A stretch of 64,000 nt of DNA. Origin: Tardiphaga sp. (GTDB taxonomy: Bacteria > Pseudomonadota > Alphaproteobacteria > Rhizobiales > Xanthobacteraceae). Under the pieces are notes generated by a model. The model did not search any database. It worked only from the letters and a program-made list of their open reading frames with translations, and was not told the origin of the DNA. Below are positions 1 to 64,000 of this stretch, piece by piece; position 1 is the first letter of the stretch, and each line of letters starts with the position of its first letter. The stretch is from positions 1 through 64,000 of the forward strand of contig NZ_JAQGJD010000294.1 in NCBI RefSeq assembly GCF_028290785.1, read 5' to 3'. The translations under genes were made by a program, and so were the position numbers.

Positions 1-274
1 ATCGACGAAGATGCCTTTCGACCGCAGATGCGGCACGCCGCGTTCGCGTTCGTCGCGCAGGTGCCATTCGTCCCTGAAGTAGACGTCGAGCCCCTCCTGC
101 AGCGACGCCGAATGCGGCGTGCCAGGGGCCCCGGCCCCGGATCTGAAGCAACACCGCTCCCGTCGCTCCCGCATATTCCGCAACGGTGTCCATCGCCTTC
201 CCCAATTGCGAAGGATCGATGGCGGCATCGAGCAGTGACAGCGATGCCTGGTCGAAGGAAATCGGGCGAGTCAT
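1..274 (-). pseudogene. N-terminal part of a LuxR-type/autoinducer-binding-like regulator, apparently frameshifted, cut by the window edge
   Basis: Minus strand from ATG at 274 reads MTRPISFDQASLSLLDAAIDPSQLGKAMDTVAEYAGATGAVLLQIRGRGP, then continues in another frame as GTPHSASLQEGLDVYFRDEWHLRDERERGVPHLRSKGIFVD. Removing one base (about 124) joins the two segments. Confidence 0.6.
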
Positions 275-497
275 GATACAATCAAAACGAGCTACATCTG
301 CGTGTGTAACCTGGCTCGGATTGTACTTCGGTTGCAAGTGGTTGTTCGTAGTACGTTGGTCGCAGCACAGGTCGAGCGAAGCGGAACTTCTGCAGCGACA
401 ATGTCCGGTCTCGGACGCGGTGTGGCATTCTTCATGCCGCTGCGCGGAGCCAGGACCGTACCGGGCCGGCGGTTGCGACGGCCCCAGACAGTGGCGA

Positions 498-1322
498 TCA
501 ATTCACCCAGAACTCCGGGACCGTCTGCGACAGCCGTCCGCCCAGGCGCACCGGGGCGATGCGTAGCGCGAGGCCGGTCTTGTCGTCGGTTTCCACCGCA
601 ACGCCGCTCATGGTGGCGATGCCGGTGGCGGGCTCGAAGCGGCCGGAGGGAATGCCGGTGACGAAGCGGCGCAGCGGCTCGTCTTTGTGCATGCCGATCA
701 CGGAATCATAGTCGCCGGTCATGCCGGCGTCGGTCATGTAGGCAGTACCACCGGGGAGGATCTGGTGGTCGGCGGTGGGTACATGGGTATGGGTACCTAC
801 CACCAGGCTGACGCGGCCGTCGCAGAAGAAACCCATGCCCTGCTTTTCGCTCGACGCCTCGCCGTGGAAATCGACCACGATGGCATCGGCGGCCTCCACC
901 AGCGGACAGGCCTCGATCTGCTTGCCAACGGCGGAGAACGGATCGTTGAGCGGCTCCATGAAGACGCGGCCCATGGCGTTCATCACCAGCGCGCGCGCGC
1001 CGTTCTTGGCATCGACCAAAGCCGCGCCGCGGCCCGGCGTGTGGCGCGGAAAATTCAGCGGCCGGATCAGCCGCGGCGCGCGCTCGATGAACACCAGCGC
1101 CTCCTTCTGATTCCAGGCGTGGTTGCCGAGCGTCACCGCGTCGGCGCCGGCATCGATGAAATCGTTGTAGATCGCTTCGGTGATGCCGAAGCCGCCGGCG
1201 GCGTTCTCGCCGTTGATGACGACCAGATCGAGCTTCCAGTCGCGCACGCAGGCGGGTAGATGGTCGGCGATGGCATTGCGTCCGGTCTTGCCGACCACGT
1301 CGCCGATGAAAAGAATGCGCAA
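498..1322 (-). CDS. YmdB/TIGR00282 family metallophosphoesterase
   Basis: 274 aa; MRILFIGDVVGKTGRNAI, INGENAAGGFGIT, TLGNHAWNQKE, VVGTHTHVPTAD motifs. Confidence 0.93.
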   Translation of the reverse strand: MRILFIGDVVGKTGRNAIADHLPACVRDWKLDLVVINGENAAGGFGITEAIYNDFIDAGADAVTLGNHAWNQKEALVFIERAPRLIRPLNFPRHTPGRGAALVDAKNGARALVMNAMGRVFMEPLNDPFSAVGKQIEACPLVEAADAIVVDFHGEASSEKQGMGFFCDGRVSLVVGTHTHVPTADHQILPGGTAYMTDAGMTGDYDSVIGMHKDEPLRRFVTGIPSGRFEPATGIATMSGVAVETDDKTGLALRIAPVRLGGRLSQTVPEFWVN

Positions 1323-1323
1323 A

Positions 1324-1905
1324 TCAGATGCTCCGGAAATCGATCGTTCGGGTTTCCGTTAGCACATAATCCAGCGCGACGTCGTGCGGCTGCACGGGAA
1401 TCGCCGCGATTTCCTGCACGTCGAAGGCGAGGCCCACGGCGACGAACGCCTTGCTGGCACGCAACTGTTCGAATGTGCGGTCGTAGTGCCCGGCGCCGTA
1501 ACCGATGCGATGGCCGGACCGGTCGAACGCGGCGAGCGGCACCAGCACGATATCCGGCAGCAATGGCGGCGCTTCCGGCGGCGGCTCGAGGATGCCGAGC
1601 GCGCCGGCAACCAGCGCATCGGTCGGCGACCACTGGCGAAACATCAGCGGCGCGTCGCGGGCAACGATGACGGGCAGCGCGAGGCGTGCGCCCCGCGCGG
1701 CCAACGCATGCATCAGTGGAATGGGGTCCAGCTCGCTGCGGATCGGCGAATAGCCGGCGACGATGGTGCCGGCGGTGATGGGGACAGGAAAGGCGCGGGT
1801 GGCGATGGATTGCGCGGCGGCGCCGCGCGTTTCGCCGGAGAGGCTAGCGCGGCGTGCGAGGGCGGCGGTTCGGAGCGATGCTTTATCGAGGAAAGTCTCA
1901 GTCAT
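1324..1905 (-). CDS. 5-formyltetrahydrofolate cyclo-ligase
   Basis: 193 aa; GYSPIRSELDP, LVPLAAFDRSGHRIGYGAGHYDR signature; synteny with zapA. Confidence 0.92.
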   Translation of the reverse strand: MTETFLDKASLRTAALARRASLSGETRGAAAQSIATRAFPVPITAGTIVAGYSPIRSELDPIPLMHALAARGARLALPVIVARDAPLMFRQWSPTDALVAGALGILEPPPEAPPLLPDIVLVPLAAFDRSGHRIGYGAGHYDRTFEQLRASKAFVAVGLAFDVQEIAAIPVQPHDVALDYVLTETRTIDFRSI

Positions 1906-1910
1906 TCACC

Positions 1911-2035
1911 ACCGTTGTGCCCGGGCTTGTCCGGGGCATCCACGTCTCTGCTTGCCGCAAGCTAAAGACATGGATGGCCGGAACGGCAAGCGCGAAGACG
2001 CGCTTTTGCCCGGCCATGACGGCGTGGTCACGCAG
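1911..2035. repeat. Palindromic intergenic repeat, family B (CCCGGGCTTGTCCGGGGCATCCACG...GCCCGGCCATGACGG)
   Basis: Terminal segments complementary; related copy at about 30970-31050. Confidence 0.6.
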
Positions 2036-2054
2036 AATATAAAAGTGCGAAGCC

Positions 2055-2225
2055 ACGATGGCCGTTGAAGCACTCGATCCCGGAGCACCTACGAAAGTAG
2101 GTGGGCACCATGTAGCCAAGTCCACGGACCTGGCCAGGGACAGTTCCCGTGAGGATCGATAAGGCCCCGGGGATATGTGGCTCCTGACGCGCGACGCAGC
2201 CTCGCAGGAGCAATGTAGGCGTTAT
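2055..2225 (-). ncRNA. ssrS: 6S RNA (candidate)
   Basis: Conserved location between zapA and the 5-FCL gene, same strand; structured non-coding sequence including a perfect CACCTAC-TTTC-GTAGGTG hairpin (2086-2103). Ends are approximate. Confidence 0.6.
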
Positions 2226-2305
2226 GGATGGCGTGCGCCAGTGGCTAGGCTTCACCCTCTCCTTTTGAGGGGGAGGGTGAAGAAGGACCCCGCCTCGATA
2301 GATTC

Positions 2306-2689
2306 CTACCCGATCGATACCCCGCCGCCGATGGTGCGGTTGAGCACCTGGGTGGTCTTCTCGATACGGTCGGCGGCGGAGTTCAGTGCTGCGGCCACCG
2401 CGGTCTGAGTCGCCCGCGCGCGGTCGGCGGAGACGACGCGGACGTCGCGCAATGCTGCCAGCTCTTCCTGCAGCGCGCGGACCTGCTGGTTGGCGTCGAG
2501 CAACTCGTCGGCCACGGTCAGCGCCGCCATCACCGTGAGGCGGGCGTCGCCGATCTCGCCAAATTTGCCGCGCAGGTTCTCGACGCGGAACTCCAGGCTC
2601 TCGGCCAGCCGCAGCAGCCTCGTCTCCTGGCCCTCCTCGCAAGCCATGCGGTACTGCCGGCCATTAATGGTGACATTGACGTGACTCAT
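2306..2689 (-). CDS. zapA: Cell division protein ZapA
   Basis: 127 aa; MSHVNVTINGRQYRMACEEGQETRLLRLAESLE is a typical ZapA N-terminus. Confidence 0.93.
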   Translation of the reverse strand: MSHVNVTINGRQYRMACEEGQETRLLRLAESLEFRVENLRGKFGEIGDARLTVMAALTVADELLDANQQVRALQEELAALRDVRVVSADRARATQTAVAAALNSAADRIEKTTQVLNRTIGGGVSIG

Positions 2690-3027
2690 TCGGCTTCTTC
2701 CGCGGGCGCGTCGGCATCGAGCACCGCGCGAATGGTGCCGATCGCCGCATCCAGCTTGTCGGCGATCTCGCGGTTGGCGCGCTCCAAGCGGCGCGATTTC
2801 ACCAGCGTGCCATCGAGTTCATCGGCGAGCCGCGAACGGTCGGCGCCGAGCGCCTGGATCCGCGTCGCCAGTTCGTCCTCGTCGCGATCGGCCTCGCGGC
2901 GGCGCTCCACCGCGCTTTCAAGCGCATCCAGCGCGGCCATCAGCCGCCGCGTCGCCGCGTCGATTTCCGCCGCCCCGCTGGGAGCGGGGTCCGGGCTGGC
3001 AGCGCGATGGGCGGGACGTTCGATCAT
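2686..3027 (-). CDS. DUF4164-like coiled-coil protein
   Basis: ORF 2686..3087; probable start MIERPAHRA; helical, overlaps the zapA start. Confidence 0.7.
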   Translation of the reverse strand: MIERPAHRAASPDPAPSGAAEIDAATRRLMAALDALESAVERRREADRDEDELATRIQALGADRSRLADELDGTLVKSRRLERANREIADKLDAAIGTIRAVLDADAPAEEAE

Positions 3028-3310
3028 ACGGGGTACGCGGACCTTGGGTGCACAGCCGCCAAAGTCGCAAAAGTGGCGGCTCGGCAAGCCTTTAGGCCCT
3101 TAAATTTACGTGGCAAGCGAGCCTGGCGCAACGGCGCACAGAAGCTATGCACTGCAAAGGCCACAAAATTGGGCGGTAAAGACCAACCGGCTTGGACTCC
3201 CGGCCAACCAAATGCTATCCAGCGCGTTCTCCATTGGCATGCCACGACTTGCTGCAGAGCCGCACCTTCCAGCGGAGGCGGAACGTCCCCAACATCTCAC
3301 TTCAGGCGGA

Positions 3311-5302
3311 ATGAACATGGCGCAGGTTGATCACTCGAAGATGGCCAATGCGATTCGCGCGCTTGCGATGGACGGCGTCGAGAAGGCCAAGTCCGGCCAT
3401 CCGGGCCTGCCAATGGGCGCCGCCGACGTGGCCACCGTGCTGTGGACCCAGTTCCTGAAGTTCGACGCCGCCGACCCGCGTTGGCCGGACCGCGACCGCT
3501 TCATTTTGTCGGCCGGCCACGGCTCCATGCTGCTCTACGCGCTGCTCTATCTGACCGGCAACGAAGACGTCACGCTCGATCAGTTGAAGAACTTCCGCCA
3601 GCTCAATTCCAAGACCCCGGGCCACCCCGAGAACTTCATCACCGCCGGCGTCGAGACCACCACCGGCCCGCTCGGCCAGGGCGTGGCCACCTCCGTCGGA
3701 ATGGCGCTCGCCGAACGGCTGCTGGCCGCCGAATACGGCGACATCGTCGATCACTACACCTATGTGCTGTGCTCCGACGGCGACCTGATGGAAGGCGTCA
3801 GCCATGAGGCCGCGGCGCTGGCCGGCCATCTCAAGCTGTCGAAGCTGATCTTCCTGTGGGACAACAACGGCATCTCCATCGACGGCCCGCTGACGCTGTC
3901 GGACAGCGTCGATCAGGTGGCGCGTTTCAAGGCCCATGGCTGGAACGCCGTGCATGTCGATGGCCACGACCAAAAGGCCATCGCTGCGGCGATCAAGGAA
4001 GCCCAGACCTCGGACCGCCCCTCGTTCATCGCGTGCAAGACCACCATCGGCTTCGGCGCACCGACCCGCGCCGGCACTTCCAAGGCCCATGGCGAGCCCC
4101 TTGGCGCCGAGGAACTCGCCGGCGCCAAGAAGGCGCTCGACTGGAACTACGGCCCGTTCGAAGTGCCGGACGATATCCTGCAGGCTTGGCGCAACGTCGG
4201 CAAGCAGGGCGCGTCGGCGCATGCCGACTGGACGAAGCGCTTCGAAGCACTGGCGGACGAGACACGCAGCGAGTTTACCCGCCGTGTCGATCACGTACGC
4301 CCGGCGGGGCTCGCCGCCTCGATCCGCAAGCTGAAGCAGAAGCTGATCGACGAGCCGCAGACCGTCGCCACGCGCAAGGCCAGCGAGATCGCGCTGGAAG
4401 TGCTGGTCGCGGAGATGCCGGAACTGCTGCTGGGATCGGCCGATCTGACGCCATCCAACAACACCCGCACCAAGAATGCCAAGGACGTGAAGCCCGGCGA
4501 CTTCAGCGGCCGCTACATCCACTACGGCATCCGCGAGATGGGCATGGCCGCGGCGATGAACGGCATTGCCACCCATGGCGGCTTTGCGCCGGCCGGCGGC
4601 ACCTTCATGTGTTTCACGGACTATGCCCGCCCCTCGATGCGGCTCGCGGCGCTGTCGCATGTGCCGGTGGTCTACATCATGACCCACGATTCCATCGGCC
4701 TCGGCGAGGACGGCCCGACCCATCAGCCGGTCGAGCACCTGGCGTCGCTGCGCTGCATGCCGAACATGCGCACCTTCCGCCCGGCCGACGCGATCGAGAC
4801 CGCGGAATGCTGGCAGCTCGCCTTGGAAAACACCAAGGGCCCGACGGTGCTGGCGCTGTCGCGACAGAACCTGACGCCCGCGCGCACCGTGCACCACGAC
4901 GACAACCTGTGCGCCACCGGCGGCTACGAGCTGATCGCGGCGAAGGGCGAGGCGCAGGTGTCGATCTTCGCGTCGGGCTCCGAAGTCGAGATCGCGGTCG
5001 CCGCGCAAAAGCAGCTCGCCGACAAGGGCATCGCGGCGCGCGTGGTCTCGGTGCCGTCGCTCGAACTGCTGCTGCAGCAGTCGCCGGAGAAGCAGGCAGC
5101 CATCATCGGCCAGGCGCCGGTCAAGATCGCCGTCGAGGCGGCGGTGCGGTTCGGCTGGGATGCGGTGATCGGGCACGATGGCGTGTTCATCGGCATGTCG
5201 ACGTTCGGCGCGAGCGCGCCGGCCAAAGACCTCTACAAGCATTTCGGCATTACGGCAGAGGCCGTCGTGGACGCCGCCACCAAGCGTCACAACGCGGCTT
5301 AA
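3311..5302 (+). CDS. tkt: Transketolase
   Basis: [53 protein letters not shown]-type TPP motif ([14 protein letters not shown]); Pyr domain [19 protein letters not shown]. Confidence 0.96.
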
Positions 5303-5426
5303 CCCTATCGGAACACTGGCGAAATAGACGCATTGCGCCAGCGTTCCAATCAGGGCATGAAACGGCCGTTAAACGTCACTATATGCGGGTAATACCAATA
5401 TCTTGAGCATTACAGGGAGAAGTTGA

Positions 5427-6437
<1,011 letters not shown>

Positions 6438-6466
6438 GGATCGACTTCGCAAAACAGGAGGCCGGA

Positions 6467-6610
6467 ATGACACTGTCCCCATGGATTGGCGTTCCGGCCG
6501 GAATTCTTCTACTGGCGTTTATCGTGTTTGCATTCCGACAAGGCATGCAGGTTACGCGCGAGCAGGATGGATCGCCGTCGGAACAAAGTGACGGCGGCCC
6601 CCTCCTTTGA
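6467..6610 (+). CDS. Small single-TM hypothetical protein
   Basis: ATG 6467 preceded by AGGAG; MTLSPWIGVPAGILLLAFIVFAFRQGMQVTREQDGSPSEQSDGGPLL. Confidence 0.55.
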   Translation: MTLSPWIGVPAGILLLAFIVFAFRQGMQVTREQDGSPSEQSDGGPLL

Positions 6611-6643
6611 ATTACAACTGCAGCCCAAGAAGACTGGTCATAG

Positions 6644-7840
6644 ATGAGCTCCTTCCGCACCCTCCATGACGTCGATGTCTCCGGCAAGCGCGTGCTGGTG
6701 CGCGTCGATCTCAACGTCCCCATGGACAACGGCCGCGTCACCGACGCCACCCGGCTGGAGCGCATTGCGCCGACCGTCACCGAGATCTCCGGCAAGGGCG
6801 GCAAGGTCATCCTGCTGGCGCATTTCGGCCGACCGAAGGGTATCGATCCCAAGCAGTCGCTGAAGCCGGTGGCCGCGGCGCTCGCCGAGGTGATCGGCAA
6901 GCCCGTGGCATTTGCGGAAGACTGCATCGGCGACGTCGCGGCCAAGGCCGTTGCCGCGATGAAGGACGGCGACATCCTTTGCCTCGAAAACACCCGCTTC
7001 CATGCCGGCGAGGAAAAGAACGATCCGGCCTTCGTCGCTGAACTCGCTGAACTCGGCGACATCTGGGTCAACGACGCGTTCTCCGCCGCACACCGCGCCC
7101 ACGCCTCGACCGAGGGCCTCGGCCACAAGTTGCCGGCCTATGCCGGCCGCACCATGCAGGCCGAGCTCGACGCGCTCGGCAAGGCCTTGGACGCGCCGAC
7201 CCGGCCGGTGATCGCCATCGTCGGCGGCGCAAAGGTGTCGTCGAAGATCGACCTGCTGGAAAACCTCGTCACCAAGGTGGACGCGCTGGTGATCGGCGGC
7301 GGCATGGCCAACACATTTTTGCACGCGCAAGGCATCGGCGTCGGCAAGTCGCTTTGCGAGAAGGATCTCGCCGCGACCGCGCTGCGCATCATCGACAAGG
7401 CGGAAGCCGCCGGCTGCGCGATCATCCTGCCGGTGGACGCGGTCGTAGCGTTCAAGTTCGAAGCGAATTCGCCATCGCAAGCCTACGGGCTCGATGCGGT
7501 TCCGAAAGACGGCATGATCCTGGATGTCGGACCGCAGTCGATCGTGCGGATCAACGCCGCGATCGACGACGCCGCGACGCTGGTGTGGAACGGCCCGGTT
7601 GGCGCGTTCGAGATGACGCCGTTCGACACCGGCACCGTGGGCGCCGCCAAGCACGCCGCGGCGCGCACCAAGGCGAAGAAGCTGATCTCGGTCGCCGGCG
7701 GCGGCGACACGGTGGCTGCGCTGAACCATGCCGGGGTGGCGGATGAGTTCAGCTACATCTCGACGGCAGGCGGCGCTTTCCTGGAGTGGATGGAAGGCAA
7801 GCCGCTGCCGGGCGTGGACGTGTTGCGCGCAAAGGCCTGA
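6644..7840 (+). CDS. pgk: Phosphoglycerate kinase
   Basis: 398 aa; [48 protein letters not shown]. Confidence 0.97.
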
Positions 7841-7872
7841 TATTACCCTTGTTGGTTGCCGATGTTTATGCT

Positions 7873-8145
7873 ATGTTCACGGACATGGCAGAGCGTCCCA
7901 CAGATGTAACGCTGGATATCCTGATCAAGATTCAGGAGGGTATCGGCGCGCTTCGTTCCGAACTCGGCGAATTCAGACTGGCCGCCGATACAAGGTTTGA
8001 ACGCATCGAGACAGTCATGCACAAACAGCGCCGCGATAGCGCTGGCATGCTGGTCATGATGCGAGCAACGGTCACCGATTTCGACGAGCGGGTCAGCGAC
8101 GTCGAGGAGCGCGTCGCGGCGTTGGAAGCCGAGACAACCGCATAG
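7873..8145 (+). CDS. Small coiled-coil hypothetical protein
   Basis: MFTDMAERPTDVTLDILIKIQEGIGALRSELGEFRLAADTRFERIETVMHKQRRD...; heptad-like pattern; start may be 7885. Confidence 0.55.
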   Translation: MFTDMAERPTDVTLDILIKIQEGIGALRSELGEFRLAADTRFERIETVMHKQRRDSAGMLVMMRATVTDFDERVSDVEERVAALEAETTA

Positions 8146-8305
8146 CGGACCTGGTTGCCCGGCTTCTTGGTCGGCCACCACTAATCCCCATACCACCCGC
8201 GACCTTCGGCGACTTGGATTCCTGCCAGCGTCGCGTTAATAGCGGGGCAGCATTTCCGTGCCGGTCACGCCGACCGCGCCGTCCCATCCCTCACAAGGAG
8301 TTCCC

Positions 8306-9373
8306 ATGGCCCGCATCACGTTGCGTCAATTGCTCGATCATGCCGCGGAACACGATTATGGCGTGCCGGCCTTCAACATCAACAATATGGAACAGGCGCT
8401 GGCGATCATGGAGGCGGCATCGAGCGTGGACGCGCCGGTGATCATCCAGGCCTCGCGCGGCGCCCGCTCCTACGCCAACGACATCATGCTCAAGCACATG
8501 ATGGACGCCGTCACCGAAATCTATCCGCAGATCCCGGTCTGCGTGCATCTCGACCACGGCAACGGTCCCGCGACCTGCATGACCGCGATCCAGGCCGGCT
8601 TCACTTCGGTGATGATGGACGGCTCGCTGAAGGCCGACGGCAAGACCGCTGCCGACTGGGACTACAATGTGTCCGTCACCAAGACCGTGACTGACATGGC
8701 GCATCTCGGTGGCATTTCGGTGGAAGGCGAGCTTGGCGTGCTCGGCTCGCTGGAGAGCGGCATGGGCGAAGCCGAAGACGGCCACGGCGCCGAAGGCCAG
8801 CTGTCGCACGACCAGTTGCTGACCAACCCCGACGAGGCCGTGAAGTTCGTCAAGGAGACCCAGGTCGATGCGCTGGCGATCGCCATGGGCACCTCGCACG
8901 GCGCCTACAAGTTCACCCGCAAGCCGGACGGGGATATTCTGGCCATGAACGTGATCGAGGAAATCCACCGCAAGCTGCCCAACACCCATCTGGTGATGCA
9001 CGGCTCCTCCTCGGTGCCGCAGGACCTGCAGGACATCATCAACGCCTATGGCGGCGAGATGAAGCCGACCTGGGGCGTGCCGGTGTCGGAGATCCAGCGC
9101 GGCATCAAGCACGGCGTGCGCAAGATCAATATCGACACCGACAACCGGATGGCGATGACCGGCCAGATCCGCAAGGTTCTCAAGGAAAACCCTAGCGAAT
9201 TCGACCCGCGCAAGTACCTGAAGCCGGCGATGGAAGCGATGGTCAAGCTGTGCAAGCAGCGCCTGCAGGAGTTCAATACCGCCGGCCAGGCAAGCAAGTT
9301 CAAGACGGTCTACACCACCGCGGACATGGCCAAGCGCTATGCCTCCGGCGAGCTGGCCGCGAAGATCGTCTGA
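8306..9373 (+). CDS. fba: Class II fructose-bisphosphate aldolase (Calvin cycle subtype-like)
   Basis: [38 protein letters not shown] zinc site; [22 protein letters not shown]. Confidence 0.95.
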
Positions 9374-9415
9374 TCGGGCGCCTCCGTGCTTGAAGGCCAC
9401 GGCGGCCTGCCATAT

Positions 9416-9427
9416 GTTACATGTAAC
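9416..9427. promoter_or_regulatory. Perfect 12-bp palindrome GTTACATGTAAC upstream of the TA operon (candidate operator)
   Basis: Perfect inverted symmetry immediately before the antitoxin start codon. Confidence 0.5.
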
Positions 9428-9429
9428 AA

Positions 9430-9648
9430 ATGGAGGCCGCCATGTCCGATGGAGCCAAGCGGGTCCGCAAGCACCGCGACAAGATGAAGGCCGCCGGCCT
9501 GAAGCCGGTGACCATCTGGGTGCCTGATGTAAATGCGCCGGAATTCAAGGCGCAGGTGGCTCGCGAAATCGCGGCCATCAATGCTAGTGCGGACGAAAAA
9601 GTCATTCTTGATGAGCTTTCGGGTATTGAGATCGAAGGCTGGAAATGA
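9430..9648 (+). CDS. MazE-family antitoxin
   Basis: 72 aa; MSDGAKRVRKHRDKMKAAGLKPVTIWVPDVNAPEF; stop overlaps downstream toxin start. Confidence 0.82.
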   Translation: MEAAMSDGAKRVRKHRDKMKAAGLKPVTIWVPDVNAPEFKAQVAREIAAINASADEKVILDELSGIEIEGWK

Positions 9649-9968
9649 AACGCGGCGACCTCGTGACCGCTGTGATGCAGGGTGCGTATGGAAAACCGAG
9701 ACCGGCGGTCGTCATTCAAGCGACGTGGGCCGAAGGTCTGGACTCGGTTACATTCTTGCCGCTGACCAGCGAGATTTCCATTGCCCGCACATTTCGCATT
9801 TTGGTCGAACCGACTCCTGAAAACGGCCTGCAATCCAGATCGCAGGTGATGGCCGACAAGTGCGCGACGCTGCCGCTTGCAAAGATCGGTAAGGTCTTTG
9901 GACGTCTGGCTCCCGATGATCTAAATCGAGTTGATCGCGCCTTTGCTGTTTTCACTGGAATTGCCTGA
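9645..9968 (+). CDS. Type II toxin of the MazF/PemK family
   Basis: 107 aa; MKRGDLVTAVMQGAYGKPRPAVVIQA ... RSQVMADKCATLPLAKIGKVFGRL. Confidence 0.85.
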   Translation: MKRGDLVTAVMQGAYGKPRPAVVIQATWAEGLDSVTFLPLTSEISIARTFRILVEPTPENGLQSRSQVMADKCATLPLAKIGKVFGRLAPDDLNRVDRAFAVFTGIA

Positions 9969-10016
9969 CAACCGTCACGTTTGACCTTCAAGAACACCGT
10001 TTTGCAGGACCATTTG

Positions 10017-11051
10017 ATGAACCTCGCCGACCTCAACAAGATCGCCCGCGCCATGGTCGCCCCCGGCAAGGGGGTGCTGGCAGCCGACGAGTCCGGCGGC
10101 ACCATCAAGAAGCGGTTCGACGCGATCGGCGTGGAATCCACGGAGGACAGCCGCCGCGATTACCGCGAGATGATGTTTCGCTCCCAGCAAGCGATGTCGA
10201 ACTACATTTCCGGCGTCATCCTGTACGACGAGACGATCTGGCAGAACGCTGCCGATGGCACGCCGCTGGTCAGACTGATCGAGCAGGCCGGCGCGATCCC
10301 GGGCATCAAGGTCGATGAAGGTACCCAGGCGCTCCCAGGCTGCCCGGGCGAACTGGTCACAGTCGGTCTCGACAAGCTCGCCGAGCGGCTGGCAAAATAT
10401 TACGAGCGCGGCGCGCGGTTTGCGAAATGGCGCGCGGTGATCGACATCAACCAAGCCTCGCACATCCCCAGCATGACGGCGATCCACGTCAATGCCCATG
10501 CGCTGGCCCGCTATGCGGCGCTGTGCCAGCAGGCGCAGATCGTGCCGATCGTCGAGCCGGAAGTGCTGATGGACGGCGACCACGACATCGACCGCTGCGT
10601 CGAGGTGACCACGCGCGTGCTCAACAAGACGTTCCAGGAATTGCGCATCCAGCGTGTTGAGCTGGAGGGCATGATCCTGAAGCCGAACATGGCGATCTCC
10701 GGCAAGAAGTCGAAGACCCAGGCCAGTGTCGCGGAAGTCGCCGAGAAGACCGTGCGGATGCTGAAGGCCTGCGTGCCGGCCGCGGTGCCGGGCATCGCCT
10801 TCCTGTCCGGCGGCCAGTCCGACGAGGACGCCACTGCGCATCTCGATGCCATGAACCGAATCGGCGGATTGCCGTGGCCGCTGACCTTCTCCTATGGCCG
10901 CGCGCTGCAGGCGGCGCCGCAAAAGGCGTGGTCCGGCAGATCGGAAAACGTCGCCGCCGGGCAGCAGGCTTTCACCCATCGCGCCCGCATGAATTCGCTC
11001 GCCAGCAAGGGCGAATGGACGGCGGCTCAAGAAACCCAGAAGGCGGCATAG
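10017..11051 (+). CDS. Class I fructose-bisphosphate aldolase
   Basis: MNLADLNKIARAMVAPGKGVLAADESGGTIKKRF; LEGMILKPNMAISG; PGIAFLSGGQSDEDATAHLDAMN. Confidence 0.95.
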   Translation: MNLADLNKIARAMVAPGKGVLAADESGGTIKKRFDAIGVESTEDSRRDYREMMFRSQQAMSNYISGVILYDETIWQNAADGTPLVRLIEQAGAIPGIKVDEGTQALPGCPGELVTVGLDKLAERLAKYYERGARFAKWRAVIDINQASHIPSMTAIHVNAHALARYAALCQQAQIVPIVEPEVLMDGDHDIDRCVEVTTRVLNKTFQELRIQRVELEGMILKPNMAISGKKSKTQASVAEVAEKTVRMLKACVPAAVPGIAFLSGGQSDEDATAHLDAMNRIGGLPWPLTFSYGRALQAAPQKAWSGRSENVAAGQQAFTHRARMNSLASKGEWTAAQETQKAA

Positions 11052-11053
11052 TC

Positions 11054-11761
11054 TTGGCCAAACCCGTTCCACCGCCGCCCGCGCCGCGGCTCTATCTGGC
11101 GACCCCGGTGCTCGAGGATCCCGCCGCGCTGGTGACCGAGTTGCCCGCGTTGCTGGCGAAGGCCGACGTCGCCGCCGTGCTGGTGCGGCTGAAGATGACC
11201 GACCAGCGCACCCTGATCTCGCGCATCAAGGCGCTGGTGCCGGCGATCCAGCCGAGCGGCGCTGCCGTGCTGATCGAGGGCCACGCCGAACTGGTGGCCC
11301 GCGGCGGCGCTGACGGCGCGCATCTCGACGGCATCGAAGCCGTGGAAGACGCGATGGAAACTCTGAAGCCGGATTGGATCGCCGGCGTCGGCGGGCTTTC
11401 CACGCGCCACGATTCCATGGCGGCGGGCGAAGCCGGCGTCGATTACGTGCTGTTCGGCGAACCGGATGCGAAGGGCGAGCGGCCATCGGCGGATGCCATC
11501 GCCGAGCGGCTGCAATGGTGGGCCGAACTGTTCGAGCCGCCCTGCGTCGGCTATGCGGCGTCGGTCGATGAAGCCCGGGCGTTCGCCGTGGCGGGCGCCG
11601 ACTTCGTGCTGGTGGGCGACTTCATCTGGGCCGATCCGCGCGGCCCGACCGCGGCGCTGATGGACGCCGAGCAGGCGATCGGGCTGGGTCATGCCGCCAG
11701 ACTGGAAGTTGCCAAATCAGAAGCTGCCATGCCGGGAACAGCCAAAGCCGAACAGGAATGA
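11054..11761 (+). CDS. ThiE-like (thiamine phosphate synthase family) TIM-barrel protein, divergent
   Basis: LYLATPVL..., VLIEGHAELVARGGADGAHLDGIE, GVGGLSTRHDSMAAGEAGVDYVLFGEP; probable TTG start at 11054. Confidence 0.72.
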   Translation: MAKPVPPPPAPRLYLATPVLEDPAALVTELPALLAKADVAAVLVRLKMTDQRTLISRIKALVPAIQPSGAAVLIEGHAELVARGGADGAHLDGIEAVEDAMETLKPDWIAGVGGLSTRHDSMAAGEAGVDYVLFGEPDAKGERPSADAIAERLQWWAELFEPPCVGYAASVDEARAFAVAGADFVLVGDFIWADPRGPTAALMDAEQAIGLGHAARLEVAKSEAAMPGTAKAEQE

Positions 11762-11768
11762 CGCCGGA

Positions 11769-12833
11769 ATGAAAATTCTGCGTTTCCTTATCATCCTCGC
11801 GGGTTGCGCGACGTGGGCAGGCTGCGCTTCCGCGCAGATTCAGCTGACGCCGCAGGCCGCGCCCGCGGCGCCGCCGAAGGCCAGCAAGCCGGCGGCGCCG
11901 AAGGCACCCGCCAAGGCACCGGCGGCGGTGGCGAAGAAGCCGCCGGCGCCGGCCCCCAAACCCGCAGAGCCCACGGCGGCAGCGCCTGTCGATTCCAATG
12001 CCGACCTGGTTTACGGCGCCTATCAGCGCGGCCAGTACAAGACCGCCTTCGATCTCGCCATGAAGCGCGCGCAGGAGAACAATGACCCCAAGGCGATGAC
12101 CATGCTCGGCGAGCTCTACGCCAATGCCCTGGGGGTCAAGCGCGACTACGCCAAGGCCGCGGAATGGTATCAGCGCGCCGCCGAACGCGGCGACAGAGAG
12201 GCGATGTTCGCGCTCGCCATGCTGCGGCTGTCGGATCGCGGCGGCAAGTCCGGCAATCGCGATGACGCCGCCAAGCTGCTGGCCTCCTCCGCCAAGCTCG
12301 GCAATCCCAAGGCGGCATATAACCTGGCGCTGCTCTATCTGGACGGCCAGACCTTCCCGCAGGACGTCAAGCGCGCGGCCGAATTGCTGCGTGTTGCCGC
12401 CGATGCCGGCAATCCCGAGGCACAATACGCGCTGGCAACGTTCTACAAGGAAGGCACCGGCGTCGAGAAGAGCGTCGACAAGGCGGTCCGGCTGCTGCAG
12501 GCCGCCGCGCTCGCCGACAATGTCGATGCCGAGGTCGAATACGCCATCGCGCTGTACAACGGCACCGGGACACCGAAAAACGAGACGGCCGCCGTGGCCC
12601 TGCTGCGCAAGGCCTCCAGGCAGAACAGCCCGATTGCGCAAAACCGGCTGGCGCGCGTGCTGGCGATGCGTCCCGACACCGCCGAGCGGCTGGAGGGCTT
12701 GAAATGGCATATTGTCGCCAAAACCGCCGGCAAGGGCGACCTGATGCTCGACGAGCTCCTTGCCAAGGCCACCCCGGAAGAGCGCAGCAGCGCCCAGGAC
12801 GCCGCGCGAAAATGGCTGGGCGCTCCGAAATGA
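11769..12833 (+). CDS. SEL1-like tetratricopeptide repeat lipoprotein/periplasmic protein
   Basis: Signal-like N-terminus MKILRFLIILAGCATWAGCASAQ, Pro/Ala-rich linker, repeated AxxLGxLYxxGxGVxxDxxKAxxWYxxAA units. Confidence 0.87.
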   Translation: MKILRFLIILAGCATWAGCASAQIQLTPQAAPAAPPKASKPAAPKAPAKAPAAVAKKPPAPAPKPAEPTAAAPVDSNADLVYGAYQRGQYKTAFDLAMKRAQENNDPKAMTMLGELYANALGVKRDYAKAAEWYQRAAERGDREAMFALAMLRLSDRGGKSGNRDDAAKLLASSAKLGNPKAAYNLALLYLDGQTFPQDVKRAAELLRVAADAGNPEAQYALATFYKEGTGVEKSVDKAVRLLQAAALADNVDAEVEYAIALYNGTGTPKNETAAVALLRKASRQNSPIAQNRLARVLAMRPDTAERLEGLKWHIVAKTAGKGDLMLDELLAKATPEERSSAQDAARKWLGAPK

Positions 12834-12932
12834 TCGGCCCTTGACGTTCCCGCGCTTGCAGGGCACCCATCGCCCCAGCAACTCCCGCAGCATCCATTGA
12901 GACCTGACGCCCAGGTCGTCTTGAGCGAAATC

Positions 12933-13718
12933 ATGATCAATTCGGCCCTGATGAACGTCATGGTGAAAGCCGCACGCCGCGCCGGCCGCAGCCTCAAGCG
13001 CGACCTCGGCGAAGTCGAGAACCTGCAGGTCTCGATGAAGGGCCCGGCGAATTTCGTCAGCCTCGCCGACAAGCGCGCCGAGGAGATGCTGTACACCGAC
13101 CTCAACAAGGCGCGCCCCGGCTACGGCTTCCTCGGCGAGGAAGGCGGCAATCGCGAAGGCACCGACAAGAGCCATAGCTGGGTGGTCGATCCGCTGGATG
13201 GCACCACCAACTTCCTGCACGGCATTCCGCATTTCGCGGTGTCGATCGGCCTGCTGCGCGAAGGCGTCGCCATCGCCGGCCTGATCTACAATCCCGCCAA
13301 CGACGAACTCTACATGGCCGAAAAGGGCTCTGGCGCGTTCCTCAACGATACCCGCCTGCGCGTCGCCGGCCGCAAGCAGCTCAACGAATGCGTCATCGCC
13401 TGCGGCCTGCCGCATATCGGCCGCGGCGACCACGAGCAGTCGCGCAAGGAAATGACCGCGCTGCAGCCGAAGGTCGCGGGGCTCCGCCGTTTTGGCGCGG
13501 CGTCATTGGATCTCGCCTTCGTCGCCGCTGGCCGTCTCGACGGCTACTGGGAGCGCAACCTTCAGCCGTGGGACATTGCGGCCGGCATCGTGCTGATCAA
13601 GGAAGCCGGCGGCACCGTCGGCGACATCCATGGCGGCGACGTGTTGAAGACCGGCAACGTGGTCTGCGGCAATGAATTCGTGAACGGCGAACTGACGAAA
13701 ATTCTTCGGCCGCTGTGA
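12933..13718 (+). CDS. suhB: Inositol monophosphatase family protein
   Basis: GEEGGNREGTDKSHSWVVDPLDGTTNFLHGIPHFAVSIGL; ERNLQPWDIAAGIVLIKEAGG. Confidence 0.93.
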   Translation: MINSALMNVMVKAARRAGRSLKRDLGEVENLQVSMKGPANFVSLADKRAEEMLYTDLNKARPGYGFLGEEGGNREGTDKSHSWVVDPLDGTTNFLHGIPHFAVSIGLLREGVAIAGLIYNPANDELYMAEKGSGAFLNDTRLRVAGRKQLNECVIACGLPHIGRGDHEQSRKEMTALQPKVAGLRRFGAASLDLAFVAAGRLDGYWERNLQPWDIAAGIVLIKEAGGTVGDIHGGDVLKTGNVVCGNEFVNGELTKILRPL

Positions 13719-14764
13719 CCGCCGATGGCGCGCCGACGCCGTTCCGGCTCGCCAGCCTGCCGGGCCTCGCGCTCTGCGTGGCCGTGGCGCTGCTCGCGAT
13801 GCTGCTCGAGAAGATCGAAGTCGCTCTCGTCGGCGAACCCTATCTCGAAGCGCTGGTGCTGGCGATCCTGATCGGGGTCATCATCCGGACGCTGTGGAGC
13901 CCCGGGTCGCGATGGCTGCCCGGCATCGATTTTTCCGCCAAAATCCTGCTCGAAATCGCCGTGGTGTTGCTCGGTGCCGCGCTCAGCGCCGGCACGGTGC
14001 TGGCGCTCGGCCCGTTGCTGCTGGTCGGGATCGTTGTCGTGGTGATCTTCGCCATCGCCAGCAGCTATGCGATCTGCCGCGCGCTCGGCCTGCGGCAGAA
14101 GATGGCGATCCTGATCGCCTGCGGCAACTCGATCTGCGGCAACTCCGCCATCGCCGCCGTCGCGCCGGTGATCGGCGCCGACAGCGACGACGTCGCCTCC
14201 TCGATTGCATTCACCGCGGTACTCGGCGTGGTCGTGGTGCTGCTGCTGCCGCTGCTCGTGCCGCTGCTGCAATTATCCCTGACGCAATACGGCGTGCTGG
14301 CGGGCCTGACGGTGTATGCCGTTCCGCAGGTGCTGGCCGCCACGCTGCCGATCGGCGCGCTGAGCAATCAGGTCGGCACGGTGGTGAAGCTGGTGCGGGT
14401 GTTGATGCTGGGCCCCGTGGTGTTCGGACTTTCGCTCGCCGCGGGCCGCTTGCGCGGCAGCGATGGCCCGCGCACCGCGCCTCACGAAAAGCTGGCGCTG
14501 CACCAGTTGCTGCCGTGGTTCATCGTCGGCTTCCTGTTGGTCGCCGCGGCCCGTTCGCTCGGACTGATTCCGATGACGTGGGTCAAACCGGTCGCCGGCA
14601 TCGCCAGCATCCTCACCACGATTTCGATGGCGGGGCTCGGGCTGGGCGTCGATGTCCGCGTGGTGGCGAAGGCCGGCCTCGCTGTGACCATCGCGGTCAC
14701 TCTGTCGCTGATCGTGCTGGCCGTGATCAGCTATGGCGTGATTTTGGCAGCGGGAGTGGCGTAG
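13715..14764 (+). CDS. YeiH family putative sulfate exporter
   Basis: 349 aa polytopic; ILIACGNSICGNSAIAAVAPVI signature. Confidence 0.88.
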   Translation: MTADGAPTPFRLASLPGLALCVAVALLAMLLEKIEVALVGEPYLEALVLAILIGVIIRTLWSPGSRWLPGIDFSAKILLEIAVVLLGAALSAGTVLALGPLLLVGIVVVVIFAIASSYAICRALGLRQKMAILIACGNSICGNSAIAAVAPVIGADSDDVASSIAFTAVLGVVVVLLLPLLVPLLQLSLTQYGVLAGLTVYAVPQVLAATLPIGALSNQVGTVVKLVRVLMLGPVVFGLSLAAGRLRGSDGPRTAPHEKLALHQLLPWFIVGFLLVAAARSLGLIPMTWVKPVAGIASILTTISMAGLGLGVDVRVVAKAGLAVTIAVTLSLIVLAVISYGVILAAGVA

Positions 14765-14887
14765 GCGGAAACTAAGCTTCGCGGGGAGAACGAAGAAGGC
14801 GCCGAATGGAACTCGCGGGGTTGCCGGCGCGTTCCCATGCTGGCCCGCCGCTGAAACCACTCAGGTTTCTGGACCGGCCGGGAGCCG

Positions 14888-16708
14888 ATGATGCACCTTG
14901 CTGCGAAACTGTTGCTCATCGGCGCGATGAGTTTTGCCGGCATCGACGGCGCCGCCGCCCAGAGCCTGGAGCAGTTTTTCCAGGGCATCGGCCGCGGAGG
15001 ACAGCCCCGCAGGGCTGCGATCCAGACCGAATGGGAAAGGATCTCGGCAGCCGAACTTCTCTGCATCGACAACAGGCTTCGCCGCGCCCGCCGGTCGGTC
15101 AACGTTCTGATCGACCGCGGCATTGGCCCGTCGGACAATCGCGTTGCCGGCATCGTCAGCGACTGCCGTGCCGATGCGAGCAATTCGAATACACCAGCCA
15201 CTCCCAGCTTCAACTGCAAGATCGCGAACCAGCCGGACGAGATGGCGATCTGCAGCAATGGCGAATTGGCGCGTCTCGATCGCACGGTCGTGGACGGCTA
15301 TGAGCATGTGCTCGGCCACGAAGGCGCGGCCGTCGCGAAGGGCATCGCCGAGCCGCTGCTGCAACGTCGGCATGGCTGCGGCTCCGATATCGAGTGCATC
15401 AAGCGCGTGCAACTCACAGCCATCGCCGCGTTCCAGGCGCGCGGCGCGCCGGTCCAGGTCCCCGCCCCGGCGCAGGTGACCGCGCGCGACGATCCGGCCT
15501 ATGTCGTCAACGGCATGCGACTCGGCAGCAGTGTCAACGTCAGCAGCCCGGACTATCTCGACTATGCCTGCGCGCCCAGCCAGCAATATGCCGGCTTCAC
15601 CGTGTGCCAGCGCCAGACCGCCGAGCGCTCGCGGCGCCGTCGCGTCGCCGAGTCCGCGGCGTTTCTGCACGCCGCCGATGGGGCTGTTGTCTACATCAAC
15701 CAGAGTCTTGAGCCGGTCGTCATGGACGACAACGACGCCCATGACGAGATTGGCAGGTTGTCGGAAACGCTCGGCAAGGCAACGCTGCTGCCGATGCAGG
15801 ACGCCAGAGGCGTGCCCAGCGGCTTGATCGCGTCCTGGGGCGCGGTGTCGCTGCAGCCGCTAGGGCCGGAGCGGAGGGCTGCGCTCGCTGCCGGCACCGA
15901 CGACCAACCCGGCATCCTGATCGACGGCATCGGCAACGCGCAACGATCGGCGCAACTGGGACTGCCGATCTATCGTCTCGGCGGCGGCGCGGGCTATGTC
16001 TGGTCGGCGAGCTGGAACGGTCGCGGCCGCGGCACGCTGCGCATGCTGGCGATCGACGCGTCGCGGCTGCCCGGCGCTGCTGCAGAAGTGAAACCTGCGG
16101 AGCCGCCAGCCGTCGTGGCCGAAGCGCCGAAGCCTGTTGATGCAGCGCCACCTGCGCCAGCTGCCGCTACGCAAACCGCGCCAAAACCTGCGGAGCCCAC
16201 CCCTGTGCCGGCTCCGCAAGCCAAGACACCTGCACCTGCGGCGGCAGCACCCGCACCGGCCGAGGTGCGGGTGGTCGGTCCACCCATCGCGCTGCGCCCC
16301 GCTACTCCGGCAGCGGCACCGACGCCGACTCCTTCGGGAGCCGGCAACGGCCTGGTGATCTTTCTGATCGCGCTGGTCGTCGTCCTGCTCGCGGCAGTCG
16401 CCTATCTGTTCCGGAAATCCCGCATCGGGCCATCCGCTGCCGCGGCGGCGCCTGCCGTCGCAGACACGACGCCACCTCCAGCGCCGTCACCCGCTTCGGT
16501 CGTTGCGCCTGCGTCAGAAAAAATAGATCTGCCGGCATTGGTCCCGGTCGAATCGCCCGACAGTGTTGCCGCCTCGACACCTGACATGACAACGCCCCAC
16601 GCCATCGATGGCGCTGTGAGCGCGGGCCGCGATATCGAGATGCGAGAGCTCTCCGATACGCCGAACATCGGGCGATCAAGCCAAGGCAGCGCTGGGTCGA
16701 AGACCTGA
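14888..16708 (+). CDS. Secreted/membrane-anchored protein with LprI-like (DUF1311-like) segment, Pro/Ala-rich region and C-terminal TM
   Basis: Signal peptide MMHLAAKLLLIGAMSFAGIDGAAAQ; NCKIANQPDEMAICSNGELARLDR; TM GLVIFLIALVVVLLAAVAYLFRK. Confidence 0.65.
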   Translation: MMHLAAKLLLIGAMSFAGIDGAAAQSLEQFFQGIGRGGQPRRAAIQTEWERISAAELLCIDNRLRRARRSVNVLIDRGIGPSDNRVAGIVSDCRADASNSNTPATPSFNCKIANQPDEMAICSNGELARLDRTVVDGYEHVLGHEGAAVAKGIAEPLLQRRHGCGSDIECIKRVQLTAIAAFQARGAPVQVPAPAQVTARDDPAYVVNGMRLGSSVNVSSPDYLDYACAPSQQYAGFTVCQRQTAERSRRRRVAESAAFLHAADGAVVYINQSLEPVVMDDNDAHDEIGRLSETLGKATLLPMQDARGVPSGLIASWGAVSLQPLGPERRAALAAGTDDQPGILIDGIGNAQRSAQLGLPIYRLGGGAGYVWSASWNGRGRGTLRMLAIDASRLPGAAAEVKPAEPPAVVAEAPKPVDAAPPAPAAATQTAPKPAEPTPVPAPQAKTPAPAAAAPAPAEVRVVGPPIALRPATPAAAPTPTPSGAGNGLVIFLIALVVVLLAAVAYLFRKSRIGPSAAAAAPAVADTTPPPAPSPASVVAPASEKIDLPALVPVESPDSVAASTPDMTTPHAIDGAVSAGRDIEMRELSDTPNIGRSSQGSAGSKT

Positions 16709-16947
16709 ATGCATCACGTCGATCCTCGTCGGCAGCAAGATACTAAATGTGTAACTAACAGAGAGATCGCCTCGCTACCGAAAGGCATCTGCATCTGTGC
16801 ATGGACGCTGTTCCATACAAGCCGTGAGACAATCCCGACTCTCCCTGATGCATTGTGTTGGCGCTGCTTCGGCCACATTGTTCGCGACACGATGCCATCG
16901 GCGTTGAGTTTTGATTTTCCGTAACTCAGCGAATGCGCATTTCGACT

Positions 16948-16982
16948 GATGCAAGTTGGCAACATGTTTCCGACTTGCCATC
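16948..16982. promoter_or_regulatory. Inverted repeat GATGCAAGT...ACTTGCCATC upstream of the cyclase gene (candidate operator)
   Basis: GCAAGT (16951-16956) pairs with ACTTGC (16973-16978), with partly matching flanks. Confidence 0.35.
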
Positions 16983-17034
16983 TGAGGGACTCTGATCGAA
17001 ACTAACACTGCTCTTCCGATCGATCGGCTCGGCA

Positions 17035-18819
17035 ATGGTTCAAGACAGCGTCCCAATTGCGGAACATTCCGACTGGGTGGTCCGAACCCTGTTGTTCATG
17101 GACGTCGTCGAATCTGTAAGGCTCATGGAGCAGTACGAAACCTCCACCGTGCATCGGTGGCTGCAGCTGGTCCGGGTTGTGGAAAACGACATCCTGCCGT
17201 CTCATCAAGGACGACTCGTCAAAAGCCTGGGCGATGGGCTGATGCTGGAATTTCCCAGCGTTTTACCGGCCGTTCAGGCCGCATTCGAAGTTCAACACGC
17301 TTGCGAAAATGCCAATCTGGGCCTGCCCGCTCAACAGCACATCATGCTCCGCACCGGCGCCCATGTCGGTCACCTGATCACCGGCGAGCACGACGTCTAT
17401 GGCAGCGGCGTCAACCTCGCCGCACGGCTGGCGACATTGGCCGGGCCCAGCGAAATTGTCGTTTCCGCCGATGTCCGCGACCAACTGACACCGACGCTCG
17501 ACGCCGAGATCGAAGACCTCGGGCACTGCTATCTGAAACATCTGCATGACCCCGTTCGCGCCTACCGCGTCGGGCCTCCCGGTCCGCAACCTGTAATTGA
17601 TTCCAGTACGTCTTCGATGCCGCAATTACGGCCGACCATCGCGGTGATTCCGTTTGCCGCCCGGGGCGGCCGGTCAGAGCATCATGTTGTCGGCGAAGTC
17701 CTGGCCGATGAAATCATCTCCGCGCTGTCGCGCTCGTCCGAGTTGAACCTTATCTCGCGGCTTTCGACTACCGTGTTTCGGGATCGCAATGCGTCGCTTG
17801 AGGAAGTCAGCCGACACCTCGACGCAGACTACGTGCTGTCAGGGGCTTATCGCCGGACGGGCGACGAACTGAGATTGACGGTCGAACTGGCGGTTGCCGA
17901 TACAGGCGCGGTTGTGTGGTCCGATAGCCTGCACGGCAACGTCCATGCTGTCGTCTTTGGCAGGGACGAACTGGTCGACACGATCGTCGCGTCGGTCAGC
18001 ATGGCGGTGATGGCTCGCGAGCTTCAACGGGCGCAATCCCTGCCGCTGCCGACACTGGAGAGCTACACCTTGCTGATGGGAGCGATCGCGTTGATGCATC
18101 GGCTGTCTCCGCACGACTTCGACCGCTCCCGGCAGATGCTGCAAGCCCTGAGTGAACGCGCACCACGACAAGCCGTGCCGTGGGCCTGGATGGCCAAATG
18201 GCATGTGCTGCGCGTGCAGCAGGGATGGTCCGAGGACCCGAAGAGGGAAACGCAACTGGCTCTCGACTGCGGCCGACGGGCTCTCGCCGCAGATCCGCAA
18301 TGTTCGCTGGCGCTGGTGATTGCGGGCCTGGTTCACACCAACCTGCTGAAGCAGCTCGATGTGGCTCAGGACCATTATGAACTGGCGCTCAGCATCAACC
18401 CGAACGACTCGCTGGCGTGGCTGCTGAAGGGGACCCTGCATGCCTTTCGCGGAGAGGGGAAACTCGCCATCGACAATACGCAGCGGGCGCTCAAATTGTC
18501 GCCGCTCGATCCTCATCGCTATTTCTACGATTCGCTGGCAGCCACCGCGGCTTTATCGGCGGGACACTATAAACGAGCCATCGAACTGGCCAAACATTCG
18601 CTTCGCAGCAACCGCACGCACACTTCGACATTTCGAGCCCTGGCAATTTCGCAATGGCAGCTCGGACTCCACGACGACGCCCGCAAGACGGTCCGCGAGC
18701 TGCTGCGGCTTGAGCCGGGCCTGACCATTGCAAACTATATGGAACGCAGTCCGAGCAAGGGATTCGAAACCGGCAAGATTTGGTCCAACGCGTTGCGGGA
18801 GGCAGGCGTCCCGCAGTAA
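17035..18819 (+). CDS. Class III adenylate/guanylate cyclase with TolB-like domain and TPRs
   Basis: LLFMDVVESVRLMEQYE, KSLGDGLMLEF, DVYGSGVNLAARLATLAGPSEIVVS; PTIAVIPFAARG...ADEIISALSRSSELNLISRLST; C-terminal TPRs. Confidence 0.9.
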   Translation: MVQDSVPIAEHSDWVVRTLLFMDVVESVRLMEQYETSTVHRWLQLVRVVENDILPSHQGRLVKSLGDGLMLEFPSVLPAVQAAFEVQHACENANLGLPAQQHIMLRTGAHVGHLITGEHDVYGSGVNLAARLATLAGPSEIVVSADVRDQLTPTLDAEIEDLGHCYLKHLHDPVRAYRVGPPGPQPVIDSSTSSMPQLRPTIAVIPFAARGGRSEHHVVGEVLADEIISALSRSSELNLISRLSTTVFRDRNASLEEVSRHLDADYVLSGAYRRTGDELRLTVELAVADTGAVVWSDSLHGNVHAVVFGRDELVDTIVASVSMAVMARELQRAQSLPLPTLESYTLLMGAIALMHRLSPHDFDRSRQMLQALSERAPRQAVPWAWMAKWHVLRVQQGWSEDPKRETQLALDCGRRALAADPQCSLALVIAGLVHTNLLKQLDVAQDHYELALSINPNDSLAWLLKGTLHAFRGEGKLAIDNTQRALKLSPLDPHRYFYDSLAATAALSAGHYKRAIELAKHSLRSNRTHTSTFRALAISQWQLGLHDDARKTVRELLRLEPGLTIANYMERSPSKGFETGKIWSNALREAGVPQ

Positions 18820-18836
18820 CGATGAAAGGGACTACG

Positions 18837-20048
18837 ATGAGTACGATGGGTCCTGAAGCAGGATTGGCCGGCGCGGCCGGTGCAGCGGGAGCGGCCGGCG
18901 CGGCGGGAGCAGCCGGTGCGGCTGGAGCGGCTGGAGCGGCTGGAGCGGCTGGCGCCGCCGGAGCAGCTGGAGCCGCCGGCGCAGCTTATGGCTACGGATC
19001 GCCGATGGCGGCGGATGCCCTGATCAAGCATCGCGATGGTATCGTCGGGAGCTGGTCGCCCCCGCCACCTACCGGATATCCTGCGCAGCGCGACGTGGAG
19101 GAGCCGCTCAATCTTAGGGATTGGGACCCCGGCGTACGCGCGTCCGTCATCGACTTCGATCTGCTATCGCATCTGCATTTTACTCAACACTCCGAAAAGC
19201 GGGAGGACGGCACGCTGTCGCAAGAGGGCGTCTCGGTCTGGCACTTCAACGTGACGCCTGGCGCCGACCAATCGCCGCGCACTACTGCCAGCAGGATCGC
19301 GACGGTGATCCGACCAACCACCGAGATATTCCAAAGTCAGCTCAGGTTCCTTGATGAGTATTCCGACCTCCGGGAAGATCGCGCTTCGGAAATACTGTCC
19401 CAGACTTCATATCCATTCCCGTTTTGGGCCTCGATCGTGTACCTGCATCCTGATCGCACGAAGAAAACCATCGAGCTGCTCGACGCGGCGCTGAGGCTCG
19501 CCAATTTCGTTGAGATGCGGTTCAAGCACGCGCTCGCCTGCCGGCGTCCCAACGAATATTCGCTGCAGGTTCAGCCGATCATCCTCACGCCGGGGCACGG
19601 CAGCTTTCCCAGCGGTCACGCCACCGAGAACCACATGATTGCGCGGATCCTCTGGGAATTGCGTAAAGCCGCTTACGGCATGTCACCCGTGCTCGGCGAG
19701 CAATTGATGCGACAGGCCGCGCGCATCGCCATCAATCGAACCGTCGCGGGCGTGCATTTCCCGGTCGATACGGCGGTCGGGCAGATGCTCGGGCTCACGC
19801 TGGGCCGTTATTTCATTCAAAGGGCTCAGGCCGGGGCAACGGACTTTCAGGCCTGGCGCTTCGACGGGGAGCGTTATCCGCCAGAGGGCGATTTCGATTT
19901 TCGGGATTTTTGCGAGGCCGGTACCGTCACGGAAAAACCCGTGCCTTCCTACATCGCCGCTCTCGCGGCGCAGCCAGCGCCGGACAAGTCGGACATTCTG
20001 GAATGGCTGTGGCTGCAAGCCGTACAGGAATGGCGCCAACTCCCGTAA
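18837..20048 (+). CDS. PAP2 phosphatase/vanadium-dependent haloperoxidase-fold protein with N-terminal (GAA)n tract
   Basis: Active-site motifs K-x6-RP (KHALACRRP), PSGH (SFPSGHATE), R-x5-H-x3-D (RTVAGVHFPVD). Confidence 0.82.
   Translation: MSTMGPEAGLAGAAGAAGAAGAAGAAGAAGAAGAAGAAGAAGAAGAAGAAYGYGSPMAADALIKHRDGIVGSWSPPPPTGYPAQRDVEEPLNLRDWDPGVRASVIDFDLLSHLHFTQHSEKREDGTLSQEGVSVWHFNVTPGADQSPRTTASRIATVIRPTTEIFQSQLRFLDEYSDLREDRASEILSQTSYPFPFWASIVYLHPDRTKKTIELLDAALRLANFVEMRFKHALACRRPNEYSLQVQPIILTPGHGSFPSGHATENHMIARILWELRKAAYGMSPVLGEQLMRQAARIAINRTVAGVHFPVDTAVGQMLGLTLGRYFIQRAQAGATDFQAWRFDGERYPPEGDFDFRDFCEAGTVTEKPVPSYIAALAAQPAPDKSDILEWLWLQAVQEWRQLP
18868..18985 (+). repeat. 9-bp tandem repeat tract coding for Gly-Ala-Ala units
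   Basis: About 13-14 GAA tripeptides; several consecutive identical GGAGCGGCT units around 18920-18951. Confidence 0.85.
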
Positions 20049-20090
20049 ATCCATGATCCCATTTCTCCGTCAGCTTCCAGGACCTTCGCC

Positions 20091-22067
20091 ATGGTCGAGA
20101 CACGGAAAATATTTGATCCCTATCTGGAATGGGCTGTTGCGACGAAGTTCGCCTATCTGAGCGGCGACTGGTTCCCGGTGCTGCTGGAGGTCGAACCGTC
20201 GGCTGCCAGCTTCGTCACCAGAGACTTCAATCCAGATCTGATCCGGGTCCCCTGGATCTATCAGGCCCCTGCCCGCGACTCCTTCGATGCCGAAGTGACA
20301 TTCTGGATGGTCATCATGCACCGCGCGGCGCTTACGGCGTTGGTCGAAGGGAAAGGTCCGGATTCGATCGACGACAAATTGCAGCCCCTGCTCAAATGGA
20401 TCAGACGGCTTGAGCTTGGCTCTCCGGTCGTGCCGCATTTCCCGACCCCGAAGCCGCTGCCCGAGCGACGCAAGCCGCTCGCGACCCGTCCGCCGTGCAC
20501 GGCCATTGTCGCCGTGATCGATGACGGCCTGGCCTTCGCCCACGAGCGATTTCGTTTTGCGACGGGCGCCACCCGCTTCAAATACTTCTGGAACCAGGAC
20601 GACTCGACGTTCGATCGCGCTCCCCAGGACCTCGGCTGGGGACGTGAACTTCCCGGAGACGAGATCAACACGCTGCTGAGGTCGAGCACCCATGCAGGCG
20701 TCATCGATGAAGACGAGGTGTATCGAAAGGCCGGACAGCGTCTTGTCGCGCGACGTGTCAAGCACGGGACGCATGTGATGGATATCGCCTGCGGGCTCGA
20801 CCCGCAGGAAGCGAACGCGAGTTCGCCCTATCTCATCGGCGTTCAGTTGCCGCAATGGGTGACGAAGGAAACGTCCGGCGGACTGCTGACGCCGATCGTC
20901 TACGCCGCCTTGACCTATATCCTGAGCCGCGCCGATCAGATCGCGGTGGATGACGGTACGGCGGCACTGCAGGTGGTCGTCAATCTGAGCTACGGCACCA
21001 TCGCCGGGCCGCACGATGGCACGACGCCGCTCGAGCGCGCGATCGATCAACTGATCGCAGCGCGCCCGACCCCGCTCCGCGTCGTGCTTCCCGCCGGCAA
21101 TCACTATCTGGCGCAATGTCATGCCCGCTTCGAGATGGACGAAGCGGCGGCGCCGGACTATCCGGTGAGAGAACTGCACTGGCGGGTGCAACCGGATGAC
21201 CAGTCGGCCTCATTCATGGAAATCTGGCTGCCGGAATCGGCTGACATCGCTGTGCGCATCACGCCGCCGGCCGCGCCAGCCAGCCCCTGGATCGATGCCG
21301 GTGGCCTTTGGTCCTGGCTGACGGCCGACGGACATGTGCGGTTTCGGGCGCGCTATATGAATTCCGCCGGCGAGCGTCCCTGGATTCTGCTGGCGATGGC
21401 GCCGACGGCACAGATCGAACCGAATCCCACGGCGCCTTCGGGGACCTGGCTGGTCGAAATCAAGAACAAGGGCGATGCGATTGCGGTCGATGCGTGGGTG
21501 CAGCGTGGCGACACGCCGTTTGGTTATCCGCTCCGTGGCCGGCAATCGCGGTTCGAGGATCGCGACTATGTACGCTTCGATCTAGCCGGCCGACCGAAGG
21601 AGAGCGACAATGTCGCCAGTCCCATTCGCAGAAGGGACACCATCAATGCGCTTGCGACCGAGCAGAACGCAATCGTCATCGGAGGCTTCAGGCGCAGCGA
21701 CTATCATCCCAGCCGCTATTCGGGCGCCGGGCCGGCTTTGACTCCCACCAGCATTCCGCTTCCGCGCATCGGCCCGGATGCCGCGGCGGTGGCTGACGAC
21801 TCCGCTGTGCTACATGGCGTCCTGGCCGCCGGCACACGGACCGGTTCGGTGGTGGCGATGAGCGGCACCAGCGTCGCCGCGCCGCAGGTGACACGGCTGA
21901 TTTCGAAATTGATGATCGATCGACTGGCGAGCGACCGCCGTGCCGTGCAGGACTTCGCAGCAGCTCATGACCCCGGGCCGCAGCCACTCAAGCCGACGCT
22001 GCAGGAGCGCATCGGCGCCGGCCGGATCGAAGTCCGTAGCGCGAAGCTGCGCTGGACGCGCTGGTGA
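20091..22067 (+). CDS. Subtilisin-like (S8 family) serine protease, divergent
   Basis: Catalytic motifs AVIDDGLAFAH (Asp), KHGTHVMDIACG (His), VLPAGNHY (oxyanion Asn), AMSGTSVAAPQVT (Ser). Confidence 0.87.
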   Translation: MVETRKIFDPYLEWAVATKFAYLSGDWFPVLLEVEPSAASFVTRDFNPDLIRVPWIYQAPARDSFDAEVTFWMVIMHRAALTALVEGKGPDSIDDKLQPLLKWIRRLELGSPVVPHFPTPKPLPERRKPLATRPPCTAIVAVIDDGLAFAHERFRFATGATRFKYFWNQDDSTFDRAPQDLGWGRELPGDEINTLLRSSTHAGVIDEDEVYRKAGQRLVARRVKHGTHVMDIACGLDPQEANASSPYLIGVQLPQWVTKETSGGLLTPIVYAALTYILSRADQIAVDDGTAALQVVVNLSYGTIAGPHDGTTPLERAIDQLIAARPTPLRVVLPAGNHYLAQCHARFEMDEAAAPDYPVRELHWRVQPDDQSASFMEIWLPESADIAVRITPPAAPASPWIDAGGLWSWLTADGHVRFRARYMNSAGERPWILLAMAPTAQIEPNPTAPSGTWLVEIKNKGDAIAVDAWVQRGDTPFGYPLRGRQSRFEDRDYVRFDLAGRPKESDNVASPIRRRDTINALATEQNAIVIGGFRRSDYHPSRYSGAGPALTPTSIPLPRIGPDAAAVADDSAVLHGVLAAGTRTGSVVAMSGTSVAAPQVTRLISKLMIDRLASDRRAVQDFAAAHDPGPQPLKPTLQERIGAGRIEVRSAKLRWTRW

Positions 22068-22124
22068 CGGCTTCGCCTCTACGTCGCCATACTGCGTATG
22101 GCGTCGCGTCCGGAGTGCGGACCT

Positions 22125-25100
22125 CTACGAATGCGCCACCGTCGCCTGCCCCGCCGGCTCGTCCTGCTTCGCTTCTTCGGTCTTCTTGTCCGGCGAGAAC
22201 AGCCGCTGGATCGACACGAAGAACACCGGCACCATCAACAGTGCCAGGATCACCACCGCCACCATGCCGCCGGTGACCGAGGTGCCCAGCGCCCGCTGGC
22301 TCTGGCCGCCGGCGCCGTTGGCGACCACCATCGGGATCACGCCGCAGATGAAGGCCAGGCCGGTCATCAGGATCGGGCGGAAGCGCAGGTAGCAGGCTTC
22401 CATCGTCGCATCGACCAGCGACTTGCCGTGCGCGCGCAGGTCCTTGGCGAATTCGATGATCAGGATCGCGTTCTTGGCCGCGAGCCCGATGATCGTGATC
22501 AGACCCACCGTGAAGTAGACGTCGTTCGGCAGGCCGCGCAAAGTCGCCGCCAGCACAGCGCCGCAGATGCCAAGCGGCACCGTCATCAGCACCGCCATGG
22601 GAATCGTCCAGCTCTCATAGAGCGCGGCGAGCACCAGGAACACCACCAGCGCCGACAGGCCGAGCAGCAACGGCGCCTGCGAGCCCGACAGCTTTTCTTG
22701 CAGCGACTGCCCGGTCCACTCGAAACCGAAGCCGCGCGGCAGCAGGCCGGCCAGGCGCTCCATCTCGGCGATGGCGTCGCCGGAGGTAAAGCCCGGCCGC
22801 GCCTCACCGGAGATGCGCACCGCGGGATAGAAGTTGAAGCCGGTGATCTGGGTCGGCCCCTTCGCCCATTCCACGGTGGCGAAGGACGAGAACGGCACCA
22901 GCTGCCCACGGCTGTTCTTGACATTGTAATTCAGGATGTCGCTGGCGTTCATCCGGTTGGCGGCCTCCGACTGCACCACGACGCGCTGCATGCGGCCGCG
23001 GTTCGGGAAGTCGTTGATGTAGTTCGAGCCGAGATTGGTCGAGATCGTCGAATTGATGTCCTCGAAGGTGACGCCGAAGGCGCCGGCCTTTTCGCGGTCG
23101 ATCATCAGGTTGACCAAAGGCGCCGGCGGCAGACCTTCGACGAACACCTTCTGCAGCACCGGGCTGGCATTGGCATCGGCGATCAGCTTGTCGGACGCGG
23201 CGTTGAGCGCAACAAAGCCCTTCTGGCCGCGGTCCTGTAGGCGGAAGCTGAAGCCCGAGGAGTTGCCGAGGTTGTCGATCGGCGGCGGCTGCAACGCCGA
23301 AATCTTGGCATCGCGGATCGACGACAATTCCTTGTTGATATCGGCGACGAGGGCGGCGGCGGAATCGCCGGGCGGCCGGTCCGCCCAGTCCTTCAGGGTG
23401 ATGAAGGCCTGCGCGGTGTTCATGCCCTGGCCTAGGAAGCTGAAGCCGGTAAGGAACACGACGCTCTCGATGCCGGAGCGCTTGGCCAGATAGGCCTCGA
23501 CCTTCTCGATGGCGCCCTCGGTGCGGCTGAACGAGGAGTCCGACGGCGTCTGCACGTCCGTGGTGATGAAGCCCTGGTCGTCGATCGGCAGGAAGCCGCC
23601 GGGCATCCGCATAAAGCCCCAGGTGAGGCCGACCAGCAGCGCGACATAGACGATCAGCAGGCGCCCAGTGCGGTTGAGCGACCAGCCGACGGTCTTCGAG
23701 TAGCCGTCGCGGGTGGCATCGAGCTTGCGGTTGAACCAGCCGAACACGCCCTTTTTGGCGTGGCCGTGGCCGGCCTTCACCGGTTTCAGGAAGGTGGCGC
23801 ACAAAGCCGGCGTCAGCGATAGCGCCAGCAGCGCGGAGAACGCGATGGAGGCCACCATGGTGACGGAGAACTGCCGGTAGATGATGCCGACCGAACCCGG
23901 AAAAAACGCCATCGGCACGAACACGCCGATCATCACCAGCGTGACGCCGATGATGGCGCCGGAGATCTGGCCCATCGCCTTCTTGGTGGCTTCCTTCGGC
24001 GGAAGCCCCTCCTCGCTCATGATGCGTTCGACGTTCTCCACCACGACGATGGCGTCGTCGACGAGAATGCCGACCGCCAGGACCATGCCGAACATGGTCA
24101 GCATGTTGATGGAATAGCCGGCCATCAGCAGCATCGTGCAGGTGCCGAGCAGCGCGATCGGCACCACGATGGTCGGGATCAGCGTGTAGCGGAAGTTCTG
24201 CAGGAAGATGAACATCACGATGAAGACGAGAACCACCGCCTCGATCAGCGTCATCACGACTTTCTCGATCGAAGCCTTGACCACCGGCGTGACGTTGTAG
24301 GGAATATCGTAGGCGATATTGGCCGGGAAGAAGTTCGACAGCTCCTTCATCTTGGCTTCGATGGCGGCGGCCGTCGCCAGCGCATTGCCCTTCGGCGACA
24401 TCAGCACCGAGAGACCGGCGGTCGGCTTGCCATTGAGCCGCGTGGTGAACTGGTAGCTGAGGCCGCCGATCTCGATCCGCGCCACGTCGCGCAGCCGCAC
24501 GGTGGAGCCGTCGGGATTGGCGCGCAGCACAATGGCGCCGAATTCCTCCGGCGTGGTGAGCTGGCCTTTGACCAGCACCAGCGAAGACGTCTTGGTGGTC
24601 GCGGTGCTCGGCTCGGCGCCGACGCTGCCCGATGCGACCTGGGCGTTTTGCGCCGTGATCGCCTTGTTGACGTCGTCGGAAGTGAGATGGTAGCCGACCA
24701 GCTTGGCGGGATCGACCCAGACGCGCAGCGAACGCTCGGTGGAATACAGCGAGGCGCGGCCGACGCCGGGAATGCGACGAACCTCGCCCAGAATGTTGCG
24801 GATCATGAAGTCGCCGAGGCCGACCTCGTCGAGGCTGCCATCGGTGGAACGCAGCGTGATGATGTTCAGCACCGCGGCGGAGGCTTCTTCCACCAGGATG
24901 CCCTGCTGGATTACGGCACGCGGCAGTCGCGCCTCGACGCGCTTGAGGCGGTTCTGCACTTCGACGGAGGCCTGGCTGGTGTCGGTGCCCGGCACGAAGT
25001 TGGCGATGATTTCCACCGCGCCGAGCGAGTCGGACGTCGATTCAAAGTTGAGAATACCAGCGGCGCCGTTGAGCTCTTCCTCGATCAGCCGGGTGACGCT

Positions 25101-25277
25101 GTTGTACAGGTTCTCCGGCGACGCGCCGGGATAGCTGGTCGAGATCGAGATCGAGGGCGGTGCGATGATCGGATACTGCGCGATCGGCAGTTGCGGAATC
25201 GCGATCGCCCCGAACAGACAAATGAACAGCGCGACGACCCAGGCAAAAATCGGCCTGTCGATAAAGAAATTAGCCAT
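22125..25277 (-). CDS. RND multidrug efflux permease (HAE1/AcrB-like)
   Basis: 1050 aa; MANFFIDRPIFAWVVALFI; GILVDDAIVVVENVERIM; FTVGLITIIGLAAKNAILIIEFAKDL. Confidence 0.96.
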   Translation of the reverse strand: MANFFIDRPIFAWVVALFICLFGAIAIPQLPIAQYPIIAPPSISISTSYPGASPENLYNSVTRLIEEELNGAAGILNFESTSDSLGAVEIIANFVPGTDTSQASVEVQNRLKRVEARLPRAVIQQGILVEEASAAVLNIITLRSTDGSLDEVGLGDFMIRNILGEVRRIPGVGRASLYSTERSLRVWVDPAKLVGYHLTSDDVNKAITAQNAQVASGSVGAEPSTATTKTSSLVLVKGQLTTPEEFGAIVLRANPDGSTVRLRDVARIEIGGLSYQFTTRLNGKPTAGLSVLMSPKGNALATAAAIEAKMKELSNFFPANIAYDIPYNVTPVVKASIEKVVMTLIEAVVLVFIVMFIFLQNFRYTLIPTIVVPIALLGTCTMLLMAGYSINMLTMFGMVLAVGILVDDAIVVVENVERIMSEEGLPPKEATKKAMGQISGAIIGVTLVMIGVFVPMAFFPGSVGIIYRQFSVTMVASIAFSALLALSLTPALCATFLKPVKAGHGHAKKGVFGWFNRKLDATRDGYSKTVGWSLNRTGRLLIVYVALLVGLTWGFMRMPGGFLPIDDQGFITTDVQTPSDSSFSRTEGAIEKVEAYLAKRSGIESVVFLTGFSFLGQGMNTAQAFITLKDWADRPPGDSAAALVADINKELSSIRDAKISALQPPPIDNLGNSSGFSFRLQDRGQKGFVALNAASDKLIADANASPVLQKVFVEGLPPAPLVNLMIDREKAGAFGVTFEDINSTISTNLGSNYINDFPNRGRMQRVVVQSEAANRMNASDILNYNVKNSRGQLVPFSSFATVEWAKGPTQITGFNFYPAVRISGEARPGFTSGDAIAEMERLAGLLPRGFGFEWTGQSLQEKLSGSQAPLLLGLSALVVFLVLAALYESWTIPMAVLMTVPLGICGAVLAATLRGLPNDVYFTVGLITIIGLAAKNAILIIEFAKDLRAHGKSLVDATMEACYLRFRPILMTGLAFICGVIPMVVANGAGGQSQRALGTSVTGGMVAVVILALLMVPVFFVSIQRLFSPDKKTEEAKQDEPAGQATVAHS

Positions 25278-25287
25278 GTGTCAGGTC

Positions 25288-26496
25288 TCAGGGCTTCGCT
25301 TGGGAGGTCTGCTGCTCGCCCGCGGCGGCATTGGCGGCGGCTTCGGCCACCGGCCATGGCAACGGCTTCACCTTGTCGCCGGGCGCGAACTTCTGAAAGC
25401 CCTCGACGACGACACGTTCGCCGCCCTTGAGGCCTTCAGTGACGAACCACTGGCCGTCCTGTACCGCGCCCACACGCACCACCTGTGTCGCGACGTGGCC
25501 GTCGTCCTTGACGACGAAGACCTCGCTGCCGCCGCCGCCATTGCGCTGCACGGCCTGCTGCGGCACCGCGATGGAGTCGGTGTCGATGCCCTGCTCGATC
25601 TGGACGCGTACATACATGCCCGGCAGCAACTCACGCTTCGGATTGGGGAACTGGCCGCGTAGCGTCACCTGGCCGGTGAAGGCATCGACCTTGGCTTCGG
25701 AGAACAGCAGCTTGCCGGGCAGCGGATAGACCTGGCCATCGTCCAGCACCAGCCGGACCCGCGCCGCGTCGTCGGCGATCTGATCGAGGTCGCCGCTCTC
25801 GAAGGCGCGGCGCAGCGTGTTCATCTCGCTGACCGACTGGGTGAAGTCGGCATAGATCGGATCGAGCTGCTGGATGGTCGCCAGATTGGTGTTTTCGTTC
25901 TGCACCACGAGCGCGCCTTCGCTGACCAGCGCGGCGCCGATGATGCCGCTGATCGGCGCGCGGATGGTGGCGTAATCGAGATTGAGCTTGGCGCGCGCCA
26001 CGTCGGCCTTGCGGCCGGCGATCTCGGCCTCGGCCTGGCGCATCGCGCCGATGGCTTTCTCGTTCTCCGCTTCGGACACGGCCTTCTGGCCGGCGAGGGT
26101 GGCGATGCGGTGCGCATGCTGGGCGGCGAGATCGAAGGCCGCCGTCGCCTTGGCGAGCGCGGCATCGCTGGCCTGCAGCTCGACCTGGAACGGCTTCGGA
26201 TCGATCCGGTACAGCGGTTCGCCGGCCTTCACGACGCTGCCCTGATGGAACATGCGCTCGACGACGATGCCGGAGACGCGCGGACGCACATCGGCGACGC
26301 GGGTCGGCGCGATGCGGCCGGGCAATTCGCGAATCAGAGAGCGCGCCTGCGGCTTGACGGAGACGACACTCACTTCGGGCTCCGGCGCCTGGGTTGCCGC
26401 AACGGCCTGCTTCGGCTCGTTGCATCCCGCCAGCACCGGCGCAAGGCCGGCAAGCAATAGCGCCAGGGCTGCGGAGCGTGGGTTGAATGTCGTCAT
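25288..26496 (-). CDS. RND efflux periplasmic adaptor subunit (AcrA-like lipoprotein)
   Basis: Lipobox LAGLAPVLAGC; ELPGRIAPTRVADVRPRVSGIV; IRAPISGIIGAALVSEGALV. Confidence 0.94.
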   Translation of the reverse strand: MTTFNPRSAALALLLAGLAPVLAGCNEPKQAVAATQAPEPEVSVVSVKPQARSLIRELPGRIAPTRVADVRPRVSGIVVERMFHQGSVVKAGEPLYRIDPKPFQVELQASDAALAKATAAFDLAAQHAHRIATLAGQKAVSEAENEKAIGAMRQAEAEIAGRKADVARAKLNLDYATIRAPISGIIGAALVSEGALVVQNENTNLATIQQLDPIYADFTQSVSEMNTLRRAFESGDLDQIADDAARVRLVLDDGQVYPLPGKLLFSEAKVDAFTGQVTLRGQFPNPKRELLPGMYVRVQIEQGIDTDSIAVPQQAVQRNGGGGSEVFVVKDDGHVATQVVRVGAVQDGQWFVTEGLKGGERVVVEGFQKFAPGDKVKPLPWPVAEAAANAAAGEQQTSQAKP

Positions 26497-26736
26497 GACA
26501 GCTATCGTTCCTGCTTGGGTATTCGAGGCGCATGTCCAGTTGCACATGCATCGACGGAGCCGCCGGGCCTACGCCCATCGCGACTTTTCCGGATATTTCG
26601 AACCTGTTGATAGCTGACGATAAATCAGATGCGCTGCAGCGCAATACATTTCGTGGCGGCGCAATGCCACACGCGCTTACCGCATTGGAAATGCAGCAGG
26701 TTTCTGGCCCTCACGGAATCGTGTGAGCGCGTAAAT

Positions 26737-27765
26737 CTAGTTAACCGCCGTCATTCGGTAATGGCTGACGCCCCACTCGCTGCCATTCGAGTAGCCGAAC
26801 AGTCCCGCCGTCGCCAAGAAAAACCAGCGCCAGCGCCGCATCCACAGCGACGTGCTGCCACCGTAAACCGGGCGCAGGATGCGTTCGATGGCCGCGCGGT
26901 TGCGATCGAAGTTGTGGAGCCAGCCGAGCGCCGTGCGCTGGTAGTGCACGCCGCTCCAGCGCCACTCCTTCTCGACGGTGAACAAGTCGGCGTATTGCCG
27001 GATCAACTGATGACTCGGCATCACGCCGCCGGTGAAGAAATGCTGTGCGATCCAGTCTTCCTCGTCGGCGCGGTCGAACAGATAAGTGCCGGAGCGGTGC
27101 GTGAAGATATGCATGAAGAAGCGGCCGTCCGGCGCCAGCCACGAGCGGATCCGCGTCAGCAGCTCGCGCCAGTTCATCATGTGCTCGAACATTTCCACCG
27201 ACACGATGCGGTCGAATTTTTGCGTGGGCGCAAAGACATTCATGTCCTGCGTGATGACGCTCAGGTTGGCGAGGCCGCGCGCCGCCGCCTCACGCTCGAT
27301 ATATTCGCGCTGCGAAACGGAGTTGGAGACCGCGGTAATGCTGGCATGGGGAAACTGCCGCGCCATCGACAGCGCCAGCGACCCCCAGCCGCAGCCGAGT
27401 TCGAGGATCCTCTGTCCGTCGGCGAGATCGGCGTGCTCGATGGTCTGGCGCAGCGCCTCTTCCTCGGCCTCCCGCAGCGTCGATTCCGGTTCCTTGTAGT
27501 AGCACGACGAGTACTTGCGGTTTGGCCCCAGCACCAGCGCGAAGAACGCCGCCGGCACTTCGTAGTGCTGGGCGTTGGCCGCCTCGGTGTGTTCGGCGAT
27601 GCTGCGCGCCGCCATCTCACTGGCGAAGGCGGCGTCGGCGATCGCATCGCCGGACGCCAGCCGCGTCGCGGTGCGCGAGCAGAGCTGCTGGATGCCGGCG
27701 CGGATCACCATGTCCGGCAGCGGCACGCGTTCGGCGGTGCCGATGATGCGGGAGACCACGCTCAT
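26737..27765 (-). CDS. Cyclopropane-fatty-acyl-phospholipid synthase family SAM methyltransferase
   Basis: 342 aa; HYEVPAAFFALVLGPNRKYSSCYYKEPESTL; ILELGCGWGSLALSMA; SVEMFEHM. Confidence 0.92.
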   Translation of the reverse strand: MSVVSRIIGTAERVPLPDMVIRAGIQQLCSRTATRLASGDAIADAAFASEMAARSIAEHTEAANAQHYEVPAAFFALVLGPNRKYSSCYYKEPESTLREAEEEALRQTIEHADLADGQRILELGCGWGSLALSMARQFPHASITAVSNSVSQREYIEREAAARGLANLSVITQDMNVFAPTQKFDRIVSVEMFEHMMNWRELLTRIRSWLAPDGRFFMHIFTHRSGTYLFDRADEEDWIAQHFFTGGVMPSHQLIRQYADLFTVEKEWRWSGVHYQRTALGWLHNFDRNRAAIERILRPVYGGSTSLWMRRWRWFFLATAGLFGYSNGSEWGVSHYRMTAVN

Positions 27766-28571
27766 GGAGTCGCCTCTTTCGGCGGCAACGGGAAAAACAC
27801 GCTGGTGCGCGACTGGTACTCACGATAGCGGTCGCCGCGCGAGCGCAGCATCTGGTCTTCCAGCGGCGGCACGCCGGTGACGTAGCGCAGGATCCAGAAC
27901 ATGAAGAGCGGCGCCAGCAGCGTGGCGAAACCCCAGGGATAGTCAATGGATAATGCGATTACCGGATAGGCCAGCCAGCCGAACCACTCGAAGAAGTAGT
28001 TCGGATGCCGCGACCAGCGCCATAGTCCGATATCGCAGACCTTTCCCTTATTGGCCGGATCGGAGCGGAACGCCTTGAGTTGCGCATCGGCCAGCGCCTC
28101 GCCGGCGATGCCCGCGAACAGGATCAGCACGCCGAGCCCATCCTGCAGCCGCAGCGCCTCCGACGGGAACCGCGCCGCGACGAAGATCGCGAACACCAGC
28201 GGGATCGAGCCGAAGCCCTGGTTCTGCAGGAAGACGAACATCTTCTTCGGCGAATCGACGCCCCACTCCTTGGCGAACGCCGCGTAGCGCGGGTCGTCGG
28301 TGATTCCCCGGGTACGCGCAGCGATGTGCGAACCGAGCCGCACCGACCAGATCGCCACCAGAACGGCTACCAGCCACTGCCTTGCATTCGGCGAAGCACC
28401 CGCCACCGGCCAGAGCGCGCTGCCGGCGCCGACCAGGCCCAGCGAGAATGTCCAGATGGTATCGACCCAGCCGGAATTGCCGGTACGCTGCTGCACCAGC
28501 CAGGCACCGGCCATCAGGACGGACAGCGAGACCGCGATAGCGGCCAGCGCTTCGAGATAAAGAAAGGTCAT
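27762..28571 (-). CDS. DUF1295 (steroid 5-alpha-reductase-like) membrane protein
   Basis: YLEALAAIAVSLSVLMAG...; GLWRWSRHPNYFFEWFGWLAYPVIAL signature; overlaps the methyltransferase start. Confidence 0.9.
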   Translation of the reverse strand: MTFLYLEALAAIAVSLSVLMAGAWLVQQRTGNSGWVDTIWTFSLGLVGAGSALWPVAGASPNARQWLVAVLVAIWSVRLGSHIAARTRGITDDPRYAAFAKEWGVDSPKKMFVFLQNQGFGSIPLVFAIFVAARFPSEALRLQDGLGVLILFAGIAGEALADAQLKAFRSDPANKGKVCDIGLWRWSRHPNYFFEWFGWLAYPVIALSIDYPWGFATLLAPLFMFWILRYVTGVPPLEDQMLRSRGDRYREYQSRTSVFFPLPPKEATP

Positions 28572-28749
28572 GCAAGGCCCCATTGAGCGGCCGCGCCGCT
28601 GCGCGTTTCACAAATACGCTACAATTCAAGCCGGGTTTCAGGGCAAAGTTCCATTGGATGAGTCCCGCCGCGCCTACTCCGATCTTTTTTTGTCGCCGGG
28701 CTGTGCCATATTGCGCATCTGAGTTCCCTCGCAAGCAGTTGAAACCACC

Positions 28750-29748
28750 ATGGCGCCAGGCTCCACTTCCCGCTCCGCGATGGAGATCGAACTGACCAAA
28801 CTGTCCTCACCCCGGATTTTCCTGGTGCGGATGCTGGTGTTCCTGGTGCTGTGCGCGCTGGTGCTGACGGTGCTCTACAAGCAGATCATCGTGGCGTTCT
28901 TCGCCAATCCCGGCCTCAACGCGCTGATCGGTGGGGTACTGTTCATCGGCATCATCCTGGCGTTCCGGCAGGTGATCCGGCTGTATCCCGAGGTCGCCTG
29001 GGTCAACAACTTCCGGATCTCCGATCCCGGCCTGGCGCTGGACAAGCGCCCGACCTTGCTGGCGCCGATGGCCGCGATCCTCGGCGGCGAACGCTCCGGG
29101 CGGATGTCGATCTCGCAGCAGACCATGCGGCATCTACTGGATTCGATCGCCACCCGGCTCGACGAAGCCCGCGATATCTCGCGCTACATGACCGGCCTCT
29201 TGGTGTTCCTCGGCCTGCTCGGCACCTTCTGGGGCCTGATCGAGACCGTCGGCTCGGTCGGCAAGGTGATCGAGGGACTGAAGGTCGGCGGCGACGCCGG
29301 CTCGCTGTTCGATACCCTGAAGGAAGGCCTCGCCGCGCCCTTGGCCGGCATGGGCATCTCGTTCTCGTCGTCGCTGTTCGGCCTCGCGGGTTCGCTGATT
29401 CTCGGCTTCCTCGACCTGCAATCGTCCGGCGCGCAGAACCGCTTTTATACTGACCTCGAGGACTGGCTGGCGTCCACCGTGAAGGAATATTCCGGCGAAA
29501 CCGCCGCGGGCGCGTCCGGCGACCTGCAGAACGCCATCGAGCGGCTGCGCACCACGATGGAAGAAGGCGGCAACAACCGCGGCACCACCACCGCAATGGC
29601 CAACCTCGCGGATGCGATCCAGAGCCTGGTGGCGCATATGCGCTCCGAGCAGGAAATGATCCGCGAATGGGCCGACGGCCAGGGCGAGCAGAACCGCGAG
29701 ATCAAGAAGCTGCTGGAGCGCATCGCAAAACAGCCGGAGAAGAATTAG
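28750..29748 (+). CDS. MotA/TolQ/ExbB-like membrane protein
   Basis: 332 aa; LLVFLGLLGTFWGLIETVGSVGKVIEGL; LAAPLAGMGISFSSSLFGLAGSLILGFL. Confidence 0.85.
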   Translation: MAPGSTSRSAMEIELTKLSSPRIFLVRMLVFLVLCALVLTVLYKQIIVAFFANPGLNALIGGVLFIGIILAFRQVIRLYPEVAWVNNFRISDPGLALDKRPTLLAPMAAILGGERSGRMSISQQTMRHLLDSIATRLDEARDISRYMTGLLVFLGLLGTFWGLIETVGSVGKVIEGLKVGGDAGSLFDTLKEGLAAPLAGMGISFSSSLFGLAGSLILGFLDLQSSGAQNRFYTDLEDWLASTVKEYSGETAAGASGDLQNAIERLRTTMEEGGNNRGTTTAMANLADAIQSLVAHMRSEQEMIREWADGQGEQNREIKKLLERIAKQPEKN

Positions 29749-29758
29749 TGACGACTCG

Positions 29759-29896
29759 CGTTCCCCGGATGCTGCGCAACGCGCTGCACCTGCAGCGTGG
29801 TGCGCTGCTGATCCGGGGCCCCGGTTGGTTGCGTCGAAACCGGGATCCCGGATCTGCGGAGCGGCATGAAGAATGCCGCACCGCGTCCGGGAAACA
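29759..29896. repeat. Palindromic intergenic repeat, family A
   Basis: CGTTCCCCGGATGC...GGGGCCCCGG...CCGGGATCCCGGATCTGCGGAGCG...CGTCCGGGAAAC; related copies near 35180, 38690, 51037. Confidence 0.75.
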
Positions 29897-29920
29897 ATTC
29901 CGCATTTTGGAGAACAACTG

Positions 29921-30952
29921 ATGGCTCTCGCACGCGGACGGCGCGGCTCCTCCGAATTCAACTACTGGCCCGGCTTCGTCGATGCATTGTCGACGCTTGT
30001 GCTGGCGGTCGTGTTCCTGCTGTCGATCTTCCTGGTGGTGCAGTTCTTCCTGTCGCAACAGATCACCGGCAAGGACAAGGCGCTGGAAGAACTCAACGCC
30101 AAGCTGGCGCAACTCAACGATCTACTGTCGCTCGAGAAGCTCGGCAAGCTCAACCTCGACGACCAGTTGGCGCAGATGCGCGCCGGGCTGTCCGCCGCGC
30201 AATCCGAACGCGACCGCGTCAAGGGCCTCTATGACGGCCTCGCCGGCGCCGGCAACGACGCTGCCGGCCGCGCCGGCGAACTCAACAAGGCGCTGGATTC
30301 CGAGAAGGCGCTGTCGGCGCGTGCGCTGGCCCAGGTCGAGGTGCTGAACCAGCAGATTTCGGCGCTGCGCCGCCAGCTCGCCGCCCTTGAGGACGCGCTG
30401 GAAGCCTCCGAGAAGCGCGACAGGGAATCGGCGGGCCGCATCGCCGACCTCGGACAGCGGCTCAACGTGGCGCTGGCGCAGCGGGTGCAGGAATTGTCGC
30501 GCTACCGCTCGGAATTCTTCGGACGCTTGCGCGCCATCCTCGGCAACCGCCCGGACATCCGCATCGTCGGCGACCGTTTCGTGTTCCAGTCCGAGGTTTT
30601 CTTCGACACCGGGCAAGCCCTGCTGCTGCCGGAAGGCCGCGCCGAACTCGACAAAGTCGCCAGCGCGCTGACCGAACTCGACAAGCAGATCCCGGCCGAG
30701 ATCGCCTGGGTGATGCGGGTCGATGGCCACACCGACTCCCGCCCGATCCTCAACAGCCCGCTGTTCAAGTCGAATTGGGAATTGTCATCAGCGCGCGCGA
30801 TCTCGGTGGTGCAGTATCTGGTCTCGCTCGGCGTGCCCGCGCAGCGCCTGGTCGCCGCCGGCTTCGCCGAATTCCAGCCGCTCGACGTCGCGACGACGGA
30901 AGAGGCCTACAAGCGCAACCGCCGCATCGAGCTGAAGCTGACGGAGCGCTGA
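29921..30952 (+). CDS. MotB/OmpA-like peptidoglycan-binding protein with coiled coil
   Basis: N-terminal TM MALARGRRGSSEFNYWPGFVDALSTLVLAVVFLLSIFLV; OmpA motif RVDGHTDSRPI...NWELSSARAISVVQYL. Confidence 0.88.
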   Translation: MALARGRRGSSEFNYWPGFVDALSTLVLAVVFLLSIFLVVQFFLSQQITGKDKALEELNAKLAQLNDLLSLEKLGKLNLDDQLAQMRAGLSAAQSERDRVKGLYDGLAGAGNDAAGRAGELNKALDSEKALSARALAQVEVLNQQISALRRQLAALEDALEASEKRDRESAGRIADLGQRLNVALAQRVQELSRYRSEFFGRLRAILGNRPDIRIVGDRFVFQSEVFFDTGQALLLPEGRAELDKVASALTELDKQIPAEIAWVMRVDGHTDSRPILNSPLFKSNWELSSARAISVVQYLVSLGVPAQRLVAAGFAEFQPLDVATTEEAYKRNRRIELKLTER

Positions 30953-30967
30953 GGTGATGAACCAAAC

Positions 30968-31052
30968 TCGGCGTCATGGCCGGGCTTGTTCCGGCCATCC
31001 ACGACGTTCCGCGCGAACGTGGATGGCCGGCATAACGCCGGCCATGACGGCT
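30968..31052. repeat. Palindromic intergenic repeat, family B
   Basis: GCGTCATGGCCGGGCTTGTTCCGGCCATCCACG...GTGGATGGCCGGCATAACGCCGGCCATGACGGC. Confidence 0.7.
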
Positions 31053-31057
31053 GCAAC

Positions 31058-31504
31058 ATGAGCGTTTCGTTTCACCTCCGTCGCTATACTGACGCCGACG
31101 AAGACGCGTCGATCGCGCTGTGGCTGGAGACCTGGCGGCAGGCCTATCCCTCCATCGACTTCGACGCCCGCGTCGACTGGTGGCGCAACCGCTGGCGCAG
31201 CGAATTGGTGCCGGTGGCTGACATTGTGGTTGCCGAGCAGGACGGCGCGCTGGTCGGATTCGTGACGATGGATCGCACGGGCTATCTCGACCAGTTGGTG
31301 GTGAGCCCGGCGCAATGGGGATCTTCGGTCAGCAGAGAGTTGGTCGATGAAGCGAAACGGCTGTCGCCGGATGGCGTGACGCTGAAGGTCAACGCCGACA
31401 ATTTTCGCGCGATCAGGTTCTACGAGCGCAACGGGTTTGTGCGGACCGGCGAGGAGGTGAATTCGTCGGGGCGCGCGGTGCTGATTATGGCGTGGACCAC
31501 TTAA
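31058..31504 (+). CDS. GNAT family N-acetyltransferase
   Basis: MSVSFHLRRYTDADEDASIALWLETW; LVVSPAQWGSSVSRELVDEAKR; NADNFRAIRFYERNGFVRTGE. Confidence 0.9.
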   Translation: MSVSFHLRRYTDADEDASIALWLETWRQAYPSIDFDARVDWWRNRWRSELVPVADIVVAEQDGALVGFVTMDRTGYLDQLVVSPAQWGSSVSRELVDEAKRLSPDGVTLKVNADNFRAIRFYERNGFVRTGEEVNSSGRAVLIMAWTT

Positions 31505-31551
31505 CGCTTCCGACACTTCACCGCCGCCGAAAATTGAGCTAGTCTCGCGCC

Positions 31552-31779
31552 ATGACAAAGCTTCTAGATCAGGCGCTTGATCTTGCCCGCAGCCTTCCGT
31601 CGGATGCGCAGGACGACATCGCGCGCATCGTGCTGCAGCTTGCCGGCAATGACGGTGTGCCGGTGACGCTGTCTTCCGACGAGCGAACTGCCATTGCGAT
31701 TTCGAAAGCTGCGGCGGTGCGTGGCGAATTTGCGACGGACGACCAGGTCCGGGCGGTGTGGGCCAAGCACGGGCTGTGA
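31552..31779 (+). CDS. Putative antitoxin of a ParDE-like module
   Basis: 75 aa; QLAGNDGVPVTLSSDERTAIAISKAAAVRGEFATDDQVRAVWAKHGL; stop overlaps downstream start. Confidence 0.7.
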   Translation: MTKLLDQALDLARSLPSDAQDDIARIVLQLAGNDGVPVTLSSDERTAIAISKAAAVRGEFATDDQVRAVWAKHGL

Positions 31780-32069
31780 AGCTCCGCTACACCATCCCGG
31801 CACTCGCCGATCTCGATGCAATCCTCCACCATATCACCGCATATTCCCCGCACGGGGCAGCGCGCGTTCATGCCCGCATCCAGCGAATGGTCAGTCTTCT
31901 CCCGGAGCATCCGGAAATAGGCGTGCGCACGGATGACCCCGTCATTCGTCGCTTGGCAACGCCGCCCTATCCCTATCTCGTGTTTTACGAGGCCACCGAA
32001 ACAGAGATTATCGTGCATGCGATCCGCCATGCAGCCCGCAATCCGTCGGAAATGCCCGGGTCACTGTAA
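31776..32069 (+). CDS. RelE/ParE family toxin
   Basis: VKLRYTIPALADLDAILHHITAYSPHGAARVHARI...PYPYLVFYEATETEIIVHAIRHAARNP; GTG start in GTGA overlap. Confidence 0.85.
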   Translation: MKLRYTIPALADLDAILHHITAYSPHGAARVHARIQRMVSLLPEHPEIGVRTDDPVIRRLATPPYPYLVFYEATETEIIVHAIRHAARNPSEMPGSL

Positions 32070-32076
32070 CGGCCCG

Positions 32077-33936
32077 TCACACCCCGAACTGCAGCCGCGC
32101 CAGTCGCGCGTACAGCCCGCCGGCGGCGACCAGCGAGGCATGCGTGCCCTGTTCGACGATGCGGCCATGCTCCATCACCAGGATACGGTCGCACGACAGC
32201 ACGGTGGCGAGGCGATGCGCGATCACCAGCGTGGTACGGTGCTTCATCAGCTCTTCCAGCGCGGTCTGCACCAGCGTCTCGCTCTCCGCATCGAGCGCCG
32301 AGGTGGCTTCGTCGAGCAGCAGCAGGGGCGCGTCGCGCAGGATGGCGCGGGCAATCGCGATGCGCTGGCGCTGGCCGCCGGACAAGGTCACGCCGCGCTC
32401 GCCGAGCTGCGCTCCGAACCCGTCCGGCAGCCGGCGGATGAATTCGGTGGCATGCGCCAGGCTCGCGGCGTGCTCGACTTCGGCGTCGGTGGCGTCGGGC
32501 CGGCCGAAGCGGATGTTTTCGCGGGCGGTGGCAGCGAACACCACGGAATCCTGCGGCACCAAGGCGATGCGGCGGCGCAGCTCCTTCGGGTCGGCGTCGC
32601 GGATCGGCAGGCCGTCGAACGAGATCGTTCCGCTGCGGGGGTCGTAGAACCGCAGCAGCAGGTGAAACAGTGTGCTCTTGCCGGCGCCGCTTGGCCCGAC
32701 AATGGCGACCTTTTCGCCGGACTTGACCGCAAATGAGACGCCGTCGGCAGACAGGATGTCGGGCCGGGTCGGATAGGCGAAGGTAACGTTGTCGAAGCTG
32801 ACGTCGCCGCGCGCAGGCTGCGGCAGCGCGCGGGGCACCACCGGCGCGGTGACTGCGGATTTGACGTGGAGGATTTCGAACAATCGCTCGGCGGCGCCGG
32901 AGGCGGCCGAGACCTCACCCCAGACTTCGCTGAGCTGGCCGAGGCTGGAGGCGGCGAACGCCGCGTAGAGCACGAACTGGCTGAGCCGGCCCGGCGTCAG
33001 CGCGCCGGACAGCACGTCGTGTGAGCCAACCCAGAGAATACCGACGACGCTGGAGAACACGATGAAGATGATCACGGCCGTTAGCACCGCGCGCGCCCGC
33101 GTCGAGCCCAGCGCGGCGTCATAGGCGCGCTCGACCTCGCCGCCGAACCGGGCATTGGCGAGATTTTCATTGGTATAGGCCTGCACGGTGCGGATCGACC
33201 CGACCAGCTCGCCGGCATAGGCGGAAGCCTCCGCCAGGCTGTCCTGCGCATCGCGCGACAGCCGGCGCACCCAGCGCCCGAACGCCACCAGCGGGATCAC
33301 GATCAGCGGAATCGCCGCCAGCACGAAGCCGGACAGTTTTGGGCTGGAGATCACCATCATCGCGGCGGCGCCGAGAAACATGATGATGTTGCGCAGCGCG
33401 ATCGATACCGAGGCGCCGACCGCCGACTTGATCTGGGTGGTGTCGGCGGTGAGCCGCGACACCAGCTCGCCGGACCGGGCCGAATCGAAGAACGCCGGCG
33501 ACAGCGCCGTGAGATGCGCAAACACGTCGCGGCGGAGATCGGCGACGATTCGCTCGCCGATGGTCATCACGAGGTAATAGCGCGCGGCACTGGCGCCCGC
33601 GAGCACCGCGACCACCGCGATCATCACGCTGAAATAGCTGTTGATCATGGCGATGCCTTCGGGGCTGAAGCCGAAGTCGATCATGCGGCGCGCCGCAATC
33701 GGGACGATCAGGGTGGTCAGTGCGGCGATGGTCAGCGAGACCAGTGCCAGCGCCACCCGGCCGCGGTAGCGCGCGACATAGGGCGCCAGCGCCAGCAGCG
33801 GCCGCAATCTGGCGCGGCTGGGTGCCGGCGCGTCCACCACCGCATCGACCAGCGAGGGCTCGGAAAGCACAGGATCCGGCTGTGGTGGCAGCGATTTGAC
33901 GCCGGGGGGGATTTCAAGCCGTTCAACTGCGCTCAT
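32077..33936 (-). CDS. MsbA-type ABC transporter, permease/ATPase fusion
   Basis: Walker [10 protein letters not shown], signature [16 protein letters not shown], Walker [14 protein letters not shown]-terminal TM domain; likely start [11 protein letters not shown]. Confidence 0.93.
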
Positions 33937-34108
33937 GATTCCAACTGTCCTTGCCGCCTGCCTCAAATAGGCCTGCCGCGGCCCAGGCGCAAATCAAGGC
34001 CGGATCGGTGCGGGAGTCCTTGTCTTAGCGCAAGTCCTGCGATATAGAGCGGCCAAATCCACTCCTCTTACGCCGTGATGCAGGCGCCAGCGCGCCGAAG
34101 GAATTGCC

Positions 34109-34351
34109 ATGAAAGCCGAAGTTCACCCGGATTATCACATGATTACGGTCGTTATGACCGACGGGACCGAGTTCCAGACCCGTTCCACCTGGGGCAAGGA
34201 AGGCGACAAGCTGAACCTCGACATCGACGCCAAGACCCATCCGGCGTGGACCGGCGGTTCGGCCCAGATGCTCGACCGCGGCGGTCGCGTTTCGCGCTTC
34301 CAGAAGAAGTTTTCGGGCTTTCTCAAGAAAGACGAAGCCGCTTCGGCCTGA
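34109..34351 (+). CDS. rpmE: 50S ribosomal protein L31
   Basis: [51 protein letters not shown]. Confidence 0.97.
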
Positions 34352-34370
34352 TCCTTCGTGTTTTGTTACA

Positions 34371-34397
34371 AAACGCCCCGCTTTGCGGGGCGTTTTT
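34371..34397 (+). terminator. Rho-independent terminator after rpmE
   Basis: AAACGCCCCG-CTTTG-CGGGGCGTTTTT. Confidence 0.88.
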
Positions 34398-34523
34398 CGT
34401 GGGCCCCCGGCCACGGATCTGGCGGTATGCCGCAACCGCGCCGCGATGGAACCTTAAAACCGCCCCCGTTGGCCATGCATGTCAATGCAGAAACAATACA
34501 GCTTGCGCGGGGGCGCATCGATC

Positions 34524-35147
34524 ATGCCGCAAGGCGCCCATCGTCCACGCAAGATTCCGCGTCAGGCTCGGTCGCTCGCCACCGTCGAGGTGATCCTCGA
34601 TGCCGCGGCGCTGCTGCTGGTCGATGAGGGCTACGATCAGGCCACCACCAACCGCATCGCCGAACGTGCCGGGGTCAGCATCGGCTCGCTGTACCAGTAT
34701 TTTCCGAACCGCGAATCGGTGGTGGCGGCGGTCGCGCACCGTCTCAAGGACGGCATCGCAACGCCGCTCTGGCGGGCCATGTCGGAGAAGCCGGAGCCGG
34801 ACCTGCGCAGCCAAATCACTGGCGGCCTGCGCACGTCCATCGCCAGTCATGCCAGCGCGCTGCCGCTATTCCGGATCTTGCTAGAGGTGACATCGCGGCC
34901 GGCGGCAGTAGAATGGTCGGTGGACGCTTTCCGCGAACGGCAGATCATTCTACGGAAGTGCCTCAATGCCCACGCCGGCGAACTTCGCAAGGATTTCGAC
35001 GTCGAGGTCAGCAGTTTCTTCCTTCCAAGAATGGTCGGGTCCGCCATCGACGCCGCGATCCTGATGCGACCGGCAGCCCTCACCAACGGCGAACTCGAGC
35101 GCGAACTCACCACGATGCTGTCGTATTACCTGATGGGTGGACGGTAG
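34524..35147 (+). CDS. TetR/AcrR family transcriptional regulator
   Basis: RSLATVEVILDAAALLLVDEGYDQATTNRIAERAGVSIGSLYQYFPNRESVVAAV. Confidence 0.93.
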   Translation: MPQGAHRPRKIPRQARSLATVEVILDAAALLLVDEGYDQATTNRIAERAGVSIGSLYQYFPNRESVVAAVAHRLKDGIATPLWRAMSEKPEPDLRSQITGGLRTSIASHASALPLFRILLEVTSRPAAVEWSVDAFRERQIILRKCLNAHAGELRKDFDVEVSSFFLPRMVGSAIDAAILMRPAALTNGELERELTTMLSYYLMGGR

Positions 35148-35179
35148 AGTTTGATCCATCGGGAGCGAAACGGTTTGAC

Positions 35180-35336
35180 CGTGTCCCGGACGCGGTGCGG
35201 CGCGCAGTGCCGCTCCGCAGAGCCGGACCGTACCAAGGGCGGTGTTCTTGACGATCCGGCTCTGCAGCTCACTACGCCTCCTCAAACGATGCTTCGCATC
35301 ATCAGGGGAGGCGCATTGCGCTGCGTCCGGGACACG
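35180..35336. repeat. Palindromic intergenic repeat, family A
   Basis: CGTGTCCCGGACGCGGTGCGGC...CGCAGAGCCGGA...GATCCGGCTCTGCAG...GCGCTGCGTCCGGGACACG. Confidence 0.75.
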
Positions 35337-35384
35337 ATTCAGTTGAGCTGAATTCTGCTATAGGTGAAGCTGGCGCCGGCGGCG

Positions 35385-36218
35385 CTATCGTACGCCGATG
35401 TCGAACGAATAGGCGACGCCGAGGCCGTAAGTCACCTGGTTGGTGGAGCCACGGAGTTGCACCAGCGGGCTGTCAGCCACGCTGCCCAGCAGCTTGTCGT
35501 ATTCGACGTAGCCGCGCACTTCCCACTGCTTGTCGAGCTGGTAGCGCAGCTGCGCGCCGACGCCGACCGAATTCGAACCGCCCTTGGCGTCATAGGCGGG
35601 CAGGCCCGACGCCAGCGCCTCGACATTGCTGACGCTGAAATAGCTCGACGCGTACTTCGCATCGGTCACCGTGTATCGCGGGCCGAATGCAAAGGTCATG
35701 CGCTCGTTCAGCGGCAAGATCACATCCGCCGAGAAATCCGCCACGATGCCTTCATGGCCGCCAAAACCGCGGCGGACTTCGGAGCGCACGCGCAACCAGT
35801 CGAACGCGTAGTATTCGGCGAAGCCGCCGATCTCGACGGCGAATTTGACGTCGTTGAGGCCGCGCAGCTCGCTGTGATCCTCGGCCTTGCGCGCCGACTT
35901 GAAGGCGCCGACCGGACCGGCGCGAAACCGGCCATAGTCGATCAATGCGAAGCTGGCATTGTCGCGCATGCTCTTGAAGCGCGCCGGCGTGCCGGCCCTG
36001 CGGATCGAAATGATCGGCTTCGGGTCCAGCATCGAACTGCCGGCTCCCGGATAGGACGGCTTCATCTCGCCGCCGATCCCGAGCGTCACGGTCCAGCCGC
36101 CGGACGCCGACGGCACGAACGGCACCGAGGGCAGCATCACCACTGGATCGGCCGCAAAAGCCGCCGACGGCAATGCGACAACGCTCAAGACGCCAAGCAG
36201 CACACGCGAAAATGACAT
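35385..36218 (-). CDS. MipA/OmpV family outer membrane protein
   Basis: Signal peptide MSFSRVLLGVLSVVALPSAAFAA; beta-barrel pattern; MTFAFGPRYTVTDAKYASSYFSVS; ends LGVAYSFDIGVR. Confidence 0.85.
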   Translation of the reverse strand: MSFSRVLLGVLSVVALPSAAFAADPVVMLPSVPFVPSASGGWTVTLGIGGEMKPSYPGAGSSMLDPKPIISIRRAGTPARFKSMRDNASFALIDYGRFRAGPVGAFKSARKAEDHSELRGLNDVKFAVEIGGFAEYYAFDWLRVRSEVRRGFGGHEGIVADFSADVILPLNERMTFAFGPRYTVTDAKYASSYFSVSNVEALASGLPAYDAKGGSNSVGVGAQLRYQLDKQWEVRGYVEYDKLLGSVADSPLVQLRGSTNQVTYGLGVAYSFDIGVR

Positions 36219-36541
36219 TAAATCCCCAGCTTCGATTTCAGGTGCGTATGACCATGGTGGCCGCGCCTCGATATGCCACTTCGCTGCGATCTCCCATGTG
36301 ACAGGAGATCCCCCGCAGCACCGCCAAGATACGCGGCCTATCGGCCGATCGAAACTCGCATTCGGTTCACCACGCGTAGATCGCCGGCACCGCGCCATGA
36401 AGCCCTGTGCTGCAGGCATTTCACACAACGGAGGGATATCGCACTCGCATTTCGAGGCGAGACTAGTGGGGCCGTCTGAATCAACCGGTCTCGGTTGGCT
36501 GCGGCATCGCGCCGCAGCGCCGGCCTTGCTTTCGGACGGCC

Positions 36542-37627
36542 TCAAGCCTTCGCGACAACGTCGCGCTTCCGCGGCGCCATCCACTGCGTGATCCAGTTGC
36601 GGCCGGGCATCTCGACCAAGCGATAGCTGAGCTCGGACAACACCCAGATCGCGGCAAAGCAGGCGCAGGCCGCGGCGACATAGACTGCCTCGGTCTCGCC
36701 AAAGTGCCGCCAGGTGCGCACGGCGAAGCTGACGAACAGCGGATGGATCAGGTAGATCGAATAGGAGATGACGCCGAGCCTATAGGCCAGCGCATTGCCG
36801 AACAGCGCCTGCGCCATGCGGCCATCGCGCGACAGCACGGCCACCAGCGGAATGAACAGCAGGTACAGCGGCAGGTCGCTGCGGCTCAGCGCGCCGACGG
36901 CGACCATCGCGACGAGGATGCCGATCACCAGCGCATCCTGCAGCGTCATCGAGAGCCGGTCGATCGCATCCGCGAAACGGAAGATCGCCAGCCCCAGCGT
37001 GAAGCCCGCCACCGCGCGCAGCAGCGGATAGAACGAATTGCCGTTGACCACATCGAGCGAGCCGCCGGAGCCGCGCCCGCTGATACTGACGGCGTAGATT
37101 GCGACAAAAGCGGCAAGCACCGCGACAGCGGCCGTCGGCGAGCTCTTGCGCAGGGTGAAGGCCATCAGGATCGGCAGCAGCAGATAGGACCCCATCTCGG
37201 CGCTTGCCGCCCAGGCGACGCCTATCACCGGATAGATGTAGAGGCCCCAGCCGGTCATCATCAGCAGATTGCCGACCCAGTCCCATGCGGAATACATCGC
37301 GAGATGATCGCCGGACAGGCCGGCCGCCATCTTCGCTATATAAAACAGGCCGATGACGAAATAGGCGGGATACAGCCGCGCCACACGCTTCACCATGAAA
37401 GTGGCGAAGGTGTGCGGGGTGAGATGCGCGAAGGCATCGCGATAGGTCAGCGCCATCACGTAGCCGCTGAGCATGAAGAACAGATCGACGATCAGGTAAC
37501 CGAACGGAATTCGGAAATACGAGGCGGTGCCGCCGGTGGCGAGTTGCACGTCGCCGAAATGATAGACGACGATGATGGCCGCGGCGACGCCGCGCACACC
37601 GGTCAACGCCCTGATATCTCCCGCCAT
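36542..37627 (-). CDS. Acyltransferase 3 (OafA-like) membrane protein
   Basis: MAGDIRALTGVRGVAAAIIVVYHFGDVQ; VDLFFMLSGYVMALTYRDAF. Confidence 0.93.
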   Translation of the reverse strand: MAGDIRALTGVRGVAAAIIVVYHFGDVQLATGGTASYFRIPFGYLIVDLFFMLSGYVMALTYRDAFAHLTPHTFATFMVKRVARLYPAYFVIGLFYIAKMAAGLSGDHLAMYSAWDWVGNLLMMTGWGLYIYPVIGVAWAASAEMGSYLLLPILMAFTLRKSSPTAAVAVLAAFVAIYAVSISGRGSGGSLDVVNGNSFYPLLRAVAGFTLGLAIFRFADAIDRLSMTLQDALVIGILVAMVAVGALSRSDLPLYLLFIPLVAVLSRDGRMAQALFGNALAYRLGVISYSIYLIHPLFVSFAVRTWRHFGETEAVYVAAACACFAAIWVLSELSYRLVEMPGRNWITQWMAPRKRDVVAKA

Positions 37628-37679
37628 GTGATACACCCCTACTGTGCGGGGCATGTTTAGCGCATTTCCGGAAGTGCTG

Positions 37680-37798
37680 TCATTCCGGGGCGCGAGGGCA
37701 AAGCCCGAGCGAACCCGGAATCTCGAAATGTTCAGCGTGCCGCCATCTCCGGATTCCGGGTTCGCTCGCAGCTAGCGCTGCTCCCGCCCCGGAATGAC
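37680..37798. repeat. Palindromic intergenic repeat, family D (TCATTCCGGGGCGCGAG...CCCGCCCCGGAATGACA)
   Basis: Complementary termini and inner CGAACCCGGAATC/GGATTCCGGGTTCG arms. Confidence 0.8.
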
Positions 37799-37803
37799 AA
37801 TGC

Positions 37804-38316
37804 TTAGCGCTCGAAGGCGGCCTTCAGGCGGTTCATCTGCGGCACCAACGGGTTGCCGATCGCCGCGCGCTCGGTGGTCGAGGCGTGGATCGAGACATCG
37901 AGACGGCGCACCTTGGTCTGTAGCGCCATCGAGCGCGCGATCAATTCCTGCAGTTGCTCGGGCAGCTTGCTGAGCATCTCGTCCGGGCTGGGATCGGCGG
38001 CGCTGAGCTTGACCTTGGTCTTTTCGCGGTTGGCCTGGGACAGCGTCATCTCGCCTTCCTTCACCGCGCGGTGCAGCAGCAACCACGAGGCCAACTGCAT
38101 CAGGCGGGTGGTGAGCCGCATGCTTTCGGTGGCGTAGGTCAGGCTGACGGAACGGTCCAGGGCCTTGGCTTCGGTGCGGCCGACGCCGTCGAGATAGGCG
38201 GCGGTCTCCTCGACCAGGTCCATGCCTTCGCGAAACAGGGTACCGAAGGCAGCGGAGTTGGTCAGCCGCTCGCTGAACTGAACGAGCGAGGGTTCGCTGT
38301 GCAAACGGTCCGACAT
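37804..38316 (-). CDS. rcdA: DUF1465 family protein (RcdA-like protease adaptor)
   Basis: 170 aa; FSERLTNSAAFGTLFREGMDLVEETAAYLDGVGRTEAKALDRSVSLTYATESMRLTTRLMQLASWLLLHRAV. Confidence 0.85.
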   Translation of the reverse strand: MSDRLHSEPSLVQFSERLTNSAAFGTLFREGMDLVEETAAYLDGVGRTEAKALDRSVSLTYATESMRLTTRLMQLASWLLLHRAVKEGEMTLSQANREKTKVKLSAADPSPDEMLSKLPEQLQELIARSMALQTKVRRLDVSIHASTTERAAIGNPLVPQMNRLKAAFER

Positions 38317-38474
38317 AGTTAACGCCTCACGCCACGTGTTACGCAGTCCGCTTTGAATCTGCGGCCGGCCATTATGATGAACAAATCATTACGCCTGCGC
38401 GACGCAGAGTCCAGCTTCGAGAAATTAAAGAAGTATTTATGGTTTCCAGCACGGACCACGGCCGCGAACGCCCC

Positions 38475-38501
38475 AAAAAAAGAGCCGCCGTTTCCGGCGG
38501 C
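38475..38501 (-). terminator. Rho-independent terminator on minus strand
   Basis: Perfect 7-bp GC stem with GAAA loop followed by TC and T7. Confidence 0.85.
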
Positions 38502-38570
38502 TTTGAAGTTGATAACAGGGAGGCGTCAAACAGAGTGGACAGGAGCCACTCGGTGTCCGAACAAGGACAA
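38475..38570 (-). ncRNA. Candidate small RNA with anti-SD loop and intrinsic terminator
   Basis: Minus strand: GTCC-TTGTTC-GGAC; GAGTGG-CTCCTGT-CCACTC; unpaired CCTCCCT; GCCGCCG-GAAA-CGGCGGC-TC-TTTTTTT. Confidence 0.6.
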
Positions 38571-38689
38571 TTTAAGTAATATGCGAGAAAGCTTAATTGC
38601 TCGTAAATGAGCGGGTTTTGGTAAGGGGTTGTTTGCTATCAGCAGCCCATTGCGCTGTGCCAAAACGAGACGATGTCGAAGTCGTGATC

Positions 38690-38811
38690 GTTTCCCGGAC
38701 GCGCTGCGGCATCCTTATGGCGCTGCGCAGAGCCGGGATCCCGGTCATGCGCGAAACCGGGGCCCCGGCTCTGCGAAGCGATACTTCGTATCGCATCGCG
38801 CCCGGGGAACG
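38690..38811. repeat. Palindromic intergenic repeat, family A
   Basis: CGTTTCCCGGACGCGCTGCGGC...GCAGAGCCGGGATCCCGG...GGGGCCCCGGCTCTGCGAAGCG...GCGCCCGGGGAACG. Confidence 0.8.
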
Positions 38812-38834
38812 AGAGCAGCGCTATCGCCTTGCAC

Positions 38835-39026
38835 TTAGCTTTTGAAAAACCGATCCGCCGCGTCGCGGGTGGCGCGTTTGAGCTGCATGCTGGATTGCAG
38901 GCGTGCGATCTCGGCGTTGAGCAGCGCGATGCGCTCGGCGAGTTCCTCGACCGACAGCAGCGTCAGGTCCTGGCCGATCTCGTGGCTGATCTTGCGCTTC
39001 GGCTTGTCGTCGTCTTCGATCGCCAT
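38835..39026 (-). CDS. DUF1192 family protein
   Basis: 63 aa; KRKISHEIGQDLTLLSVEELAERIALLNAEIARLQ. Confidence 0.88.
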   Translation of the reverse strand: MAIEDDDKPKRKISHEIGQDLTLLSVEELAERIALLNAEIARLQSSMQLKRATRDAADRFFKS

Positions 39027-39128
39027 GTCACACCTCTGTCGTCTGCAACGCAGCTTCTGACGGTTGCCAGCCCCGGCGCGGCTGTCTAATCAGATCGTCT
39101 CGCATCCCGTGCTCGCCAAGGACAAATC

Positions 39129-40124
39129 ATGGAACAGCTGCCCGCGCAAATGACCGTCATCGGCATCAGCACCCCCGGCGGACCGGAGGTCCTGATCCCC
39201 GAAACGCGGGCGGTGCCGAAGCCTGGTCCCGGCGAAATCCTGATCAAGGTCGCCGCTGCCGGCGTCAACCGGCCCGACGTGGCGCAGCGCTCCGGCAGCT
39301 ATCCGCCGCCGCCCGGCGCTTCCGACCTGCCCGGCCTGGAAGTGGCCGGCGAAGTGGTCGCGCTCGGCGACGGCGCCACCAAGCACAAGCTCGGTGACAA
39401 AGTGATGTCGCTGGTGGCCGGCGGCGGCTACGCGCAATATTGCATCGCGCCCGACGCCCAGGCGATGACGGTGCCGGACGGCTTTACCATGGCCGAGGCC
39501 GGCGCCACCGCCGAAACCTTGATGACGGTGTGGCACAACGTGTTCGAACGCGGCGGCTTGCAACCCGGCGAGACGCTACTGATCCATGGCGGCTCCTCCG
39601 GCATCGGCACCATGGCGATCCAGCTCGCCAAGGCGTTTGGCTCCAAGGTCATCGTTACCGTCGGCGGCCAGGACAAGGCGGATGCCTGCCTGAAGCTCGG
39701 CGCAGACCATGCCATCAATTACAAGACCGAGGACTTCGTCGCCCGCGTGAAGGAAATCACCGGCCACGGCGTCGAACTGATCGTCGACATGGTCGGGGGG
39801 GAGTACGTCGACAAGAATCTCGACTGTGCGGCGATCGATGGCCGTATCGTGCAGATCGCGGTGCTGAACGGCCCGAAGGCGACCATCAACGCCGCGAAGA
39901 TCATGGTGAAGCGGCTGCATTACACCGGCTCGACGCTGCGGCCGCGCTCGCCTGCCGACAAGGCTGCCATGGTCAAGGCGATCGAGGCCAATGTGCTGCC
40001 GCTGCTCAACGCCGGCAAGGTGAAGCCGCTGATGGATAGCGAATTTCCGCTGGAGGATGCCGCCGGCGCGCACCGGCGGATGGAAAGCAGCGCACATATT
40101 GGCAAAATTGTGTTGGTGGTTTAG
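39129..40124 (+). CDS. NAD(P)H-quinone oxidoreductase (zinc-binding-dehydrogenase superfamily)
   Basis: 331 aa; AAAGVNRPDVAQRSGSYPPPPGASDLPGLEVAGEV; LIHGGSSGIGTMAIQLAKAFG. Confidence 0.94.
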   Translation: MEQLPAQMTVIGISTPGGPEVLIPETRAVPKPGPGEILIKVAAAGVNRPDVAQRSGSYPPPPGASDLPGLEVAGEVVALGDGATKHKLGDKVMSLVAGGGYAQYCIAPDAQAMTVPDGFTMAEAGATAETLMTVWHNVFERGGLQPGETLLIHGGSSGIGTMAIQLAKAFGSKVIVTVGGQDKADACLKLGADHAINYKTEDFVARVKEITGHGVELIVDMVGGEYVDKNLDCAAIDGRIVQIAVLNGPKATINAAKIMVKRLHYTGSTLRPRSPADKAAMVKAIEANVLPLLNAGKVKPLMDSEFPLEDAAGAHRRMESSAHIGKIVLVV

Positions 40125-40242
40125 CCCGGGAAACGAGCCGGAAAGCCTTTGATTTATCTCACTTTCATGTCATTTATCGGCAACTGGGACGGGGCCTGCT
40201 TCGCTATGGCGCAGGCTCCCGGGGTTCGTCGATAGCGGAGTA

Positions 40243-43125
40243 ATGACATTGCGTTTGATCAGGTGGCTTGCGCCCCTCGCGCTGGGCCTCATGATTTTCG
40301 TTGCCGCCCAGCCGGCACACGCGATTGACGCCGTCAGCGTCCGCGGCGACGCGCCTGCGATCGACCTCACCGCGATCCTCGAATATCAGCATAGCGACAC
40401 CGACCGCATTCAGGTCTCTACCGCGCCGGGGACCGACGGCATCGTCCGCCGCATCGAAGTGCGCGCCCGCGAGGCCGGCCAGAACTGGGTGGTGTTTGCG
40501 CTGGCCAACAATACCGACGACCAGCTCGACCGCCTGATCGTCGCCCCGCATTATCGCATCGTGTCTTCAGGCCTGCTGTGGCCGGATCTCGGTCTGTCGC
40601 GCATCGCCACCATCACGCCATCCACCGGCGACCGCCCGGAGCGGCAGGATTCCGCCACCGCCGACATTTTTCGCGTGACGCTGGATCCCGGCGCGGTGAT
40701 CACCTTCGTCGCCGAATTGCGCACCGGCAAGCTGCCGCAGCTCTATCTCTGGGAGCCGGAAGCCTACAAGGACAAGGTCAACTCCTTCACCCTGTACCAG
40801 GGCATCGTGATCGGCATTTCAGGCTTGCTCGCGCTGGTGCTGACGATCCTGTTCGTGGTCAAGGGCAGCATCATGTTTCCGGCCGCCGCGGCGCTGGCCT
40901 GGGCCGTGCTGGTCTATATCGGCGTCGACTTCGGCTTCTGGGGCAAGGTGCTCGACATGTCGGCCGGCGCCGAGCGCATCTGGCGCGCCTCGGGCGAAGC
41001 CATCCTGGCCGCCACCCTGCTCGTCTTCCTGTTCGCCTATCTCAACCTCAGCCGCTGGCACGTGCGCTATTCCCACATCACGCTGGGCTGGCTGGTATTC
41101 CTCGGATCATTGGTCGGCCTCGCGCTGTTCGATCCCGCGGTTGCCTCGGGCATCGCACGCATCTCGCTGGTGCTGATCGCCTTCGCCGGCTTCGGGCTGA
41201 TCGTCTACCTCTCTACCCACGGCTTCGACCGCGCGGTGCTGCTGATCCCGACCTGGTTCCTGCTGGTGGTGTGGGTCATCGCCGCCGGTATGACGGTCGC
41301 CGGCAATGTCACCAACGACATCGTAGGTCCCGCGCTGCTCGGCGGCCTGGTGCTGATCGTGATGCTGATCGGCTTCACGGTGATGCAGCACGCTTTTGCC
41401 GGCGGCGGCGCCACCAACGGGATCGTCTCCGACGTCGAGCGCCGCGCGCTGGCGCTGACCGGCTCCGGCGACCTGATCTGGGACTGGGACGTCTCCGCCG
41501 ACAAGGTCTTCACTAGCCCCGAGACCGAGGCCCTGCTGGGCCTCAAGCGCGGCGCGCTGGAAGGCCCCGCCGCCGGCTGGCTCGAAGTACTGCACCCGCT
41601 CGACCAGGACCGCTTTCGCGCCGCGCTGGACAGCGTGCTCGACCAGCGCCGCGGCCGGCTGGTGCAGGATTTCCGTCTGCGCACCCCCGACGGCCATTTC
41701 ATGTGGTTCGCGCTGAAGGCCCGCCCGGTGGTCGGCTCCGACGGCGAAGTGTCGCGCGTGGTCGGCACCCTGACCGACGTCACCGAGGGCAAGAACGCCG
41801 AAGAGCGCTTGCTGCACGATAGCGTGCACGACAACCTCACCGGCCTGCCGAATCGAAAACTGTTCATCGACCGGCTCGGCGCCGTCGCCAATTTCGCCAA
41901 GACCATGCCGACGCTGCGTCCGACGCTGATGGTAATCGACCTCGACCGCTTCAAGCAGGTCAACGATTCCGTCGGCATCGCGGTCGGCGACTCCATCCTG
42001 CTGACGCTGGCGCGCCGGTTGACCCGCATCCTGAAGCCGCAGGACACCCTGGCCCGCCTCGCCGGCGACCAGTTCGGCCTGATCCTGATGTCAGAAACCG
42101 ACCCGACCAAGATCACCGCCTTCGCCGAGACCATCCGCAAGACCATCCGGGCGCCGATCGCCTTCAACGACCGCGAGATCTTCCTCACCGCCTCGATCGG
42201 CCTGGCGCTGTCCGATCCCAACACGCCGCTGTCCGACGAGATCATCAAGGACGCCGAGCTGGCGATGTATCACTCGAAACGGATCGGCGGCGACCGCATC
42301 GACGTCTACAAGCCGGCCATGCGCGCCCGCAAGACCGACCGCCTGACGCTGGAATCCGAACTCCGCCGAGCCATCGAGCGCCAGGAAATCACCATTCTGT
42401 ACCAGCCCATCGTGCGGCTGGAAGATCGCTCGATCGCCGGCTTCGAGGCGCTGGCGCGCTGGGACCACCCCAAACTCGGCCGTATGTCGCCGGTGGAATT
42501 CATCGCCATTGCCGAAGAAATCGGCCTGATCATCGACCTCGGCATGTTCGTGATGGACCAGACCGCGCGGCAACTGGCGATCTGGCAACGCGCGATGCGC
42601 GCCCGCGAGCCGATCTTCGCCAGCGTCAACGTGTCCTCGCGGCAGTTGCTGCGCCACGACCTGCTGCACGACATCCGCACCGTGCTGTCGCGCTCCTCGG
42701 TGGCCAGGGGCACGCTGAAGCTCGAACTCACCGAATCGCTGGTGATGGAGAATCCGGAACATGCAGCCCAGATGCTGCACCGGATCCGCGAACTCGGCAC
42801 CGGCCTGTCGCTGGACGATTTCGGCACCGGCCATTCCTCGCTGAGCTACCTGCAGCGCTTCCCGTTCGACACGCTGAAGATCGACCAGTCCTTCGTCCGC
42901 ACCACCGCCCGCGGCACCCGCCCGGTGATTCTGAAATCGATCATCGCGATGGCCCACGATCTCGGCATGGACGTGGTCGCCGAAGGTGTCGAGACGGATT
43001 CCGATGCGGTCGAGCTGTACCAACTGGGCTGCGAATACGCGCAGGGCTTTGCGTTCGGCGAGCCGATGGACGCCGACGCCGCGATGCGGCTGCTGACGGA
43101 AGAACGGCTGGAAGCGGCGAGCTAG
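40243..43125 (+). CDS. Membrane PAS-GGDEF-EAL protein, probable c-di-GMP phosphodiesterase with degenerate GGDEF
   Basis: Signal peptide, 7TMR-like region, PAS (SGDLIWDWDVSADKVFTSPE), LAGDQFGLI in GGDEF position, FEALARW, LDDFGTGHSSL, VVAEGVET. Confidence 0.93.
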   Translation: MTLRLIRWLAPLALGLMIFVAAQPAHAIDAVSVRGDAPAIDLTAILEYQHSDTDRIQVSTAPGTDGIVRRIEVRAREAGQNWVVFALANNTDDQLDRLIVAPHYRIVSSGLLWPDLGLSRIATITPSTGDRPERQDSATADIFRVTLDPGAVITFVAELRTGKLPQLYLWEPEAYKDKVNSFTLYQGIVIGISGLLALVLTILFVVKGSIMFPAAAALAWAVLVYIGVDFGFWGKVLDMSAGAERIWRASGEAILAATLLVFLFAYLNLSRWHVRYSHITLGWLVFLGSLVGLALFDPAVASGIARISLVLIAFAGFGLIVYLSTHGFDRAVLLIPTWFLLVVWVIAAGMTVAGNVTNDIVGPALLGGLVLIVMLIGFTVMQHAFAGGGATNGIVSDVERRALALTGSGDLIWDWDVSADKVFTSPETEALLGLKRGALEGPAAGWLEVLHPLDQDRFRAALDSVLDQRRGRLVQDFRLRTPDGHFMWFALKARPVVGSDGEVSRVVGTLTDVTEGKNAEERLLHDSVHDNLTGLPNRKLFIDRLGAVANFAKTMPTLRPTLMVIDLDRFKQVNDSVGIAVGDSILLTLARRLTRILKPQDTLARLAGDQFGLILMSETDPTKITAFAETIRKTIRAPIAFNDREIFLTASIGLALSDPNTPLSDEIIKDAELAMYHSKRIGGDRIDVYKPAMRARKTDRLTLESELRRAIERQEITILYQPIVRLEDRSIAGFEALARWDHPKLGRMSPVEFIAIAEEIGLIIDLGMFVMDQTARQLAIWQRAMRAREPIFASVNVSSRQLLRHDLLHDIRTVLSRSSVARGTLKLELTESLVMENPEHAAQMLHRIRELGTGLSLDDFGTGHSSLSYLQRFPFDTLKIDQSFVRTTARGTRPVILKSIIAMAHDLGMDVVAEGVETDSDAVELYQLGCEYAQGFAFGEPMDADAAMRLLTEERLEAAS

Positions 43126-43133
43126 AGGCTTCT

Positions 43134-43292
43134 TTCTTCTCCCTCCCCTTACGAGGAGGGGGCCGGCGAAGGCTGGTCGGGTAGCGGTGCCACAAGCTCC
43201 GCCCATCCCGGCCACCCACCCCGGCCTCCAAATCCGACGATGCTGCTGCGCATTATCGCTGTTCGGCCGGCTCTCCCCGCAAGGGGGAGGGC
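43134..43292. repeat. Intergenic repeat, family E (CTCCCTCCCCTTACGAGGAGGG...CTCTCCCCGCAAGGGGGAGGG)
   Basis: GAGGGAG-type inverted arms; partial relative at about 2251-2283. Confidence 0.55.
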
Positions 43293-43417
43293 GCGGTTGA
43301 CGCCTGCGCGCCACTTAGCAAATCCTCAACATTCCCGACTTATCTATGCTGGTCGATCCATCGCGGCGGCAGGGGCTCGTGGAGACAGTCGCGTCGATCC
43401 ATCATCAGGAAGCAGCG

Positions 43418-44959
43418 ATGCCCGCGGTTACGACTCGCAGCTACGTTCAGCCGCTGCTGATCATCCTCGCCTCCATGGCGGTCGGCGCGGCCTATGCGGC
43501 TTTCGTCGGCGAGGACGCCAACTGGGACTGGCAGAACTATCACGAATACAGCGTCTGGGCCCTGCTGCACGGCGGCTACGACCGCGACGTGATCCCGCCG
43601 GGCTTCCAGACCTACTTCAATCCGATCATCTATTTCCCCTGGTACTTCCTGCGCCACGCGCTGCCGCCGCTTGCCGCCGGCATGATTATGGGCGCGGTGC
43701 ACGGACTCAACCTGGCGCTGGTGTGGTGGTTGGCGCGGATCGTGCTCGGCCACGCTGCCACCGTGGCGACGCTCGGCGCCACCGTTCTGCTGGCGGCGTT
43801 CGGGCCGATGACCTTGTCGGAAACCGGCACCAGCTTCTCGGATATTCTGACCTCGATCCTGATCATCGCCGGCCTCGCGCTGATGCTGAATTCCGACGAT
43901 CCAAAGCCGCTGCGCTATCTCGGCGCAGGGCTGCTGGTCGGTATCGCCGTCGGCTTCAAGCTGACGAACATCGTGTTCGCGCTCGGGCTCGGCGCAGCCG
44001 CGCTGTGCGCGGCGCGACCATTGCTGGCGATGATCTGTCTCGCGCTCGGCGGCGCCGTCGGTACGGTGCTGACCGGCGGCGGCTGGAGCCTGATGCTCTG
44101 GCGCGAATTCGGCAATCCGCTGTTTCCGCTGATGAACAGCTTCTTCCCGTCCAAGGAGATGCAGCCGCTCAGCGTGCTCGACCTGCAGTTCGTCCCGCAC
44201 AGTTTTATCGATGGCCTGCTCTATCCGTTCTACTGGGCGATCGGCGACCACCGCAGTTCCGAACTGCCGTTTCGCGACGCGCGCTTCGCGCTGCTGATCG
44301 TATTGCTGCCGCTCGCCGTTTTCGCGCGGGTGCGCGCGGCCGCGGTTCTGTTCAATCGCCGTGACCTGACGCTGTTGGTCTTCCTCGGCGTGTCATATGC
44401 GGTGTGGCTGACGCTGTTCGCCATCCAGCGCTACGCAGTGGCGCTGGAATTGCTGACCGGCCCGGCCATCGTACTGCTGCTGACGCGCATCTTCACGGCA
44501 GTCGGCGTCGCGCGCCGGCGCGGCACAATCGTCATCGTCGTCATTGCGGCGCTGGCCGCGGCGTGGACCCAACCCACTGACTGGTGGCGGCGGCCGTGGT
44601 CGAACGCTTACGCGCCGGCCATCCCGGCGCCGCTGGCGCAACCGGCAACGTACTTCCTGCTCGACAAGCCGCTGTCCTTTATGGCGCCACAGCTCCCGGC
44701 GGGTTCGCGCTTCTACTTGATCGCGGACATCGCACTGCCGATCCTGCCGGGCGGCCAGTTCGACCACCGCATCCGCGACGGGCTGCGCGATCCGCTGCCG
44801 GGCGGGTTGTGGGAGATGCATATCAAAGGGAGGCCATTTCACGCCGAGTTGCTCGCGGCCTATGGCCTGGCGATAGACGCCTCCAAGCCCTGCGTCGAGA
44901 TCGAGGGCGCGCAGCTCAACTCGTCGAACGTAGCCTGCCCGCTAACCGAGCAGAAGTAA
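43418..44959 (+). CDS. Polytopic membrane protein, GT-C glycosyltransferase-like
   Basis: About 513 aa with multiple TM; early ANWDWQNYHEYSVWALLHGGYDRDV acidic loop. Confidence 0.6.
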   Translation: MPAVTTRSYVQPLLIILASMAVGAAYAAFVGEDANWDWQNYHEYSVWALLHGGYDRDVIPPGFQTYFNPIIYFPWYFLRHALPPLAAGMIMGAVHGLNLALVWWLARIVLGHAATVATLGATVLLAAFGPMTLSETGTSFSDILTSILIIAGLALMLNSDDPKPLRYLGAGLLVGIAVGFKLTNIVFALGLGAAALCAARPLLAMICLALGGAVGTVLTGGGWSLMLWREFGNPLFPLMNSFFPSKEMQPLSVLDLQFVPHSFIDGLLYPFYWAIGDHRSSELPFRDARFALLIVLLPLAVFARVRAAAVLFNRRDLTLLVFLGVSYAVWLTLFAIQRYAVALELLTGPAIVLLLTRIFTAVGVARRRGTIVIVVIAALAAAWTQPTDWWRRPWSNAYAPAIPAPLAQPATYFLLDKPLSFMAPQLPAGSRFYLIADIALPILPGGQFDHRIRDGLRDPLPGGLWEMHIKGRPFHAELLAAYGLAIDASKPCVEIEGAQLNSSNVACPLTEQK

Positions 44960-45031
44960 TATTATTACCTCGCCCTGCAACCGTGGAGCGAGGGAGCGCA
45001 TGCCGGTGCCAGCCTCGAACCAGCAACGCTC

Positions 45032-45667
45032 TCACGCGTGGCCGGCTTCGTTCGACAGCATGCCGGGCTCGATGCCTATCTTGTGCAGGGCGCGCTGATA
45101 CTTCGCCTCGACATCGCCGCCGAAGATCAGGTCCTCGTCGGCGGCGCAATGCAGCCAGCCATTGCCCTGGATTTCGGTCTCGAGCTGCCCCGGCGCCCAG
45201 CCGGCATAGCCCAGCGCCAAAATCGCGTGCTTCGGTCCGCCGCCATTCGCGATGGCGCGCAGGATGTCCACGGTGGCGGTGAGGCAGATGCCGTCGTCGA
45301 TCGGCAGCGTGGCATCCTGGATGAAGAAATCGCTGGAATGCAGCACGAAGCCGCGGCCGGTCTCCACCGGCCCGCCCTTCAGCACTTTCATGCTTTCGGC
45401 GCTTTCCGGGAGCTTGATGCCGTCGGCCTTGTCGATGATGTCGAGTTGCATCAGCAGTTCCGGGAAATCGATGCTGCCGGCAGGACGATTGACGATGATC
45501 CCCATGGCGCCTTCGGAGGAGTGCGCGCAGACGTAGATCACCGAACCGGCGAAGCGCTCGTCTTCCATCACCGGCATCGCGATCAGCAACTGGCCATCGA
45601 GATAGCTGCCCGGTTCGGTGCGAGCAGCGGCGCGGCTTTTACGGGGTCGCTTGCGAGTGGGTTCCAT
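45032..45667 (-). CDS. YqgE/AlgH family protein
   Basis: [57 protein letters not shown]. Confidence 0.95.
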
Positions 45668-45803
45668 CAGCAAGGCGCTCTCATGTTGGTGCTATCCTGA
45701 TATTGGGTGGCGGTTCTGTCAATCTACCTTCCGCAGTGCACACGATATGCGGATCACAAGCAGTTCAGTGGTTTATGACAGGCTTGGCCTGTAAGGACGT
45801 CCG

Positions 45804-46640
45804 ATGACCGCATCCGTTCCGCACCATCTTGCCGCAAGCCTCGCCGCCGGTGTCATTGTAGTATCACTAATAGTTGGTGCGAAGGCGGAGGACGCCTCGC
45901 CGTGGCAGGTCGATAGCCATTCCCAGGTCCGGTTGATGGCCGGCTCGCGCAGCGGGCCGGTGATGCTGGGCGGCATCGCGTTCCAGCTGCAGCCGGGCTG
46001 GCATACCTATTGGCGCAACCCCGGCGATTCCGGCGTACCTCCCCGGTTCGACTTTTCCAAATCCGACAATGTCGAGGCCGTCACCGTGCTGTGGCCGGCG
46101 CCGAAGAAATTCGAGGACGGCGCCGGCGGCCAGTCGCTGGGCTATGTCAAGCACGTGGTGATGCCGCTGCGCGTCGTCGCCAAGGACGCCGGCAAGCCGG
46201 TGACGCTGCGCGCCGCGATCAGCTATGCGGTGTGCGAGAAGCTGTGCATCCCGGTGGAAGCCCAGGCCGAGCTCGCCTTCACCAGCGTTGCCAGCACCGA
46301 GGACGCCGCCTTGACCGCCGCCCTCGATACCGTACCGAAGCCGGCCACCCTCGGCGACCCCAATCCGCTGACCATCCGCGACGTCAAACGCGACGGCAAG
46401 AACGTGCTGGTCGATGTGGTTGCGCCCGATGGCGGCGACCCCAGCCTGTTCGTCGAGGGCCCGACCCCGGAGTGGGCGCTGCCGGTGCCGAAGCTGCAGG
46501 CGCATAGCCCGGCCGGGGTGAAGCGGTTCGAGTTCGAGCTCGACGGCCTGCCGCCCGGCGCCAGCGCCGACGGCGCGGCGCTGAAACTGACGCTGGTGGG
46601 GGCGGACAAGGCCTATGAGTTCAATGTCAATTTGAACTGA
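45804..46640 (+). CDS. Stand-alone DsbD alpha-like domain protein
   Basis: Signal peptide; FQLQPGWHTYWRNPGDSGVPPRFDF; ISYAVCEKLCIPVEAQ. Confidence 0.88.
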   Translation: MTASVPHHLAASLAAGVIVVSLIVGAKAEDASPWQVDSHSQVRLMAGSRSGPVMLGGIAFQLQPGWHTYWRNPGDSGVPPRFDFSKSDNVEAVTVLWPAPKKFEDGAGGQSLGYVKHVVMPLRVVAKDAGKPVTLRAAISYAVCEKLCIPVEAQAELAFTSVASTEDAALTAALDTVPKPATLGDPNPLTIRDVKRDGKNVLVDVVAPDGGDPSLFVEGPTPEWALPVPKLQAHSPAGVKRFEFELDGLPPGASADGAALKLTLVGADKAYEFNVNLN

Positions 46641-46643
46641 TCC

Positions 46644-46733
46644 GTAGGGTGGGCAAAGGCGCCCTTGCGCCGTGCCCACCACCGCTACGGTGTGCTTCGA
46701 ATGGTGGGCACGCTTCGCTTTGCCCACCCTACG
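46644..46733. repeat. Palindromic intergenic repeat, family C (CGTAGGGTGGGCAAAG...CTTTGCCCACCCTACG)
   Basis: Perfectly complementary termini; copies at 48197 and 63902. Confidence 0.88.
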
Positions 46734-46805
46734 AAGGTGAAGATCCAACCCGATATTAACGTCTGCTTGCTATCTCCGGGAGATCGCCGCGCGGATGCGG
46801 CCAGG

Positions 46806-48188
46806 ATGTCTGCTGTGGCCGTGATGGATGTGAACGCCGCGCCTGCTGTGCCTCCCGCCGGCCTCATCGCACGGCTGCGCGCCAAACTCGGCGGCGGCGG
46901 TGAAGCCGCGCTGACGCGCCGCCTCGCCGGCACCATTTTTCTGATCCGTGTCGTCAGCGCCGGGCTGGCCTACTTCTCCCAGATCCTGCTGGCGCGGTGG
47001 ATGGGTGGCTCCGACTACGGCATCTATGTCTACGTCTGGACCTGGGTGCTGCTGCTCGGCTCGATGATGGATTTCGGCATCGCCGCCTCCGCGCAAAAAA
47101 TCATTCCGGAATACCGCGCCAGCGGCGATCAGGCGCGGCTGCGCGGCTTCCTGTCCGGCAGCCGCTGGCTGACCGGCGTCGTATCCGTCGTTATGTCGCT
47201 CGGGCTCGCCGGGCTCGTCAAATTGCTGTCGCCTTGGATCGCGCCGGACAGCGTCGTGCCATTGTATCTGGGCTGCCTGACGCTGCCGGCCTTCGTCGTC
47301 GCCAACACCCAGGACGGCATCGCGCGTTCCCACGACTGGATGACGCTCGGCCTGATGCCGCAATTCATTGTCCGGCAGGCACTGATCATCGGCTTCACCG
47401 CCGGCGCCTTTGCGCTCGGCTTCCAGCTCGGCGCCACCATCGCGATGCTGGCCAGCGTCGGCGCCGTGTGGGTGGCGATGATCGGGCAGATGATCGTGCT
47501 GAACCGCCGGCTGCACGCGCATATCGAATCCGGCCCGAAGGCCTACGACTATCGCGGCTGGCTCGCCACCTCGCTGCCGATCCTGCTGGTGGAGAGCTTT
47601 TACCTCCTGCTGTCCTACACTGACGTGCTGGTGCTGCAGCAGTACCGCTCCTCCGAAGAGGTCGGCGTGTACTTCGCCGTGGTGAAGACCCTGGCGTTGG
47701 TGTCGTTCATCCACTACGCGATGTCGGCGACCACGGCGCACCGTTTTACCGAATATCACCAGGCTGGCGACAACGATCGGCTGGCGGCCTATGTCTCCCA
47801 CGCCATCAAGTGGACGTTCTGGCCATCGCTCGCCGCAACCGCAATCCTGCTGGCGCTCGGCAAGCCGCTGCTGTGGCTGTTCGGACCAAGCTTCGTTGCC
47901 GGCTACGACATCATGTTCATCGCCGCCATCGGGCTGGTGGTGCGATCGGCGATCGGCCCGGTGGAGCGGCTGCTCAACATGCTCGGCCACCAGAAAATCT
48001 GCGCGCTGGCCTATGCGGTGTCGTTCGCGTTGAACCTGGTGCTGTGCGTCATGCTGGTGCCGCGCTACGGCGGCTATGGTGCCGCGGCGGCGACGTCGCT
48101 GGCGCTGACGTTCGAAACGGTGCTGCTGTTCTGGATCGTGCGGACGAGGCTAGGGCTGCACGTACTGGCGTTCGGGAAGCGGGGTTAG
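46806..48188 (+). CDS. Oligosaccharide flippase/polysaccharide biosynthesis family membrane protein
   Basis: RRLAGTIFLIRVVSAGLAYFSQILLARWMGGSDYGIYVYVWTWVLLLGSMMDFGIA; multi-TM MOP-superfamily pattern. Confidence 0.88.
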   Translation: MSAVAVMDVNAAPAVPPAGLIARLRAKLGGGGEAALTRRLAGTIFLIRVVSAGLAYFSQILLARWMGGSDYGIYVYVWTWVLLLGSMMDFGIAASAQKIIPEYRASGDQARLRGFLSGSRWLTGVVSVVMSLGLAGLVKLLSPWIAPDSVVPLYLGCLTLPAFVVANTQDGIARSHDWMTLGLMPQFIVRQALIIGFTAGAFALGFQLGATIAMLASVGAVWVAMIGQMIVLNRRLHAHIESGPKAYDYRGWLATSLPILLVESFYLLLSYTDVLVLQQYRSSEEVGVYFAVVKTLALVSFIHYAMSATTAHRFTEYHQAGDNDRLAAYVSHAIKWTFWPSLAATAILLALGKPLLWLFGPSFVAGYDIMFIAAIGLVVRSAIGPVERLLNMLGHQKICALAYAVSFALNLVLCVMLVPRYGGYGAAAATSLALTFETVLLFWIVRTRLGLHVLAFGKRG

Positions 48189-48196
48189 CGCACCGT

Positions 48197-48290
48197 CGTA
48201 GGGTGGGTTAGCGCGAAGCGCATAACCCACCGTTCCTGAAGCGACCACGGCGGTGGGTTACGGTGCAAGAGCGCCTAACCCACCCTACGG
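48197..48290. repeat. Palindromic intergenic repeat, family C variant (CGTAGGGTGGGTTAGCGC...GCGCCTAACCCACCCTACGG)
   Basis: Complementary termini; homologous to 46644-46733 and 63902-63994. Confidence 0.88.
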
Positions 48291-48317
48291 CCGCGAAGCG
48301 CGCGGAGAGGTTAAGCC

Positions 48318-49106
48318 CTACTCCGCGGTCCACCCGCCATCGATGGACAAATTCGTCCCTGTGATCTGCGCGGCGTCGTCGCCGCACAGGAACAGCGCCA
48401 GTGCCGCGACCTGTTCCGAGGTGACGAATTCCTTGGTCGGCTGCGCTTCCAGCAGCACATCATGGATCACTTGCTCCTTGGTGAGCCCGCGGGCCTTCAT
48501 GGTGTCGGGAATCTGCTTCTCCACCAGCGGCGTCCAGACATAGCCGGGCGAAATGCAGTTGCAGGTGATTTTGAAGGTGGCGAGTTCGAGCGCGGCGGTC
48601 TTGGTCAGGCCGGCGATGCCGTGCTTGGCCGAGACGTAGGCCGACTTGAACGGCGACGCCACCAGCGAATGTGCCGAGGCGGTGTTGATGATGCGGCCCC
48701 AGCCGCGCTTCTTCATGCCGGGGATGACGGCCCGGATGCCGTGAAACGCCGCGGTCAGGTTGATGGCGATGATGGCGTCCCACTTCTCGACGGGAAAATC
48801 CTCGATCGGCGCGACGAACTGGATGCCGGCATTGTTGACCAGGATATCCACCGAACCGAAGGTGGTCTCGCCGAGCGCCACCATGGCGGCGATTTCCGCG
48901 GGCTTGGTCATGTCGGCCGGCGAATGGACGGCCTTGACGCCAAAGTCCTTCTCGATGGCGGCGCGCTCCTTCTCGATATCCTCCGGCGCGCCCATGCCGT
49001 TGAGGACGATGTTGGCGCCGGCGCCGGCGAAGGCGCGCGCGTAAGCCAGACCGATGCCGCTGGTCGATCCGGTGACGACCGCAGCCTTGCCCTTGAGATT
49101 AGCCAT
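48318..49106 (-). CDS. bdhA: 3-hydroxybutyrate dehydrogenase (SDR family)
   Basis: VVTGSTSGIGLAYARAFAGAGANIVLNG; VNNAGIQFVAPIEDFPVEKWDAIIAINL; NCISPGYVWTPLVEKQI. Confidence 0.95.
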   Translation of the reverse strand: MANLKGKAAVVTGSTSGIGLAYARAFAGAGANIVLNGMGAPEDIEKERAAIEKDFGVKAVHSPADMTKPAEIAAMVALGETTFGSVDILVNNAGIQFVAPIEDFPVEKWDAIIAINLTAAFHGIRAVIPGMKKRGWGRIINTASAHSLVASPFKSAYVSAKHGIAGLTKTAALELATFKITCNCISPGYVWTPLVEKQIPDTMKARGLTKEQVIHDVLLEAQPTKEFVTSEQVAALALFLCGDDAAQITGTNLSIDGGWTAE

Positions 49107-50324
49107 TCAGGTGCTCCTGTTGAGATTCGAAATGCCGCCCGCGGCTTCGTAGTCCGCCGCGGTCAGGTCGTGGGTTACCATGGTCTCGCCGTTCTGCGGC
49201 CGCTCAAACCATTCGGTATGGCGCATCGCCAGCCCGACATCGCGTTCGCCGGACTGCCAGTGGTCGATCATGTTGAGGCGGGAGAAGTTGTAGTCCTTCG
49301 ACGAGGATTCGTAGAGCTTGCTGCGATAGATCAGATGCACCACGGTGACGGTGTTTTCCTTGGCCGCCTCGTTGAGGAAAATTACCGAGGGATCGTTCTT
49401 CAGCTCCTCCGGCAGCTTGCCGATCAGGTCGCGCACCGCCTTGCGGGCATTGTGCACGGTCTTATTCTTGTCGGTGTTCATGCGGGTGCGGCTGGAGAAA
49501 CGGATGTCCTTCTCGCGCTCGGCGGCGTCGAGCAGCGTCGCCGGCAGTGGCCCGCGGGCGCTGAACAGGTCGATCTGGAAGATCAAGAGATCCTCGCGGG
49601 TCTCCTCCTGCAGCACGTAGTCCAGCGGCGTGTTTGATGCGATGCCGCCGTCCCAGTAAAAATCCTCGCCGACCTGGACAGCCGGAAAGCCCGGTGGCAG
49701 CGCGGCCGAGGCCATGATGTGCTCGGGGCCAATGGTCCACTTCTTCGAGCCATCGTCGTTGCGCGTGGTATTGTCGAAATATTCCAGATTGCCGGTGGCG
49801 ACGTTGACGGCCCCGACGCTGAAGCGCGTCGTCGCGGCATTGATACGGTCGAAATCCACCAAGCGCAGCAGCGTCGCGCGCAACGGCGTGGTGTCGTAGT
49901 AGCTCATTGAGGTCAGGTTGCTGGATGGGAAAATCTGCGCCGGCGGAAACCGCGGCGTGAAGAAGCCGGGCACGCCGAACGCCATGATCATCGCCGCAGA
50001 GGCATTGTCGAAGGCGGTATGGGCACGGTCGCCGGACAGCGTCGGCTTCCACGGCACCGGCGCCGAGGCCATCTCCCAGAATTCCTTGAGCCGACCGATC
50101 CGCTTCTCGCGCGGATTGCCGGCGATGATGGCGGCGTTAATGGCGCCGATCGAAATGCCCGCGACCCATTCGGGCTCAAAATCGTGGTGGCACAGCGCCT
50201 GATAGGCGCCGGACTGATAGGAGCCCAGCGCGCCGCCGCCCTGCAGCACCAGCACGCGACGCGACTTATCAGGGGCCTTGGCCGGCTCGGGAGCGTCGGT
50301 CGTCGAATGATCGGAAGAGTCCAT
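49107..50324 (-). CDS. Patatin-like phospholipase (DUF3734-containing)
   Basis: VLVLQGGGALGSYQSGAYQAL; GISIGAINAAIIAGN (GxSxG); YWDGGIASNTPLDYV (DGG). Confidence 0.94.
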   Translation of the reverse strand: MDSSDHSTTDAPEPAKAPDKSRRVLVLQGGGALGSYQSGAYQALCHHDFEPEWVAGISIGAINAAIIAGNPREKRIGRLKEFWEMASAPVPWKPTLSGDRAHTAFDNASAAMIMAFGVPGFFTPRFPPAQIFPSSNLTSMSYYDTTPLRATLLRLVDFDRINAATTRFSVGAVNVATGNLEYFDNTTRNDDGSKKWTIGPEHIMASAALPPGFPAVQVGEDFYWDGGIASNTPLDYVLQEETREDLLIFQIDLFSARGPLPATLLDAAEREKDIRFSSRTRMNTDKNKTVHNARKAVRDLIGKLPEELKNDPSVIFLNEAAKENTVTVVHLIYRSKLYESSSKDYNFSRLNMIDHWQSGERDVGLAMRHTEWFERPQNGETMVTHDLTAADYEAAGGISNLNRST

Positions 50325-50421
50325 GGCAGGCCTGCGATCAAAATGGTGAAAGGGAACCCCAGCGTGGCGCTCCTTTACCCCTCAGTCAACGGGATTGCTG
50401 CGCGGCAGCATCCCAGCCGGA

Positions 50422-50931
50422 TTATTTGGCGTCGGTGGAGGCCAGGATCATGGTCCAGAACACCTTGTATTTGGTGTTGGGAGCATAGGTGGCGGCAATG
50501 CCCAGTTTTGTGACACCGGATTTCAGCATGTTGGCGCGGTGCGGCGGCGAGTCCCGCCAGCCTGAAAACGCTTCCGCCATGGTATGATAGCCGGCGGAGA
50601 CGTTCTCGACCGCGAGTGTCGCCGGATAGCCACCGGCATTTAGACGTCTGGCTAGCGGTGCCTTGACGTCGTGATCGAGCTTGTTCTTTTTCGCCATCGC
50701 GGTGGACTGGTCTTCCGCCAGCGCCATCAGTGCGGGATCGACCACCACGGGACCGAGGCCGTTGTTGGAACGGTACAGCGAGATCATCGACGCGGCGGCG
50801 ACCGGATCCAGCTTCGCGCCGCCATGGGCCATGCTGAGATACATGGTGGGCTGGTCGGGAACCGTGGCGACATCCGCGGCGCATCCGCCCAGCAGCAAAA
50901 ATCCCAGAATGGCTGTAGCCACGCGCATCAT
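50422..50931 (-). CDS. CAP domain (SCP-like) lipoprotein
   Basis: Lipobox LLLGGC; IENVSAGYHTMAEAFSGWRDSPPHRANMLKSGVTKLGIA-type CAP motif (AVENVSAG...HRANML). Confidence 0.9.
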   Translation of the reverse strand: MMRVATAILGFLLLGGCAADVATVPDQPTMYLSMAHGGAKLDPVAAASMISLYRSNNGLGPVVVDPALMALAEDQSTAMAKKNKLDHDVKAPLARRLNAGGYPATLAVENVSAGYHTMAEAFSGWRDSPPHRANMLKSGVTKLGIAATYAPNTKYKVFWTMILASTDAK

Positions 50932-51036
50932 CGGCAATCCCCCGTCCAAGCCGGAGTTGTTGCACATCAACCGTGGCTGAAAGGTGAACGGGGACACGAT
51001 GAGGAGAGACGACGGTCCGGTCGTTGGCTGCGGCGC

Positions 51037-51183
51037 CGTTTCCCGGACGCGCTGCAGCGTGCAGGCGATGCGCAGCATCGTACGGAACGCTGCTGCGCAG
51101 AGCCGGGATCCCGGTTTTCTCACTCCACCGGGACCCCGGATCTGCGAAGCAGCACTGCGTGCTGCATCGCGTCCGGGGAACGG
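51037..51183. repeat. Palindromic intergenic repeat, family A
   Basis: CGTTTCCCGGACGCGCTGCAGCGTGCAGG...GCAGAGCCGGGATCCCGG...GACCCCGGATCTGCGAAGCAGCACTGCGTGCTGCATCGCGTCCGGGGAACG. Confidence 0.82.
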
Positions 51184-51201
51184 AGACCCCTCAGTTCCCG
51201 C

Positions 51202-52263
51202 TCAATCCCGTCCCGCAAAAATCCGGTAGCGGCGCGGCTGCAGGCTGACGATGTCGCCGGCGGTCAGGTTGCGGTCGCGGGGCGCGTCGATCTCGACCAG
51301 GGTATCGCCGTCGCCGTTCAGCGCGATGTCGGCGCGCTGGATCGGGCCGAAGCTGCGGACCCGGCGCACGGTGCCGTCGAACGCGCCCTCGCCGACCGGG
51401 CCGACATGCATGTCGTGACGCCGCACGAACAGTTTTGACGGGCCGGAAGCGCCGTTGGCATCGACATTCAGCACCCTGCTGCCGAGCTTTACATGGCCCT
51501 CGCTGACATCGACGGGGAGGATGATGGACTCGCCGATGAAGGAATGCACGAAGGCGGTGGCCGGATTGTCGTAGACGTCGCCGGGGGTGCCGATCTGCTC
51601 GATGCGGCCCTTGTCCATCACCACCACGCGGTTGGCGACTTCCAGCGCCTCTTCCTGGTCATGCGTCACGAAGATCGAGGTGACGTTGATCTCCTCATGC
51701 AGCGAACGCAGCCATTGCCGTAGCTCTTTTCGCACTTTCGCGTCGAGCGCGCCAAAGGGTTCGTCGAGCAGCAGGATGCGCGGCTCGATCGCCAGCGCGC
51801 GGGCCAGTGCAATGCGCTGGCGCTGGCCGCCGGAGAGCTGGCTGGGATAGCGGCCGGCCAGCCAGTCGAGCTGCACCAGGTCGAGCAGTTCCTTGACGCG
51901 GGCGCGGATCGCCGCTTCGTCCTTGCGCACAGCACGCGGCTGCACGCGCAGGCCGAAGGCGACGTTCTCGAACACCGTCATGTGGCGGAACAGCGCGTAG
52001 TGCTGGAACACGAAGCCGACATGGCGCTCGCCGGCGCCGCGCGCCAGCGCGTTCTCGCCGTCGAACGAGACCTCGCCGGCATCCGGCCAGTCGAGCCCGG
52101 CGATGATCCGCAGCAGTGTGGTCTTGCCGGAACCGGACGGGCCGAGCAGCGCCAGCAATTCGCCGTTCGCGACCTTGAGATCGACATTGTCGAGCGCCCT
52201 GAACGCACCGAACTGCTTTACGATATTGCGGACTTCAATCGTCACTTGCGGGCTGTCCTTCAT
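51202..52263 (-). CDS. cysA: Sulfate/thiosulfate ABC transporter ATP-binding protein
   Basis: [52 protein letters not shown]; cys operon context. Confidence 0.96.
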
Positions 52264-53149
52264 CGAGATGGCCTTCGAGGATCGTCTTTACGATCAGCGT
52301 CACCAGCGCCAGAAAGGCGAGCAGCGAAGCGATCGCGAACGCCCCCACCAATTGATATTCATTATACAGGATTTCCACCAGCAGCGGCATCGTATTGGTT
52401 TCGCCGCGGATATGGCCCGACACCACCGATACCGCGCCGAACTCGCCCATCGCTCGCGCGTTGCAGAGCAGCACGCCATACAGCAGGCCCCATTTGACGT
52501 TCGGCAGCGTGACCAGCAGGAACGTACGCCAGCCGGACGCGCCGAGCGAGATCGCCGCTTCCTCCTCCTGCGAACCCTGCTCCTGCATCAGCGGAATCAA
52601 TTCGCGGGCGACGAACGGGAAGGTGACGAAGGCGGTTGCCAGGACGATGGCCGGCAGCGCGAACAGGACGTGGATGCCGTGGGCCATCAGCCACGGCCCG
52701 AAGAAGCCCTGTGCGCCGAACAGCAGCACGAACACTAGGCCGGAAATCACCGGGCTCACCGAGAATGGCAGATCAATCAAGGTGATGAGCAAAGTCTTGC
52801 CGCGGAATTCGAACTTGGCGATCGCCCAGGCCGCAGCCACCCCGAACACCAGGTTGAGGCTGACCGAGATCGCCGCGGTGACAAGCGTCAGCCAGATGGC
52901 GGCAAGCGCCTCCGGATCGGCCAGCGCCTTCAGATAGAAACCAACGCCCTTGGAGAAAGCTTCCAGAAACACCAGTGCCAGCGGCAGCACGACGAACACC
53001 GTGAGGAACGTCAGCGCCAGGGTGATGATAATGCCGCGCACCAGACGGGGCTCGGTGCGGGCATCGCGCCGCGCCAGCGGTGCCACGCGGGAGGGAAACG
53101 GCTGGACAGCCGCGGCGCTGGTCGATGTCTCTATGGTCACGAGAGTCAT
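52235..53149 (-). CDS. cysW: Sulfate ABC transporter permease
   Basis: Start [16 protein letters not shown] at 53149; [57 protein letters not shown]. Confidence 0.95.
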
Positions 53150-53154
53150 GCGGT

Positions 53155-53991
53155 TCAGCCTACGGCTAAAGCGCGGGTCTGCGCCCACCGCTGGATGCGG
53201 TTCAGAACGAAGATAATCAGGAACGAGGTGACCAGCATGACCACGGCGATCGCGGTCGCGTCGGCATAGCGATATTCGGACAGCCGGATCACGATCAGCA
53301 GCGGCGCAATCTCCGAGACGTTCGGCAGATTGCCGGCAATGAAGATCACCGAGCCGTACTCGCCGACCGCGCGGGCGAAAGCCAAGGCAAAGCCGGTCAG
53401 GATCGCCGGGGTCAGGCTGGGCAGGATGACCCGCGTGACGGTCTGCCAGCGATTGGCGCCGAGGCACGCCGCGGCCTCCTCGATCTCGACCTCGAGATCG
53501 ATCAGCACCGGCTGCACCGTGCGCACCACGAAGGGAATCCCGATGAAGACCATCGCGATGAAAATACCGAGCGGGGTAAAGGCCACCTTGATGCCGAGTT
53601 CCGCCAGTGGCGCGCCGAGCCAGCCCTTCTGCGCGAACAACGCGGTCAGCGCCACGCCCGCCACCGCGGTCGGCAACGCGAAGGGAATATCGACGATGGC
53701 ATCGAAGATACGACGGCCGGGAAACCGGTAGCGCACCAACGCCCATACGATGAGCAGGCCGGCCACCAGGTTGACCAACGCCGCGAGGAAGGCCAGCCCG
53801 AACGATATCTTCAGCGCGTGCAGCGTGCGGTTGCTGGTGACCGTATCGACGAACTGGGTGAAGCTAAGTTCGGTCGTCTTGATGAAAAGACCCGCGAGCG
53901 GGATCAGGATCAGCAACGACAGCCACGTCAGGGTGAGGCCCATGGTCAGGCCAAACCCCGGCAAAGCGCTCCGTTTCGGTGCCCCGCGCAC
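53155..53991 (-). CDS. cysT: Sulfate ABC transporter permease
   Basis: EIEEAAACLGANRWQTVTRVILPSLTPAILTGFALAFARAVGEYGSVIFIAGNLP. Confidence 0.95.
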   Translation of the reverse strand: MRGAPKRSALPGFGLTMGLTLTWLSLLILIPLAGLFIKTTELSFTQFVDTVTSNRTLHALKISFGLAFLAALVNLVAGLLIVWALVRYRFPGRRIFDAIVDIPFALPTAVAGVALTALFAQKGWLGAPLAELGIKVAFTPLGIFIAMVFIGIPFVVRTVQPVLIDLEVEIEEAAACLGANRWQTVTRVILPSLTPAILTGFALAFARAVGEYGSVIFIAGNLPNVSEIAPLLIVIRLSEYRYADATAIAVVMLVTSFLIIFVLNRIQRWAQTRALAVG

Positions 53992-54039
53992 AATGTCCCC
54001 TGACCATCACATTAAAAATCTTGAACGGTATCTTTATGT

Positions 54040-54069
54040 CTGCCCCGGCCGAACATTCGGCTGGGGCAG
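54040..54069 (-). promoter_or_regulatory. Stem-loop between sbp and cysT (candidate mRNA stability/attenuation hairpin)
   Basis: CTGCCCCGGCCGAA-CA-TTCGGCTGGGGCAG, just 3' of the sbp stop codon. Confidence 0.6.
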
Positions 54070-54076
54070 TCGCCGG

Positions 54077-55066
54077 TTAGTTCTTGTAGATCTTGTCGAA
54101 GATCCCGCCGTCGGCGAAATGCGTGCTCTGCGCCTTGGTCCAGCCGCCAAACTGATCGTCGATGGTGAACAACTCGACCTTGGCAAACGACGATTCATAC
54201 TTCTTGCCGACTTCCGCGTCGCGCGGACGGTAGAAGTTACGTGCGGCGATTTCTTGGCCTTCCTTGGTATACCAGTATTTCAAGTAGGCTTCGGCGGCTG
54301 ATTTGGTGCCCTTCTTGTCAGAGACGGTATCGACCACAGCGACCGGCGGTTCGGCCAGGATCGACAACTGCGGCGCCACGATCTCGAACTTGTCCTTGCC
54401 GAATTCCTTGACCGCGAGGAATGCCTCGTTCTCCCAGGCCAGCAGCACATCGCCGACGCCGCGCTCGACAAAGGTAATGGTCGAACCGCGGGCGCCCGTA
54501 TCCAGCACCGGCACGTTCTTGTAGATATTGCCGACGAACTCCTGCGCCTTTGCCTCCGAGCCGAACTTCTTGACGGCATATCCCCAGGCGGCGAGATAAT
54601 TCCAGCGCGCGCCGCCCGAGGTCTTCGGGTTCGGCGTGATGACGCTGACGCCGGACTTGATCAAGTCATCCCAGTCCTTGATGCCCTTTGGATTGCCCTT
54701 ACGAACCAGAAACACGATCGTCGATGTGTAGGGCGACGAATTCTGCGGCAGGCGCTTCTGCCAGTCCTTCGCCAGAAGTCCCTTGTTGGCGATGGCGTCG
54801 ATGTCGTAGGCGAGCGCCAGCGTCACGACGTCGGCCTGCAGGCCATCGATGACCGAGCGCGCCTGCGAGCCGGAGCCGCCATGGGACTGCTTGATCTCAA
54901 TGCTCTTGCCGGTGTCCTTCTGGTAGGCAGCAGCAAAGGCCTTGTTGAAATCAGTATAGAGTTCGCGCGTCGGATCATACGACACGTTGAGCAGCGAAAC
55001 GTCGGCGGCCAACGCCGAACTCGCCCAAATCAGGCCCGCGACCACGGGAAGAATACGACGATACAT
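54077..55066 (-). CDS. Sulfate ABC transporter substrate-binding protein
   Basis: [79 protein letters not shown]. Confidence 0.95.
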
Positions 55067-55190
55067 GCCAATCTCCATTCGTCCGGACAACGTCATCGTC
55101 ATCGACGGCAAGATCGCGAAAGTCATTAAAATCAGGTTCGAAGTCAACGAAACCAGATTTCGATATCGGCGAGATGACGGCAGCAATGTG

Positions 55191-55934
55191 CTAGGAAACG
55201 TTCGTCGTATGAATGCCGCATTCCGTCTTGGCATTTCCGCGCCAGCGGCCGGAGCGTTCGTCCTCGCCGGGCGCAGTACGACTGGTACACGGCATGCAGC
55301 CGACCGAGTAGAAACCCGACGCAGCCAGCGGATGTGGCGGCAGCTTCGCGGAGGCATAGATCAGTTCGATATCCTCGCGCGAGACATTGGCGAACGGATT
55401 GAATTTCAGCCGGACGCCGTCGGCCTCGACCACCGGCATCGCGGCGCGCAGGCCACCCTGGAACCGCTTGCGGCCATTGATCCAGCCGCTGAACGGCGCC
55501 AGCGCGCGCGCCAGCGGTTCGACCTTGCGGATTCGGCAGCAGGCGTCGGGATTGGCGAACCACAGATCGCGCTCGGGATCGTCGTGCTGCAGGGTTTCTT
55601 CCAGCGGTTGGATCGAGCGCACGTCGCTCAGGCCCAGCGTGGCGACCAGCGTGTCGCGATAGGCCAGCGTTTCCTCGAACAGCCACCCGGTGTCGAGAAA
55701 CACCACCGGGATCGCCGGATCGACATCGGCCATCACCTTCAGGAGCGCGGCCGACTGGGTGCCGAACGACGACACCACGGCAAGCTTGTCGCGGCCGAGT
55801 TCGCGTAACGCCGCGGCGATCACCTCCGCGGGCGCGGCGTCACGCAACTGCCGGTCGAACTCCTGCGCCTTCAGGGCAACGTCGAACAACGCATCCTGCG
55901 CGGGAATCGAACTGTTTTGCGCAGCGGCCGTCAT
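55191..55934 (-). CDS. cysH: Phosphoadenylyl-/adenylylsulfate reductase (APS-reductase type by Cys pattern)
   Basis: [77 protein letters not shown]. Confidence 0.94.
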
Positions 55935-56446
55935 CAGCTCGCGCTCTCCGAATGACGCAACTGCATACGCCGGTGCAGCGCGGTGATGCGGCCATCGCCG
56001 GTCGGCTGGTAGAACACCGTGTAGCGCTTGGCGGTGGCGAGGAAGGCTTCGGCGTCGGCTTGCTTCTTCACCTCGAAGGCGTCGAAGCCGGCGCGTAGCA
56101 TGAACACGAACTGGTCGCGCAGCACCTGACCGGTGGCGCGCAACTCGCCTTTGAACTTGTAGCGCTCGCGCAACAGCCGCGCCTGGCTGTAGGCCCGGCC
56201 ATCGCGGAAGGTCGGGAATACCAGCGCTACGACCGCGAGCTTGTCGAGGTATGGCACGAGTTCGTCGAGGTCGCGGTTGTTCGGCCAGATCACGCCGGTC
56301 GGCGCTGCGCGTTGCGACAGCGCTGCAGCGTCCGCGAGAAACCGCACGGCCGGGATCAGCACCGCGCCCTCGACCGGAATCTCCGCATCGTCGGCAAGAT
56401 GAGCGAACGTGTCGGCGGCGACCCTGCCGTTCTTAACGAGTGGCAT
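55934..56446 (-). CDS. DUF934 domain protein
   Basis: AVVALVFPTFRDGRAYSQARLLRERYKFKGELRATGQVLRDQFVFMLRAGFDAFEV. Confidence 0.93.
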   Translation of the reverse strand: MPLVKNGRVAADTFAHLADDAEIPVEGAVLIPAVRFLADAAALSQRAAPTGVIWPNNRDLDELVPYLDKLAVVALVFPTFRDGRAYSQARLLRERYKFKGELRATGQVLRDQFVFMLRAGFDAFEVKKQADAEAFLATAKRYTVFYQPTGDGRITALHRRMQLRHSESAS

Positions 56447-58088
56447 AGACGCGCTCCTTGAACGGCTCGACGCCGAGCCGCGTCACGGCCTCGACAAACA
56501 ATTCGTCTGGCCGCTGGCGCAGCGCCAGATAGGCCTCGACGATATCCTCGATCACATCGGCGACCTCGGCATAGGGTACCGCCGGCCCGATCAGCGTGCC
56601 GACCACCGCATGCTCGTCGGCGCGACCGCCGATGGTGATCTGGTAATACTCCTCGCCGTTCTTCTCGACGCCGAGAATGCCGATATGGCCGACATGGTGA
56701 TGGCCACAGGCATTGATGCAGCCGGAGATGTTGATATGCAGCCGGCCGATCAGGTTGGCGGTGTCGTGGTTGGCGAAGCGATGCGTTAGCTCCTGCGCGA
56801 TTGGGATCGAGCGGGTATTGGCCAGCGAGCAATAGTCCAGCCCCGGGCACGCGATGATGTCGGTGACCAGGTTGACGTTGGGCGTGGCGACGCCGATCTT
56901 GTCGAGCGCCTTCCACAGCGCCGGCAGGTCGCGCTTGGCCACATGCGGCAGCGCCAAATTCTGTTCGTGGCCGACGCGGATCTCGCCAAAAGAATATTTT
57001 TCCGCGAGATCGGCAATAGCGTCCATCTGGTCAGCGGTGGCGTCGCCGGGCGGTCCGCCGATTGGCTTCAGCGACAGCGTCACGATGCCGTAGCCCGGCA
57101 CCTTGTGCGGCGCGACCGAATTTTTGCGCCAGGCCTCGAAATGCGGATCGGCGGACGCCGACTTCAATTCGTCCGGCGTATCCGACAGAGTCTTGTAGTG
57201 CGGATAGGTGAAGCGCGAGCGGATGTCCTCTACCACCTCGTCGTCCAGCGTCAGCGCGGTGTCGCGCATCGCGATCCATTCTTCTTCGACCTCGGCGGCG
57301 AATTTCTCGATGCCGAGTTCGTGCACCAGGATCTTGATGCGCGCCTTGTAGATATTGTCGCGGCGACCGTACTGGTTGTAGACGCGAAGGATCGACTCGA
57401 CATAGCTCAGGATGTCGCGGCCGTGCACGAACGGCTTGATCAGCTTGCCGATGAACGGCGTGCGACCGAGCCCGCCGCCAACCAGAACTTCGAAGCCGGT
57501 CTCGCCGGCGGCGTTCTTGTGTATCCGCAGGCCGATGTCGTGCACCTTGATGGCGGCGCGATCATGATCGGACGCGGTGATGGCGAATTTGAACTTGCGG
57601 GGCAGGAACGAGAATTCCGGATGCAGCGTCGAATACTGCCGCAGCAGTTCGGCCCAGATGCGGGGATCCTCGACCTCGCCGGGCGCCACGCCGGCCCATT
57701 GGTCCGTAGTGACGTTGCGGGTGCAGTTGCCGGAGGTCTGCATGGCGTGGATGCCGACTTCGGCGAGGTCTTCCAGCGCATCGGGCAAATCGGCGAGCTT
57801 GATCCAGTTGAACTGGATATTCTGCCGCGTGGTGAAGTGGCCGTAGCCGCGATCGTAGCGCCGCGCCACATGGGCCATCTTGCGCAGCTGCGCCGAGGAC
57901 AGCGTGCCATAGGGAATGGCAACGCGGAACATGTAGGCGTGCAACTGAAGATAAACGCCGTTCATCAGCCGCAGCATCTTGAACTCGTCCTCGGTGAGTT
58001 CGCCGGACAGCCGGCGCTTCACCTGGTCGCGGAATTCGGAGACGCGCTCGTTGATCAGCGTGCGATCGATTTCGTCATAGGCATACAT
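56433..58088 (-). CDS. cysI: Nitrite/sulfite reductase (sulfite reductase hemoprotein)
   Basis: MYAYDEIDRTLINERV; FTTRQNIQFNWIKLADLPDALEDLAEVGIHAMQTSGNCTRNVTTD; CPGLDYCSLA...NISGCINACGHHHVGHIGILG (siroheme/4Fe-4S). Confidence 0.95.
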   Translation of the reverse strand: MYAYDEIDRTLINERVSEFRDQVKRRLSGELTEDEFKMLRLMNGVYLQLHAYMFRVAIPYGTLSSAQLRKMAHVARRYDRGYGHFTTRQNIQFNWIKLADLPDALEDLAEVGIHAMQTSGNCTRNVTTDQWAGVAPGEVEDPRIWAELLRQYSTLHPEFSFLPRKFKFAITASDHDRAAIKVHDIGLRIHKNAAGETGFEVLVGGGLGRTPFIGKLIKPFVHGRDILSYVESILRVYNQYGRRDNIYKARIKILVHELGIEKFAAEVEEEWIAMRDTALTLDDEVVEDIRSRFTYPHYKTLSDTPDELKSASADPHFEAWRKNSVAPHKVPGYGIVTLSLKPIGGPPGDATADQMDAIADLAEKYSFGEIRVGHEQNLALPHVAKRDLPALWKALDKIGVATPNVNLVTDIIACPGLDYCSLANTRSIPIAQELTHRFANHDTANLIGRLHINISGCINACGHHHVGHIGILGVEKNGEEYYQITIGGRADEHAVVGTLIGPAVPYAEVADVIEDIVEAYLALRQRPDELFVEAVTRLGVEPFKERVYATR

Positions 58089-58098
58089 CGTACGAACC

Positions 58099-58413
58099 TT
58101 ACGCCGGAACCGGCAGATCGATGGTGACGCCCTGCGCGCGGATCTGTTCGCGCAGGTTGCCGGGCTTGATGGCGCCATTGTCGTTGACGGCGACTGGCGC
58201 GATGTAGGGCCCGATGGCGCCGACATCGTCGGCGGCGGATTCGGTGAGCATCGCGCGCGCCTCGTCGGCGGTACGCACGATCGCGGCTTTCGCGAGTTCG
58301 GTGGTCCAGCCCTGTTGCGTGTCGCGATAGATGACGACGCCATCCCAGGTGCGGTTGGCGGTCACCACCGAGGGGCCGGTGATCTTGATCTTCTGTTGCA
58401 GGGGAGAGGTCAT
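58099..58413 (-). CDS. DUF2849 domain protein
   Basis: ITGPSVVTANRTWDGVVIYRDTQQGWTTELAKAAIVRTADEA; between cysG and cysI. Confidence 0.88.
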   Translation of the reverse strand: MTSPLQQKIKITGPSVVTANRTWDGVVIYRDTQQGWTTELAKAAIVRTADEARAMLTESAADDVGAIGPYIAPVAVNDNGAIKPGNLREQIRAQGVTIDLPVPA

Positions 58414-59846
58414 TCGGCTGCTACCAATATTTCCGAGGCGAGTTGGTTGATCTGGGCGGCGTGCCACGGCGCGGAATGCGCAACGACATCGCCGATGACG
58501 AGAATGGCCGGGCCGCCGTCGATCCGGGCGACCAGGTCGGGCAGGTTTTCCAGCGTGCCGACAGCGGCCTGCGCGTCGGGCCGGGTGACGCGGGCGAACA
58601 CGCCGACCGGCGTGTGCGGCGAACGGCCCGCCGCCAGCAGCCCGGCGCGGATCGAGGGCGAGGCGGTCATGCCCATATAGACGACCACTGTCATCTTCTC
58701 GTCGGTCAGCGTGCCCCAGTCGACGCTCTCCGCGTCGCGCGCTTTATGTGCGGTGAGGAAGGTGATGCGCAGCGCCTCATGGCGATAGGTCAGCGGCACT
58801 TCGAACTGCGCGGCGGCGCCGAGGCCGGCGGTGATGCCGGGAATGACAGAGTGCGCCACGCCAGCCAGGCGCAGCGCGTCGATCTCCTCGCCGCCGCGGC
58901 CGAAGATGAAACAATCGCCGCCCTTCAACCGCACCGCGCGCTGGCCGGCCTGCGCCGCATCGATCAGCAACCTGTTGATGGCGTCCTGGCCGATGCCGGG
59001 CTTGCCGACGCGGCGGCCGACCGGAATGCGCGACGCATCGCGGCGGACACGATCGAGAATTTCGGGCGAGACCAGTTCGTCGTAGAACACTACGTCGGCG
59101 TCCTGCAGCGCGCGCAGCGCCTTGATGGTCAGCAGGTCGGGATCGCCCGGCCCCGCGCCCACCAGCGTGACGCGGCCTTCGACAACACCTGCCGCCGGCG
59201 CGCCGGCAAAGGCGGAGGGATCGGTGATATCGTGCAGCGCCTGTTCGGCCTCGTCGCCGCGGCCGGCCAGCACCAGCGCGCCGATCGGGCCATCGACCAC
59301 GCGTTCCCAGAACCGGCGGCGCAGCGGAAACTCACTGATGCGTCCGCTGATCGGCTTGCGCCAGCGGCCGATCAAGCCGGCGAGATCGCCGATCCGCGCC
59401 GGCAGCAGCGCCTCGATGCTCTCGCGCACGCGGCGCGCCACCACCGGCGACGTGCCGCCAGTGCCGACGGCGACTACCACGTCGCCGCGATCGACGATCG
59501 CCGGGAAGATGAAGGTGGAATGTTCGAGGTCGTCCATCACATTGACCGGCACGCCCTTCGCCTTGGCCCGTACCGACAGCGCCGCGCCGACAGCGCCTGC
59601 ACCGGCACAAAGGATCGCGATCAGACCGGACAGGTCGGCCTCGAGCGGATCGCCTTTGGCGTGCTCGATCCGGGCGACGCCTTCGGGATCGAGTCCCGCG
59701 GTGTCGCGGTTGCCGTCGGTGGCGTACCAGCGAATCCGCGCGCCGGCCGCCAGCAGCAGCCGCAGCTTGGCGCGCACGAGTTCGCCCTCGCCGACCAATA
59801 GAATTGGTCCGGTCTGCAGATCGAGGAACACCGGCAAGAATCGCAT
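58410..59846 (-). CDS. cysG: Siroheme synthase (uroporphyrinogen methyltransferase/precorrin-2 dehydrogenase/ferrochelatase)
   Basis: MRFLPVFLDLQTGPILLVGEGELVRAKLRLLLAAGARIRW; VTLVGAGPGDPDLLTIKALRALQDADVVFYDELVSPEIL; PGITAGLGAAAQ. Confidence 0.95.
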   Translation of the reverse strand: MRFLPVFLDLQTGPILLVGEGELVRAKLRLLLAAGARIRWYATDGNRDTAGLDPEGVARIEHAKGDPLEADLSGLIAILCAGAGAVGAALSVRAKAKGVPVNVMDDLEHSTFIFPAIVDRGDVVVAVGTGGTSPVVARRVRESIEALLPARIGDLAGLIGRWRKPISGRISEFPLRRRFWERVVDGPIGALVLAGRGDEAEQALHDITDPSAFAGAPAAGVVEGRVTLVGAGPGDPDLLTIKALRALQDADVVFYDELVSPEILDRVRRDASRIPVGRRVGKPGIGQDAINRLLIDAAQAGQRAVRLKGGDCFIFGRGGEEIDALRLAGVAHSVIPGITAGLGAAAQFEVPLTYRHEALRITFLTAHKARDAESVDWGTLTDEKMTVVVYMGMTASPSIRAGLLAAGRSPHTPVGVFARVTRPDAQAAVGTLENLPDLVARIDGGPAILVIGDVVAHSAPWHAAQINQLASEILVAAE

Positions 59847-59879
59847 GAACGCTCCGCTTCCCCGAAATCGGGGTTGACT

Positions 59880-59930
59880 GGAATTATTTTCTATATATGT
59901 CTCTCACAAGCCGCGCAAAGAGAAAATTAT
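59880..59930. promoter_or_regulatory. AT-rich inverted repeat in divergent cysG/cysD intergenic region (candidate operator)
   Basis: GAATTATTTTCT...AGAGAAAATTATTTC, imperfect symmetry in the only strongly AT-rich block nearby. Confidence 0.4.
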
Positions 59931-60111
59931 TTCTTCTTCGACGCGTTCTAATTGTAGAATTTTTGTCTCCAAACACCAAGTGTCGCAGATGCATCTTCTC
60001 GATAGCGATCAGAACGAGCCCGGGTTGCGCATTTCTCCAACCGCACCTGACGCGATGCCGCAGCAAAATCCAGGCCGGATCCATGCGCGTGCACGCACTA
60101 CAGTGGTATCC

Positions 60112-60906
60112 ATGGACCATCTCGACGAGCTGGAAGCGCAGAGCATCTACATTTTCCGGGAGGCCTTTGCCCGGCTGAAGAAGCTGGCGCTGCTGTGGTC
60201 GCTCGGCAAGGATTCCAATGTGATGATCTGGCTGGCGCGCAAGGCGTTCTTCGGCAAGGTGCCGTTCCCCGCGCTGCATGTCGATACGGGCAAGAAATTT
60301 CCGGAGATGTATGCCTTCCGCGAGCAATACGCAAAAGAGTGGGGCCTCGACCTGAAGATCGACTATTGCCCGCCGATCGAAAGTATCGACCCGACGCTGC
60401 CGCCCGCGGCGCGCTCCGCGGCGCGAAAAACCGAGGGGCTGAAGCTGGCGCTGGCCAAGTACGGCTTTGACGGGCTGATCGCGGGCATCCGCCGCGACGA
60501 GGAAGCGACGAGGGCCAAGGAGCGCGTGTTCTCGCCGCGCGGCACCGAGGGCGGATGGGACGTGCGCGACCAGCCGCCGGAATTCTGGGACCAGTTCAAC
60601 GCCTCGCCGCCGCCGGGCGCGCATCTGCGCGTGCATCCGATCCTGCATTGGACCGAGTCCGACATCTGGGCCTACACCCAACGCGAAAATATCCCGATCA
60701 TCCCGCTCTACCTGGCGCAGAACGGCAAGCGCTACCGTTCGCTCGGCGATGCCGACATCACCAACCCGGTCGCGTCGAACGCGAAGACCATCGAAGAGAT
60801 CCTGATCGAACTCGAAACTTCCAAAGAGCCGGAGCGCGCCGGGCGTGCGCTCGACCACGAGACCGAAGACGCTTTCGAGCGCCTGCGCGTCGCTGGCTAT
60901 CTGTGA
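60112..60906 (+). CDS. cysD: Sulfate adenylyltransferase subunit 2
   Basis: [63 protein letters not shown]. Confidence 0.96.
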
Positions 60907-60910
60907 CGCA

Positions 60911-62839
60911 ATGAGTGACGGCATGGACATCGCAGTTTCCCAAGCCACCCTGGCGACGCCAAACGGCACCACCCGCCCGCAGGTCCGCATTGTCATTGTC
61001 GGCCATGTCGACCACGGCAAATCGACGCTGGTCGGTCGCCTGTTGCACGAGACCGGCTCGCTGCCCGACGGCAAGCTGGAAATGCTGAAGGCCGTCAGTG
61101 CGCGGCGCGGCATGCCGTTCGAATGGTCGTTCCTGCTCGACGCGTTGCAGACCGAGCGCGACCAGGGCATCACCATCGACACCACCCAGATTCGTTTCCG
61201 CACCCAATCGCGCGACGTGGTGCTGATCGACGCGCCCGGCCACGCCGAATTCCTGCGCAACATGATCACCGGCGCCTCGCAGGCCGACGGCGCCGTGCTG
61301 ATCATCGACGCGCTGGAAGGCGTGCGCGACCAGACCCGGCGGCACGGCTACCTGCTGCATCTCTTGGGCATCAAGCAGGTGGCCATCGTCGTCAACAAGA
61401 TGGACCGCGTCGATTTTTCCGCGGCGCGCTTCAAGGAGATCAGCGACGAGATTTCGGCGCACCTGATCGAACTCGGCGTCACGCCGGCCGCTGTGATCCC
61501 GATCTCCGCGCGTGATGGCGATGGCGTCGCCGAACGCACGCCGAACATCGCCTGGTATGACGGCCCCACGGTGGTCGAGGCACTCGATGCGCTGCATCCG
61601 GCACGGCCGCTTGACGAACTGGCGCTGCGGCTGCCGGTGCAGGCGATCTACAAGTTCGACGACCGCCGCATCATTGCCGGCCGCATCGAATCCGGCAGCC
61701 TCAACACCGGCGACGAAATCGTCATCATGCCCACCGGCAAGATCGCGAAGATCAAGAGCGTTGAAAGCTGGCCGCAGACGCCGGTGGCGGGACCGCAGGG
61801 CGCCGGCCGCTCGGTCGGCATCACGCTGGACCGCGAACTGTTCGTCGAGCGCGGCGACGTTATCGCCCATGTCGATGCCGCGCCGCGCGACACGCGGCGG
61901 CTGCGCGCCCGGATCTTCTGGCTGCACGATGCGCCGCTGACCGAAGGCACGTCGATCCTGCTGCGGCTCGGCACGCGGGAATCCCGCGCCACGGTAGTGG
62001 CGATCGAAAAGGCGGTCGATCCCGGCGAGCTCGAAAGCGTCGCCACCAAGGCGATCGCGCGCAACCATGTCGGCGAGATCGATATTTCGCTGGCGCAACC
62101 GGTTGCCGCCGACACCTATTTCGACAATCCGCGCACCGGGCGTCTGGTCATCGAGGTCAATGGCCGCATCGCCGGCGGCGGGCTGGTGCTGTCGGTCAAT
62201 GCCGGACAGCGCGCCGTCCCGGCGAACATTGTGCCGGTGGAATCCGCGCTGCGAAGCGACGAACGCGCGGCGCGCCATCGCCATCACGGCGCGGTGGTCT
62301 GGCTGACGGGGCTGCCGGGCTCCGGCAAATCGACCCTGGCGCTGGCGCTGGAGCGTCGGCTGTTCGACCATGGCGGCTCGCCCGTGCTGCTCGACGGCGA
62401 CACGCTGCGCGCCGGCCTCAACAACGACCTCGGCTTCTCCGCGCAGGACCGCAGCGAAAACGTCCGCCGCCTCGCCGAAGTCGCCACCCACCTCGCCCGC
62501 AATGGCCACATCGCTATCGTCGCCGCGGTGTCGCCATCGCTGCACGACCGCGCCGCCGCGCGCGGCATCGCGGATACGCTGTTCCGGGAAATCTATGTGG
62601 CGACGCCCGCCGCGGTCTGCGAGCAGCGCGACCCCAAGGGCCACTACGCCAAGGCCCGCGCCGGCACGCTGCACGGCTTCACCGGGATCGGCAACGATTA
62701 CCAGGCGCCGACCGCGGTCGAACTGAGCATCGACACGTCACAGCTTGCTGTTAACGACGCGGTCGATGCGATCGAGCAGATGCTGTCGCGCAGCGGCATC
62801 CTGTTTGACGAGGTCATCGATCTCGCCTCCAATATCTGA
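60911..62839 (+). CDS. cysN: Sulfate adenylyltransferase subunit 1/adenylylsulfate kinase fusion
   Basis: GTPase [32 protein letters not shown]-terminal APS kinase P-loop [35 protein letters not shown]. Confidence 0.96.
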
Positions 62840-62842
62840 CTA

Positions 62843-63886
62843 TTGACCGATAGGGGACTTGTCTTGAACCGCTTTGTAATCGCCCTCGCCGCCGGACTTG
62901 GCGCCCTCTCCGCCGTCCCCGCCGCGCAGGCGCAGACCCCGACCACGCTGCTCAATGTCTCCTATGACATTTCGCGCGAGCTCTATGCGGAGATCAACAC
63001 CGCCTTCATCAAGCAGTGGAAGGCCAAGACTGGCCAGGACATCGCCATCAACCAGTCGCATAACGGCTCGTCGCGGCAGGCGCGCTCGATCCTCGAAGGG
63101 CTCGAGGGCGACGTCGTGACCTTCAACCAGGTCACCGACGTGCAGGTGCTGTACGACCGCGGCAAGCTGATCCCGAAGGACTGGGCGACGCGGCTGCCGA
63201 ACAATTCTTCGCCGTATTACTCGCTGCCGGCGTTCCTGGTGCGCGCGGGCAATCCGAAGGGCATCAAGGACTGGGGCGACCTGGTGAAGCCCGGCGTGCA
63301 GGTGATCTTCCCGAACCCGAAGACCTCCGGCAACGCGCGCTACACCTATCTCGCGGCCTATGCCTATGCGCGCCACACGCTGGGGGACGACGCCAAGGCC
63401 GACGACTTTATCAAGAAGTTGTTCGCCAACGTCCCGGTGTTCGACACCGGCGGTCGTGCGGCGACCACCACCTTCGTCGAGCGCGGCACCGGCGACGTGC
63501 TGATCACCTTCGAGGCGGAGACTTCGTCGATCCGCGACCTCGCGGGCAAGGATGCCGGCGGCAAGGACAAATATGAAGTGGTGGTGCCGCCGACCAGTCT
63601 GCTGGCGGAGTTCCCGGTCACCGTGGTCGATAAATATGCCGAGAAGCACGGCACCACGGCGCTGGCCAATGCCTATCTCGAATTCCTGTATTCGCCGGAA
63701 GGCCAGGCCATCGAGCTGAAGGGTTACAACCGCGTCGCCGATCCGGCGGTGATGGCGAAGCAGAAAGACAAGTTCCCCGAGGTCAAGCTGTACCGCGTCG
63801 AGGACGAATTCGGCGGCTGGGACAAGTTGAACAAGGAGCACCTGAATTCAGGTGCGAAGCTGGATCAGTTGTTCGGGGGAAGGTGA
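62843..63886 (+). CDS. Second sulfate ABC transporter substrate-binding protein
   Basis: TTLLNVSYDISRELYAEINTAFIKQW; QSHNGSSRQARSILEGLEGDVVTFNQ; probable non-ATG start. Confidence 0.94.
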   Translation: MTDRGLVLNRFVIALAAGLGALSAVPAAQAQTPTTLLNVSYDISRELYAEINTAFIKQWKAKTGQDIAINQSHNGSSRQARSILEGLEGDVVTFNQVTDVQVLYDRGKLIPKDWATRLPNNSSPYYSLPAFLVRAGNPKGIKDWGDLVKPGVQVIFPNPKTSGNARYTYLAAYAYARHTLGDDAKADDFIKKLFANVPVFDTGGRAATTTFVERGTGDVLITFEAETSSIRDLAGKDAGGKDKYEVVVPPTSLLAEFPVTVVDKYAEKHGTTALANAYLEFLYSPEGQAIELKGYNRVADPAVMAKQKDKFPEVKLYRVEDEFGGWDKLNKEHLNSGAKLDQLFGGR

Positions 63887-63901
63887 CGCGAGCGATGATC
63901 G

Positions 63902-63994
63902 CGTAGGGTGGGCAAAGCGAAGCGTGCCCACCTTTTTTGAGAGCATGCCAACAGATGGTGGGCACGGCGCAAGTGCGCCTTTGCCCACCCTACG
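63902..63994. repeat. Palindromic intergenic repeat, family C
   Basis: CGTAGGGTGGGCAAAGCGAAGCGTGCCCACC...GGTGGGCACGGCGCAAGTGCGCCTTTGCCCACCCTACG. Confidence 0.88.
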
Positions 63995-64000
63995 GCTGCT

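Follow-up and report, generated by a model that had tools for sequence, protein, structure and literature searches.

SmelC671/Sm84 of Sinorhizobium meliloti and ReC71 of Rhizobium etli are small RNAs (sRNAs) with a common single-stranded CUCCCUGU between variable hairpins and a terminator at the 3′ end (PMC3927594, PMC2873474). In SmelC671/Sm84, this conserved single strand is described as the seed and the 3′ hairpin as the terminator, and the S. meliloti family closest to the RNA studied here has been likened to Qrr, with a single-stranded seed domain (PMC3927594). Pairing through anti-Shine-Dalgarno (anti-SD) motifs is an established mechanism for the rhizobial sRNAs AbcR1/2 and NfeR1 (PMC8844928). 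The cell-cycle regulator CtrA has the consensus TTAA-N7-TTAAC (PMC7200025). RcdA, an adaptor for CtrA proteolysis, is essential in S. meliloti, where it lowers CtrA, and ChIP-seq in the same species shows CtrA bound at the rcdA promoter region (PMC4433202).

Results

The window analysed here is a 64,000-nucleotide stretch of Tardiphaga sp. DNA, in which the initial annotation had proposed an independent sRNA of about 95 nt. The Rfam covariance model of BjrC1505 (RF02356) matches positions 38614–38475 of the minus strand at 138.7 bits (E 3.7e-27; gathering score 50 bits), and the alignment spans the whole model, 140/140 positions (1–140). The small RNA at 38475–38570 is a family already catalogued as BjrC1505, with one copy in the source genome. 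BjrC1505 is a Bradyrhizobium japonicum family (Madhugiri et al. 2012, doi 10.4161/rna.9.1.18008), and no function was found for it in the literature searched. The RNA family itself is known; the new parts are its putative cell-cycle promoter and its joining with SmelC671, neither of which is stated in that literature, a search that did not cover the founding BjrC1505 paper. Membership in suhB (RF00519)/AbcR (alpha-r15) was rejected at 22.9 bits against a gathering score of 41, a match driven by the terminator, and the mmgR and Phe-leader matches at the sRNA also fall under their gathering scores and are due to the terminator.

The Rfam match, folding and covariation together delineate an RNA of ~94 nt (38475–38568, minus strand, 5′ end predicted). 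It has the RF02356 architecture of three hairpins, the last of which is an intrinsic terminator. Hairpin 1 (GTCC/GGAC, 38568–38555) is followed by hairpin 2 (38551–38533), whose covarying GAGTGG/CCACTC stem presents CTCCTGT in the loop, and by the single-stranded GACGCCTCCCTGTT (38527–38514), a conserved anti-SD segment with the universal part CTCCCTGT. The terminator (38502–38475) reads AGCCGCCG-GAAA-CGGCGGCT, then C and T7, and a terminator scan picks out the same stem. Both upstream hairpins and the unpaired anti-SD stretch were thus correctly described in the initial annotation, as were the GAAA loop and T7 of the terminator; its stem, given as 7 bp, measures 8 bp counting the closing A-U pair. 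The strand of 38570–38475 folds at −34.4 kcal/mol (z = −3.94), a value matched by 0/200 shuffles. In 19 divergent homologues, 96.1% of pairs are kept over the three hairpins, and 7/16 pairs have two-sided compensatory changes, spread over all three. Covariation, named in the initial annotation as a check, is as high as this in 0/500 shuffles.

While the hairpin sequences diverge, the invariant part of the RNA is the single strand (GACGC)CUCCCUGU. This motif is present in 32/32 loci of the window's own family and in 43/43 of Rhizobiaceae, as well as in 54/56 loci from the order's other families and 17/19 from the rest of the class, counts that are somewhat circular because the loci were chosen by a regular expression around the same motif. 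The CUCCUGU-type loop of hairpin 2, stressed in the initial annotation, is found in 32/32 own-family loci but in 32/56 loci of other families in the order, 5/19 elsewhere in the class and 0/43 in Rhizobiaceae. Because CUCCCUGU is kept where the loop is lost, the unpaired strand, not the loop, is the probable pairing segment.

The AT-rich stretch upstream of the hairpins contains a CtrA-type box, TTTA-CGAGCAA-TTAA (38593–38607, minus strand), at about −39 to −25 from the predicted start, and a putative −10 element, TATTAC (38576–38581, minus strand), aligned with TATTAC/TATGAC/TATAAC in related loci. The box is TTAA-N7-TTAA with one mismatch (TTTA). Allowing up to one mismatch, TTAA-N7-TTAA stands at a fixed distance upstream of the sRNA in 92/93 loci and, in a wider set, in 233/235 loci, 150 of them perfect; the loci are related and their counts non-independent, though they cover more than 40 families. 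The corresponding rate is 5.5–6.3% in shuffled sequence and 0.66% at other places in the loci. Outside the order, the box precedes the sRNA in 19/20 loci. A TTAA-N7-TTAA box near −35, as in the CtrA regulon, is thus apparent in the window, with one mismatch and with the position of the start as predicted. SmelC671 has a published length of 100 nt; measured back from the S. meliloti terminator, this length puts the 5′ end precisely on hairpin 1, with the box at −38 to −24 from it. A corresponding 5′ end for the window RNA would be near 38568, giving ~94 nt. The first ~45 positions of the RF02356 model are then probably promoter and no transcript, and their modelled pairs are largely non-standard in the window.

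The sRNA lies between a DUF1192 gene (PF06698, 38835–39026, minus strand) and rcdA (DUF1465, PF07323, 37804–38316, minus strand), its conserved upstream and downstream neighbours. The order DUF1192–sRNA–rcdA is kept: 192/209 loci have a same-strand rcdA downstream, usually after a gap of 150–400 nt. The possibility raised in the initial annotation, that the element is a mere 3′ UTR of DUF1192, was rejected: the sRNA has its own conserved promoter element, and the DUF1192 stop codon is ~265 nt upstream. Between DUF1192 and the sRNA promoter, 38718–38791 form a GC-rich imperfect inverted repeat, possibly a dispersed intergenic repeat, for which Rfam returned microRNA matches at chance level only. 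In 148/235 loci, the interval from the terminator to rcdA holds a second CtrA box, which the window's own family mostly lacks. This box often reads TTAACCCTTTCTTAA, and many own-family members have AATGATTTGTTCATCATAA in its place. Because this second box is near rcdA in many species, the published ChIP peak is not assignable to the sRNA promoter. Own-family loci are unusually strongly conserved around the start codon of rcdA (GCGTGAGGCGTTAACC-ATG; window start 38316).

Matches to RF02356 were obtained in 131/150 genomes of the same family, 205/249 of the order, 142/151 Rhizobiaceae (at a loose threshold, many weak) and 30/289 genomes drawn from the class. Own-family genomes with no match have either no detectable rcdA (four genomes) or a divergent rcdA. 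Four Rfam-negative genomes with rcdA have, by eye, a diverged element upstream of it, so Rfam undercounts the family. Outside the order, the sRNA and its CtrA box are found with a distant rcdA in G430 (about 41 kb) and G556 and with rcdA on another contig in G468; in G390, which also keeps the sRNA, no rcdA was found. In one metagenome-assembled genome, the sRNA core occurs twice at a spacing of 200 nt, possibly through tandem duplication.

The window RNA shares with SmelC671/Sm84 the single-stranded CUCCCUGU, variable hairpins and a 3′ terminator. In S. meliloti Ak57 (CP090106.1), a perfect CtrA box, the hairpins, UUUUUCUCCCUGUUUUACC and the terminator are found between DUF1192 and DUF1465. 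In motif, terminator and strand, this locus agrees with what is described for SmelC671, and 6S RNA is nearby in the same arrangement of order and strands. Specifically, 6S (−) and the sRNA (+) are 13.0 kb apart in Ak57, and SmelC667 (6S, −) and SmelC671 (+) are 14.3 kb apart in Rm1021, a discrepancy of 1.3 kb. Given this discrepancy, the Ak57 sRNA is very likely, rather than certainly, SmelC671, and SmelC671/Sm84, treated separately in the literature, very likely belongs to the same family as BjrC1505. The two RNAs are alike in the 100-nt length of SmelC671 and in the CtrA box and DUF1192/rcdA neighbours seen in Ak57; they differ in that SmelC671 lacks the loop-2 anti-SD and GACGC. SmelC671 scores 27 bits, under the Rfam threshold of RF02356, which explains why the families have not been joined so far. 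The window also contains 6S RNA (RF00013, 83.2 bits) at 2046–2205 (minus strand); the S. meliloti 6S gene is 13 kb from the sRNA, and gap (GAPDH) is nearby in both. CP090106.1, a 3.7-Mb sequence titled S. meliloti pSymB, carries tkt, gap, 6S RNA and rcdA and is probably a mislabelled chromosome.

Discussion

From the computed family membership, structure, motif conservation, CtrA box and synteny, we infer a CtrA-activated trans-acting sRNA with its own promoter and terminator that pairs with AGGGAG-type ribosome-binding sites and lowers translation, a reading to which we assign a probability of about 0.66. As its CtrA box overlaps the −35 region, the sRNA would most likely be activated directly, at high levels of phosphorylated CtrA, and its transcription would end at its own terminator. 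The predicted trans partners of the single strand GACGCCUCCCUGUU are purine-rich ribosome-binding sites (its complement is AACAGGGAGGCGUC, with ACAGGGAG as the universal core), and such pairing would lower translation of a set of mRNAs. A search of six genomes for ACAGGGAG-N3-10-ATG gave candidate targets among which exported and substrate-binding proteins are numerous, a trait also of AbcR targets; no convincing recurring ortholog set emerged across the six. Exported proteins make up 46% of ACAGGGAG genes versus 33% of matched AGGGAG controls in one related genome, which is no significant difference (p = 0.21). A pooled test gave p = 0.006, but as only two of the genomes supplied its controls, we place no reliance on it.

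The proximity of rcdA suggests other roles. The element could be an attenuated 5′ leader of rcdA, in which transcripts from the CtrA promoter usually stop at the terminator and sometimes read into the gene. The short same-strand distance to rcdA in most loci fits such a leader, as does the shared loss of RF02356 match and detectable rcdA in own-family genomes, but in many species a separate CtrA box follows the terminator, ahead of rcdA, and no conserved antiterminator was seen. Because the sRNA and its box are kept where rcdA is distant (G430, G556, G468) or undetected (G390), an independent sRNA is favoured, and we regard the leader as unlikely. The same persistence away from rcdA weakens the proposal that the sRNA chiefly represses rcdA mRNA in trans, sparing CtrA from proteolysis in a positive feedback. 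Adjacency of the genes and the role of RcdA in CtrA breakdown in S. meliloti (PMC4433202) would suit this proposal, and GAGGCGT in the own-family rcdA ribosome-binding site (GCGTGAGGCGTTAACC-ATG) is complementary to ACGCCTC of the sRNA. This complementarity is lost in other families despite the kept sRNA motif, so the site was rejected as a universal target; rcdA is a possible target in the own family only, and as the chief role its repression seems improbable.

The conserved part of the RNA is short and does not vary across a class, like a protein-binding site, and could sequester a protein or work via the ribosome itself. We consider this very unlikely relative to mRNA base-pairing, given that CUCCCUGU is a typical anti-SD seed, as in AbcR1/2, and that the closest S. 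meliloti family is described as having a Qrr-like seed (PMC3927594).

Judged by sequence conservation, BjrC1505 probably functions in the cell cycle as an RNA blocking ribosome-binding sites, since it is kept beside rcdA and behind a CtrA box across much of Alphaproteobacteria. It is also reasonably probable that a single ancient sRNA of Alphaproteobacteria, switched on directly by CtrA, underlies both BjrC1505 and SmelC671; with rcdA it would form a conserved CtrA-box–sRNA–rcdA module and a post-transcriptional arm of the CtrA cell-cycle circuit. The box is conserved from Bradyrhizobium relatives to Sinorhizobium and outside the order, which, if this reading is true, would place the RNA among the most widely conserved cell-cycle-linked sRNAs. 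One possible reason why CtrA bound near S. meliloti rcdA has no effect on rcdA expression is that it may drive the sRNA, an argument that is not decisive given the second box closer to rcdA.

Among known systems, EcpR1 (SmelC291) is likewise a broadly distributed Rhizobiales sRNA with a cell-cycle link, but it has the loop UCCGCCGCAUCU, adjoins divK-pleD and is under stringent-response control; loop motif and genomic place rule out that the window RNA is EcpR1. CcnA of Caulobacter crescentus, likened here by description only, is a non-coding RNA whose pairing loop is C-rich (CCCC) and for which a CtrA site is predicted; it differs from BjrC1505 in structure and genomic place. AbcR1/2 (alpha-r15) and NfeR1 resemble BjrC1505 in having CU-rich anti-SD motifs, through which they bind ribosome-binding sites, a pairing predicted for BjrC1505, but they use the motifs CUCCUCCC and UUCCCCUC, fold differently and have LsrB/RpoH1 promoters in place of the CtrA box.
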